Shown here piece after piece: positions 1-64,000 of a stretch of 64,000 bases of DNA. The DNA lies in the NCBI RefSeq assembly GCF_963675165.1, contig NC_087377.1:9503122-9567121 (forward strand). Direction: 5' to 3'. The notes beneath the pieces are model-generated. The model made no database searches, was not told where the DNA came from, and was given only the letters and a program-made list of their open reading frames with translations. This DNA comes from Halichondria panicea. Its lineage: Eukaryota > Porifera > Demospongiae > Suberitida > Halichondriidae. Numbering within the stretch: position 1 is the stretch's first letter; every line of letters begins with the position of its first letter. Position numbers and translations under genes: made by a program.

Positions 1-1580
1 CATTACAGGACAGGGTAGCATTTAGCCTCGATTCCAGGCCGCAAAGAGAAAGGCGGCCTGGTATACTTTGTATGCGCATGCGCGAAATAATTGACAACAA
101 TTTCATCATACAAATTGTAAAAAACGGACAAAGTTACAAAAAGGAAGAATACGTATGGCAATGTGACCACAATGGCAGCTTCAGAGACACTAGAATAATT
201 ATGCTGCAGCAGTGTTGCTTCTTCTAGCTCTGTTTATCAAAGAGACAGTTCAAGAAGGCCTCCCAGACAGTATAGAGCTGCCAGCTAGGAAGAGTGGTTA
301 ACTCTTTAATACATCAGTAGATCTTGAGTGAACATTAAACTTCCTGAGTGTCGAGTTAAACCCTAGTAATCATTAGCTTCTTTATCTTCATGCAGCAATG
401 ACTTCCTGTCAAACATAAAGGCAAGATTTAGTAGCAGAAGACTTGGCTGGTCCATATTACCACAGCCTCATCAGGGGACCCACAGGAACACATCATGCCT
501 TTCCTATAACATCTGTAGCCTTACAGTGTAGGGTGTCGTTAAGTAGAGACTTGGCTTGAAGCAATAAAGGGCGTAAGAACTCAGTCATCTTTGCACAATA
601 CTTCTATGTAACAGACTGTAACTTCAGAATACAAATAGTATACGGTTTATTTTACTGACAGTATCCACAAATACATGCACGGATTACCCCCTTTTTGGGG
701 TAATGTATGCGCATGCGCATACAAAGTATACCAGGCCGCCTTTCTCTTCGCGGCCTGGAATCGAGGCTATAGGTAGCAATGGAATGACACATGCAAGCTG
801 ATCAACACGTTGCCATGGAAAATTTCTTGAGTGGAGATAGCAACATCTTAGTGGCAACTTCAGTTGCTGAAGGACTAGACGTTCCTGCGTGAAATATATT
901 GTCATCCGATTTCAACATATCTCTAATGAAATTGCTACAGCCCAAATTCAGGGGCGAGCTCGGGCCAAAGAAAGTGAGCTGTCAAGTGATTCATCAATGC
1001 ATGAACATGAAGGAAATTCAGAATTCAGAGCGCCTCGAGCTTGTCAACAAAACAATTGGTTCCCAAAAGGCAAAATATACTCCATGAGAAGCTAAGAAAG
1101 CAACAGACACTCGTAATACGCCAAATGAAAACTTTTACGTCAGCAACGTCTGCAAAGTTGATCTGGTGATAGGGAACGAATCAAGTTGCGGTGCAGGAAG
1201 TGAAAAACAATAGCTTGCTTTGGTTCAGACATATATACAGCTGAAGGCTCATTCATCACACCACGTTGTTCCAGGTGAAGAAATAAAAGATAAACTGGTT
1301 AAGAAGCCACATCACAAGCCTGGCAAACTTGATGAATCTGTGATCAAGATCTACTGCAAAGCTTGTGATGCTGACTGGGGAATAATGTGCATTTGGCCAG
1401 TAGAAGGGTTTGTGTTTCCAGTCTTGAAATGTAAAGCTTTGTGTTCCAAAATGGAACCACAGGTCACAGTAGCTTGTTCCCTATTGCACAATGGTCCAAA
1501 GCCCCATTTGAGCCATTGCCACTTGACGTATGGATTGCTGAACATTTTCCGAGCCCCGATTCCGACACTGACTTTCTGAT
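1..1580 (+). pseudogene. RLR helicase relic (helicase C-terminal half plus RIG-I regulatory domain), split by a transposon
   Basis: This is the decayed 3' part of an RIG-I-like receptor, paralogous to the intact gene at 2631-5522. Bases 1-22 encode ITGQGS, and the reading resumes after the insertion at 772 as GSNGMTHAS, matching ITGDGMTQAE of the intact gene. Bases 820-985 encode helicase motif V (NILVATSVAEGLDVPA) and motif VI (QIQGRARA), with a frame break near 890. Bases 1220-1460 encode the zinc-binding regulatory domain, keeping YCKAC, a CIWP motif and FPVLKCKAL. The tail near 1495-1580 (QWSKAPFEPLPLDVW) lies in another frame and corresponds to KKWSAAPFD of the intact gene. The upstream cysteine pair (CSTC in the intact gene) is lost. 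Several frame changes and stops make a working protein implausible. The gene continues left of the window edge. It lies head-to-tail with the intact gene, so a tandem RLR duplication is the simplest origin. Confidence 0.85.
23..771. mobile_element. Foldback/MULE-like MITE inserted in the RLR relic
   Basis: The ends are inverted repeats: TAGCCTCGATTCCAGGCCGC at 23-42 and its complement at 750-769. The terminal homology continues for about 70 bp through the GCATGCGC palindromes. The flanks are GGTAGCATT (14-22) and GGTAGCAAT (772-780), a 9-bp target duplication with one mismatch. Removing the element and one flank rejoins the RLR-like reading. No transposase reading was recognised inside, so it is non-autonomous. 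A 9-bp duplication fits Mutator-like transposition. Confidence 0.8.
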
Positions 1581-1744
1581 TTAATACGTAGGCATTTAAC
1601 AGTTGCTATAGTGACAGACGATTAGTGTCTCGATCCTTTTGTTTAATAACTAGAATTTGCCTGAGTCAAGAAAATAAATCGTATTAGTGGTAGACTCTAA
1701 TATTGCACAGTTTGTGTGTTTTGTATATACATGTAATGAGATCC

Positions 1745-2540
1745 TTTTGTGTTCTGGGAATGGGAATGTGATATGCCGGGAAATTCCCTGGTGTTTATTC
1801 CATTAATTGGCACTGCACACACTGGAAAAAATATTGGAGTGTGTTGGGAGTATTATTATTTTTATTTTTATTTTTATTTGTTTAGACTCTATAATTTGTG
1901 TGTACATGTACCCGGGAATGTTCACTACCGTATAGCGTGAAATTTTTGAGGGGCTTAATTTTTGCGGATTTCATGGGTTAGCAATCCTACACGAAAATTA
2001 AGTCCACGAAAATTGTTCTTTAATTAGTGCAAAGATTTAAAGGCGTGGCTTCCGGTAAGCAGCAATTCCTCGAACATTGTGCAACGAAATGCTTTTAGAG
2101 GCCATTCCACGAAATGTAAGTGCCTCAAAAATTTCGCGCTATTTGGCTCGAGAGCCCTCAGAATAATTTATATGTTTGCGGTTGTAAATATTAAACCACA
2201 TCCACCAAGCTAGAGCTTTGCATGTGAAATACCGGTGCGTGGGAGTTTCTCCCAGTTTTAATTTTTGCTTTAACTGCTCTGCCCTCAGATTTCACATATA
2301 CGGTTAATACGATGTAGATCTTAAGATCTTAATTATTAAATTTTGTGTTCTGGGAATCAGGAGTGTGCCCACATGATAATTTTGTCAATACAAAATAATG
2401 GAAATTCCCTGGTGTTTATTCTATGTACATACATGTATACTACATGTACAATATAGTTCTGGGAATCAGGAATGCCTGTCAACAGGAGAACATTATAACA
2501 ATGGAATGATGTAAATGGGGATATTCCCAGGTGTTTTATC
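1745..2540 (+). promoter_or_regulatory. Triplicated upstream unit with NF-kB-like sites, before the DEATH-RLR gene
   Basis: A degenerate unit beginning GTTCTGGGAAT and ending near GGAAATTCCCTGGTGTTTATT occurs at about 1750-1800, 2345-2420 and 2458-2540. Each unit carries a palindromic kappa-B-type site: GGGAAATTCCC at 1778-1788, GGAAATTCCC at 2400-2409 and GGGGATATTCCC at 2517-2528. The nearest site is about 110 bp upstream of the start codon and 40 bp upstream of the TATA box. Rel/NF-kB binding is inferred from the consensus only. A MITE separates the first unit from the other two. Confidence 0.55.
1926..2147. mobile_element. MITE with TACCGTATAGCG-type ends
   Basis: The left end TACCGTATAGCGTGAAATTT is mirrored near 2110-2147 by a diverged complement (GCCTCAAAAATTTCGCGCTA). 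The interior shows no coding potential. It is a diverged relative of the TACCGTATA elements at 12200, 20646, 59515 and 63003. Confidence 0.55.
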
Positions 2541-2568
2541 AATTATTGCTTGCTCATGTTGCTGAAGC

Positions 2569-2576
2569 TATATAAA
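2569..2576 (+). promoter_or_regulatory. TATA box of the DEATH-RLR gene
   Basis: TATATAAA lies 55-62 bp before the start codon at 2631, leaving a short 5' leader. It is the only TATA motif between the proximal kappa-B-like site and the ATG. Confidence 0.6.
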
Positions 2577-2630
2577 CACTACCCTTGACTGTGACTTTCA
2601 TAGGCAAAGAAACAAGATAAACTCAGCAGT

Positions 2631-5522
2631 ATGGGTGAGTGCATGTTCTTAAAAACAATCTGTGTGTGATGTAAGAATTTTTATGTCACAAGTATAGATC
2701 TAATAGTAAATTCTTGATCTAGAAATTATCCAGATATTTTTACCTATAGCAATGTCAATGTTTTGCAGCTCAGAAACCTAAGAGAAAAGACATCACTAAG
2801 TATGTCAAACCTCACGCTACTCACAAATGGCATGACCTGGGGCTGGAACTGAATGTTGGAGATGAGGATGGTATTGCTCTTGATGAAATCCGAGAAAAGT
2901 ATCGAGCCGACAAAGGAGATTGCTTTGACTGTATGATAGGCAAGTGGTTTAAGGAGGCTGACCCTTCTCAACTAACCTGGCAAACGCTCATTGATTGTAT
3001 GAGCTCAAATGGTCTTCAACTGGACGAAGCAGTGAAAGCTATACATGAGAACGTCTTTGGAGGTATTAAAATTAACCAACTTCGTTTTTATTGCAGCCAC
3101 ACCCTAGCCTCAATTCTAGCCCACTGGAAAATAACCGGCATCACTAATGTTGACACAATAATGTTGACATAAGTAATAGTTATACAGAATCTATTTTGTA
3201 TACTGTGCAGCTACTGTTTCACTGGCTGGAAGAAAATCTGGTAGTGAAGCTCAAGATACTTCCACAACTGAAGGCCCATCTTGCATTTCCCACGCCGACG
3301 ACTTACAACATAAACCACAAGAAACAATCTACAATGTACAATCGGCTGAAGTTGCTTCCACAACAACTACAATTGCCACTGAACAATTGTACTGCGATGG
3401 CGATGCGAGTGAAGTACGACCCAAACCACGAGGTGGTACAAATGATCTTCCAATTGCCGTGGACGGGCCTCCTCTTCCTGACGAAACCCCCACTGAATCC
3501 CTACAACCTATTGATTACACCTTAGTTCTTGATAAAGGAAAATCTATTCGAGGCTATCAAACAGAGTTAGCTCAGCCTGGTATTGAAGGGAAAAATTATA
3601 TTGTTGTGGCCCCCACTGGAAGTGGAAAAACGCTTGTGGCTGCTCTTGTGATTTCACACCATCTTCAAACTGGAAAAGAGAAAGACGAGATGAGGAAAGT
3701 TGTCTTTATTGTAGAGAAGAGGCCACTTGCCCAGCAGCAAACCAAAGAGCTGCAAAGATTCATCCCGGCTGCGCAAGTGTCTTGTTGTATTGGGGACGAT
3801 ACAAACAACTCTATCAAAACTTCAATTGACAGCCATCACATCATTGTGTGTACTGCAGGCAAGCTTCTTGATGAGCAGAAGTGTGGAAGAATTTCACTGT
3901 CTGACTTTAGTCTCGTTGTTTTTGATGAATGTCATCATACTCGAAAAAATTCTCCATATGCAGGACTCATGATTCGATACATACAGATGAAATCAGAAAA
4001 GGCAACTTTGCCACAAGTCATGGGCTTGACAGCATCACCAGGAGCTGGAGATAATCCTACTCTTGAAAAGACAGTCACCATTGACCACTTAGTCAAACTC
4101 TGTGCACTCATGGATGCCACAAATGGTATCAAAATGGTTCGAACAAACAAAAGAGAGCTGGAAGAACACACTAATAAGCCCAACTACAATGTAGAGAATT
4201 CCAAAGAAAGAGAATCAAATGAGCCATTCATTGTCAACGTTATGGCACTCATGCAAGAACTTGAGAGGAAGGTTAGTTTTACATGCCCGTTCAATCGGTG
4301 GAGCCAAAAGTACGAAACGCAAGTTCAACAAAAAAAGTTGGCTCTAGAAGGAAGTACTAATCCCACATCTCGAAATTTTATTCGAATTTATGACCTTCTA
4401 CGCTGTCTCTACCGAGCATTAGAGGTTTACATGGATTTACAGTACGAAGATGCTATGAGTGTTTTATATGACTCAAGTATACGCAAACTTAAAGTGGCAA
4501 ATGAGTTCGAGGTGAAATTACGTACCAGCCTTAATAGCCTTTTAGTAGAATTGAAGGGCATTGCTCGAGTGGAAAATCCTCAACTCTTGAAAGTCAAGAG
4601 TACTCTTGAAGAACAGTTTGTGACAGATCCCCAATCCAAGGTGATGTTATTTGTGAGAACCAAAAAACATGCATCCTCCATCTTCAACTGGGTAAAGTCT
4701 TTACCCACTGCTGAGCAGCTTGGAATCCACCCTCGCATGGTTGTTGGACAGGAAGCTGGAATTACTGGGGACGGAATGACTCAAGCCGAACAGGAAAACT
4801 CTTTCCAATCATTTCGTGATGGGATTAGCAATCTTCTAGTGGTGACTTCAATTGCGGAAGAGGGAATTGATATTCCAGCCTGTAATCTTGTCATACGATA
4901 CAAACATGTCTCTAATGAAATTGCCAAAGCTCAAACTCTCGGACGGGCACGAGCAACTGGAAAGAGTGAAGGTTACACCATCTTGTCCTCTCCCAGCAAG
5001 CAAAACCAAGAAGTAATGAATGGAGAGCTGTTGGCGCTTGTCGATACCATTCTTCTAGATGCTCACTTTCCAACAGGCCGCATATTGCGAAAGAAGATCG
5101 AAAAGGAGCAAGAAATGTTTCTGAAGAAAGAAGAGTGTGACAGAGCAATGGCAAATGAGAAAAAGTCTACTTACAAAGTTGAAGACGTACATCTACTATG
5201 TAGTACCTGCAAAACACCTGCTTGTTGTGCTGCTGATATTCGAGTACTCCATGGGAATTGTTATGTGGTTCCTAGTGAAGAATTTCAGGGTAAGATTAAC
5301 AAGATCAAGCATCCAAAGCCACTGTACAAGCTGGCTATGAACAAAACACACAAGATCCTTTGCAAGACATGTGGTCATTCATGGGGAAACAGTTGCATTT
5401 GGCCACAATCTGGGTACCAGTTCCCAGTGCTTAGCTGCAAGAGCTTTACTTTTGTTGAGAAAGGGAACCCGATAATTGTTAAAAAATGGTCTGCCGCTCC
5501 ATTTGATATCCAGACATATTAA
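2631..5522 (+). CDS. DEATH-domain RIG-I-like receptor (RNA helicase), three exons
   Basis: A predicted 869-residue cytosolic double-stranded-RNA sensor. Exons are 2631-2634 (ATGG before GTGAGT), 2769-3062 (after TTTTGCAG, before GTATTA) and 3211-5522 (after TGTGCAG); all junctions agree in phase. Residues about 18-98 form a death-fold domain (HKWHDLGLELNV ... LTWQTLIDCM). A Ser/Thr-rich linker follows. The helicase core has motif I APTGSGKT (233-240), motif II DECH (338-341, the RLR form), TASPG (373-377), an RLR-type helical insert, motif V TSIAEEGID (645-653) and motif VI QTLGRAR (674-680). The C-terminal regulatory domain has zinc-ligand pairs CSTC (763, 766) and CKTC (817, 820), followed by CIWPQSGYQFPVL. 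Vertebrate RIG-I and MDA5 carry N-terminal CARDs, so the death domain implies a different adaptor; that is inference. No lesion was seen. Intron 2 carries a fragment of the TAGCCTCGATT repeat. Confidence 0.92.
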
Positions 5523-5681
5523 TGTGCGAACTGTGAGTCAATTATAATAACTATTTACATGTACAATCTTCATTAATTTTTTATTCTTTGTTTTTAGAGT
5601 GACCGTATACAGGCATCCAGTCTAGAGAGTAGCTTAAATTACTGTGATTGAACAATTTCTACTGGTACCATTGTGTATGTG

Positions 5682-5687
5682 AATAAA
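5682..5687 (+). terminator. Polyadenylation signal of the DEATH-RLR gene
   Basis: AATAAA occurs 160 bp after the stop codon. A possible 3'-UTR intron (GTGAGT near 5534 to TTTTTAG near 5597) lies between; this is not certain. Confidence 0.5.
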
Positions 5688-5699
5688 CATGGCAACATA

Positions 5700-6514
5700 A
5701 TTATATATGGTGATGTTATTATAGAGAGAAAAGACCAAAAATTAATGGTTTCCGGCTAAGGTCTGGGACTTTGTCATAACATCTATAGATATTGTTTGGC
5801 TAGGCCAGTTTCGATGTTGCTTACATATCTATACACACCATAAAAAATTCAATTATGATTTTCCAGTGGCACACAAATCAATAATTCTACATGTAGTTTT
5901 TAGAGTGCATGGCTCTTAGCAATTGTTTTGCTCCAAGAGGCTATCATCATAATAATTTATTATAGCCTCGATCGATTTAAGGCCACGTTACAATTTCTTT
6001 TCTAAGCGGCAGCAATAAATATTTCCAGAATTTACTTGGCGCTCAATTAGAGTAAAATAACAATTATTTTGACGCTAACGGCTTCCATTATTTGGGTGTA
6101 GGTGGCGCTATATCTGTCATTAGAAGAAAATTAATAATTATGCATAATTATATTCTCTTATAACTGGCAGCCCCGTAGGTGAAAGAATAATTATAAGCTA
6201 CGACATTATTCAAAAGTATTTCCCCAAAAATTGTTACACATGTATTTTATGGAAAATCCCGAAAACCGCATGGTGTGATCAGAAACGCAATATCTCTTTT
6301 TGGACAAAACTAATGGTGTATTCAAAAGTGACACAAATTATTTTTTTGACCTTTAGCCGTTTGATCTTCTTCAAATCTCTCCCTAACCGAAACGGCACTT
6401 AAAACTATCCCTGCGGAGGATGCGTTGTAATGAGGTAATTCGATTTCTGCCAGAGTATAGACATCATGTTAGAGTCAAAACAGTTGCATGAGGTCAAAAT
6501 TATGTATCGCTATA
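5700..6514. other. Gene-free stretch with an inverted fragment of a dispersed repeat
   Basis: No coding sequence was recognised. About 5960-6140 is an inverted, diverged copy of the GGCCACGTTA / GCGCCACTCTAAT repeat seen in the other orientation at 11020-11180, 19670-19790 and 58080-58210. The rest is AT-rich with no clear structure. Confidence 0.5.
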
Positions 6515-7033
6515 GTGTATATACTGTAACAATGTTTTCTGACTCGTAAGTTTTCTAGTTTCTGCATGGTCTGTCTTTCAAGTTTCAACACCAAGATAAT
6601 AATAATTTTATTTTCTTATAAAAGCAGTGCTATTATAGCACACTGTCTGCTAGAAGGAATTAGTTAAATGAGACAATGTTGCACTGAACATGCCATTGAA
6701 GAGAGTGCTTCTGTGTAGTCCAGGGCATAATGAAATGACATCTAATGTATTTTGCAGTGACATTGATTATAAGCTCTCAGTGTAGCTCAGACTAGTATAG
6801 CAGTAAATCACACATCATCAGAAAATACGAAGGGGGTGTATTTTCGGGTAGGTACGGTAATTTTATATTAAATAAGATACGTGAATATACACTGTAAAAA
6901 TTGATACATGATATCACACAATTTATGCATGGTTACTACACTGTAAAATTGGAGTGCGTTAATTTCACACACTATATGTATAATTTATATGTACATAATT
7001 ACAAGAACCGTACAGGGCAGATCGTTGAATACA

Positions 7034-7397
7034 CAGTAGACTCTTGTTAATCCGGTCACCCTTGAGACAGTGCAGTTTGGCTGCAGTAGTGAGGTGGCTG
7101 CATTTCAGAAAATAGCCGCAGCTAAAAAACAGTCCTGCCTCGAATAATTTTGCATTTCTCTCTCTCTCTCAATTAAGTTTTCCAAACCACACCCAAAACG
7201 TCATATCCGGCCGTAAAATAAACGCATAAAATTAAAAACAGTTTGGGGCAGCCAGAACTGACCATTATACGGAATAGCGAGTGGCCGCATTTCAGGGCAA
7301 GTTTTGCAGTAAATGATCAAACTGGCAAACGAAACGACCATAATTTTTATATTGAGGTGAACGTACTTCAAAGAGTCAGATTAGCGAAAGTCTACTG
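7034..7397. mobile_element. pogo-like MITE (CAGTAGACTCTTGTTAATCC ends), copy 1
   Basis: The left end CAGTAGACTCTTGTTAATCC pairs imperfectly with the right end GATTAGCGAAAGTCTACTG. Related copies are at 17970-18345, 56240-56519 and 37874-38213. In copy 2 the flanks are TA on both sides, as for Tc1/mariner-pogo elements. There is no transposase. Confidence 0.7.
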
Positions 7398-7786
7398 TAC
7401 AACATAATAGTTCTACAATAATTATAATTATTTAACAATTATACTTGTCGATTTACCACTAGACACAATTATTTTGATAACAAGAATATAAGGCAGTTTT
7501 AAGTTACTCTTATGAGTAAGACACCCAGCCAGCTGTGCTGCGACTGCATATAGATGAATTATGTCTGAGCAGTTTAATAGACATGTTTCGATGCTGCTAT
7601 GGGGATACAACACACAAACGGGGCTGGGGGCATAGATATATAAACACACGGCGGGCCTGGTGGAGTCCACTAGCTTGATACATCCATAAAATTAACGCTG
7701 TGACTATTCTTACGGCACTGTAAAGGCTGCTTACCTTGCTATATTTACGGCATAGTGAACTTTCACCTCTGGCTCTGGCAACTTCC

Positions 7787-7822
7787 TAGCCTCGATTCAA
7801 GGCCGGCCTGGGATAGAGGCTA
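7787..7822. mobile_element. 36-bp foldback insertion with perfect 9-bp target duplication
   Basis: The element is almost entirely palindromic, beginning TAGCCTCGATTCAAGG and ending GGGATAGAGGCTA. Both flanks are GCAACTTCC (7778-7786 and 7823-7831). Its ends match the larger elements at 23-771 and 12962-14131, so it looks like an extreme deletion derivative of that family. Confidence 0.8.
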
Positions 7823-8043
7823 GCAACTTCCTGTAGCAAGTTACCCGGGTATCTCTTTCCTTGGCAATCTGTTGTAGAAATTACAACAACGGTAACGAAT
7901 CGTTATGATGAATTAGATGAAGTTGTATGTGAGCTCCTCCCTGACAAACAAACTGTAGTCTAGGTAACTGCCTTATCAGTCAAGTAGGCTAAAAATCTGT
8001 GTCCTTTGATGTAAGCTTTGATGTCTCTTTGTGCATATGTAGT

Positions 8044-8135
8044 TAAAAAAAAAAAAAAAGAAACCTTTGACTAGCTAGGAAGAGTAGCAGCAGTAGTAGT
8101 AGTAGTAGGAAGAGTAGCAGTAGTAGTAGCAGTGC
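8044..8135. repeat. Poly-A run and AGT/AGC microsatellite
   Basis: An uninterrupted A run near 8044-8058 is followed by AGCAGTAGTAGTAGTAGTAGG at about 8085-8110 and a second shorter AGT tract to 8135. It lies inside the Mutator-like element, before its coding remnants. Confidence 0.8.
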
Positions 8136-8814
8136 AAGCAGGACTAGACTAGATTAAAAAGTTGGTGGAAGGAATAACTGACCGTTTGGACGTCACCTGG
8201 CTGCCAGACTTTCATCTGGACTCTTCCCCCTGAGTAGCTGGCCTTTCTCTAAGCCACAAAACTGAGCAAGAAGCTGAAGAAGCAGCTAGACAGAGACATG
8301 TACCTAGCCTTGAGAATTGGGAGGCGTGGCTCAACTAGTTAGCCCAGCCCAGAGGAATTGTTACCGTGGGTACTGAACAACCGTAGAAGTAGGGCTACCC
8401 CTGGCTTTACTGAATTAACTAGCTGTGCCTGCTGTCTAGTTGGACCAGATTTAGCTAGATAATGGGGTAGAGAATAGTTGAGCGGTGCTGTGTGTAGCTT
8501 GAACTGTACTGGCTGGCAAGAATCTAGTAAGCACCCTATGCACTGATAACTCGTCAGAATGGAGGGTATGTTCTAGGGATCTGGACAGCTGTACATCCAA
8601 AGGAGCCAGGGAGTGCCAATCATCTTCTCCCAGTCTCTGACACGCTAAACAAAACGAGCTAGAACTGGGAGTCCCAGCTAGAATTGCTAGCCAGATCTAG
8701 ACTAATAGAATGACATGGAGGCGTGGTGAGGCCGGATCCACACTAATTAATTGACCTAAAGACGCTCCTGTTCCAGACTTTCACGAATGGTAAGGAAAGG
8801 GGTATATAATCAAT

Positions 8815-9849
8815 ATGGCGCTAGACTTGCTCCATCTACAGAATGGCCAGGAGTTCTGCTCTTTCGAGGAACTGGCCGAAACTATTAAGAAGTGGGAAGA
8901 GGTTAATTTTGTTACTCTTTACACAAGAAGCTCTAGGAGTATTGAAGCAGCTAGAAGAAGGGCTCCAAAGAGAACTTTTCTCGACAAACTGAAGTATTCA
9001 GAAATTAATTATGCATGTGTACATGGAGGCAGAGTATGAGGAATCTCTCTGTGCTGAAAGGTGGACGCAAAAACATTTTACGAGTCATCATCGGGCATCC
9101 TGACAGATAAAGACACAGTTGGTACGTTTTTCGTTGTTGTAATGTGTGTTGCATCACCCACACTCACCATGTATAATTATAGATCTATTACAGAAAGCAC
9201 CTGATTCTCGCCAGCCATTGTCTACCATTCAAGATAATACTTTTGCGATAAAAATGCCGCCTGCAATCAAGAAACGAGGTCAACCAAAAGGTGCTGGACT
9301 AACAGTGATTGGCCTTCCTAAAAAGAAGGGAAAAGCTTCTTCCAAACCAAAGGCATTTGTACTAAAATCAGAATGGGAGAAGACAAAAGGTGTGTACTTC
9401 CTTTATTCCAGATTCTGTGTTATTTATACAGTCTTCCCTTCTCCTTCTGTAGTTATGCTCAACTGGTTTGTCGATGAAGAAGTCACTGAACGAGCAGTGA
9501 GAGGTGGGGACCTTATTGAAGAACATGAAGTGGAATGTTGTCCGGAGAAAATACCCAGAAAGTGCTTTGATGACAATGTTTGCATTGCTCGAATAAAAAA
9601 TACTTCACTTTTGACGGCTGGAGTTTACTTCAAAATAGCATAGATACTTTGCTTGTTCATGGGAATTGGACTTGCTCAATATGCTGCATTGATTTATCTA
9701 CAAGTGAAAGCATTGATTGTGATAGTTGTCTTGGATGGTTTCACTTGAAGTGTGTTGGATTGAAGAACGCTCCTAAAGCAAGCACTGGTTTTGTAGATCC
9801 TGTCATATTTAATTTTTATGTGTACTGCTTATTAACTCATCTATTATAG
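8815..9849 (+). pseudogene. ZSWIM/PHD-type transposase-derived gene remnant
   Basis: Bases 8815-9036 encode an N-terminal module resembling ZSWIM1/3-type proteins: CSFEELAETIKKWEE, RSSRSIEAARRRAPKR, INYACVHGG. The C-terminal part starts near 9190 with KKRGQPKGAGLTVIGLPKKK. It is cut by a 63-bp intron at 9390-9452 (AAAG before GTGTGT; CTTCTGTAG before TTATG; phase 1) and continues VMLNWFVDEEV ... PEKIPRKCFDDNVCI. A frame break at the A run 9595-9600 leads into KKYFTFDGW and a PHD-type zinc finger (CSICC, DCDSC, WFHLKCVGL) whose last cysteine pair is missing. The central RNase-H-like and SWIM regions are absent. It is probably non-functional and belongs to the transposon at 7696-9952. Family naming is from remembered motifs and needs a profile search. 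Confidence 0.6.
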
Positions 9850-10110
9850 CGCATGCGCATAAATTATTATTATGGTCAGAGGTGAAAGTTCACCATGCCG
9901 TAAGAATAGCAAGGTAAGCAGCCTTTACAGTGCCGTAAGAATAGTCACAGCGTAAAATTAACAAACAGGGACTTGTGAATTTGGGTGATTGCATATAGCC
10001 TATACCATGTTCTACTGAATAGACCTAAAAACTGGTTAACCTTTAGTAGATCCTGCTATTGCTTGGGATCAGAACAGTCTACTGGCAGTCTGAGCTGTGA
10101 GAGTCGAGTC

Positions 10111-10344
10111 CAGTGGCGGATCCAGGAATGTTGAGAGGGAGGTTCCAAAACAGTTAAAAAAAAAAGAAAAGGTCACTTTTCCTAAGCAATGACATGCGCA
10201 TTAGAGAGCCCTGCCCACATATCAATTATGACTAATATAGTAACTACAGATCACGCTAAGTTGCTAGCTTTGTAACGTAAGTTGATCTCCAGTGTTTCTT
10301 GGGGGTTCCATGGAACCCATGGAACCTGTCTGGATCCGCCACTG
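10111..10344. mobile_element. 234-bp MITE with CAGTGGCGGATCCAG ends
   Basis: The ends CAGTGGCGGATCCAG and CTGGATCCGCCACTG are perfect complements. GAGTC flanks both sides (10106-10110 and 10345-10349). The uninterrupted target is visible in copies B (near 18955) and C (near 57354). The superfamily is not determined. Confidence 0.8.
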
Positions 10345-10473
10345 GAGTCCCAGAGAAGAAGACTGCATTTGTGTGTGTGCGCGCGCACATGGCCAGGGAG
10401 CTGGCTCTGGATCACATGATCAATTTTTCTGCAATGCAGTTTGCAGCTGCTCTTTTGAGATCAAGTCCAAGTC

Positions 10474-10516
10474 TAGCCTCGATCCCAGGCCGCTCTTGGC
10501 CTTGTGAAGGAGGCTA
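10474..10516. mobile_element. 43-bp foldback insertion with perfect 9-bp duplication
   Basis: It begins TAGCCTCGATCCCAGG and ends AGGAGGCTA. GTCCAAGTC flanks both sides (10465-10473, 10517-10525). Copy B (near 19083) has the empty site, reading GATCAAGTCCTTAG. Confidence 0.8.
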
Positions 10517-10620
10517 GTCCAAGTCCTTAGAAAATTCTTCAGATCGCGCAGTCCTTTACACTTTGAGTTCCAAAGGAGAGCAGAAGTCTCAAGTCATTAG
10601 CACCAAAAGTAAGAGAGAAC

Positions 10621-10932
10621 TACCGTAGACGTCTATATAGCAGGAAATTTTGCATACTTATTCGATTTAAAGCGATCCTCCAATATGCATGGCCAATGGC
10701 CAAATATGTGACACCCTCAATTTTCTGACCTCTAAAAGTAGCGTGCTGCGTTGACAATTATTTTTTATGTTGTGTCTTAATCAAGAAAAGTAGAGTAACC
10801 TCCAATTAGATGCAACCCTCTAAATATGCGACACCAGGACTTCAACATAATTTTTAAACCCGGCTCCTAAAGAAACGACCTTTATGGCTTTGTAATTTTT
10901 TAAAGTGTCGCCTTAAATCGAATAAGTACGGT
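10621..10932. mobile_element. MITE with TACCGTA / ATTCGATTTAAAGCGA ends
   Basis: ACTTATTCGATTTAAAGCGA (about 10656) is mirrored by TCGCCTTAAATCGAATAAGT (about 10908-10927), with TACCGTA/TACGGTA just outside. Versions occur in copies B (about 19195-19555) and C (about 57600-57970). Confidence 0.55.
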
Positions 10933-11018
10933 ACCGCGAAAATTAAAACTGGTCCACGTACCAATACGTTTACACATGAAAACTTGTTGGTGGGCGTGTG
11001 TGACATTGAAACGTGAAA

Positions 11019-11330
11019 ACCGTCTTCTAATTACAGCGCCACTCTAATAGAAGCGCCCAGTTCACAAACTAATTTTTAATTTACTCCAATCGAATGCCAA
11101 GTAAATTCTGGTTTTTTACTGGCGCTTAGGTAATTAGAAAATAAATTATAACGTGGCCTTTAATCGAGACTTTATATACAACTGATATGAAGCGTCATGG
11201 AAACAACTACTCAGTACTCTACGTTCTATTGCTAAGCGCCACTCTAATATAAGATCAAACTAGAATTATAGCTTGTTCTATTTGTGCGCCACTGGAAGAT
11301 CATAAGTGGCGCTGTAATTAGAAGACGGTA
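11019..11330. mobile_element. MITE with CTTCTAATTACAGCGCCAC ends
   Basis: ACCGTCTTCTAATTACAGCG at the left mirrors the right end GTGGCGCTGTAATTAGAAGA. Fragments of this family recur at 5960-6140, 19660-19950, 23510-23660, 37265-37370 and 58070-58360. Confidence 0.7.
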
Positions 11331-12199
11331 TATCAATATAGAGCTCTAAAGGGGAGCAGAACTCTCCATCAGGCTAAAATGTTTTGGGGGAAAGAACTTT
11401 GCGCGCGGCAAAATTGTGTGGGCCATGCCCTCTTTGTTGACTATGTATTATAATATTGCAGTAGGGCCTACTTTTGTTTACAGGTTACATAGTCGGGTTA
11501 ATAAATAATTATTTATTGTAGCTTATGTACAATTAAGTATCATGTATGTAGTACTAATTGATGGTGTCATTATTCCATAAAATGTTTGGGGAAGGGGGAG
11601 GTTCACCCCCTGTCCCCCACTAGATGAAACTCTGTCCACTAAAAGTAAGAATGAACTACTAATTACGGTCATGCTTTTTATGATTGTACAAATTTAAAAA
11701 GGTCCGGTTGAAAGTTAAGTTCCAGCTACTCTGCTTGTGACGTTGCTGTTTAAGTGAGAAGTTGTAAAGCTATTCAAGAATCTCCTTTAATCTTCTAGAT
11801 AATATGGATGCTCTGGTTTGGTCTCTCATGTTGTCCCTGCATTAACGTGAATTTAAGGCACAACTGAAAGCATACAATCCAGTGAGTGTGTAGTTTAAAA
11901 AAATGCTGATACCACCACCCTTTATTGACGTGTGTCTGCCAGTATGTCTGTTAGTGCTTAATTTCGGAGTCTGCTCACCTGGTTGGCTGCCAAAGCGCTG
12001 CGTTGATAGCCTCATTCAATCGTGGCAGTAAAAGCTTCGCCGAGTCAGAGGAGGTACGACACTGTTTTTAATTGAATTTCATTGTGATGACGTTTGGCTT
12101 TTCAAAGTTGGTAGTAAAAGTCCGAGATCAAACTGTTTCCGTTGCTGAATTAACCTCAATAAATCCCTATTCAGTTGTGAGATATGCTTGCTCCATAAA

Positions 12200-12335
12200 T
12201 ACCGTATAACGGATATATTTCGAGGTATAAATGTTTGCAGTTTTCACTGATTAAGTATGTACCGCGAACATTTATACCCACGAAATTAATATCACAAAAC
12301 GTTTATACCCTCGTAATATACCATTTTTTACGGTA
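12200..12335. mobile_element. TACCGTATA-type MITE, interrupted at its right edge
   Basis: TACCGTATAACGGATATATT at the left, internal inverted halves and TTTTTACGGTA at the right. Equivalent units are intact at 20646-20809 (B) and 59515-59670 (C). The following element (12336-12627) sits immediately after its final TA. Confidence 0.6.
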
Positions 12336-12627
12336 CAGTAGAACTTGATTATCCGGCCCTCCATTATCCGGAACCTCGATTATCCGGCTTGGCAGTTTTC
12401 TTGTTTATCACTGATAACAAGATCAGAAAATGGGCGTGTCCCTCAAATGCGCATGCGCATTGCAGCTGTTACCATGGAGACATGCCTGCTTATCTTATGC
12501 GCATGCGCAGACAATCATGTGGCACTGCTGTTTATCAATAAAGTGGGTGGATCAAGGCGTGGTTTATTTATTCAATTATCCGGCCTGCTTCTGGAACCAA
12601 GGTGTCCGGATAATCGAGGTTCTACTG
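12336..12627. mobile_element. pogo/Tigger-like MITE, copy 1
   Basis: The ends CAGTAGAACTTGATTATCCG and CCGGATAATCGAGGTTCTACTG are inverted, with TA on both sides. Copies B and C keep the unoccupied site ACGGTATCTGAATG (about 20806) or ACGGTATCCGAATG (about 59666). Sister copies are at 21096-21393 and 60391-60692, in different target positions. Confidence 0.8.
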
Positions 12628-12961
12628 TATCTGAATGAGTTATAACCAGGGTATCAGCTGGAGAAACACTTGAGCAACTTACAGAACTAGCGAAATGTTT
12701 ACAAGTGTTCTACAAGCTTAGGGTTTATCGCGGCAAGGTCACGGTAAACTAACTGCCAGCAAGATTTATTGTGGGAACACAGTACATTGAAAAGGAGAGA
12801 TCATGAGATGTGTGTCGTACCTCCTTTGGTACTAAGTTCTACAATGCAATGTGTTAAAATTAGATAGACTATAACTAATTAAGGTGATTCACGACATCTT
12901 CTATCTTAGGAAATTTTCTGACCTCTGAAAGTAGCGTTGACTTATTTTTTATGTCATGTCC

Positions 12962-14131
12962 TAGCCTCGATCCCAGCCCCTCTCACTAGAGGGCCTGGTA
13001 ACCACCGTTTGCACGTGGGTGGATTCAATAGTAAATTTGTTAGTAAAACTCTTTGTAATTTATCAATTAACCTTTTGTACTATGGTCACCCATGTGGTTG
13101 ATTAAACTATAGATAAAGAAGAGAGGGATTGGCAACGGAAGTTAAAACGTAGACTTTTGTGCAGGGGGTGTGGCTTAATCCTGAAACGATGCGTGTTGTC
13201 CCCGACCGTAACACCGCGAAACACTTTTTTTTGTGTTTGAGGCCTTACACAGAGCTTTCTAAGACCCCACAAAACTTCATTTCCATGCTTCTGATGATGT
13301 GTATTATGTGGAAATTCCCAAAATTTTTTCTAGATTGTTGAGAAAGAGCTAGCGGTACATAGTGCTTTTTTCACCTCTTTTCACCGTTTTTTTTATGGCT
13401 ATGTACCAATAGCACCTATAATAATTATAGCTAAGATTGTCTAACTAAGTAGTGTCCTGGATCACATATAACCTCAAGCATGGAAATTAAGTCTAAAATC
13501 AGCAGCAGGATTGTTATACTGACAGTAAGACAATCAGTTGTCTCCTCAACCATTCCCAGCCTGTGCTTTACTCGAGGCTGTCTTCCTACGTTGAAGTAGA
13601 TAGCCTCGAGTAACGCCGGGGCAACACGGATGGTTAGATTTTGTTGCCAATCCCTCTTTGCTCTATCTATGATTAAACTATTAGTGTCAAGAGAGAGAAA
13701 TCGCCATCACAACTCTAGGCTCATACAAGGAGCACTGATCTTACTGAGATGGCATCAAACAAGCGTCTGGAAGCAAGTAGACTTACCAGAGCCGGTAGGT
13801 ACTGACAGAAAAACGCCCACCACTCTACCACAGTACAAAAGAAGACAAAGCCTGACTTTTCAACACTGGAGAGAGCTTGAGCAAGAGCAGAGCAGAAGTA
13901 GAAACCATCACAACAAAACTAGTCACTAGTCTAGGTCATAAATGTTGTAAGTAGCTGTGTTATTTTATTAAAACTGCTGTGATTTGTGCAACGACATTAT
14001 TGTAAAATATACAATATACTGATTAATTTACTAAGATATCTCGATCCCCAAGAATCTTGGGGCAATTGACGCATGCGCAGACAGTGTATACCAGGTCTTT
14101 CTCAATTGAGAGCGGCCTGGAATCGAGGCTA
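12962..14131. mobile_element. 1.17-kb foldback/MULE-like element
   Basis: The left end TAGCCTCGATCCCAGCCCC and the right end GCGGCCTGGAATCGAGGCTA are complementary apart from a few changes. GTCATGTCC (12953-12961) and GTCGTGTCC (14132-14140) form a 9-bp target duplication with one mismatch. Copies B and C read straight through at this point (GCGTCCTAAATAGAGG type). No transposase was recognised inside. Confidence 0.75.
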
Positions 14132-14751
14132 GTCGTGTCCCAACAGAGGACAAAATATGGCCATTTATAGGTGGTTATACTTTGACCTCCGTTTAAGCCG
14201 CTAGACACAAAATATTTTAAGTGGTTTGAAATCGAGGCTAATATAGTAACCTCGACCGACCTCCGATTAGATACAACCCTCTAAATATGCGACGCAAGGA
14301 CTCGAAATAGTATTCGCCCTCCAAAAGTAGCATTGTAATTATTTACGCTTTAAATTGAATAAATACGGTAGTCCCATGCCATATGTGCAGTACATGTTTT
14401 ACTATGCACCATTGCCACTCTTAAAGCCTTGCAATAGCGTTCGATCAACATCAGTAAAACTGAGCTACTTCTGATCAGCATGCATGCCTCTACAGTTTTA
14501 TACCATTATTACTAGAATATTTTACGGATAAAAAACTTTTGCGATTGAGCCAAATCAGCAGAAAACTTTACCCTTTGCAATTAACTATTTCATTCTGGCA
14601 AGGATCGTGTGTATTTACTAGTACTAATTTAGTTTTTATGATTTTATTGTTGCGAATTGATCAACCCTCGCAAAGTTTGCATATGTTTGTTTAGATCATG
14701 TTTGCCATAAATACTGCATCTGATTGGCTAAAGGAAGTGTTCTATCCAACT

Positions 14752-15006
14752 TAGAAAATCATGTACTTACTTAGAAAATCATTTACTTCACTTAGAAAAT
14801 CATGTAGCAAAGATTAGATAAAAACATTCAAATCTGATTGGCTAGATACTCATGGTTGCTATGATCTAAAATGCTTAGACACTGTTTAGGAAGTTTCCAC
14901 ATGATTTAGAAGTCCTCAGGGCTAGTAGAACCCTCACTACGTCCGGGATACTACAACCAGCCCTTTGGACTTCTAAATCATGTAGAAACTTCCTAAACAG
15001 TGTCTA
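14752..15006. repeat. Short direct repeats and a 50-bp-arm inverted repeat
   Basis: CTTAGAAAATCAT occurs three times between 14752 and 14806. An inverted repeat follows: arms at about 14875-14923 and 14957-15006 share TTAGACACTGTTTAGGAAG and CATGATTTAGAAGTCC, separated by a 33-bp loop. There is no equivalent in copies B or C, so it is an insertion in copy A. Confidence 0.7.
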
Positions 15007-17969
15007 ACTATTATATATTTTATGTTCGCAAAAACATTCTAGTAATATGGTAGTCAAGTTTATTTCTCCTGTTATAGTTGATAGTTGTTAATTTGTACAA
15101 CATGCACCTCTGGTTGTGGTTGTGAGACATACTTATAGAAACGTTGAGGGTTGAGCACTTTAATACTCGCCTATAAAAAGACAGTGATAAATTTCTACGT
15201 AACGGACAACATTCATACCAATATACCATATATAAACGTCTGAATTGAAGCGCCTTGCCTTAATTATAGATATAGGCATGATATAATTAATTGTCCATGC
15301 AGGCTTCCCTGAGGATGAAAGCAGCAGCAATTGAATTCAATAACACATTATTCAGTGGAAACTGAAAACAACGATGTTGATGTACGTCCTTTAAATTTGC
15401 GAGACTGGTTTATTTTGTTTTGTTTGTGTGTTATTTGAATTTTTATTGTCTATTTCACAAACTTTCACTTGGTGTAGTTGCATGGAATGCTATAGTGTGT
15501 TCAAACAACCAAATTTTGCGTGACTATTGTGCCAAATCACGCACTGTTTTGTATGAAAACCATGCATCATTTTACACACTCACCACTATATATACTGATG
15601 ACTCGTTGATAAATCTGATGACAGTCAAAATAATTAATGACACCTCAATAAGAGCTTTTAAAATACACTAGCTACATGGTATCTACAAGGACAGTGTGAT
15701 GCAAATTATTATTGATCCAATCATAGTGACTGTTTGTTAGTGTAGTGATGAAAAAATTATTGATCTCCAGCTCCAGGAAGGTGTCTTGCGTGAACACAAA
15801 CATTTTATTTTTTTACGGCTATAATTATAAGTTTCACACTGAAAAACTCCACTGGATACTCTCCAGGTGGTTGGGCCGCCTAGCTGTTTGACCACTTCCT
15901 ACACCGATATTGATCTCAGTATTATTTTCATTAGGCAGATTTTATAATGCTTTCCGTTACTTTCCTCTTGTAAAAGCGGTGCTAGCACTCTGTCTGCTAG
16001 AAGGAATTAGTTAAATGAGACAACATTGCCATTGAAGAGAGTGCTTACATGTAATGAGAATATGGCAAAATGAGTTTAATAAACAGCATGGCCTGAGGTT
16101 GGTCTCGGCGGCCACAACGTCTACAAGGGGTATAGATGTTATTAACGAAGTAACATGATCAAGAACAATTAAATGCATGGCAGCGGTAAATCTGATCGTG
16201 ATAATGTAGCGCAATCAATAGCCAATTAATTGTTGGCAAGTAACGAATGCCCCACTGTCTCAAGATAGAAATTAAAATCCTGGTGAAGATGCCACGTAAA
16301 AATTGTAAGACAAAAAGACCTCGTTGAGCTTTACTGGAGGCTTATATAATTATTGCAAATTATCAATGATCTGGCTTAAGAGTAAACAGACAACAATTTA
16401 TACGTAGCTGATATAATACTTTGTTACTGTACGTGTAGCTGGAGTTTTGGATAGGGATTAGTGGATTATGCTCGAGATATTGCTATTCTTTTATGCTCAA
16501 GTTAACAGCCTATTATTCTTTTCAAATTGCCTATTATTCCCACATTATTCCTCCAGACCCCGTGTCGTTGCACAAGTAACATCAAACTATTATAAATAAT
16601 GCATGGCCATATGACTTTATCTATAATATAGAATGCCAAGGAGATAAGTAGTCTGTAGCCACCAGTATACTTCCGTCAGGCCTATATAAACAATTCGTAC
16701 TGACCTGTATTCAAAACCTGCCTATTATTCTTATAAAGGTGCCTAGTGTGCCAGCATAATTCTCACCCAAAAAAATGCCCTATTATGCTCAAAATTATGC
16801 CAGCATAATCTACCGTGGCCAAACCCTAGTTTTGGAGAATGCAGAACAACATTTTCACTATTTTCATCCATAATTGGGCTAAATTGTTTGTGTCCATCGT
16901 CTTCACATGCACACTTTATACACTATAGCCTCGATTCCAGGCCACAGGCCTTGTGAAGGAGGCACCAGACCATCATCTAGAATTTCTAACTCCTCTGAGC
17001 TATAGAGTTATCCTTGATAATTTATTAATAATTTAACACTATTCCCTTGCACTGTTAAAACAGGGGCGTAAACAATTCAGGGAGGGTGTAAACAAAATTT
17101 AGCTCCCTCAAAATTACTGCAATACAGGGGGGTAAAGAAAAAATTTAGATGTCTCATATAATACCCGCTTGTACCCTAAGTCCTATATTGAAGTGAGCCT
17201 CACTATGTTTTTATCTATAGGGCTAAGTCAATCGTCTTCACATGCGCACTTTATATATATACCATATAGAATTTCTACCTCTTTTGAGCTATAATTTATA
17301 GTTATCCTTAATTGATCTTGCATGCACTGTTAAAATAGGGACGTAAATAATTCCAAAAACCCCTTCTATATACTGAGTAAATCTGGTGCTGGTGTAATAA
17401 TAGTGAGCACGGGGTGTAAATAATCTCACGTACTGCACGTGTATATACTGTTTTCTGACTCGTAAGTTTTCTAGTTCTGCATGGTCGGTGTCTTTTTCAG
17501 TTTCAGAAACAGACAGAAAGTTTCAACACCAAGTTATTGTATACGCTTTCCCATTAGTTTCCTCATGTAAAAGCAGTGCTAGCTAGCACATTGTCTGCTA
17601 GAAGGAATTAGTTAAATGAGGTTTTCACCCGTTGTACTGAACAGCCATTGAAGAGAATGCTTCCCTGTAGTCCGGAACATAATGAATTACTTTTGCGGTG
17701 ACATTGATTATAAGCTCTCAGTACAGCTCAGACTAGTATAGCAGCTAGTATATCATACATCATCAGAAAATACGGAGGGGGCGTATTTTTGGGCAGGTAC
17801 GGTAATTTTATTGTAGGATACATGAATATACACTGTAAAAATTGATACGTGATTATCCCACAATTTATGAATTAATGGTTACTACACTGTAAAACTGGAT
17901 TTCACACACTATGTATGTACTTATAACAACACAATTACAAGAACTGTACAGGGCAGATCGTTGAATATA

Positions 17970-18345
17970 CAGTAGACTCTTGCTAATCCGGTCACCCTTG
18001 GAGACAGTGCAGTTTGGCTGCAATAGCGAGGTGGCTGCATTTCAGAAAATAGCCACGGCTAAAAAACAGTCCTGCCTTGAATAATATGTAGTTCTCTCTC
18101 TCTCGATTAATTATTCTCTCTATTTAAGTCTTCCAAACCACACCCAAAACGTCATATCCGGCCATAATAAACATATAAAATTAAAAACCTAGTTTGGGGC
18201 AGACAGAACTGACCATTACACAGAATAAAATAGCGAGTGGCCGCATTTCAGGGTGAGTTTTGCAGTAATGATCAAACTAGCAAACGAAACGACCATATAT
18301 TGAGGTGAACGTACTTCAGAGAGGCAGATTAGCAAAAGTCTACTG
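17970..18345. mobile_element. pogo-like MITE (CAGTAGACTCTTGCTAATCC ends), copy 2
   Basis: CAGTAGACTCTTGCTAATCC pairs with GATTAGCAAAAGTCTACTG, and TA lies on both sides (GAATATA before, TACAAC after). Confidence 0.75.
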
Positions 18346-20007
18346 TACAACAACATAATAGTTCTACAATAATTATAATTTATTATACAATCTAACTAGA
18401 TCTATAAAAGTTAGATCGACAGCAACAAATCCACAGAATTAAAATTTACACAATTTGATATAACAAGAATATAAGGCAGTTTCAAGTTACTCTTGTGTGT
18501 AAGGCACCCTATAAATCACAGCCAGCTGCGCGCGACTGCATTGAAAATTTATAGATGAATTATGTCTGAGCAGTTTAATAAACATGTTTCGATGCTGCTA
18601 AGGGGTACAACACACAAACAGGGCTGGGGGCATAGATATATAAACACACGGCGGGCCTGGGGTGGTTGTTTCTCCATGTAACCATTCCTAGATTACATCA
18701 TCTATATACCTTCTTAATGACGTCATAGTAGCAGTGTATAATAGCAGCATTCAGTATATTATAGTACTAGGTATAGCGCTGGTCCACTAGATCTAGCTTG
18801 ATAGATCTAGTTCCATAAATTAACAATGGGGACTTGTGAATTTGGGTGATTGCATATAACCTATGCCATGTTCTACTGAATAGATCTAAAAACTGGCTAA
18901 CCTTTAGCACATGCTGTTGCTTGGGATCAGAACAGTCTACTGGCAGTCTGAGAGTCGAGTTGCAGAGAAGAAGACTGCATTTGCGTGTGTGCGCGCGCGC
19001 ACATGGCAAGGGGAGGCTCTGGATCACATGATCAATTTTTTTCTGCAATGCAGTTGCAGCTGCTCTTCTATTTCTTTTGAGATCAAGTCCTTAGAAAATT
19101 CTTCAGATTGCGCTCTCCTTTGCACTTTGAGCTCCAAAGGAGAGCAGAAGTCTCAAGTCATCAATACCAAAAGTAAGAGTGAACTACTGTAGACGTCTAT
19201 ATAGATGGAAATTTTACATCGATTTAAAGCGACCCTCCAATGGCCAAATATGCGACACCCTCGATCTTTTCCCATTTTCTGACCTCTAAAAGTAGTGTGC
19301 TGCATTGACAATTATTTTTTTATGTCACGTCCTAAATAGAGGTCAAACCATAGCCTCGATTCCAGGCCGCAATAAACAATGTAATTTAAGCGGCCTAAAA
19401 TCAAGGATAGTAGAGTAACCTACCTCCAATTAGTTGCGACCCTCTAAACATGCGACACCAGGACTTCAACATAATTTTTAAACCTCCAAAAGGAACAACC
19501 CTCTGGCTTCGTAATTATTTTAAAGTGTCGCCTTAAATCGAATAATTACGGTACCGCAAAAATTAAAACTGGCCCACACACCGGTATTTTATACGTTTAC
19601 ACATGAAAACTTGTTGGTGGGTGGGTGTGATTTCTTGGCATTGAAACGCAAATACATCACAGCGCCACTCTAATAGAAGCGCCAAGTTCACAAAATAATT
19701 AAAATTTTACTCCAATTGAACACCAAGTAAATTCTGGAATTATTTTTTGCTGGCGCGTAGGTATTAGATTATATAACGTGGCCTTTAATAGAGACTTTAT
19801 ATACAACTGATACGAAGCCTCATGGAAACAACTACTCAGTACTCTAAGCGTCACTCTAATATAAAACCAAACTGGAATTATAGCTTGTTCTATTTGTGCG
19901 CCACTGGAAGATCATAAGTGGCGCTGTAATTAGAAGAAAGACGGTAATTATTATAACTGCAAACATTTCTTCTGAGGGCTCTCGATCCATTTAGCGAAAA
20001 TTTCCCG

Positions 20008-20068
20008 CTATGCGGTATACACATAGTTTGTGCATAATTATAAAACACAAACTATGTATACCGCATAG
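20008..20068. repeat. Near-perfect 61-bp palindrome
   Basis: CTATGCGGTATACACATAGT is followed after a short AT loop by its complement ending ACTATGTATACCGCATAG. In copy C the same place (about 58420-58440) has only the first half. Confidence 0.7.
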
Positions 20069-20645
20069 TTTAGAGTTAATTAATTATAGAAACTAACTCC
20101 AAAAAGGTCCAGTTGAAATTCAATGATTTTGACGCTGCTATTTAGGTTTTATTTGTCAGGAATCTCCTTAACCATCAGGGTTTCATCTAAGATAAAATGT
20201 TTTGGGGGAAAGAACTTTGCACGCGGTACATAGCGCGCCGCAAAATTGTGGGGGCCATGCCCACTTTGTTAACCACACCCCCAATTATATGCAGTACAAA
20301 GATACCAGTATTACAGGTTACATGTACATAGTCGGATTAATAAATAATTATTTATTGTGAAACTAATTAGCTATGTACAAGTCTCGTGTACGTAGTATTA
20401 ATTGATGGTTTCATTATTCCACAAAAATGTTTAGGCCTACTATCTGTCCACTAAAAGTAAGAATGAACTACTAATTACGGTCATGCTTTTTATGATTGTA
20501 CAATAAAAGGTCCTCATTTTGCTTTTCAAAGTTGGTAGTATAGGTCCTAGATTAAACTCTTTCCGTTGATGAACCTCAGTGAACCCCTATTCAGTTACGA
20601 GATATGCTTGCTACAAAAAGTAAGAGCACTACACCCGTCAATAAA

Positions 20646-20809
20646 TACCATTATTATAACGGGTATAATTATTTCGAGGGTATAAATGTTCGCAGTTTTA
20701 TACCCACAAAATTAATGTCACATGCATGAAGGCTGCTATTCTGCAAAAACCGTTCATAAACGGTTTTCTACAAAAGTTTATACCCTCAAAATATACCCTC
20801 TATACGGTA
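20646..20809. mobile_element. TACCGTATA-type MITE in copy B
   Basis: Inverted ends around GGGTATAATTATTTCGAGGG and TATACCCTCTATACGGTA, with AAACCGTTCATAAACGGTTT in the interior. No coding content. Confidence 0.55.
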
Positions 20810-21095
20810 TCTGAATGAGTTATAACCAGGGCATCAGCTGGAGAAACACTTGAGCAACTTACAGAGCTGGCTAAAATTAATGTTTACAAGCGTTCTACAA
20901 GCCTAGGGTTTGTCGCGCCAAGGTCACGGTAAACTAACTGCCAGCTAAGCAAATAAGATAGTTATTGTGGGAACACAGTACATTGAAAACCTATGTCAAA
21001 AAGATTGGAATCAATTGAAAGAGAGATCACGAGATGCGTGTCGTACCTCCTCTGGTACTAAGTGCTACAGTACAATGTGTTAGAATTAGATACTA

Positions 21096-21393
21096 CAGTA
21101 GAACCTCGATTATCCGGCCCTCCATTATCTGGAACCTCGATTATCCGGCTTGGCAGTTTTCTTGTTATCAGATCAGAAAATGGGCGTTTCCCTCAAACGC
21201 GCATGCGCGTTGCAGCTGTTACCATGGAGACATGCCTGCTTATCTTCTGCGCATGCGCAGAGAACCATGTGGCACTGCTGTTTATCAATGAAGTGGGTGG
21301 ATCAAGGCGTGGTTTATCATTTGATTATCCGGCATATTCACTTATCCGGCCTGCTTCTGGAACCAAGGTGTCCGGATAATCGAGGTTCTACTG
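21096..21393. mobile_element. pogo/Tigger-like MITE, copy 2
   Basis: CAGTAGAACCTCGATTATCC and GGATAATCGAGGTTCTACTG are inverted ends between TA dinucleotides. The target here (GATACTA / TACTGATTAAGG) differs from that of copy 1. Confidence 0.8.
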
Positions 21394-22450
21394 TATACTG
21401 ATTAAGGCGATTCGCGATATCTTCTATATTAGGAAATTTTCTGACCTCTAAAAGTAGCATTGACTTATTTTTTTTATATAGCGTCCTAAATAGAGGTCAA
21501 AATATGGCAATTTATAGGTCACTGGTGGTTATACTTTGATCTCCGTTTAGGCCGCTAGAAACGAAGTATTTTAAACGGCTTAAAATCGAGGCTAATAGAG
21601 TAACCTCGACCGACCTCCGAATTATATACAACTCTCTAAATATGCGACGCAAAGACTGCAACATAAATATTCGCCCTAAAAAAGTGGCATTGTAATTATT
21701 TACGCCTTAAATCGAATAAATACGGTAGTCCCATGCATGTGTGCAGTACATGTCTTACCATGCACCATTGCCACTCACAAAGTCTTGCAATAGCGAAACT
21801 TCTTCAGATCAGCATGCCTCTACAGTTTTATAGTTAAGTTTATTTCTCCTGTTATAGTTGTTATTTTGTAACACTCCTCTAATCGTGAGACATGCTATAA
21901 TATTATATGATTATAATTATAGAAACATTGATGGTTGAGCACATTAATAGATTTAATCTACTCGCCTATAAAAAGACAGCGATAAATTTCAACGTAACAG
22001 ATGGCATTCATACGTTTATTATACCATAAACGTCTGAATTGAAGCAAGCGCCTTGCCTTATATATAGATAGGCATGATTATGTCCATGCAGGCTTCGCTG
22101 AGGATGAAAGCAGCAGCAATTGAACACACATCATTCAATGGATCCGAAGCTGAAACAACGATGTTGACGTCTTTAAATTTGCGAGACTGGCTTGTTGATT
22201 ATTTGAATTGTTATTGTCTATTTCACATACTTTTATGGTAGATCTAGCTCTATAGTTGTACAACATGGAATGTTATAATGTGTTAAAACATCAGCATATA
22301 TACTTTTCAATCGCACAATTGCGTAATTATGACGAGTCCGTTTATTACACACTCCGAACCACAGAAGCATTGTGGCACAATTAATTATTTGTGAGAAGGA
22401 CTGATTATTGTAGAGGAAGTTATGCAAAACTTTATGTAATGATCTTTACC

Positions 22451-24140
22451 AAAAATGGACATTGCTGCCTATTATTCCCAGTTATTCTTTAGACACCTAT
22501 ATTATGCTAAAATTATTCCGAGCAGACGTTAGGCCACATCGCCAATATTTCCACCAGCCCGGACTCAATCTGGGAGAGTCCTAGTCAGGAATCAGCATTT
22601 CCTTTGTAAACGCATACCGATATCTACCAAGCCACTAGTGACACCATGCACCACCCACCGACTGCTAAGGGCGACTTTTGACGCCCATGGTCCAGAGCCT
22701 AGAGCTCCATCAGCGATACCAATTCCTCAACATTTTCCTTGAAGATCCTCCAGGTCGTGCAAAAAAACCACTCGCCTCATTGAGACTTATCGCATCCAAT
22801 GGGAGCTGGGGAGAGAAGGGAAGTGAAAGACATGAACTAACCTCGAGGACTGACTCACCGTATTCACCCATATCTATATATATTCTATAGTTAACTTAGG
22901 TAATGATGATTATGTGATTTGTGCAGTAGCTCCTCTTGTTGTATAAAGATAAATTGATTCTTACAGCGACAAACATAATGAATAATGTATGATTAAAGGA
23001 TTTAGTGTAAGCTAATAACCTACACTATGAGGTTAAAATGAGCAACTGTTGCTATAACTACACGACTGTATTATATAAAATTCGGTTAGTTTTTCGTTCC
23101 ATTCCTCACAACTTTAAGAGCCATCCCTTTCGGTAATGCATTGAACACCTCTGAATAAAGTTCCTGAGGAAGCTGGCTGGAGTTAGGTTTAGTTGCTTCT
23201 TCAACACGCTTACCTGTACTCTAAATGTGTATGCATGTAGGTATAATAATGTATAACCTACACTATGAGGTTTGAGCAACAAACAACTGCATGTATAGAG
23301 TACACCATATATAGCATTTAATGTCTATTTGCAACACTGGCATCTACACTGTACATGAACAATATAACAAATTAATCTTTATTGCACCGCTGGCAATTGG
23401 GTGCAACATAATTATATCCTATAGTTGGCGATACTAAAAGTAAGAGCTATTATAGCTGTGAATAATGGCCTATACCATAAAATTCTAATTAAAAAAAATG
23501 ATTTTCTTTAGCGCACAAATAGAACGGAGAACAATACATGAGCTTCAACTGCCGCCTCATTTAGAGTGATAGCCATGTTGAAACTGCAGGATGAATAGCT
23601 TAATTTGGCGCCCAATTAGAACCAAACGATTCATGAGAAGTTGGCGCTAAGATTAGACTTTACAGTACCACACTAGCTTAGGCAAACTTTCTGACCTCTA
23701 AAAATAGCGTTGACGATTATTTTTTAGTGTCCCGTCCTAAATGGAGTTAATGTAGTCACACCCTAGCCTCGATTCTAACCCACTGGAAAATAGGTGTTTT
23801 TAAGCGGCTAGAAACCGAGGCAAGTATAGACTAAGTAGAACTACCTACACAATTAGACGCGATCAATTATGCCACCATAGCTATAATGTACTGACTAATG
23901 TGAACTGGGTTGTACTGTACACGGTACATGTGAATGGCATGCAGTACATTATTGTATGGCTGATCCATGATTAACGATTGCACAATTCATATACATATTA
24001 TTGGGGCGAGCGAAGCGAGTCCTTTAGTTAGTCTTCAACGTTGGTCCATGGTATGTATGTATGTATGTATGTATGTCATGACCGGCATACGATATTTGCT
24101 TTTGGGACTCGTGATCCTTTACCAATTTCTAATCGTATCT
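22451..24140. other. Gene-free stretch with small repeat fragments
   Basis: No supported gene. CTACACTATGAGGTT occurs twice (about 23020, 23260). A GCGCC-type MITE fragment lies at 23510-23660, and a foldback fragment at 23759-23820 (TAGCCTCGATTCTAACCC) matches one in the RLR intron at 3105-3140. A GTAT microsatellite occupies about 24052-24077, just after GGGGCGAGCGAAGCGAGTCC at 24003. Confidence 0.5.
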
Positions 24141-24159
24141 TAGTATGATAAAGAATAAA

Positions 24160-24790
24160 GATATGAATAGCGACAAAACAAGAAAAATTAAAGGAGGGAG
24201 CGGGAGCGACAGGCAAGATCATCAGAAACAGCTAAAAAGAGGGAAAGGAGGCTTGCTAGACCCAGAGAAAGATACAGGGCACACAGGAGCAGCAGGAAGT
24301 GAAGGTAACTAACTCAAAGGGTTCTGGCGTTTACCTATTAAACATAAACATTTTGTGTAGAAAATGCACAAGCCAGCAGAAAGTGGCCAAACATTATTAA
24401 ATGTCCATTTACAGAGACTCCAGAGGCCACATAGGCACGCTTGGAACAACACAGGCAGAGGCATACAGACGTGAATCCAGATATGCCTCTATTTGAACAA
24501 TCTACTGTTCAATCCAAGATGCTGAGGATATGTTTATATCTGCAGTCATGTCAATATGTCCATCTATCGATTACCACTTGGGCAATATGGATACACAGGC
24601 CATGTCATCAACCTGCCACAAGATGTGGTGTCATTTGCACAATCTCTTCCAGCATAGTTTGATGCATTGCTGCACTTGTGTCACCCTAGTAATAAGCACA
24701 TATTTTACTATTAAAGTGGGTGTTTATCAAGTTAACGCATCCTACAGTGGTCTACACATGGTGTCAATAAGTAAACACTAGATCATAATT
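24160..24790 (+). mobile_element. Probable Helitron relic
   Basis: Two short readings suggest the N-terminal region of a Helitron Rep/helicase protein. About 24215-24300 reads SSETAKKRERRLARPRERYR, an Arg-rich repeat common ahead of Helitron proteins. About 24545-24660 reads YRLPLGQYGYTGHVINLPQD followed by VVSFAQSLPA, resembling the Helitron-like N-terminal domain. Frames change and stops intervene, so nothing functional remains. Neither the Rep HUH motif nor the hairpin 3' end was found. Assignment is by recalled motif only. Confidence 0.4.
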
Positions 24791-25234
24791 ATGAGTTGAT
24801 AATTCGTCCAATACGCTAACTTTCACTATTTATACAGAGAAATCATTGTTGTACTGGAAGCCACCACTTTCTTCTAAATGAAGACGAGAGGCTATAGTTA
24901 TGACAACTGCAATTCACAATGGGCACCACTAAGGAAACACTTGAAGGCAGGTCTTATCATGTATCTCTTAATCTACTGTACACACAACATTAGGGGTGAT
25001 AAGAGGATATAACTCTCTGACAACCAAGTACCTCTAGAAGTACGGCAAGCCAAGTGAGCAATAATCTGACTGAAATACTTACTATTCATAAACACTACCT
25101 CCAACTAAGGCAATAGACGCACACATGCACTAGAATGGAATTGGCAGCTAGGTGAGAAAGCACATAATTATGACAATGTATTAAGGTCGGAGCAATTCAC
25201 TCAATGGTAACCATAATTATATGTGTGTGCACAC

Positions 25235-25957
25235 GATCAACTTTTATGCATAAAATAATTCTTACCAGAGCAACTTTGTATGAGGTCAACTGTCAGTAGA
25301 TCAACTCTTCTCATAGAATCAACTTCATAATTATGATCAACTGATGGCTAATAAAATATATAATTATAGTCATGCCTCCTATGTATGTTGAAATGGTCAA
25401 AGAATGTCTGGATTCTTCTCTTTTACTGTCCATTAAAATGCTATCCCTCAACATTATATATGGTTGATGGTTCTGGGCTGATGTGATTGAAATAATCCCA
25501 GTGATCCAGGTTGTACTAAGTGCATGAAATAGTTTACTAGCTCATCAATGTTCGGAGCATTCACGGCAAGCCAGGCTATTAACAAATGTCAGTGGAAAAA
25601 ATGCCACAGATGCTCTTATTTTCGTGCAGATCAGTATAAATCTACCCTCAAATTTAACGTTCTTTCCTCTAGACTCTAGAGCTCCTCTGAATTCTTGATG
25701 AATTGAGCCATTGTGAATGAGTGCATGTGCATTGTGCTAAATATTCAATACCTGTCAACCTCTGGCATGGACGCATATGCATGCACGATAGTAATTAGCT
25801 AAAAACAAGAGTCAACACCTTTATTTCTGGATTTCAAGATTGGAGTTGATTTGAGGAGTTAAGTTGATCCTATAAAAAGTTTATTCTATGAGAGTTGATC
25901 TATTGACAGTTGACCTCATGTAAAGTTGATCTGGTAAGTTGTGCATGGGAGTTGATC
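25235..25957. mobile_element. 723-bp element with iterated GATCAACT inverted ends
   Basis: The outer 100 bp on each side are inverted: left GATCAACTTTTATGCATAAA ... GAGGTCAACTGTCAGTAGATC, right GATCTATTGACAGTTGACCTC ... GGGAGTTGATC. GATCAACT or close variants (AATCAACT, GTCAACTG) occur at least five times per arm. The interior has no recognised gene. No convincing target duplication was found. Confidence 0.65.
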
Positions 25958-26753
25958 TCGTGTGAGGCAATCCCATGTGTACATGTGTCTCAATTGACAG
26001 ATAATAGCTGTATATTCAACATCGAAAGTGAAAGTGATTTAGTTGAACCGTTTGTGATAACTGAATCCCCTCAAGAACACATACACAAACATTTACTATC
26101 AAAGATCAGGGACTTACTTTGAACAATTGCTATTACTGACACAGCACTCACAAGCACACTTGAACTCAAACTTTTACTCTAACTGATACCTACAAGTGCA
26201 CAGTTGACACTAACTACATGTACAAACACACAATCAAATGCTTTCCTAACAGGCATTCAAGGTACATACCGTACCGTTTCATTAAAACATTGTAAAAATG
26301 CTTTAACGCTATATGCACATTTTATTGCAAAACTGTTTGAATGGCACCACCCAATTTTATTGCAGCAAGAAGTTTGAGAGCATGCTAGGTGAACTATAGC
26401 TGGCTGATCGTACTAGGATTAGCGTAGTTATCACAAATACGGACTACTGCTGGAATATTGTTACGGTAAGGTAAGACAAGTAGAACAGTCTATATAATTA
26501 TTGACTTATGTTTAGACTTATAACCAACTCTTTAGCATTATAGCTTCTGGAGACTTTGTGCTGTCGAGCTGTAGATTTCTCTGAAACGTTGCAACTAGAT
26601 AGGGTGTGGCTATGTTGTACTTTCGCATGCGAAAAACGGTGTGGTAAACAGCACGGTAGCGAAATATTGCTAAAACGGTACGTATCACGCATGCATGTAC
26701 TACGGGAACTTTTATTGACCGCTACGTACACTACAAAAAATAGTACCTTCATA

Positions 26754-29700
26754 CTAAACAAGACCTCCTCCACTCACCCCCTCGCTGGCTGGGGGAACCA
26801 TATCCGGCCCTCCCTTATTTTTGGAGGACCTCTTGGGCTTGTTCACCACGGCACACATAACTCTGGAGGCAGCGGTCTCGTGCTCAATCGTGCAGGGGTC
26901 CTGGGTGGGGATTGGTAGTGTATGCTAAATAGCAGTAGGGAGTAATAACCAAAGCAGTAGGTTCACAAAGCGACACTAGTTGTAAGAAGGTACATGTACA
27001 AGGTAGTTAACTTGCACCCTACATTACGAAAACCTTGGAGTATCTATATGTGTGTATGATGCAACAAGTACTTTACACATACCTGATACACAGCTTCTGG
27101 TGGAGTTGGCTTTGGTTTTGTGTTTTTCTTGCCGTTTTTATCGACCATGGCGTACTGGTCCTCAGTGCCTGGAGCTGCCTGGTGCTCAATGGATTTGGGG
27201 TCAGCGTACAAGGAGTCAGGTGGTGGGGGAGATGAGTTATGCCTGAATGAGAAAATTGCCATGGTATTAGAAATGAGTGTACATATATGCATGCATCTTT
27301 GTACACGTGTATACAATTGTGACAGATAAATTATTGGGTTATAAATTACTTCCAGTTTAAAAAAGCACAATAAATGAAAGCACCACAGGTGCTGATGCCG
27401 CGGTGAAAAGCTAGCTGCAATAATGCTAATGCTTTTGCTATTGCATGCAGGGCAGGAATGGTACAAGATAGTGGGAAACAATCGATCCTGATCGTTGCTG
27501 AGAAGATTACAAAAAAGTCCCATAAATAATGGCTGCTGCATTCAGTGGAGCTTTGCAGCTCTTTCGCAGCTACCAATAGGTAGCGTACTAGTGCAGAGCT
27601 ACTTTTAAGTTGAATAGCTAAGTTATGTCAACAGATTTTGCTACACACGAGTCTGAAGAGACTGCAATGCCCTTCAAAGTAAGCACAACTAGCCATAATT
27701 CGAAAACAAGCATTATTTTGCAAATCTACAAATAAAATCCATGACTAGAAGCCTATAGAAGCTCTTACTTGCAACTTCATTTATCACTGGGCAGAACAGT
27801 CTACACAGCCAGACACACACACAAACACACTACAATGCACACCGAGGCACAATTATGGCTTTCACTTACGTAAGTTCGTGCTTCCTTGCGTTTTCAGATT
27901 TGAACGATCTCACTGACCAATCTTTAGATGCAGAAAGATTATGTTTATAAACTTGAGCAAATTGGTTTATGCTGGTTAAAAAAATCCTGAGCACTACCCA
28001 TTACCTTTAGATCTGTTTTTGTACTTGTAAGCACCGAAGCCTCCAGCTAGGCTAAGAACAGCAACCACTAGCAGTACACAGACTACAATAACCACGGTTA
28101 CACAAACTGTGCCACATGCTGAGGAGAGACAAATTTAATAAATAGACACATATAGAGTACATGTGGTAGAAGGTATATAGCTACCTGGAACCGTGAAGGA
28201 TCCAGTTACCGGCAGACCAATAGTGGTAGTACTAGTATTATCATTCCTGAGTACCACCCTGATGTCGTAAGTGTACATTGTTCCAGAGGTCAGACTATCG
28301 AAATCACCATGTACTGAGATGATGTAGGGTAGTTTGCCAACACAGCACTACCATGAGGGGGATCAATAGCTGCGAGTATGGACAGGGAGTCAAGACTCAT
28401 GGGGGGAGAGGGAGATACACTGACCACTATTGAGACAGAACTATCACCAACAGATAGCTGTGGATTGGTGAGCAGTTGCACCGGAACTGTAGAGACAATA
28501 CAAAATGGATAAATTAGGCACATAAAGCTTTCTCTCACCTCTGATAGTGTCATCTGTACGATTCATGCACTCGTTGTTGATAAACACCACACAGATAGTG
28601 TACCTGTCACCAGACTGAGCTCCTGGTATTGACTGGGTCATCGATGAACCAGTTGCACTAAACTGAGGGTTACACACACCCTCCCCGATCTTACTGAACC
28701 CAAACATTCTCAATGGAACTGCTTCTAAAGAGATATCCTATACATACATATATACAAGAATGATTCTTGATGAAATATTAAACAACCTGTTACATGTACC
28801 TGCCAGTTGATGTTAATCACCACATTATCTGACTGGAGAGTGAAAAAGACTGATACTACAGGAGCAGCAAAATCTGTAAAGTATAGACACATGTAGGATC
28901 GAGTTAAAACCTTTTAGAGGCACAAAACTATGTACCTGGGTGCTCAAATATCACATTCTGCAAACTGGTACCCACAGTGAGACGACCAGATGGTGTATTG
29001 GGCGTCACTGTTAGAGTTTGACTTTGACAGAAAGGGAAGTTGTGTAGATTTGACACCAGGACTGAAGTGCTAGAACCGACTGTACTATCTTCTCCTTCAG
29101 TCCAGGATATGATATAGCCAGAGTTGCAGCCATCTGAAGCAGTGTTTGCCGGCTGTGTCCAAGACAAAGTACATGTAGTTCTGTTGGCTTTCACATTTGT
29201 AACCGCTTCCAAACCTGCACAAGAAAACTACTTATCTCAACAGCCACTACCGTATACCATATTCCGATATTATTTGCAAATGACAGTGTACAAGCCTGGT
29301 TGTGTCTAACTATGGCGAATTGTATGCACCTGCTTTTCCTTTTTTCGTTTGCGACCTATGCAATTATGTGGAAACCTCTCCATTTGCAATCTATTCGAAA
29401 CCAGGTATAATTATGGTAGTAGCAAAACATTCAGCAACCTGATTATCAGAACGGGGTTCACATAAATCCTCAAACAACACTTAATACTGTCTCCTATAGC
29501 ATTATTGTTTTGCAGGCACGTATATATGTATCTACTTGCTGTATCTACTCGCTATAATGTTGGGCGATGAATAGTCCCTAGGATGCTAGGCTTCTAAATC
29601 ACTCATATACTTACTTATCATTTGTGGTGTACTTCTTCCCCCTTGTACGCCTGAGGGAGCTTGAACAAAGCCGACAACAGAGTAGCGGTTCCCACACAAG

Positions 29701-30476
29701 TCCAGACCAGTCACACTAATGGAAGGAGAAAAGCTGCTTATAATAGCGGGTGAGTCGCTGCTGCCTATCTCAGTGATCACCACAAAGTACAGTGATATAC
29801 AGCGACTGTCTCCGCCTGTTAAAGTCACTGTCACAGCTGTCAAAGAGTCCTGACTCACAGACACAGCCTGAGTAGGATCTGCAGGGTGATACAAAAGAGG
29901 AGTCAGCCAAGCATGTCTGATTATCAGCTAACTCATACCTACCTGGAATCAATAGCATAGAGTTCACAGCAGCATTGGACCCACTTCTACAGACAACAGT
30001 TAATCCACTGAGAGATGGTTGGGCACTGAAAGACAGTGATGAGTCAACATTCACTACAGTGCTACCAACGTCAATGGTTGTGACTACATTGGTGATAGTC
30101 ACATTCAGTTCTCTACAAGACGAGGATTCACCAATACTGTTATTGTTAATATCTTGAAAAGAGATCCCATTGAGGGGACACCGTCCATTAAAAGCCGTCC
30201 CATCCCAAACGGTTGGTGTTACAGTTGAACAGTTGATAGTTGCAGGACCAGGACAGTACAGAACCGGTTGCTGAGCTGAAGAGTGCATGGAGAAATATTC
30301 ATGTGGATGATGCTACTTTAAGTACTAAAAACCAGCAAAACTAGCACAGTAAAGCGTTTTGATCTAGCAAGAAGGGAATTACATATATGCACTGAGAGCT
30401 CAATCTTTAAATAAGAACTTTTACCCGATGTCCAGCTTAAGAGCGCAACTAAAAATAAAACAAATCTTGTGTCCAT
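26754..30476 (-). CDS. FN3-repeat type I membrane receptor with tyrosine-bearing tail (11 exons, one frame break)
   Basis: Exons, 5' to 3' on the minus strand: 30476-30425 (signal peptide, MDTRFVLFLVALLSW), 30275-29943, 29878-29615, 29214-28936, 28873-28800, 28737-28539, 28496-28195, 28118-28005, 27921-27870, 27242-27083, 26900-26754. All introns are GT-AG and phases agree except in exon 7, where one base is missing near 28307 and the frame stops. Adding one base would give about 658 residues. Order: signal peptide; Cys-rich Ig-like N-terminal domain (LYCPGPATINC ... LTVVC); four fibronectin-III-like domains (exons 3, 4, 5-6, 7); a membrane helix (VTVVIVVCVLLVVAVLSLAG); and a Pro-rich tail with SLYADP, DQYAMV and AVYQ. 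The last exon repeats the DPxxIEHxxAA pattern of the one before. Tyrosine signalling is inferred from the tail. The break could be a real null allele, polymorphism or sequence error. Confidence 0.8.
27650..27800. repeat. Dispersed repeat in the receptor intron, shared with 48960-49100
   Basis: The segments share CTTCAAA, AACTAGCCATAA, and AAGCCTATAGAAGCT in the same order and orientation. Function unknown. Confidence 0.55.
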
Positions 30477-32638
30477 TATTTAGACAACTCTGGTCACAGC
30501 TTCACAGCTAGCTTGAAATGAAGTCAATACCTAATAAGTAATTTATCTTTCTTTAAATAAAGGGTATCTCCCTATGCCATGTGTAGGGTCGTACACATTA
30601 CTGGTGCATCATAATTGTAATAATACTACTCTCAATTATGGAGACCTAAGACATTGTACTTGTTTCGAAAGTGAACTTGTATTCGCTCAAACAGCTTGTT
30701 GTCTCCACACACACACACACAAACCAATCACTCTACACCTGCTGCGCACACACAGAGTAATAATGTTCACTACATTTATGGCTCATATTTCACGGTACTG
30801 AAGCACGATGGCGTCAACACATCACGTGTTGTATTTCCGCATTCCCTTTGATCTGCCCACACAGTACAAACTCTTGTAATACAATCATGTACTCACTGCA
30901 TATTGGTAAAGGTCAGTTTAGAAAATACTGCACTTTACGCACTATGCACATCATTTGAATATGGCAAGACTTGGGTAATGGAAGATAGGCATATTATATT
31001 TTCTCCTGTATACAAATATACAAATGAACACAGACATGCCTTCACACGGCACCTCCATAGGAGGCTTGCCCATCACAACTACAAACATGGGAAGCCAACA
31101 AACAGACAAGTAATTTATATTACCTGGCATTGTAACGCAATTAAACATTGCTACAGACTACAGTAACTATATAATTATAGCCTCATACGGGGGTATGTTA
31201 AACGTCCTATATATTTAAGGGATCTACAGGAATAAAATGTGACCTGGTTCCTATGACATACCTACGTGTGCTACTGAAATGACAAAATAGTAAAATGTAA
31301 AACTGCAGGCCACCGATAAGCTTATATGAAGAACCATCACTTTCAGAAGAGCTAACACCATGGCCGGGTGAGGGCCCCCTAACTCTACAATCTGTGCTAA
31401 GCACATACCCTCCTCTAAAGGAAGCGGATGAGATAGAGAGCAGATCTTATGATGTTATACAATACAATTCATGCAGATCGTCAAAGAGTGTGAAGGAGCT
31501 ACTATAATTATATAAAAGAGAAGTATACGAAAATATGGGAGACAGAATATGCCCTAAAATCATAAACGTGGCCAAGTATGACACTGAGTTGTCCAGCTAT
31601 GATGCAAGCTACGCTACAGGTGAGAATTAATGTACTAAATTATTTGTATTTTATCCTCGTAATTATTATTCTTATAAGCTGAGAACAATAGTACAGGGTT
31701 CTGCCCAGGAATTTTGAGAGGTGGTTAAAAATGATGGGGGAAAATTCGCCCACGCAGGGGGTGTGTACGGGAAGGGAGACACAAATTTGAACATGCATGC
31801 GTTGTAAGCCATGTAAGTATACAACTGAAATAATTATATATTGTTGTACTTGCATCAGTACAGTATGGTGCTATACTAAAATTTCTTCATCACAGGGTCA
31901 TAATCAGTACTTGGAAGTGTTAACTGCACCCAGTTGCTCACTCTCTAGCTAGTCTTTTCCTTAGCAGGTGGTCCAACTCCCTGTTTTAAGGCAGAGTATA
32001 GCTAGCTAGCTAGCTAGCTGCAGTACTCCTTGAACTCAACAAAGCCATGCTGCAGCTTCAATTAATTGTTCTGGTCATGCGCAGTAGAGTTCAATTCATA
32101 GTTAGCTCTATATAAGGCACATCAAGACAGTAAAACTGGTAAGCGAAGACTAGCAGCTAGCTAGATGACTGGACTAGCCAGTACTTGTAGAAAGTAAAGC
32201 AGTGGTCGGAAAGGCTAAGCGGTGGTCGGAAAATATCTAGTGGTGGTCGCAGCTTACCTAAACGACCACTGTAGGCAGAACCCTGATAGTATGCTGGCAA
32301 TCTGGTACCTATTATATATAAATACTAGAGTAAGTAACCTATCTTCGCCAGACACCTATAATCGGCGGCTATTGCACGAAGCACAAGACAATTTTGCACA
32401 AAACTAACTACATGGATCTACAGATGGGTAAGAAAGTAACAGCTCCCCAAAATTTGGAAAGAATAACTTGCTTGCGGACGGAATGGTGGTCATGAGAAAT
32501 AAGCTGCCGAATGTATCGATAATCGTCAGTGAGACATTTATCTCCGTCTTTGCACGCTTACCAAGCACTGAAACTACCAACACTAAACAATGCTTCTTGG
32601 CACAACTCTAACTAGTGAGCACTACTTGCAGGCAAAGC

Positions 32639-32854
32639 AGCGTTAGCTGCAGATCGAGCCCCACCCAGCTAGGCATGACGAAAATTTTGCAAAAAATAGT
32701 GCTGATTCAGCAATAATTGTGCACATATCTTCAGGGCGGCCTGAAATCGAGGTAATCCAAGTTTAATTTGCCACAATTATTGCTGAATCAGCATTATTTT
32801 TTGCAAAATTTTCGTCATGCCTAGCTGGGTGGGGCTCGATCTGCAGCTAACGCT
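32639..32854. repeat. Long palindrome, about 83-bp arms
   Basis: The left arm begins AGCGTTAGCTGCAGATCGAG and the right arm ends with its exact complement. The pairing continues through CACCCAGCTAGGCATGACG and AATTTTGCAAAAAATA to ATTCAGCAATAATTGTG with very few mismatches. The loop is about 50 bp and contains a foldback fragment (GGCGGCCTGAAATCGAGG). Extended cruciform potential. Confidence 0.85.
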
Positions 32855-32875
32855 GAAATAGATTTTGTTATTACC

Positions 32876-33093
32876 TTCTATGCATTCAACATGGAATATA
32901 CTGAAGAGTGCTCCAATTTCCAAGAACAGGCTCCTGGCAGCAGTAGGTGTCTAACTAACTATAAACTCAAGCAACTAAACTCACACCTGTAGATAATTAT
33001 GTACCATGTGCTCTTGTTCCTGCAATTATTGTTTATGATGTCATCTAGTAATTATTATATGCCTGGCTGGGCCCAGGCAATCAATATGGATTG
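32876..33093. repeat. 218-bp segment duplicated at 37574-37791
   Basis: The two segments look identical by eye over 218 bp, from TTCTATGCATTCAACATGG to CAATATGGATTG. The identity ends exactly where a transposon entered this copy. Confidence 0.85.
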
Positions 33094-33502
33094 TAGTCTC
33101 GCGAGCAGACTTGTCCTAGAGGGAACGTCTGGTAACTATTGCAGCAATTCCATGGCACTGAGGAATGTAGTCATGTGCAAGATATTTGTTAATTAACCAA
33201 ATTCACATGTAGACAAATATTTTCATATGCAGCTAGCTAGCTCTTGCTTGGTCTGAGCTCCTTTTGTAACCAAGTTCCTTCGCAACCAGGTATGGTTCAA
33301 CACTAAAATTAGCCTTTGCTAGAGTAATAATCCTTCTTTTCGCGTTCATTTTATGCTATAATAGGAAAATATACGGGGTGTTACCCGCCCACTATGACGT
33401 GGACAAATCTGATTGGCACTGCCAACATTCTGGCAGTGGTCCACGGAATTGCTGCAATAGTTACCAGACGTTCCCTCCCTCCCACGTCTGCTCGCGAGAC
33501 TA
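33094..33502. mobile_element. 409-bp MULE-like MITE with 9-bp duplication
   Basis: The ends TAGTCTCGCGAGCAGAC and GTCTGCTCGCGAGACTA are perfect complements. Inverted homology continues inward for about 65 bp (GGGAACGTCTGGTAACTATT). Flanks are TATGGATTG at 33085-33093 and 33503-33511. The paralogous segment at 37783-37791 has a single TATGGATTG, so that copy is unoccupied. Confidence 0.85.
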
Positions 33503-34091
33503 TATGGATTGGTTTTGTCTCAAAACTAATAAACAGTCGATGTTTAGCAACCAGATCAATGTTTAGCAAAGCTACCAGATCGCACAATGTGCAGATATTA
33601 GGGTGTGGTTTCTTGTGATGCGCCTTAATTAGAATTATGCTAGCTGGAAATGAATGCCACCCCTACTAATCATGGCATACACTTATATAGTATAAATAGT
33701 CCACAGTCGAATGTTCTTGAAACATAATATTAAATATAAGTATTAGTTACTATAATTATATAGTCATAATTGTATGTATCTATTGACGAGTGGCACGTCA
33801 GCATAATTTCAACAGTTCTTGAGTCGATCTAGTTTACCAAATAATTACATACCGGTAAAGATGGCAATGCACATTGAAGATTAACAACAACATACGCACA
33901 TGTACATAGGATGGTGAACAAACCGGAAAAATCAAATTGCAAACTAGCAATTGAAAGTCAATCATCATTATAACATTCAACACAATTAACACTCTGTGTT
34001 AATAATTTGTTATGCTGGTCGTATCAAGTAATTTAGGCTGACCTTATACATTATTCTGGCTGACTGACTCACTGTTTGAAAGTACATGTAA

Positions 34092-36414
34092 TTAACTGAA
34101 GTGTATATGGCCATAATAAGCTAGATTTCCCTGAGTGTGAGGTTCTGGTTTAATATCTTCGTATATCACAGGTGGTTGTCTCATTTCAGTTTCAGTTTGC
34201 AGAGTTATCTTCTCAGACCTCCTGCACTTGTTCACTGCCAGTACAATGAAAACACTGATGGCGAGAACTAGGGTCAAAAAGAACGTCACAGATACTGAAA
34301 GGGCTATTTCAGCTTCTCGGGATATGCCTATAAAGGAGGGAGGTATATGATTTATAAGCCAAACTGTAATAGTGAGTTTGTACCTAGAACAGTGAAGGAT
34401 CCAGTCACCGGCAGACCAATAGTGGTGGTAGAATCATTCCTGAGTATCACCTTTATGTCGTAAATGTAGAGTGTTCCAGGGGTCAGACCATCAAACATCA
34501 CCGTGTACTGTTGAGATGATGTGGGGTAGTTTGCCAACACAGCACTAGCATGAGGGGGATCAATAGCTGCGAGTATGGACAGGGAGTCAAGACTCATAGG
34601 GGGAGAGGGAGATACACTGACCACTATTGAGACAGAACTATCACCAACACATAGCTGTGGATTGACAAGCAGTTGCACCGGAACTGTAGAGATATACAAA
34701 ATGGATAAATTAGGCACACAAAGCTTTCTCTCACCTCTGACAGTGTCATCTGTACGATTCATGCACTCGTTGTTGATAAACACCACACAGACAGTGTACC
34801 TGTCACCAGACTGAGCTCCTGGTATTGACTGGGTCACCGATGAACCAGTTGCACTAAACCGAGGGTTACACACACCCTCCCCGATCTTACTGAACCCAAA
34901 CATTCTCAATGGAACTGCCTCTAAAGAGATATCCTATACATATATACAAGAATGATTCTTGATGAAATATTAAACAACCTGTTACATGTACCTGCCAGTT
35001 GATGTTAATCACCACATTATCTGACTGGAGAGTGAAAAATCGAGTTAAAACCTTTTAGAGGCACAAAACTATGTACCTGGGTGCTCAAATATCACATTCT
35101 GCAAACTGGTACCCACAGTGAGACGACCAGATGGTGTATTGGGCGTCACCGTTAGAGTTTGACTTTGACAGAAAGGGAAGTTGTGTAGATTTGACACCAG
35201 GACTGAAGTGCTAGAACCGACCGTACTATCTTCTCCTTCAGTCCAGGAGATGATATAGCCTGAGTTGCAGCCATCTGAAGCAGTGTTTGCCAGCTGTGTC
35301 CAAGACAAAGTAGTTGTGTTGGCTTTCACATTTGTAACCGCTTCCAAACCTGCACAAGAAAACTACTTATCTCAACAGCCACTACCGTATACCATATTCC
35401 GATAATATTTGCGAATGACAGTGTACAAGCCTGGTTGAGTCTAACTATGGCGAATTGTTTGCACTTGCTTTTTCTTTTTTCGTTTGCGACCTATGCAATT
35501 ATGTGGAAACCTCTCCATTTGCAATCTATTCGAAACCAGGTATAATTATGGTAGTAGCAAAACATTCAGAAACCTGATTCTCAGAACGGGGTTCACATAA
35601 ATTCTCAAACAACACTTAATACTGTCTCCTTATAGCATTATTTTTTTGCAGGTATATATATATGTATCTACTTGCTGTATCTACTCGCTATAATTTGGGC
35701 GATGAATAGTCCCTAGGAGGCTAGGCTTCTAAATCACTCATATACTTACTTATCATTTGTGGTGTACTTCTTCCCCCTTGTACGCCTGAAAGAGCTTGAA
35801 CAAAGCCGACAACAAAGTAGCAGTTCCTACACAGGTCCAGACCAGTCACACCAATGGAGGGAGAAGAGCTGCTCATGATAATGGGTGAGTCGCTGCTGCC
35901 CATCTGAGTGACTTCCACAAAGTACAGTGAAATACAGCGACTGTCTCCACCCGTTAAAGTCACTGTCACAGCTGTCAGAGAGTCCTGGCTCACAGACACA
36001 GCCTGAGTAGGATCTGCAGGGTGGTACATAGGAGTCAGCCAAGCATGTCTGATTATCAGCCAACTCATATACCTACCAGGAATCAATAGCATAGAGTTCA
36101 CAGCAGCATTGGGCCCACTTCTACAGACAACAGTTAATCCACTGGGAGATGAGATGGTTGGGCACTGAAAGACAGTGATGAGTCAACAGTTACTACAGTG
36201 CTACCCACATCAATGGTTGTGACTACATTGGTGATAGTCACATTCAGTTCTCCACAGGAGGAGGATTCACCAATACTGTCATCGTTAATAGTTTGAAAAC
36301 CGATCCCATTGAGGGGACACTGTCCATTAAAAGCTGTCCCATCCCAAACGGTTGGTGTTACAGTTGAACAGCGGATAGTTGCAGGACCAGGACAGTACAG
36401 AACCGGTTGCTGAG
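34092..36414 (-). pseudogene. Second FN3 receptor gene: duplicated ectodomain, different membrane/tail exon, damaged
   Basis: Exons homologous to 2-7 of the first receptor lie at 36414-36077, 36013-35750, 35349-35077, 34992-~35038 (partial), 34933-34735 and 34683-34384, followed by an unrelated last exon 34327-34092. Lesions: a 5-bp duplication in exon 2 near 36147 shifts the frame; about 50 bp spanning the exon 5 acceptor are deleted; the sequence that holds the signal-peptide exon in copy 1 is absent upstream. Exon 7 is intact and in phase here. The last exon encodes a membrane helix (VTFFLTLVLAISVFIVLAV), then KCRR, and a tail with VIYEDI and YYGHI. YEDI fits a YxxI phosphotyrosine motif, and YEDI plus YGHI are spaced by 12 residues, near the upper limit for ITAM-like pairs. 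It may still be transcribed from elsewhere, but as sequenced it cannot give a secreted full ectodomain. Confidence 0.8.
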
Positions 36415-36505
36415 CTGAAGAGTGCATGGAAAAATACTCATGTGGATGATGCTACTTTAAGTACTAAAAACCAGCAAAACTAGCACAGTAAAGCGTTTTA
36501 CAATA
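34350..36505. repeat. Tandem duplicate of 28160-30350
   Basis: Exons and introns match the first receptor almost base for base, including intron landmarks such as CGTATACCATATTCCGAT and the GCGATGAATAGTCCCTAGGA block. Homology ends abruptly at about 34370 (after exon 7) and about 36505, where it jumps to the 31450-type sequence. Hence about 1 kb, including the first exon, is missing from this copy. Confidence 0.85.
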
Positions 36506-37873
36506 ATATACTATACAATTCACGCAGATTGTCAAGAGTGAACGAGCGGTAAATTCTCTTACACTACTAGAAGAGAAGTATACGAAAATATGGGAGAGAA
36601 TATGCCCTAAGATCATAAACATGGCCAAGTATGACTCCAACAAACACTTGCAAGCTGAGTTGCCTAGCTATGATGCAAGCTACTCTACAGATGAGAATTA
36701 ATGTACTAAATTTGTCTTTATTATTATTTTATCCACATAATTATTATTCTTATAAGCTGAGAACAATAGTATGCTGGCAATCTGGTACCTATATACTACA
36801 TGTTTTGTGATGTACACTACAAAGCCATGGTAATCACGAGATAATAAATAACCTGGCAATTAAGATACGACAAATTGTCTGTCACATATACATACATTCT
36901 ACCGAAGAATGAATTGATACGAGAGATGTTCATCCTTGCATTGATTTTATGAAATACCTACCATAATTGATGTAATTACAGCGGCAGAAAAACTATTTCT
37001 AAGCGGCACATCTTTTAGAACACCAAAATTACGTTCAGCTGCAATGCGTCTAAATGATGGTGGTGCTTATGTTCTACAGCCAGTATAGACATTTTAGAGA
37101 AAATGGGCGTGGTTTAGCTCAGTTTCACTTGCTAGCTAGCTGTACCGTTGAGAGCTGACTCGTGAACAACATTTATTGACTCTATAGCTATGGGTCGGAG
37201 AACTGCTCAAAGTGTAAGGAAGTCATAGATGCAGGATTGTCTTGATGTTCTCAAACAAGCCTTTTTATAAGCGCCAAAAATATAATTACAGCAACGGTAG
37301 GCGCTTCTTTTAAGGCCTCTCTACTGATGCTGACGTGGCGCTTAAATTATGGTGGCGCTGTAATTACATCAATTACGCAATGATTATTACAAAACTCACC
37401 TTCATTTGCAGGATGGAGACACACGTACACCGGAACAAGTTCCACTTCCATGCACAACTATGATCCAGATGGCTGGCCACCAGTAATATTCTAGAGAGGA
37501 TTGACAAAACTACACTTATAAAAAATCTCAACTGTACCTACAAAGAAAGCTCTGCTGGTGCTCCTTGAACACGTTCTATGCATTCAACATGGAATATACT
37601 GAAGAGTGCTCCAATTTCCAAGAACAGGCTCCTGGCAGCAGTAGGTGTCTAACTAACTATAAACTCAAGCAACTAAACTCACACCTGTAGATAATTATGT
37701 ACCATGTGCTCTTGTTCCTGCAATTATTGTTTATGATGTCATCTAGTAATTATTATATGCCTGGCTGGGCCCAGGCAATCAATATGGATTGGTGATCACT
37801 TCACTATTTTTTCTCTTGCATTTCAGAGTCTGCATACATACTAATAAAAATGCACACATTATTATAATAATTA
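36506..37873. other. Gene-free stretch beyond the second receptor
   Basis: 36510-36800 and 37574-37791 are the outer duplicated segments described above. About 37265-37370 is a GCGCC-type MITE (GGCGCTGTAATTACATCAAT). No coding sequence recognised. Confidence 0.5.
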
Positions 37874-38213
37874 TAGTAGACCTCGTTAATTTGGTTACCC
37901 TTGGGACAGTGCAGCTTGGCCGGAATAGTAAGGTGGCCGCATTTAAGAAATTGCCGCAGCTAAAAAACGACCTTACCTCAAATCTAATGACTAATTTTGC
38001 GGTTTTGTCTTGGGATAATGAAGGATAATTATAATGAATCATTCTGTTCTCTATTTATAAATTTTATCTGCCAAAACGTCATATCCATGCAGAATAGCGA
38101 GTGGCCACATTTCAGGGTGAGTTTTGTGCAGTAGCTAGCAATCCATGCCAACTAAATGGCAGGTATATCGAGGTGGCTGTACTTCAGAGAGCTGGAATAG
38201 CGAGAGTCTACTG
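37874..38213. mobile_element. pogo-like MITE, copy 4
   Basis: TAGTAGACCTCGTTAATTTG pairs with the right end ATAGCGAGAGTCTACTG. The interior matches the other copies (GGGACAGTGCAG, GAGTGGCC, TTTCAGGGTGAGTTTTG). Confidence 0.65.
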
Positions 38214-38275
38214 GAATAGTAATTTCACATTCTATTTTTAATACTTGTACGGTATTATAATTATAGTTCAGTATT

Positions 38276-38420
38276 ATGCCCCAAAACCGTGATGCTCTGA
38301 AAATAGATTTTGTTATTACCTCCATGCATCAGTTGGGTCCAGTGTACAAAGATCCTGATGTCTTTAAAGTAGACCCCCACACTCAGGACAATCTTGCCTA
38401 TGGTCATTATTGTTCATTTT
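38276..38420 (+). pseudogene. Orphan tail-exon fragment related to the second FN3 receptor
   Basis: The plus strand reads GPVYKDPDVFKVDPHTQDNL followed by AYGHY. This resembles PVIYEDIKPEPHTQGNLAYY in the last exon of the receptor at 34092-36414, which is on the other strand. No membrane helix, FN3 exon or splice partner was found near it. It looks like a stranded exon left by an inversion or duplication. Confidence 0.5.
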
Positions 38421-38499
38421 TTTTATTACTTCGGATGACTTTTATTTTCGTACAAACTCCAGCCACTAGTTACCATTACAGTGTTTATTGGTGATGTAA

Positions 38500-38960
38500 A
38501 TAATTCTCTAGCTCCAGGTGTCTTGCGTGAACACAAAAGTTCTTATTTATTCGTTTTGTTTTATGGCTATAAATTATGTAAGTGGAACTATGCTCCACAC
38601 TGGAAAACTCCACTGGATACTCTGCACGCATGCAGATGGTTGGGCCGCCTATTTGACCATTCCCTGCATGGCTTTGCATTAATCTCGATTATTATAAGTC
38701 AATTGCACACAATTGCATATGGCGAGTCCATTATTACACTGTCCAAATCGCAAAAGCAGAAATCAGCATAATTATATCGTAACAGAATTATTTGTGAAGG
38801 ACTGATTTTTATCGTACATAGAGGAAGTAATTAATCAGGTGGTAAACTACAACGGTACGTAATTTAGTGAACCTCTTTAGTTAATTATTAGTGTGTTGTA
38901 GAACAGTATAGGCTGGAAATTTTGAGAAGTAAATATTCTAGATAATGTGAATGTTTTGCT
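38500..38960. repeat. Tail fragment of the composite repeat (copy D)
   Basis: It shares GTCTTGCGTGAACACAAA, CTCCACTGGATACTCT, GGTTGGGCCGCCTATTTGAC and GAGGAAGTAATTAATCAGGTGG with the tails of copies A and C (about 15780-15900, 61500-61800). Confidence 0.65.
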
Positions 38961-39296
38961 TGGAGAACTAAAATAGAACGTCGATATAATAGGTGTTTTG
39001 TATTTAAATGTTAGTTTTCTGACTATTGAGTACCATCGATTTGACATTCAACTGAGCAAGTGCCGAAATGCAAACATCACGCAATCCTTCACATTACCTT
39101 ATAACAAAAACATTTGGGAAGACTATAATTATTTGAACCGAATTGGCGTTCTTTAATTTGGGTTTCGTGGGTGTTGCTATATATACCATGTCAATGACGT
39201 GCCTTCGCTGCTTAAATTGGTGGTTTTAATTTGGCAATCTTCAGTAAAACTCGTCAAAAACGCTCACCAAATTTCCTCTGTACGGATGGTGTAATC

Positions 39297-39788
39297 ATAG
39301 ATTGAATAGGGAGAGGGATTAGAAATGGAAGTCACCTCAAATTATATCCGCGTTACGCCGGGGTTTAATCGAGGCTGTGTATCTAACGTTGGTAAAATCT
39401 AGTACCTTGACTGTCTGCTAGATTATACTAAAACTTGCACTTCCAACTGACACTTGAGACCACATGGGACACAGTAGCTATATTAGAAGCATTCTAGGTA
39501 CATAAAGATCTTATAGCGTGTTTTGTACCTCTAGCTCTCTTCACAAAAGTCAAAAATGTATTTTTTCTTTTCCAACTGATGCTCACCATTAGGGGGCATG
39601 AGAATAACGTTTTAGGGGGGCTCTGAATATCTTGTAGTGATCATAATTCATGAAACATTGTTTCCCGCGTGTTGAGCAACCGTACCACGGATTGACATCA
39701 AAGGCTGTCTGGTGCCATGCTGCAAATTCAATGTAAAATGTCACGTGACGCTACTTCCGTTTCCAATCCCTCTCCCTATTCAATCTAT
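39297..39788. mobile_element. 492-bp MULE-like MITE
   Basis: The ends ATAGATTGAATAGGGAGAGG and CCTCTCCCTATTCAATCTAT are perfect complements, and inverted homology continues to GGAAGT. Flanks GGTGTAATC (39288-39296) and GGTATAATC (39789-39797) form a 9-bp duplication with one mismatch. No transposase. Confidence 0.8.
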
Positions 39789-39850
39789 GGTATAATCTGG
39801 CCAGTAAAGTCAGTTATTGACAAGAATTTATGAAAACACAACTGTACTAC

Positions 39851-40087
39851 TATATAAAAGCCTGCAAGTTTCATAATTATATTGTTTAGACAATGGACAT
39901 CTGCTAATTAAGCGAACATGAATGTTTAGCTTTCAGCTTAATTATAAGAAATGCAACAAACATGAGCGTGGCATACGATCTTGCTTTCAATGCATGGCAA
40001 ATTCCTCACCAAATAAGAAAGCCAGTATATGCACGTCCTAGATATGGGGACACAGGTCGGGAACAATTAATCAAGTGTAGTAATTAA
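39851..40087 (+). CDS. TATA-driven small ORF (41 aa), paralogous to 52441-52758
   Basis: TATATAAAAG at 39851-39860 precedes an ATG at 39962. The frame encodes MSVAYDLAFNAWQIPHQIRK and ends with TAA at 40085-40087. The same TATA-to-ATG arrangement and N-terminal LAFNAWQIP-QIRK reading recur at 52441. Between the copies, length changes near the start of the frame are multiples of three up to the sequence GCACGT. It may be a first exon or a small peptide gene. No known family was recognised. Confidence 0.35.
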
Positions 40088-40926
40088 ATTAGAGACATCA
40101 GGCCGGTGTATCGAGAGTAGTATCTAGGGTGAAGATGCTTAAAACAAAACTATGATGTCATTGTATAGGTGATGAACAATGGATTTTTAAGATACGAGGA
40201 ACTTGTCACACGAGTTGTAGTAATAACTATATAGACAAGCTGAAGGTGTGGTAAATACAGCAACGGAACTCTTAAGCAACCCAGAGACCTAGGGCACATA
40301 TTTTAGTGTGTCGAAACTGGGCCTACTATTGCAAAACAGTGACAAAACCTATGATTGGCATTATAATATCAACTATGAGGCTATCGCTTGACAACCACAA
40401 CAGAGTACAAGCTAGACACAGGACCATTGGCCATGCAGACATTGACTATAATTATATAATTTATTTACTGCCTGACTATTGCGGTGGTTTTAACCCCTTA
40501 CATTTTATTACCTATTACAAATGGTTGTTTTCACACGGTAATGGAAGTTTTACTGCATGAGTAAAAATAATTGCACTATTTACGATTACCAAAATGTTAC
40601 TTTACGATTGAATAAAATGTTACTTTACTATAAAAAAACTGTTTTTTTAACCCTTTGGTTGAAAGGTACATTTACTAATTCGGGTTAAACTGACATGTTG
40701 TTTGACATAGTGGGGACTGTCCCAGGGAAGTGCCCTCGCATGTCCACCACTTTCCGATATGTATTATGTACATATGTACGTTAATAGTACATGTGTAGAA
40801 CAGACATAATTTTATGTTAATGATCAGCAGAGAAAACAATGTTTACAGATGTTCACATTCTGCATGAGTAATGAGCAAAATTAATGAACAGTTTAGGTTG
40901 AAACATTAACCTTAGCTATAATTATT

Positions 40927-41499
40927 ATGTCTAGCAAAAACGTCAGAGCAATGGAAGACAGATCAAGTGTCCACAATTTTCCTACTGATGATTCACAATA
41001 CAGAGTTGGTTGCCAGTTTCATTCGATTCAGGAAAAAGACTTGAAAGTAGGGGATCATATCTATGCCTATACATATTGTTTGGCTTCTATATACCAGCAC
41101 CATGGTATCTACGTGGGCACTACTGCTGGAACACCGATTGTAATTCACTTTACTGGCCAGAAGGAGCAGAAAACAAAATTTACAGCAAAGATAACTCGAT
41201 CGTCTCTTGATCAGTTTCTGGATGGAGCTTCGTTGCGATTGGTTGTGTACAGAGTTAGTGATGGCCAAGCACAGGCAGGAACGTCAACACATACAAGCTA
41301 TAGCTTACCAGCCCACCAAGTAGTAGCCACTGCTAAGCACTATGCTGAACATCCGGAGGAGTGGGATGAATGTAACCTTTTAGAAAACAACTGTGAGATA
41401 TTTTGCATCTTCTGCAAGACAGGACACTGTTCTGATGATAATGATCAAGCACACCGCGGCCTTCGAGAATTGGCTGAGGGGATTGAACAGCTTAATTAA
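40927..41499 (+). CDS. LRAT-domain protein (NlpC/P60-like papain fold), 190 aa
   Basis: A single open exon from ATG at 40927 to TAA. The LRAT/H-rev107 fold is marked by VGDHIYAY (residues 41-48), the catalytic His region YQHHGIYVG (56-64), VIHF (72-75) and the catalytic Cys segment ENNCEIFCIFCKTG with Cys156. In characterised relatives the Cys and His residues catalyse acyl transfer or phospholipase reactions on membrane lipids. No C-terminal membrane anchor, such as those of LRAT and HRASLS proteins, is visible, so a soluble protein is suggested. Neighbours are an MITE-rich spacer and the NLR gene 1.7 kb downstream; no functional link is shown. The substrate cannot be predicted. No lesion was seen. 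Confidence 0.8.
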   Translation: MSSKNVRAMEDRSSVHNFPTDDSQYRVGCQFHSIQEKDLKVGDHIYAYTYCLASIYQHHGIYVGTTAGTPIVIHFTGQKEQKTKFTAKITRSSLDQFLDGASLRLVVYRVSDGQAQAGTSTHTSYSLPAHQVVATAKHYAEHPEEWDECNLLENNCEIFCIFCKTGHCSDDNDQAHRGLRELAEGIEQLN

Positions 41500-43130
41500 T
41501 AAACCATCAAAACAATTACCCAAACAGTGACAGTGTGTTCATAGAATTATACTACATGTACGTATAATGCTTAGAATACAAAGTGCTTAAGTATAAAATT
41601 ATACATGCACTGGTACATTTTTTTCAAGTCTGTGAGAAGCACATTCATGCAAATATACTGCACAATGTGTACAATGGAACAACATGATAATCCCATTGAG
41701 ATTCACACTTGTACTGTATATATAATGATTCAACACAATACTAACCTTAAGATACAACTAAATTTCCTCCCCACATCACATATGCAGCTATTCATTACAC
41801 ACACATTCAAGCCCACTAGCTAGACCCAGCATGCAATGCAGAGTGACTCATGAGCTCACCTATACCTTCAGTATGCAGTCTCTCAGCCGGTAACACAGCA
41901 TTGTCATAGCAGTAGTTGTTCAGACAGTACCACACAGCTGCCTGCACGATTCATTTAGTAGTGAGCAACTATACTGTATTTTTACTATAGCGAGTAATTT
42001 TCGTGAGGGGGGGGGGGGCGGGTAAAATTCGTTATTTTCATGGGCAGGCTGTACTTTCACAAAATGTTTCGCCACGAAAACGTAGGCACGGTTTACCAAA
42101 ACACATGCAATGCAGTGCAGGCAATGCAGTACAGGCAATGAAGTCTAACAAATTTTTACTGACAAAAATCACCGTGTTTTGAGTTGAACGAATTTTACGA
42201 AAATTACTCAATCTGATCAATATGACATTCTCTTTTCCTGCATGCCTTCAAACGGATATAGTCTCGTGATACCGGTTTTACAGTCGGAGACATATAAACT
42301 CAGCTCAACACACAATACTTGATCCACTTGTTTGGTATGGTATTAAAGTATGCATCAATTCAAAATCACAATTCTTAAGACACATTGGGTAGGAATCGTC
42401 CAGCAAATGAAAATGAAAATTGAACAGTATGATAATTATGTAGACTTGAAACCACTCCCTTTCTTGGCAATTAAGCTGTCGTGTTGAGAGTTGTTCTGTT
42501 GGAATGCAATTATACAAACCACAAAGTACGTAATGCGTGGGTGATATTACTTTTAGCTTCGATAACAGACTGCCAGTGATGTACTTATACTCGAGGCTTA
42601 TAATAATTGTGTGCAGATAGCAGTGGCACATGAGTATTTGTGACGTTTGCATTCTTGTGGGAGCGTGAGATTCTTCACACACTGGGACAACTCTCAACAC
42701 AGCAGCTTGCCAGTCCCTTTCCCGGCCAAAAGAAAAGGAGTGGTTTCCAATCTAAAAAAATACACATGGAATATAAACCTATGGGGCTCAATCATAAAAA
42801 TACCTAAAATGAGCTGGTAAATTGTAAATTGGGGCTATAACAAAATCATTCTGATGTCTCACACAGCCCTTAAAGCTCAACCACAATTAGACTATCTATT
42901 GACCAGAAGCTGAACAAGTCACAGTTTACTGGCCACAAAGACAAAGCTGAACAGTCACAGTTTACTGGCCACAAAGACAAACTTTTAGCATGTACGTTAG
43001 CTGTACGTACAAACAAGTTGTGCACTGTACAAGTTTGAGGTCCCCCAACCTAAACACAAGAAAGTGAACTGTAGTCTCCAAACTGACACACAATGTAAGT
43101 ACCAGCTAATAGAATTATGAGCACTGTATA
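41500..43130. other. Spacer between LRAT and NLR genes
   Basis: No gene recognised. It contains inverted GCGAGTAATTTTCGT / ACGAAAATTACTC halves (about 41990 and 42197), a 12-G run at 42007-42018, an MITE at 42449-42746, and a 37-bp near-perfect tandem repeat at 42909-42981 (CACAGTTTACTGGCCACAAA unit). Confidence 0.5.
42449..42746. mobile_element. MITE with AAACCACTCC ends
   Basis: AAACCACTCCCTTTCTTGGC at the left is mirrored by GCCAAAAGAAAAGGAGTGGTTT at the right, with an inner inverted pair GTTGAGAGTTG / CAACTCTCAAC. The arms are diverged, suggesting an older insertion. Confidence 0.6.
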
Positions 43131-43187
43131 ATAAATTGTCGTTTATATACACATACAGCTACGTAAGAACAGGGACATACGAACACA

Positions 43188-46100
43188 ATGGATCTATCTC
43201 CATCGACACAAGGGGAACAAGAGCCACAACAAGTGAGCAGTCACAGTCCGTTGGCTCAACACACAAATACTTCACCACTAATTGTGAGTATTCCACGCTC
43301 AATAAGAGAACAACATATCACTGAAACTGCCTCTAATGATACTCAGTTTTCTGTTCATACTCTTTCACAACTAATTGTCAGTATACCGTATTCAGTAAGA
43401 GCACAACGGTTAAAAAAAACTTATCGTTAGTATTCCAAGAGAAATACATTCAGAACATGAATTATCCGACCAATTTCACTCTGATATTCACTCTCCACTA
43501 GCTAGGAAACGGTCGTCTACTAGAACCAGGGGCAAAACGTGCCAACCTAGCTCTACCTTGCAAGGTGCCAGTTGTACAGATATTACACCAGCTAAAAGGG
43601 TTCACCACAATAACCCTCAACAGTTGGCAGGTAGAGCACGTCAGTACGAGAGTGATGATAGTGATAGTATATGTATACAGCAGTATGAAAGTGACACCTC
43701 ACAGCAATCTAATGGTGAACATAATGAGACTGATGATGACACAAACCAACAACATTCTATAGCAAGTTCTAGTCAAATAACATCAGCTGGTAGTCAAATT
43801 TTAAATTTCAACGAAATGTACAGAGAACTTCCCGAAGTCAGTCCAAAATGGTACAACCTAAGCCTAGCATTGGGTCTTGATACAGGCATCCTCAATATCA
43901 TAGAACACGATAATAAAGAATGTGAAACCTGTTTAAGGAAAGCCCTATACCAACGACATACTATCAGACCATTGACATGGGCAGAAATTGATACAGCTTT
44001 AAGACAACGTACTGTTCAAATGAATGCATTGGCTGATAAAATACAAGAAAATATCTCGACAAAAAGCTTATTATCGCGTACATGTAGCTCACAGCCTAGT
44101 AGTGACCCCACTCCAGAATGTGTTGTGAGGTACTCCAGCTTCCTTAAAGACAAGTACAAACAGATGTCATCTTTACCAGACGATTGGCCACCACCATTGA
44201 AAGATAAATTTTCAAAACTAGCTCTAATTGAGAAGAAACAGATTCCTTTACCTCAAGCTAAGCACACACAATCAATTGAGTATGATTACGCTACTGGTAA
44301 TGTGGACAATATTGTTAAGAGAAAGCAAGTGATTACATTAGAAAAGATCTTCGAGCCACTACCTGGTGATTCTAAAGTAGTTGCACCAAACAGGTACACT
44401 GTTGTAATAGACGGAGCCCCAGGAGTAGGCAAAACCACACTCAGCAGGAAGATATGCATTGATTGGGCACAAGGGAAGCTCATCAAGGACCACCACACTG
44501 TTATCCTCAAACCACTAAGGGAACTAAGAGGTCACACAGCTGCCTCACTATCTGACTTACTAAAAGCTGACGACCCTGAGCTAAAGGAGCAAATCATAAA
44601 GCACATACAGGAGACATCAGGTTTAGGAGTAATGTTCATCTTTGACGGATTTGACGAGCTGAGCAGTCAGCAACGATCTGATAAGAATACACTTTTATGG
44701 GAAATCATTCGAGGGAATTCCCTACACAATTGTTCTGTGCTGGTTACATCACGATCATATGCCTCAGGCCCACTACAGGATATCAACCGTGTCAATCGTG
44801 TTAATCGACATGTTGAAGTATTAGGATTTAAAAGAAAGGATATAGAACATTGTATTAAACAGAACATTACAGACAAAGAAAAAGCAGAGAAGCTAATACA
44901 GATGCTGAAGGAGAGATTGGATATTGTCTCCCTATGCTATATCCCTCTAAACTGCAGGATTGTACTGTATGTCTACCAGAAAAAACATACTTTACCTGAC
45001 ACACTCACACAACTCTATGAGGTATTCATTCTGTACACAGTCAAACACTACAAACCTGGCATAAATGAAATAAAATATGCAAATAATATTGAGGATTTTC
45101 CCGCTACAATAATCAAGTGTCTAGACTCGTTATGTGAGTTAGCATACACAGGAATGACTCAAGATAAGCTAGTCTTCAAATATAAGGAAGTCACACAGGA
45201 ATTTGACACACCAGCATTATCTTTAGGACTACTAAACTTGATCGAGACTTTCAGCAAGGAACAGACAGAGGCTTATTACTATCAGTTCCTTCATTTAACC
45301 ATTCAAGAGTTTCTAGCTGCAAGGCATCTTGCACTAAAAAAGAGCAAAGAAGACAAACTAGAGTTTATTACATCCAAAATTGATGATGATAGATTTAGAA
45401 TGACTTTACTCTTTCTTTCTGGATTGACTAAACTTGATTTTCTTCCTGTTGAACAAGCCTTCCCAGCTCTGAAATCAATAGAGACTGGTGTGTGTCATTA
45501 TTTCAAAACAAAAACAAAATCTCTACGAAAACCAGTGAGAACTCAATTCTTATTCCTGGCTCATCTTCTATACGAAAGCCGACAAACGACATACAACTGG
45601 CTCTTTCCTTGTCTGGTGACCAATTCACTCAACTTGTCAGAGCATAGTCTCTCTCAGTTTGACTGCCTTGTCTTGGCCAACTTTCTCGCCCTAACTCCCA
45701 AAGATCACGTGTGGGATGATATAAACTTGTCCCAATGCAGTCTTAGTTCTGATACAATTAAACTATTAGTGTCTAAGAAGCATTCACAGAGAGATATTTC
45801 AGTATTGTGCCTAACTAAACGACTAGATCTCTGTTCCTACAAAAGTGCTCGAATTTCTCAAAATTCTTTCACAGCACTCTTCGAAAAGGATTCAAAACTG
45901 GAATACGTTAAAATTCCACCATTGGAGTTTAAAGAAATAATATGCTGCAAATCACCTTTAGGTGAAGCATTGCACATGCTACGAGCAAATAGCTTACAGG
46001 AATTAATAATGACATCCGATACTGAAGCAGGGTGGGCTGAGAGTGAAATTATATCAAAAAGTGCATTACAGATTTCAAAAATGAAAATATGTTCAGGGGT

Positions 46101-47936
46101 AATTAAGAACTTTATCGAGTCTGTTAAACATAAAAAAGTAAAGACTATCGTATTATACAAACCTGATAGTTTTGAGGACTGTTCGCTATGTGCTAGCTCC
46201 GAAAGTGATGTTTGGGATAGTTTTTGCAATGTCATCAAAAACTGTAAGCATATACAACACCTTCATATTAACAAGAGCCACATCAATGCACAGGATATTT
46301 CATCACTAATAGCAACTTTGCAAAACAAGAGAAACCTACGTACGTTACAACTAGAGGGAAGCAAAATAAACTACAAAGGTCTAATACACTTACGAAATAA
46401 CTTGCCAGTGAATGTAAGTGTTCATATTTCAATAAGTAATAATATGCCAAATTTGATAATGTATGTATGCAATGACAACCACGTTTGTGTTGTTTTTAAG
46501 TCACCTGACGAGCACATAGAAGATATTGAATCCGATGATCTATTTACGGTATTGCTAGAACAGCAGTTGCCACAGGAACTAAATAGAGTGATTGTTACCG
46601 CTGAATCATTCCTGTCTAAGGCTTTACTTAGGTCAGTAGGAAATAGTAAAATTGTAGCTAGTTTAACATTAGTCGAACTTAATTTCACACAATTTGCTAA
46701 GGACTGTCGAGATATGCTTGAGAGCACCAACACTTTGCAAACATTGACACTTGACTCATGCGAATTAAACGGTACATCAATCAAACATTTGGAGGATGGA
46801 CTCTCATGCAATCAAGCAGCTGTGGAACTAAAGTTAGAATACTCTGGTTCAGATGACAACTTCTGCGCATGGCACACACCGCTGGCAGCTCTTAAAGTGA
46901 GGTCACAAAATCTTCACGAGCTCAATATAGAAAGACATACTCTGAGCAAAGAACGTAGGAAAAAACTTTCAAAGATAGTAACAACATGCAAGCAGCTACG
47001 AGTCTTAAAAGTATGGTTTGGAGACAATATTCAGAAATTTTTTTCCATGCTCTATCGGATAATCAAAGCCTAAGAGAACTCAGTATTCAAACTACTTGCA
47101 AGATGTCAGTGTTGTTGTTTCAAACACTCCCATCAACCTCCATCACCACTTTAGACTTACAATGTTACGAGAATGAACAACTTGGAAATAAGGGATCTTT
47201 AGCGTTTAAAGACTTCATTCATCAAAATAAAGCGTTAACTGTTTTGAGAGCTAATTCGTGCGGTCTAACGGATGAAGCATTTAAAGGAATCAATATTACA
47301 CACAAATCTCCTCTGAGAGAACTTTCTCTCAGAGAAAATAAGGAAGTAGACAGTAGTTGGACAGAACTTTTCAATGCTCTTTGTTCATCATGCATCACCA
47401 CACTAGACGTCAGTGGTAATAAATTGTGTGGGGAGGAGTGTTGCACAGCTTTGAAATGTCTACTCATCAACAACAAAACACTAGCTGTTCTAAAAATTGA
47501 TTAGCCTAAATATACTGAAGAAGTGGTTTACTGTATTGCTGATGCTCTCTCACACAATCACTCATTGAGGGAAGTATCAATTAGTGGATACAAACTAAAC
47601 ATTCAGGGATGGACAAATCTGTTTAAAAGCTTACATGAAAACACAACGTTAAACACGTTAAACTGTAGTGACGCTCAGTTACAAGCAGCCGACCTAAACA
47701 ATGAAATCGCTAAATCTGTGTGTGAAATGCTAGCACGCAACCAAGGTCTTCAAAATCTAGATATTGCCGATGAATTGATTGAGGGCCATTTGAAAGAATT
47801 TGCAATGGCATACATTCATAGAAAACCTGTCCTAAATTTAACTGTTGGAGAATTGGAAGATGAGTTAGTGAAAGAGATCGAGGAACTTGAAACAGATACC
47901 GATAAAGAGTACAACATTAACAACAGATGGTATTAG
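43188..47936 (+). pseudogene. NLR gene: Death-NACHT-LRR, broken at two homopolymers and one stop
   Basis: A cytosolic NOD-like receptor. The frame opens at ATG 43188, shifts at an 8-A run (43412-43419), is open from there to a 7-T run (47038-47044), shifts again, meets TAG at 47502-47504, and is open in the same frame to TAG at 47934-47936. A low-complexity N-terminus holds three LIVSIP repeats. A death-fold domain follows (about 43816-44065: MYRELPEVSPKWYNLSLALG ... PLTWAEIDTAL). The NACHT ATPase has Walker A GAPGVGKTT (about 44414), Walker B FIFDGFDEL (about 44637) and sensor VLVTSRS. The segment FLHLTIQEFLAARHL (about 45284) is typical of NLR helical domains. Leucine-rich repeats run from about 46240 to 47900. 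Homology continues across every break, e.g. FFHALSDNQSLREL after the T run. It may be a recent pseudogene, or functional with sequence errors, as two of three lesions are homopolymers. If translation began at ATG 43816 the first break would not matter. Confidence 0.85.
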
Positions 47937-50530
47937 CATGTGCTCCTGTTTAATTATAACACCACCATGATAATTAAGTAAACGTTCTGTCTGTAATATC
48001 GACTCTACAAGCTCCATTGTACAATCTAAGCAGAACAGAAGCTATAAACACTTGTCATTAATTTGTATGTACGTGTCTTATTTGCTATAGTACTGTATAT
48101 TAATTGCTATGTTTGTACGTATTGCGTGGGCGGATCAAAGGGAATGCGAAAATACAACGCGTATTGTATTGACGTCATCGTGCGTCAGTACCGTGCAATA
48201 TAAGCCATAAGCCATAATGTAGCGTGCGCAGCAGGGATAGAGTGATTGGGTTTGTTGGTTTGTGTGTGTGTGTAGACCAAAAACTGAGCTGTTTGAGCAA
48301 ACTAGACACTTGTGCTTGAACTGCTAATGAGACAGCTAGGTGTTGAAGAATAATATTATAGTTGAAACTTGTAGCCGATCTTCGAAGGTTACAAAAAAAA
48401 ACTGTTTTCTAATCAATCTAGTAATCAATCTAATCGTTGCTTTATAGATTTACGATCTCCATAATGTTAAGGAAGTTATTGTATCTGTTTTGCTCAGTGT
48501 GCAATGAAGCTTAATGCACGGGGTGAATATGATCTATGAGCAGAGTTAAAATGGACATCATGATCTAACAGAGCTACGTAGTCTAGTGTATACATGTATA
48601 ATTATAGTGATACTATAAAAGTTCTGCGCATGCGCAATGCATTGGAGACACTTTCTTAGATTACACAATGATAGTTTTGAATTGGCCAATTAGCACACAT
48701 AAGCACACAAACCTCACAGACACAACAACAACAAACACCATACACAACCTGTAATAGTCAAACAAACCCTCAACAGAGCAAGACAAGACAAGAGATCATA
48801 CACATATACAGATATATAGATAGACGTAGACAGGGTGATTCAAGACAACTCTCTAACTAGCACAGCACCTGGCAGAGACGCCAGATTTGGGTCAGAGCCA
48901 GCCTATTAGCCCAGTAGTTGAGCGACCTACGCCAAGCTGAGTAGTAGAGTTATTAGAGTAACAGCCTTCAAAATGTGAGTCAAACTAGCCATAACTCAAG
49001 AAAAAAGCTTTAGTTTGCTAATCCACGAATCAAAATCCAAGAGAACGTGGCTAAAAGCCTATAGAAGCTGTTAGTTTTCGTCGCATTGCAACCACCGTTG
49101 AGCAGTTACAGCTGGAATACACACACACACACAGTCAGCTTTACCGTATCCCTCGTGCGGCTACGCCTCGAGGCATAATTATTGATCCTGAAAGGTGACT
49201 CTTAGTATCAATCTTACTGTTGCCGTAGGGGTAATCAAAGATCATTTGCACCTAACAATACCGATCATCCCCACTGACAACAGAGCACATGCATACAATA
49301 GATGAGAAGAACCAAAAATTCGTGGGTAGCTATATTATAGCATTCCTGAAAGCCAACAAAAATACCCAGTGTAATGTAGTGGTGAGAACTAACACAGCAT
49401 GTGACCAAAAAATCAATTTAGCGATTAGCAAATACAGAAGGAAAATTCACCACGATAAAACACATGTGATTGGCTCGAGGTGCCGTTATTTTTAGTACAC
49501 GTGTAAGACACCTCAAAATCTCTCTATGGAATTGTGATAGGGGGAAACGAGCACATGACAACACGGCGCAGCATTGTGATTACGTAACTTTGTTTAAACC
49601 TATTACAGTGATTGAGGTCATCACAATTATTATTAGCATTTTCATTAGGCACACTAGATTGAACTAACACAATACCCATTCAAATTAACACAGTACGTTA
49701 AGCATACACACAAGCACGTTAAGCACACACACAAGCACGTTAAGCACACACACAAGCACGTGTCTTACACATGCATGAGAATACACATTGAAATAGATAA
49801 AGAGTATACAGTAGGGATATATATAACTCTGACCTCAAATCCCTTTAATACAAATGTAGTAATTATATTGTCTTGTTGTATGTATATTATGGTAGACAAT
49901 TGCACCACAAATATTAGGGGGAGATGACATAACTTATTAAAACTGCTCTTGACAGTGAATTCTTAGGCTATACAGGACTACTGCAGAACTACTGGGACAA
50001 CTTAACGAATCCATCAGAAAATTATGCACGTGTCTAATACTGGCAACCTAAAAGGAGTCCTGCAGACCACCCCAGTTTTAGAGTATAATTATAGGAGCAC
50101 TATTATACAAGGCACTATACAATTAATTACTGCATGGGACAACTCTGTACAATTTTAATATTATGAATTTGTATTCTTTGCCTAAAAATTATTCAGAATG
50201 GTAAAATTTCAGGGAAACTTTACGGGTAAATTATCCAATAATTTGGCACATGTGCAAGCAGTAAGTGAGGTCTTGTGAAGGAGGCTACCCTCATTATACA
50301 TTCCATTGAAAATGTATCATAAACTATTTTGCCTGACATCTTTCTTGCAATCTTGCAGCCACACATTTGATGATGTCATATTAATTAACAAATAATGGAG
50401 TAAAAGAGTACAAAGGTCAATAATGAGGTAGGCTGAAAAGCATGCGCGGCTCAGTGGAGTGGCCTTATACCTTTGTGAAAAAAACAAGCATCAAATGCTA
50501 AAATCATTAGAGCAATCAAATTCTATATAT
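47937..50530. other. Intergenic stretch after the NLR gene
   Basis: No gene recognised. 48125-48300 is the inverted homologue of 30650-30860, and 48960-49100 matches 27650-27800. Three 21-bp units (ACGTTAAGCACACACACAAG type) lie at 49695-49757. CCTCGTGCGGCTACGCCTCG at about 49149 recurs near 54126. A foldback fragment (CTTGTGAAGGAGGCTA) lies at about 50273. Confidence 0.5.
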
Positions 50531-50539
50531 GCTATTTAC

Positions 50540-50608
50540 CTCTGGGGACGACCGTTCTTTGCTATAGACTCTTCCAGAGCTTGTGGATAGCCTTTCTTGT
50601 TCACCCAT
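50540..50608 (-). CDS. Possible isolated first exon
   Basis: The minus strand reads ATG at 50608 then MGEQERLSTSSGRVYSKERS for 23 codons, ending in frame at a GTAAAT donor. No second exon was found downstream on the minus strand, and no family was recognised. It may be chance. Confidence 0.2.
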
Positions 50609-50718
50609 TTTGATACCGAGGACTATTACAATTATACAATTAGATATATATAATTACAATATGTATAGTTTGAATTTAAATCATGTGATACAATGGATAT
50701 GCAACTAGTGTCGCCAAA

Positions 50719-51165
50719 GTCTAGAACAGTAAGTGACTGTGAATATATAGCTATAATTATGGCAATGTCCACAGTTATTTTTATTTATAAGTAACAGTTT
50801 ATGCACGTAATAGTTTTGACCATAAAACGCAGATATATAAAGCAACCTAGCAATAACTGCATGCATGCTGACTGCATGTTAGCTATAGGTTTTGTCTATA
50901 TACAATAACATATGGCACATCTACATTGAAACTGCAATTTAAATCTCATGTGAGTCTAGAACAGATGTGAATATGGCAAAGTCCACAGTTATTTGTATTC
51001 ATAAGTATACAGTTTATGCACATAATGCATGCATGGTTTTGACCATAAAAGTAGCCACAATAAACAGATAACAACCTATAATTATAGCTGCTGACTGTGT
51101 ATGTTAGCTAGAAAGATTTTGTCTATACGATAACATGGCACATCTACATGTAGATGAAACTGCTG
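50719..51165 (+). promoter_or_regulatory. Tandemly duplicated promoter and start of the 51135 gene
   Basis: A 235-bp unit beginning GTCTAGAACAG at 50719 is repeated from 50954. Both copies share TCCACAGTTATTT, AGTTTATGCAC, GGTTTTGACCATAAAA and TTTTGTCTATA before ATGGCACATCTACAT. The upstream ATG at 50912 stops after five codons (MAHLH); the downstream ATG at 51135 opens the long frame. The upstream copy could act as an alternative promoter or supply a uORF. Confidence 0.7.
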
Positions 51166-51887
51166 AAATTGGAAAACTACTCGAGAGTGCGTATGGAGAG
51201 CCACATCCACAGGATCTACACATTGAATACTTTTTCCTCCTACTTGGAAAAGAAATAGTTGGCAGACGAGCTGAAATCATTGCTAAACTAAACGAGGTGG
51301 ATGGCATACAAGTACCTGTATGGGTTAGCCTCGAGGTGAAATGGCAAGAGCTGTTGTTTAGAAAAGCAAAAGTTTTTAAGACTTTACCAACTGAGACAGA
51401 GCGCCACAGAGAGGAGAGGCTTAATGAAGTTATTCGAAAGCCGCTGCTAGCTCTACTTTCTGACCCCCACAACCCACCACATATCATTGTCAGCCGTGCT
51501 TGCAAGTATAATAAAGAAGTTGTAAAACACAGGTTGAGTACTCCCGAGATAATCAGCAATGAGCACTTGGATTATTTCTATCTTATGATAAAACAACGTA
51601 TTTCACCGGAAGTCACACTACCCTCAAGCTTTATTCTTGCACCGCATATACCTGGAGATTGGAGAGTAGTGGAACCCGAGGACACTTGGCCACACACATT
51701 TATTGGCTATTTCCCCAAAAAACCTTTCGAAACAGAGCGTGAGAGAGAGTGGCGACTGAACCATGAAGTACGATTAGCTTTCAAGAAAACATTGGGAGGT
51801 CTACTCAGCCAGAAGAATCAGGGGATACCTGACCCAGAAACATTTTTTAGCATTTTGTTCACACGTGCTTGCAAGTATACAAATTAA
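51135..51887 (+). CDS. Unrecognised 250-aa protein with two internal repeats
   Basis: A single uninterrupted exon from ATG 51135 to TAA 51885-51887. The protein consists of two related halves of about 110 residues. The first has LHIEYFFLLL, VWVSLEVKWQE, ETERHREERLNEVIRKPLLA and SRACKYNK; the second has EHLDYFYLMI, PGDWRVVEPEDTWPH, ETEREREWRLNHEVRLAFKK and TRACKYTN. Each half thus ends with an RACKY motif after a charged helix (ETER-RE-RLN-V). No signal peptide, membrane segment, or known catalytic motif was seen. The start is chosen because ATGGCACATCTACAT is also conserved in the duplicated promoter. The function is unknown; the absence of stops and the conserved repeat pattern suggest a real gene. 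Confidence 0.7.
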   Translation: MAHLHVDETAEIGKLLESAYGEPHPQDLHIEYFFLLLGKEIVGRRAEIIAKLNEVDGIQVPVWVSLEVKWQELLFRKAKVFKTLPTETERHREERLNEVIRKPLLALLSDPHNPPHIIVSRACKYNKEVVKHRLSTPEIISNEHLDYFYLMIKQRISPEVTLPSSFILAPHIPGDWRVVEPEDTWPHTFIGYFPKKPFETEREREWRLNHEVRLAFKKTLGGLLSQKNQGIPDPETFFSILFTRACKYTN

Positions 51888-52144
51888 TTTTGTAGTTTGA
51901 AGAATATTCCAGCAAGTAGTTCAAGTACATCTCAGCACTAACTGTATAAAGTACAAAACACTATAATTATTTTAGCACTCGATCTGATTTTTAGAATTAA
52001 ATGTGTATAGAAATGTCACAATTAATTTCCCCGTTATACAGTATTATAATGTATAGATGGTATAGCCACAGATATTTTATTTGTGGCCAGTATAATTATA
52101 GCGTTATTGACAAGAATTTATGAAACACATAACTTACCTTAATG

Positions 52145-52433
52145 TTACTATTATAGGCGGGTAGTAATTTTAGCGTTTTCAGATTTTTAGGGTACTAATT
52201 TTGGCGGATTTGTAGCAAATTCGTTAGCACAATAATTTTATTTGTCAAAAGATGTACAAGTATGAGTTTTAAGGTTGAATGGAAAGTTTGGAGTCAGATA
52301 CAGATGAAAAAAAAGGGCTATAGTTTGCTTAGCATACTCTCAAAAATACATTTTCATCGCATTTTATTAGCACGTACTTAATTTAGTGTTAATTCTAAAA
52401 TTCGCTAAAATTAGTACCCGTTTATAATAGTAA
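52145..52433. mobile_element. MITE inserted just upstream of a TATA box
   Basis: TTACTATTATAGGCGGGTAG at the left mirrors the right end GTACCCGTTTATAATAGTAA, with AATTTTAGCG / CGCTAAAATT inside. The paralogous promoter at 39800-39860 lacks it. Confidence 0.75.
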
Positions 52434-52440
52434 TAATAAG

Positions 52441-52758
52441 GTACTATAAAAGCCTGCATGTTTATCATGTTATTCAGACAATCGAAATTACTTTGCTAAG
52501 CAAACTTGAATGTTAACTTTCAGTATAATTACAAGAAATGCAACCATAAACATAAACATGAACGGAGATCTTGCTTTCAATGCATGGCAAATTCCTGACC
52601 AAATAAGGAAAGCCAGTATATATGCACGTCAATCATGTCCTGCTATTTATAATGTTAGTCTGGGGGTTATAATTCAGACATTTGAGTGCATAAAACTATA
52701 CACATATAGGAAATTACTCCCAATAATGTATTCACCATGCATCCACTATCTACACTAA
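52441..52758 (+). CDS. Second TATA-driven small ORF, paralogous to 39851-40087
   Basis: ACTATAAAAGCCTGCATG at about 52443 corresponds to CTATATAAAAGCCTGCAAG at 39850. The leader keeps TTAACTTTCAG-type sequence and the ATG at 52558 opens MNGDLAFNAWQIPDQIRKAS. After the shared 25 codons the two sequences diverge. A first exon of a larger family, or a relic of one, is possible. Not recognised. Confidence 0.35.
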
Positions 52759-54239
52759 TTCTTGGGCAGCAGTTGGTAATGTACAAATTAATGCAGTGCT
52801 TATAATCATAAACTATATAATATATATATAATTATAATAGTCTATAATTGCAACACCGACATACAATGTGATTTATGAACCTGTCAACGAAGATTAGAAT
52901 TATTACAATGTGACTCGGTACATGGGAAACTATATAGTTCAACAACACTTGAGAAAAATAAATGTGTAAAGTTTAAACATTACAATAGTGTATGGTCTTT
53001 AAAAGGTAAAAGCTATATTATAGCTTATAAATGTAGTATACGTTAATGCCTTCCACATAGACTCTGCATTTGCACATTACTATATACATGTACACAAGCG
53101 AACAAATATTGTATTACGGTTAAAAGCGTTTTAATTTGGCGATTTGGCAGATTCTACTGAAAATCACCAAATTTAATTAAAGTTTACCAGACGCCGCCAA
53201 TTCAGTTCAATTGGCTTTTTCGCCAAATATTATAACTCAGGCAAACACGGTACTACTGCAACTGCAATGTGTTGACTCATATACGTAAACTGCATGGGGG
53301 TCCATATTGTACAATGCAAGTATATAATTTATAATGGTCTAGATGCATGCAGGCACACGTAAATAATTATACAGTAAACATTTTTGTATAAAGCATGACA
53401 AAAGCAATTGCATGCACAATTCAATAAAGACAACAAAAGTATTTAGCGCGCACATGCAGCTGCTGCATGTGGTGTGTAGCGGGCAACCAATGACAACGGG
53501 TAGGAGTAATGATCCTAATGGACGGACCTCTGCAGTGCATGTAAAATTTTTAATTTCTTGCTATAACTGGATTAAAAGAGCTGTACGTGTTTTACATAAT
53601 TATGTTGTATACTGTACGTCAGTAATTCTAAAGTGCTATTATATATACATTTATAGCATGGATAACCTCAACACAATTGAAAGCAGATTTTGTCAACAAA
53701 GTTTATATGGAATAACAGCAAGCTAACTGCACATTGATCCATATATAGACAAACGATTTTCCTTCTTTGCTGACACGTACTGCTGTCATACCAATTAAAC
53801 AACGGTAATTCCTGATCATGCTATTCTGAAATGAAGGGAGCAATGATTACGAGTCATGAGTTTAAAATTATAATTCTCACCATCAAGAAAACAGATAGAG
53901 GATTGAAGGTCTTTAAATGTACCACAACATTATTATGTGTATAACTGGCAATTTTACTGAAGATCGTCAAATTTAAGTTTCCAGTGGACACAACGTCATT
54001 GCTGTACTAGCCATGCCTGAGACGCCAAATTAAAAACCGCTAATTAAGTCGGTTCAAATGGCCTATCTTAAGGTGACATATTTTCTGCTCTTTCTGATTC
54101 CTGTCTTTAGGCTCTCGTCCATATCCCTCGTGCGGCTACGCCTCGAGGCATAATTAAGATGTAGACATATATAAGCACAGCACACAACTGACAGACCGCA
54201 TAATTAATATAAGATTGAGATATTACCTATTTTAATTAT
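52759..54239. other. Gene-free, AT-rich stretch
   Basis: No supported gene. Two MITE-like pieces with AATTTGGCG / CGCCAAAT halves are seen (about 53140-53230 and 53950-54060), related to 39130-39240 and 62340-62475. The 54123-54152 segment (CCTCGTGCGGCTACGCCTCG) recurs at 49149. Confidence 0.45.
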
Positions 54240-56239
54240 TATGTTATTCTTTTATGCTCAAGTTAACAGCCAATTAAATTGCCTATTATTCTTTTCAAAC
54301 TCGCCTATTATTCCCCACATTATTCCTCTAAAGCACAACATATAGACCCCATGTCGCTGCACAAGTAACATAAATAATGGCCACATGCATGACTCTATCT
54401 ATTAACACTATAATATAGAATGCCAAGGAGATAATTAACCACCAGTACATGCTTTCATCAGGCCTACAAATGTTTATACTATGACATCCAGAATCACAGG
54501 GAAACTCAAAGAGTATGATGGACGTACGATAATTGTTGTTAAAAACGATCGATGCCAAAAGTCCAAGTCTAATATTAATGGCTGCATCATGTCAGCAGAG
54601 CCTTGCAGCTCTCTTCTCACTCTTGCAGCTACCAATAGCTAGCGTTCTAACTACTAAGTAGATCTAGAGTAGTAACACTCTGTGAACAAGTTTTGCTACG
54701 GACTCTTCTAAAAAGGCTGCATTTGTACTGGACCTGCATGTACTTCCAAAACCTGCCTATTATTCTCATAAATTTTATAAAGGTGCCTATAGTATGCCAG
54801 CATAATTCTCACCCAAAAAATGTGCCTATTGTGCTCAAAATTGTGTCAGCATAATCTACCATGGCCAATCCCTAGTTTTGGAGAATGCGGAACATGGATG
54901 TGCAGGCACTACTGGTAGTTTAGCGGGTAATTTTCGTGGGGTAAAAATAATATTCATTGAACTTGGAACAGTGGTGATTTTTGTGAGCACAAATTAAATT
55001 TTATTTGCTTCCTTATATACGTGCACTAGTAACATTGCATGCATGCGTTCCGGATAAACCACACCTATACGTTTTAGTGGGTAAAATTTTCGTTCAGCTT
55101 GCTCATGAAGAAAATAACAAATTTTTTTTCAATTGACCTGTTGTGCATTCGCTCTACTTTGATGTAAGTCCTAATATTGAAAGTGAGCCTCACTATTTTC
55201 ATCTATTGGGCTAAATTGTATTGTGTCCATTGTCTTCACCATGCACACTTTATACACCACCATCTATAGAATTTCTAACTCTTCTGAGCTATAGAGTTAT
55301 CTTAATAATTTAACACTATTCCCTTGCCACTGCTAAAACAGGGGCGTAAACAATTCAAGGAGGGTGTAAACAAAATTTAGCTCCCTCAAAATTACTGCAA
55401 TACAGGGAGGTAAGTAATGTCTCATAATACCCGCTTGTACCCTAAGTCTTATATTGAAGTGAACCTCACTATATTTTTATCTATATAGGGTCAAGTCAAT
55501 CGTTTTCACATGCGCAATTTATATACCATCTATAGAATTTCTGCCTCTTCTGAGCTATAGAGTTATCCTTAATTGATCTTGCATGCAACTGTTAAAACAG
55601 GGACGTAAATAATCCCCAGCTTCTATATACGGAGTAAATCTGCATGGTGCTGGTGTAATAATAGTGAGCATGGGGTGTAAATAATCCCACATACTGCACG
55701 TGTATATACTGTAACAATGTTTTCTGACTAGTAAGTTTTCTAGTTCTGCACGGTCTGTGTCTTTTCAGTTTTAGCCCCAAGTTATTGTATATGCTTTCCT
55801 ATTAGTTTCCTCTTGTAAAAGCAGTGCTAGCACATCGTCTGCTAGAAGGAATTAGTTAAATGAGGTTTTCACCTGTTGTATATTGAACATGCCATTGAAG
55901 AGAGTGCTTCCCGGTAGTCCGGAACCGTGATAATGAATTACTTTTGCGGTGACATTGATTATAAGCTCTCAGTACAGCTCAGACTAGTATATAGCAGTAT
56001 ATCATACATCATCATAAAATACGGAGGGGGCGTATTTTTGGACAGGTACGGTTATTTTATTGTACTTTTTAATAGGGTACATGAATATAATTTTATTACA
56101 CTGTAAAAATTGATACGTGATTATCCCACAATTTATGCATGGTTACTACACTGTAAAACTGGATTTCACACACTATGTATGTAATTATAACAACACATAA
56201 TTACAAGAAACGTACAGTGCATGCAGATCGTTGAATATA

Positions 56240-56519
56240 CAGTAGACTCTTGCTAATCTGGTCACCCTTAGGACAGTGCAGTTTGGCTGCAATAGAGCGA
56301 GGTGGCTGCATTTCAGAAAATAGCCACGACTAAAAAACAGTCCTGCCTCGAATAATAATTATGAATAATTTTGCAGTTTTCTCTCTCTTGATTATTTATT
56401 CTCTCGTATCCACCAAAACAGAATAGCGAGTTTTGCAGTAATGATCAAGCTAGCAAACGAAACGACCATAATATTAAGGTGAACGTACTTCAGAGAGCCA
56501 GATTAGCGAAAGTCTACTA
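56240..56519. mobile_element. pogo-like MITE (CAGTAGACTCTTGCTAATC ends), copy 3
   Basis: Shorter than its relatives owing to an internal deletion; the right end GATTAGCGAAAGTCTACTA has one terminal change. Confidence 0.7.
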
Positions 56520-56576
56520 TACAACATAACAGTTCCAAGATTATAATAATAATTATAATAATTATCAGAATTTAGT

Positions 56577-56986
56577 CGAGAGGTCCGACACTGCATGAAA
56601 TCTTGTACACCCACTTTTGAAATCTTATAAAATCCCGAAATCTCACCTTTGACCTCATTTTCCGTAATCTTATTGTGCTATGCTTTGACTAGATGGGCGT
56701 GGCCTACCTCCAAAAAAAGGGGACGGGCACGCCCATAATTATATCTATGCCTTGACTGCATCAGCTCACAGTGCAAGTGCTAGTGCATCCATGACCAAGG
56801 TGCATGACTAGTGCAAGTGGTGAATGACGGTAGACTCTGGTTAGTTAGACACAATGTCATGTACTCAGGAACTTTTAATCTTCAACCCCAGTGATGCTCT
56901 GTGAAATCTGTGAAATCTCGAAATCTTTGCGAAATCTCGAGATTTTGAAATCTTGTACGCGAATAATTACAGTGTCGGACCCCTCG
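56577..56986. mobile_element. 410-bp MULE-like MITE with AAATCTCGAAATCT-rich interior
   Basis: The ends CGAGAGGTCCGACACTG and CAGTGTCGGACCCCTCG are inverted with one mismatch. GAATTTAGT flanks both sides (56568-56576, 56987-56995). The interior near both ends is built from GAAATCTYG-type short repeats. Absent from copies A and B. Confidence 0.8.
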
Positions 56987-59514
56987 GAATTTAGTTAGAT
57001 CGACAACAACAAATCCACAAAATTAATTGAGACACAATTCGTATAAGGCAGTTTCAAGTTACTCTTGTGAGTAAGGCACCCTATAAATCACAGCCAGCTG
57101 CGCTGCGACTGCATTGAGAATTTATAGATGAAATATGTCTGAGCAGTTTAATAGACATGTTTCGATGCTGCTATGGGGATACAACACACAAACGGGGCTG
57201 GGGGCATCGATATATAAACACACAGTGGGCCTGGGGTTTTGTGAAATTGGGTGATTGCATATATAGCCTATGCCATGTTCTACTGAAAACTGGCTAACCT
57301 TTAGCAGATCCTGCTGTTGCTTGGAATCAGAACAGTCTACTGGCAGTCTGAGAGTCAGGTCACAGAGAAGAAGACTGCATTTGTGTGTGTGCGCGCACAT
57401 GGCAAGGGGAGGCTCTGGATCACATGATCAATTTTTCTGCAATGCACTGCAATGCAGTTGCAGCTGCTTTTCTATTTCTTTTGATATCAAGTCCAAGTAC
57501 TTAGAAATTTCTTCAGATCGCGCTGTCCTTTACACTTTGAGTTCCAAAGGAGAGCAGAAGTCTCAAGTCATCAGCACCAAACGTAAGAATGAACTACTGT
57601 AGACGTCTATATAGCGGGAAGTTTTGCATACTTATTCGATTTAAAGCGATCCTCCAATGGCCAAATATGCGACACCCTCGATCTTTTCCAATTTTCTAAC
57701 CTCTAAAAGTTCTAGCGCGTGCTGCGTTGACAATTATTTTTTTATGTCGCGTCCTAAATAGAGGTCAAACCATAGCCTCGATTCCAGGCCGCAAGAAACA
57801 ATGTAATTTAAGTGGCCTATAATCGAAGATAGTAGAGTAACCTCCAATTAGATGCGACTCTCTAAAATATGCGACACCAGGACTTCAACATAATTGTTCA
57901 ATCTCCAAAAGAAACGACCTCTGGCTTCGTAATTATAAAGTGTTGCCTTAAATCGAATAATTACGGTACAGCGAAAATTAAAACTGGCCCACGTACCGGT
58001 ATTTTATACGTTTACACATGAACATTTGTTGGTGGGTGGGTGTGGTTTCTTGGCATTGAAACGCAAATACCGTCTTCTAATTATACAGCGTCACTTTAAT
58101 AGAAGCCCCAAGTTCACAAAATAATTTTTATTGTACTCCAATTGAACGCCAAGTAAATTCTGGAATTATTTTTTGCTGGCACTTAGGTAATTACAATACT
58201 TGGCCTTTAATCGAGACTTTATGCACAACTGATCTATGAAGCCTCATGGAAACAACTACTCGTACGTTCACTTGTTAAGCTAATATAAGCGCCAAACTGA
58301 GTTTTTTCTTGTTCTATTTGTGCGCCACTAGGTGACGCTGTAATTAGAAGAAAGACGGTAATTATTATAACTGTGAACATTTCTTCTAAGGGCTCTTGAG
58401 CCATTTAGCGAAAATTTCCCGCTATACAGTATACATACTTTGTGATTAATTAAAGTCATGCTGTTTTATGTGCATATAATTATATAGAAACTCCAAAAGG
58501 TCCAGTTGGAATTTCAATGATTGTGATGCTGTTGTTTAGGTTTTATTTTATTGTAAAACTAGTCAGGAATCTCCTTAATCTTCTATAATTATACGATAAA
58601 TAATATTATTGAGAATCCTTCAGACCCTGCTGTTTTTGCATCAATGTAGAGCTCTAAAGGGGAGCAGAAGTCTCCATCAGGGTTTCATTTAAGATAAAAG
58701 AAAGAACTTAGCGCGCCGCAGAATTGTGGGGGCCATGCCCACTTGTTGACTACACCCCCCATTTTGTGCATTATAATATTACAGTAGAGTCTACTTTTGA
58801 AGTTACAGGTTATAAGCACATAGTTGGGTTAATAAATTTATTATGAAAATAATTAGCTATGTTTAAGTCTCATGTGCGTAGTACTAATTGATGGTGTCAT
58901 TATTCCACAAACTGTTGGGGAGGGGGGGGGGGAAGGTTCACCCCCTGTCCACTAAAAGTAAGAATGAACTACATAGTTTGCTAATTACGGTCATGCTTTT
59001 TTATGATTGTAAAGAGGTCCGGTTGAAAGTTGAGTTCCAGCTACTCCACTTGACGTTTCTGTTTAGGTGAGAAGTTGTAAAGCTATTCAGGAATCTCCTT
59101 TAATCTCCTAGATAATATGGATGCTCTGGTTTGGTCTCTCATGTTGTCCCTGACCGTGAATTTATAAGGCCCAACTTAAAGCATACAAGCCGGTTAGTGT
59201 GTATATATATAATCATAATACACGCATTATTGATATCACCACCTTTTATTGACACAGGTGGCCGCGGGTCTGCCAGTGTGTCTGTTTGTGTTGGCTCACC
59301 TGGCTGCCAAAGCGCTGTGCTGCGTTGATAGCCTCATTCAATCGTGGCAGTAAAAGCTTCGCCGAGTCAGAGGAGGTACGACACTGAATTCCATTGTGAT
59401 GACGTTTGGCTTTTCAAAGTTGGTATAGTATAGGTCCTAGATTAAACTGTTTCCGTCGCTGAACCCCAGTGAACCACTACTCAGTTATGAGATAATTTAT
59501 GCTTGCTCCATAAA

Positions 59515-59670
59515 TACCGTATAACGGGTATATTTCGAGGATATAAATGTTTGCAGTTTTCGCTGATTGAGCATGTACTGCAAACAATTTATACCCACGA
59601 AATTAATATCACATGCATAGGCTATTCTCCGTACAAGTTTCGACCCTCAAAATATACCCGCTATACGGTA
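59515..59670. mobile_element. TACCGTATA-type MITE in copy C
   Basis: TACCGTATAACGGGTATATT and AATATACCCGCTATACGGTA are inverted ends; the interior has no coding content. Confidence 0.65.
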
Positions 59671-60390
59671 TCCGAATGAGTTATAACCAAGGCATCAGTT
59701 GGAGAAACACTTGAGCAACTTACCGAGCTAGCTAAATGTTTACAAGCGTTCTACAAGCTTAGGGTTTGTTGCGTCACGGTAAAGATAAAACTAACTGCCA
59801 GCTAAGCAAAATAAGAGAGTTATTGTGGGAACACAGTACATTGAGCCAATGTCAAGGAATGCGATTAAAAGAGTGATCACGAGATGCATGTCGTACCTCC
59901 TCTGCATGGTACTAAGTTCTATATACAATGCAATGTGCTAAAATTAAGGCAATTCGCGACATCTTCTATCTTAGGAAATTTTCTGACCTCTAAAAGTAGC
60001 GTTGACTTATTTTTTATGTCGCGTCCTAAACAGAGGTCAAAATATGGCCATTTAGAAGTGGCTATACTTTGGCCTCCATTTAGGCCGCTAGAAACATTAA
60101 GTGGCTTAAAATCGAGGCTAATAGAGTAACCCGACCGACCTCCGAATTAGATACAACCCTCTAAATATGCAACGCAAGGACTCCAACATATTATTTGCCC
60201 TCCAAAAGTGGCTTTTATGCCTTAAATTGAATAAATACGGTAGTCCCATGTGTGCAGTACATGTCTTACTATAATTATGCACCATTACCACTCTCAAAGC
60301 CTTGCAATAGCGTTCAACATCAGTAAAACTTACTTCTGATCAGCATGCCCTCTACAGTTTTATACCGTATTACTAGAATATTATACCATA

Positions 60391-60692
60391 CAGTAGAACC
60401 TCGATTATCCGGACACCTTGGTTCCAGAAGCAGGCCGGAAAAGTGAATATACCGGATAATCGAATAGATAAACCACGCCTTGATCCACCCACTTTATTGA
60501 TAAACAGCAATGCCACATGGTTGTCTGCGCATGCGCAGAAGATAAGCATGCATGTCTCCATGGTAACAGCTGCAACGCGCATGCGCATTTGAGGGACACG
60601 CCCATTTTCTGAATTATGATTAAAAAGAAAACTGCCAAGCCGGATAATCGAGTTTCCGGATAATGAAACGCCGGATAATCTCGGTTCTACAG
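60391..60692. mobile_element. pogo/Tigger-like MITE, copy 3 (inverted orientation)
   Basis: CAGTAGAACCTCGATTATCC at the left and GGATAATCTCGGTTCTAC at the right. Relative to copies 1 and 2 the interior is inverted. The occupied site corresponds to about 14520 in copy A, which is empty there. Confidence 0.75.
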
Positions 60693-61870
60693 AATATTTT
60701 GCGGAGAAAAAATTTTTGGATTGTGCCAAATCAGCAGAAAACTTGACCCTTTGCAATCAACTATTGCGTTCTGGCAAGGATCATGTGTATTCATTATAGG
60801 TTTTGCAATTTTATTGATCAACCCTCACAAAGTTTGCATGCATATATAATTATGTTTGTATAATTATTTTATGTTTGCAAACTAATAATTATGGTAGTTA
60901 AGTTTATTTCCCTTGTTATAGTTGTTAATTTGTACAACACTCCTCTGGTTGTGAGACACATAGAAACATTGAGGGTTCAGCACTTTAATATTTGCCTATA
61001 AAAGACAGTGATAAATTTCTACGTAACGAACAGCATTCATACCATTATACCACCATAAACGTCTGAATTGAAGCAAGCGCCTTGCCTTATAGATAGGCAT
61101 GATATAATTAATTGTTCATGCAGGCTTCCCTGAGGACGAAAGCAACAGCAATTGAATACACATCTTTCAGTGGAAGCTGAAAACAACGATGTTGACGTCT
61201 TTTAAATTTGCGAGACTGGCTTATTTTAATTTTGTTTGTTCGTTATTCAAAATTGTTTATTTCACTTGGTATAGTTGCGACGCGCTTGCTGCATGGAATG
61301 TTATAGTGTGTTAAAACAAACTAATTTGCGTGACTATTGTGCCAAATCACGCACTTTTTGTATGAAAACCACGCTTCATTTTACCGTGTATACTCACACT
61401 ATATAATTATACTGATGACTCGTTGATAAATCTGATGACAATCAAAATAATTAACTACACCTCAATAACAGCTTTTAAACATTAACTAATACACTGGTAC
61501 AAGGACAGTGTGGTGAACACACAAATTCTTTTCATTACGGCTATATAAGTTCCACATTGGAAACTCCACTGGATACTCTCCAGGTGGTTGGGCTGCCTGT
61601 TTGACCACTTCCTGCACCAATATTGATCTCAGTATACTTTTTATTTGCACCACAATTGCATGCATATAACGAGTTCATTTATTACACACTCCGAATCGCA
61701 AAAGTAAAACTGTTCGTAGGCACAATTAATTTTGAATTCTTTTTAGAGGAAGCAATTAATCAGGTGGTTACAGGTAAACCACAACAGTACACACTGTAGC
61801 AATTCATCTTCTATAGACTATATCCTAGTTAGTAATTGATGTGTGTTGCATGTATAGAAACAGTATATAG

Positions 61871-63002
61871 GCTGGCAATTTAGAGAACTAGCAAGCCTTC
61901 ATACAACAAAAATTGGCAGGGGGGGGGCAAAAGTCACATTTTAGAAAAATGGGGGGGGGGAGGGGAACAAGCTGAATAGCCATAATTATGCGCAGGTACA
62001 CGGTCGTCTGGGGGCATGCCCCCCAGGAAATTTTGGTTTTTAGACTGTTTGATATATCGCATCTGATGCATTTTCTTAGGGTTTTTATGAAGTACAAATT
62101 GTATTGTGAAACAAAAGTTTTGCAGTGATAACACAGTTTGCATTAAAATGCAGCGGCAACAATTTCAAGCCCGGTGCTAACGGTACTATGAGTCAGCTTA
62201 GATATTTAAATAGCTGTGTTCTAATAATTCCTGTGGCTACTGCATCGGTAGAGCAAAGTGTTTCCCAGACGAAGCTCATCAAAACACGGCAGCCTGAGCG
62301 ACATTCTGCCGATAACCTGAACATTTTGTGAGCATTTATATTTGAATCGAATTGGCATTTTTTAATTTGGTGTCTCAGGCGTGTGGCTATACTATGTCAA
62401 TGAATTGCCTTCATTGCTAATTTATCGATCTTCGGTCAAAATTTTAATCGCCAAATTTTCCCGTTATACGGTGTTGTAATGTATAGCCACAGATATTTCA
62501 TGTGGCCAGTATATACACTGCAAAAAATAGTTCATTGCATGAGCACATGCGCAGGCAGCGCATGCAGTATAGCTCCAAAATGACATGGCAGTAAATCTGA
62601 TCATTATAATTATAATCCAATATTTGAATGTTAAAAATTATGGCTTTTGGTGCTATAGGTATGTTAATTCGCTATAGGTGTCAGTAATAATTTTTTGAAT
62701 CAGAGACTGATGAAGTTGAATAATAATAGGCTGAGAATAAATAATTGTGTGAATATTTGGCACAGGCCTAAATTTCTACATCAATCCGTCATATGCAGCG
62801 TCACAGCTATAATTATTATGAATCTTTCTACAAACACATTAATACATTGGGTGATAGGATTGGCTGGGGGGAAACAAGAGAGTAAGGGAGAAAGCCGTTT
62901 GTCTTTAGAAGAATAAACATGGTTTGCGGTTGTGAGCAAACAGAGGATATAATAATAAGAACCATATACTTATACTAACTAAGAAGGGGTTGGTAGATTA
63001 TG
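61871..63002. other. Gene-free stretch
   Basis: G-rich runs at about 61919-61927 and 61951-61966 and an AATTTGGTG/CGCCAAAT MITE piece at 62340-62475. No supported gene. Confidence 0.45.
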
Positions 63003-63337
63003 TACCGTATAGCGGGTATATTTCGAGGGTATAAATTTTCGCGGATGGACCATTACAAAGGATTTCGCGGATTTTATTTTCGTGGTCTGAGTTCCCAGCC
63101 TTTTGGCGCATGCGCACATCAACATGCAGCTGTACCACCACACCGTTAGCCTCGAATCCAGGCCTAGCCTATAACGGTGAGGTACCTCTTATTGTTGATA
63201 GGTGTGGTCAATAATACTGAACACGCCTACTATTCAATAAAGATATAAATTTTCGTGGGTATAAATTTTCGCGGTTTAGGCTCAATCCGCGAAAACCGCG
63301 AACATTTATACCCTCAAAATATACCCGCTATACGGTA
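63003..63337. mobile_element. TACCGTATAGCGGGTATATT-type MITE, well preserved
   Basis: The left TACCGTATAGCGGGTATATT and the right AATATACCCGCTATACGGTA are perfect complements. Inverted homology continues through TCGAGGGTATAAATTTTCGC. A TAGCCTCGAATCCAGGCC foldback fragment sits inside at about 63148. Confidence 0.75.
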
Positions 63338-63651
63338 TTTACTGTTGGCGCGTGGGTGGACAATTAATTTATTATTTACCGTATTTTATCTCATTGAACG
63401 TTAAAACAGTATTTTATCTTATTGTGATAAAGAACAGAAAAAAGAAAAAGGAGAGGCTACCTCTCTGTATATACTGTAGACAGAGACAGCTAAGTAAAAC
63501 ATCAGCTCTGTAGATTTATTCATTAACTTGAGGCTCGGATCGGATACACACTCAGGCGACAAGTTAATCTTAGTTAAACCTGTGGGTAAAAAATAAATGT
63601 GGATAAGTACAGTGGCTGTGACGTAACATAATGTGAGGACTACTTATTGAT

Positions 63652-64000
63652 TTACACAATAGATTTACCATTGAAAGCACTATCCATTAATACACACTCA
63701 AGCAACAAGTCCCTCGGATCGGATTCACACAAGTCCCTCGGATTGTAAACACATTCAGGCCACACAGTTCTCGGACCAGATACCACGTACTTACTCTGTG
63801 ACCAATTTTCGGCAAATGTCACAACAATACTTCCTTCCAGAGAGAATGGCACTGAACGTCGAACAGACACACCAACACTTTGAAGATGGCTTCACTCAGA
63901 GAAACAAGAGGAGAAATCACCATCACAACACTTCTTTCAGAGAGAGGTGCACTGGTCCTGTCAAGCTTCACATCAATCAAGAAAGGGAGTGTCTGGAAAG
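63652..64000 (-). pseudogene. Weak RecQ-helicase-like fragment at the window edge
   Basis: On the minus strand about 63880-64000 reads LSERSVVMVISPLVSL, resembling the motif Ia region (ISPLVSLM) of RecQ-family helicases. The frame is lost afterwards; a neighbouring frame is open to 63652 (LEGSIVVTFAENWSQ ... ) and contains a 12-13-bp direct repeat (AAGTCCCTCGGAT at about 63709 and 63731). Too short and shifted for a firm call; the rest lies outside the window. Confidence 0.25.

Follow-up and report, generated by a model that had tools for sequence, protein, structure and literature searches.

Two neighbouring receptor genes of the sponge Halichondria panicea share an ectodomain and carry different tails, raising the question of whether a sponge uses the paired-receptor arrangement best known from vertebrate immune cells, in which one ectodomain serves opposite signals, and whether this particular pair still works. 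The two genes, copies A and B, both lie on the minus strand of a 64,000-nucleotide stretch of contig NC_087377.1 (positions 9,503,122 to 9,567,121; hereafter the window, in whose numbering all features are given). The block comprising exons 2–7 and their introns (28182–30360 in copy A and 34381–36499 in copy B) is duplicated, as a sequence-only reading of the window had proposed, and exon/intron borders are common to both copies except at damaged places. The phrase used in that reading, 'almost base for base', slightly overstates the match, because 2009 of 2191 aligned columns are identical (91.7%) and the alignment contains 84 gap positions.

Copy A starts with a signal-peptide exon 1 (30425–30476; MDTRFVLFLVALLSWTS), followed by exon 2, encoding a predicted V-type Ig domain (29943–30275), FN3-like exon 3 (29615–29878), putative FN3 exon 4 (28936–29214), exons 5 and 6 (28800–28873 and 28539–28737), and FN3-like exon 7 (28185–28486). 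The block then leads into a transmembrane exon 8 (28118–27998, with borders from sequence and paralogs) and two tail exons, exon 9 (27242–27083) and exon 10 (26900–26754, including the stop). The motifs SLYADP, EDQYAMV and AVYQ, which the sequence-only reading had placed over three exons, are present, but all reside in exon 9. In copy B, exons 2 (36077–36414), 3 (35750–36013), 4 (35077–35349), 6 (34735–34933) and 7 (34384–34683, frame open) and a remnant of exon 5 (34992–35051) lead into a single transmembrane-plus-tail exon (34327–34092) with VIYEDI and LAYYGHI. The membrane and cytoplasmic exons of the two genes thus differ, and the second tail is one exon containing VIYEDI and YYGHI, both as originally read. 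A further remnant resembling the end of the copy B tail (VYKDPDVFKVDPHTQDNLAYGH; tblastn E 5e-4) lies at 38318–38407 on the plus strand, opposite to copies A and B.

Neither partner of the window pair is intact, with frameshifts and lost exons. Specifically, exon 7 of copy A is frameshifted relative to copy B and to intact-looking paralogs, so the gene is not intact as sequenced; rescue by a short retained intron was judged unlikely by eye. Exon 2 of copy B carries a 5-base tandem insertion that shifts the frame, exon 5 has lost its acceptor and first half to a 51-base deletion, and a search of the 64-kb window at E 0.01 returned no match for exon 1.

Copies A and B belong to the first of three ectodomain classes. 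Counterparts of copy A exon 1 occur in four of the five other class-1 copies (at 8.915, 8.951, 8.987 and 9.669 Mb), and the exon is absent from the examined stretch of the partial copy at 8.897 Mb. Within the stretches examined, every exon is unbroken in only two of seven class-1 copies (8.915 and 8.951 Mb), and these intact copies have the copy A type of tail (tail A). The combination of class 1 with the copy B type of tail (tail B) is seen only in the broken copy B or in relatives of 28–40% identity. Exon identities, calculated with borders that are off by a few bases, are 94.6% for A and B, 94.9% for A and the 8.915-Mb copy (p8915), and 95.5% for B and p8915. The three are about equally close; with neither A nor B clearly the other's nearest relative, a simple local tandem duplication of copy A into copy B is not shown. 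Over all exons, dN/dS is 0.37 for A–p8915 and 0.48 for B–p8915, and 15 pairwise comparisons (0.37–0.58, all exons) give no overall signal of positive selection on the ectodomain. Per-exon values for the ectodomain exceed 1 in places, resting on few changes.

The distal domain is predicted to adopt a V-type Ig fold, a beta sandwich with a Cys-Trp-Cys core. Its Cys and Trp columns are invariant among 22 sequences, and the AF2 model of copy A exon 2 (pLDDT 83) retrieves V domains as structural matches; the model of the class-2 distal domain is of low confidence (pLDDT 65), and Pfam gives no Ig match for either. TREM2 (5eli) superimposes on the distal-domain model with a Z score of 9.4 and an rmsd of 2.9 over 92 residues at 10% identity, a likeness to the TREM family in fold only, with TCR V domains scoring as high. 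Among the FN3-like exons, copy A exon 4 matches the fn3 profile at E 7e-5 (23.4 bits, slightly below the cut-off of 25), exon 7 matches at E 0.037, and the Pfam match of exon 3 is weak.

Both tails recur on the same contig, and sorting the further family copies by tail type, as the sequence-only reading had suggested, places tail A and tail B on each of the three ectodomain classes. Besides copy B, there are 20 tail-B matches at E below 5e-12, and of the loci read, 17 have tail B besides copy B and 14 of these have related ectodomain exons upstream, so the concern that the second tail exon belongs to an unrelated gene is not borne out. Among individual copies, damage is seen in A10035 and B8945, the last exon of A9471 is interrupted by an early stop, and exon 9 of A9403 is followed by a GC donor.

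Tail A consists of two exons that repeat YxDP ... YxxV, with an acidic EDQYxxV, whereas tail B is a single transmembrane-plus-tail exon whose commonest form has YE(E/D)P and a C-terminal (L/V)xYxxV. Motifs were counted by the general consensus definitions of ITIM, ITAM and hemITAM, in 11 of the 12 tail A copies having exon 9 (damaged A10035 left out) and in 21 of 50 tail-B matches (including frame-lost 8791 and truncated 8830). The ITIM consensus is found in 16/21 tail B copies versus 3/11 tail A copies, and the acidic ED-x-YxxV in 11/11 tail A copies versus 0/21 tail B copies; YE(E/D)P is found in 11/21 tail B copies, and VIYEDI of the window is not the commonest form. No classical ITAM or strict hemITAM was seen in the tail copies read, and inspection by eye of the tail B exons and, for tail A, of three genes (window copy A, A9105 and A9792) revealed no charged-TM/ITAM-adaptor type. 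The claim that the tails are unrelated is weakened by a Yx(D/E)P about 17 residues ahead of YxxV that is common to both. From this motif content, it is plausible that tails A and B signal in opposite directions; the shared spacing means that both could also give like signals. Thirty-eight matches to SH2-domain genes are present in the genome at E<=1e-8. In the same genome, the best match to the Antennapedia homeodomain is at 49% (9 matches), a lack of close Hox matches that favours a sponge over a tunicate or cnidarian host, with the proviso that the genome sequence may have gaps.

If the family holds paired receptors, partners should be alike where they recognise and different where they signal. 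From the matches seen, we took the nearest divergent tail-A and tail-B genes as pairs and compared seven of them. In five of the seven, the distal domain of each partner is closest to that of the other; the membrane-proximal exons resemble each other far less in four of these five and are not partner-specific in the fifth. Specifically, the distal-domain DNA of the three class-2 pairs is 94.8, 98.1 and 88.9% identical, in each case the best value for both partners among 12 genes compared, while their membrane-proximal exons are 78.4, 73.5 and 77.4% identical (Fisher 3e-12, 7e-27 and 2e-5). The two class-3 pairs reach 98.7 and 98.3% in the distal domain, again best for both partners among 5 genes, with next-best values of 86.4 and 72.5%. 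In A9105/B9068, 496 of 514 ectodomain residues are identical over six exon queries, the matched exons are without a stop, and the tails differ; their proximal exons are alike too (t3c 97.6%), yet the non-partner B9179 reaches 98.8%. The near-identical tract of A9471/B9489 extends into noncoding flank (617 bp at 98.7%, against 75.9% for the remainder), and the pairing of B9220 with A9242 was predicted beforehand and then found (97.3% over 1565 bp). The two exceptions are A9588/v9608, with no within-pair preference (87.7% versus 88.0% to two others), and B8945/p8951, divergent neighbours from different ectodomain classes. The FN3-like exon beside the distal domain is best within the pair in two of three class-2 pairs, indicating that the boundary of the likeness is not sharp. 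We infer that gene conversion, which is frequent but not obligatory among paired receptors, keeps the distal domains of partners alike. The proposed paired-receptor layout therefore stands at the level of the family, with three classes bearing both tails and five of seven pairs matched, and not for the window pair as a working unit.

We read the window pair as decayed and shuffled, and as belonging to a family in this sponge genome that resembles paired receptors. The reading that we favour, with a probability of roughly 0.55, is that the pair derives from a clustered family in which one distal domain is placed on two tail modules and kept alike, giving two competing outputs. The family comprises type-I membrane receptors with a signal peptide, a predicted V-type Ig domain, FN3-like domains, one transmembrane segment and a short tyrosine-bearing tail, some classes also having sushi-like domains, built on two main cytoplasmic modules, tail A and tail B. 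Recombination or gene conversion would put one distal recognition domain on nearby divergent A-tailed and B-tailed genes and maintain it there. Both partners would most likely recognise the same or a related ligand, and their tails, once phosphorylated, may recruit different SH2 proteins, so that a single recognition event would have two outputs competing with each other, the situation in paired receptors of vertebrates. The window pair would be a chimeric by-product, a class-1 ectodomain on tail B, with function lost in this haplotype.

A somewhat unlikely account, an ordinary birth-and-death cluster with exon shuffling, would have both tails signalling alike and pair likeness reflecting conversion between nearby inverted copies without paired function. 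The motif spacing common to both tails, the numerous broken copies, the two of seven divergent neighbours that do not match and the proneness of such neighbours to conversion (two pairs are about 0.8 kb apart) are consistent with it, but the partners of two matched pairs are separated by about 13 and 32 kb, the partner-specific likeness falls in the distal domain and not in the membrane-proximal exon, and tail motif content splits by class. The lesions themselves could stem from errors of assembly, or this haplotype could carry null alleles, with intact alleles forming a working tandem pair. We consider this improbable: there is a single assembly, and dN/dS to p8915 suggests constraint until recently, but the changes in copy B are several and of different kinds (tandem insertion, deletion and missing exon 1), unlike sequencing error.

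Two further accounts concern splicing, and we regard both as very improbable. Copies A and B could form one transcription unit, with copy B exons spliced or trans-spliced onto the downstream tail A to give alternative tails; they share strand and splice positions and B is upstream of A, but in copy B exon 2 is out of frame, exon 5 is broken and exon 1 was not found within the window, and copy A has a signal-peptide exon of its own. Conversely, the copy B ectodomain, which is broken, could merely adjoin an unrelated tail exon and never be spliced to it; against this, the splice sites and phase of copy B exon 7 fit those of the tail exon, and related ectodomains precede tail B at most other tail-B loci read.

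Within the reading of matched partners with competing outputs, we tentatively suggest a sponge complex of divergent V-type Ig gene pairs, with one recognition domain on ITIM-like versus hemITAM-like tails matched by gene conversion. If true, paired activating/inhibitory recognition would date to near the base of animals, and the complex might serve allorecognition or microbe sorting. One distal Ig domain with two tail classes, matched within pairs, would make the origin of balanced activating/inhibitory recognition testable beyond vertebrates, and the family would supply candidate receptors by which sponges recognise self/non-self or microbes.

A search of the open-licence literature, mostly titles and abstracts, found no sponge for which paired receptors are reported, and the sponge passages of PMC12065747 and PMC11999971 name no such receptors. 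In the available portions of PMC12065747, the Botryllus fester/fester co-receptor system (FF/FcoR) consists of receptor pairs that lie in clusters and bear V-type Ig and sushi domains, as here, together with ITIM, hemITAM or core YxxI/L/V tail motifs resembling the sponge tails; it differs in phylum and in pairing receptor with co-receptor, whereas the sponge partners carry one same distal domain. Hydractinia Alr, in the portions seen of PMC12065747 and PMC11999971, is likewise a large one-complex family with V-set Ig domains, and ITIM/ITAM motifs are reported for its candidates; unlike for the sponge pairs, within-pair homogenisation is not mentioned in those portions. Both systems are likened here by description, not by sequence. 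Vertebrate CD300A/CD300C, as described in the parts of PMC12447643 consulted, shares with the sponge pairs an Ig-type ectodomain that two related genes combine with different tails, ectodomains evolving in concert, and one partner recurrently a pseudogene. The sponge genes differ in their FN3/sushi-like stalks, their divergent orientation and the charged-TM/ITAM-adaptor type not being seen, and the comparison is one of analogy, without a claim of homology and with putative signs for the sponge tails. Linked sponge genes have near-identical ectodomains (A9105/B9068 and B9220/A9242, and the broken window pair at 91.7%), different cytoplasmic tails (A versus B), and distal domains that are most alike between partners in five of seven divergent neighbours, probably through conversion. 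These features suggest that a sponge receptor cluster follows a paired-receptor logic like that known from vertebrates.

Self-comparison of the window returns a single long block, 28182–30360 against 34381–36499, with 2009 of 2191 columns identical and 84 gap positions. The block lies in two minus-strand receptor genes, copy A and copy B. Base-level alignment, together with a splice-site check, assigns seven exons to copy A (a signal peptide exon plus exons 2–7) and exons 2–7, with a damaged exon 5, to copy B. Downstream of the ectodomain, copy A has a transmembrane exon followed by two tail exons (exons 9 and 10, tail A), while copy B has one combined transmembrane and tail exon (tail B); the phases, read by eye, are compatible at the ectodomain–tail joins of both. 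The sequence-only reading, that duplicated ectodomain exons lead to different membrane and tail exons, therefore holds in outline. A 221-bp direct repeat (32873–33093 and 37571–37791, 99.5% identity) flanks copy B on either side and could be either a mobile sequence copied recently or a remnant of the event that brought copy B there. An imperfect palindrome at 32638–32855, ~87% self-complementary, resembles a short inverted-repeat element.

Both window copies are broken. Exon 7 of copy A is frameshifted relative to sister genes, upstream of the membrane exon. In copy B, exon 2 has gained 5 bases by tandem insertion and a 51-base deletion spans the start of exon 5 and its acceptor; the exon-1-bearing region of copy A (30361–31455) is missing from copy B, homology resuming at 36507, and no second exon-1 match is present elsewhere in the window at an E-value of 0.01. 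The proposal that these two genes form a working pair fails on these lesions. The window spans 9503122–9567121 of contig NC_087377.1 (C1). Relative to the intact-looking tail-A gene at 8915 kb of C1, dN/dS is 0.37 for copy A and 0.48 for copy B, from which constraint on both was seemingly lost recently.

Close relatives of the window ectodomain (class 1) are located on C1 at 8.897, 8.915, 8.951, 8.987 and 9.669 Mb, and all 80 matches to exons 3, 4 and 7 at an E-value of 0.1 fall within the C1 interval 8.728–12.985 Mb. The copies at 8.915 and 8.951 Mb have all exons open in the stretches read; the 9.669 Mb copy has two extra bases at the start of exon 6, the 8.987 Mb copy a frameshift and stops, and the 8.897 Mb copy is partial with one stop. 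All five carry parts of tail A, at 8.897 Mb the transmembrane exon only. Searches with the tails likewise match C1 exclusively: 50 matches for tail B, 21 of them, including copy B, with E below 5e-12, and 31 for tail A, with exon 9 present at 12 loci. Upstream of these tails are three ectodomain classes, each found with both tail A and tail B. Class 2 comprises a distal domain, two FN3-like domains and a sushi-like domain. On class 1, tail B is found in broken copy B, and in relatives with 28–40% identity per exon (L031 and L032, and also L044, which has a stop). Ectodomain-related exons are present upstream at 14 of 17 other tail-B loci read, and no exons related to the ectodomain queries were found at the remaining three (10246, 10251 and 9718 kb), so the other family members do not show the tail-B exon belonging to an unrelated gene, which would have refuted the sequence-only reading. 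A third tail type, one exon with two tail-B-like motif repeats, occurs in v9433, v9608 and v9652 (L047–L049; names give the C1 position in kb), which have class-2 ectodomains and a sushi-like exon like that of tail-A genes.

The distal domain, encoded by exon 2, is predicted with good support to adopt a V-type Ig fold. Across 22 aligned sequences, Cys, Trp and Cys are kept and a G-x-x-V-x-C pattern is mostly conserved; Pfam gives no Ig hit. For the AlphaFold2 model of window exon 2 (pLDDT 83), the top Foldseek chains are TCR chains and SYG-1 D1–D2 (E≤0.001 for one match), and VIA-align superimposes it on a chain titled 'Wild-Type Ig-like Domain' (Z 9.7, 2.5 Å over 90 residues); TREM2 and TCR V chains rank level with it. 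The class-2 model is weaker (pLDDT 65), but it too matches V domains (Z up to 11.4, 2.7 Å over 104 residues).

Pairs were defined as the nearest divergent tail-A and tail-B genes among the matches. In class 2, distal-domain DNA identity is 94.8% for A9403/B9412, 98.1% for A9471/B9489 and 88.9% for A10035/B10039, in each case a reciprocal best match among 12 genes compared. Thirteen non-partner A–B comparisons give just 69.3–88.0%, which argues against slow evolution of the domain. In contrast, the membrane-proximal exon is only 78.4%, 73.5% and 77.4% identical in the same pairs (Fisher tests, distal versus proximal: 3e-12, 7e-27 and 2e-5), and its best matches track tail class: B with B at 84.8–93.3%, A9403 with A9588 at 92.4% and with variant-tail genes at 91.7–93.0%, and A9471 with A10035 at 84.7%. 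The FN3-like exon between them matches best within the pair in two of the three pairs. In A9471/B9489, a 98.7% tract of 617 bases extends past the exon into noncoding DNA. Some partners are imperfect: A10035 is damaged, the last exon of A9471 has an early stop, and exon 9 of A9403 is followed by a GC donor. At L026/L036 and L037, two divergent pairs have distal-domain exons just ~0.8 kb apart, which suggests a shared bidirectional promoter.

In class 3, A9105 and B9068 (~32 kb apart) are identical at 496 of 514 residues across six exon queries, with stop-free matches. B9220 and A9242 (~13 kb apart) were predicted as partners from weak sushi-exon likeness before the sequence that tested this was seen, and the prediction held: they are 97.3% identical over 1565 bases, whereas matches of at least 98 bases to the two remaining tail-B genes of class 3 reach 68–79%. 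Among five genes, distal-domain identity is 98.7% for A9105/B9068 (next best 86.4%) and 98.3% for A9242/B9220 (next best 72.5%). The sushi exon falls to 79.3% over 87 bases in A9242/B9220; in A9105/B9068 it is still 97.6%, yet not closer than to non-partner B9179 (98.8%). The distal domain is thus most alike between partners in five of seven divergent A/B neighbours. The exceptions are A9588/v9608, without within-pair preference in the distal domain (87.7% versus 88.0% to two other genes), and B8945/p8951, with different ectodomain classes and no upstream DNA match; B8945 has frame breaks. We hold the within-pair likeness of the distal domain, and the anatomy, with high confidence.

The tails differ in exons and motif content. 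Among the copies read, which are related and not independent draws, the ITIM consensus [SIVL]xYxx[ILV] is present in 16 of 21 tails B and 3 of 11 tails A, and the acidic motif [DE][DE]xYxx in none of 21 and 11 of 11, respectively, in tail A as EDQYxxV. The hemITAM is EDGYxxL; the tail-A motif is similar, except that it lacks the Gly and Leu. The window's VIYEDI is paralleled by VIYEEI (9718), VIYEDL (10881) and PIYEDI (variant tails), and the commonest form of the first tail-B motif is YE(E/D)P (11/21). Both tails place Yx(D/E)P ~17 residues ahead of YxxV; because of this common spacing, the description of the tails as unrelated was too strong, and they could also send like signals. The genome contains SH2-domain genes (38 matches at E≤1e-8). 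Judged from tail motifs, opposite-sign signalling by tails A and B may be proposed with low to moderate confidence.

The window also encodes, all on the plus strand, a RIG-I-like helicase open frame of 780 aa (3180–5519; Pfam DEAD, Helicase_C and RIG-I C-terminal domains), an LRAT-domain open frame (40897–41496; Pfam E 1.6e-15) and, near the receptors, an NLR-like NACHT domain protein (43414–47070, open frames on to 47936; Pfam, with a sub-cut-off NLRC4 HD2 match) whose end appears LRR-like by eye. Long diverged repeats (~67–93% identity, mostly direct) are common to 6.5–22 kb and 54–61.5 kb.

The window genes are valuable because they point to a gene complex of paired-receptor-like type; that the C1 genes function as paired receptors is, on sequence grounds, a reading of moderate confidence. 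The 131-Mb genome has no close Hox match (best 49%), which together with that size suggests a sponge. Searches of an open-licence literature library listed no report of sponge paired receptors. Vertebrate paired receptors follow the same logic as the C1 family: in CD300A/C, the ligand-binding region is reportedly kept alike by gene conversion while the tails differ and one partner is recurrently lost (PMC12447643). For Botryllus FF/FcoR pairs and Hydractinia Alr, receptors of Ig type are described whose tails carry ITIM/hemITAM or ITAM motifs (PMC12065747).
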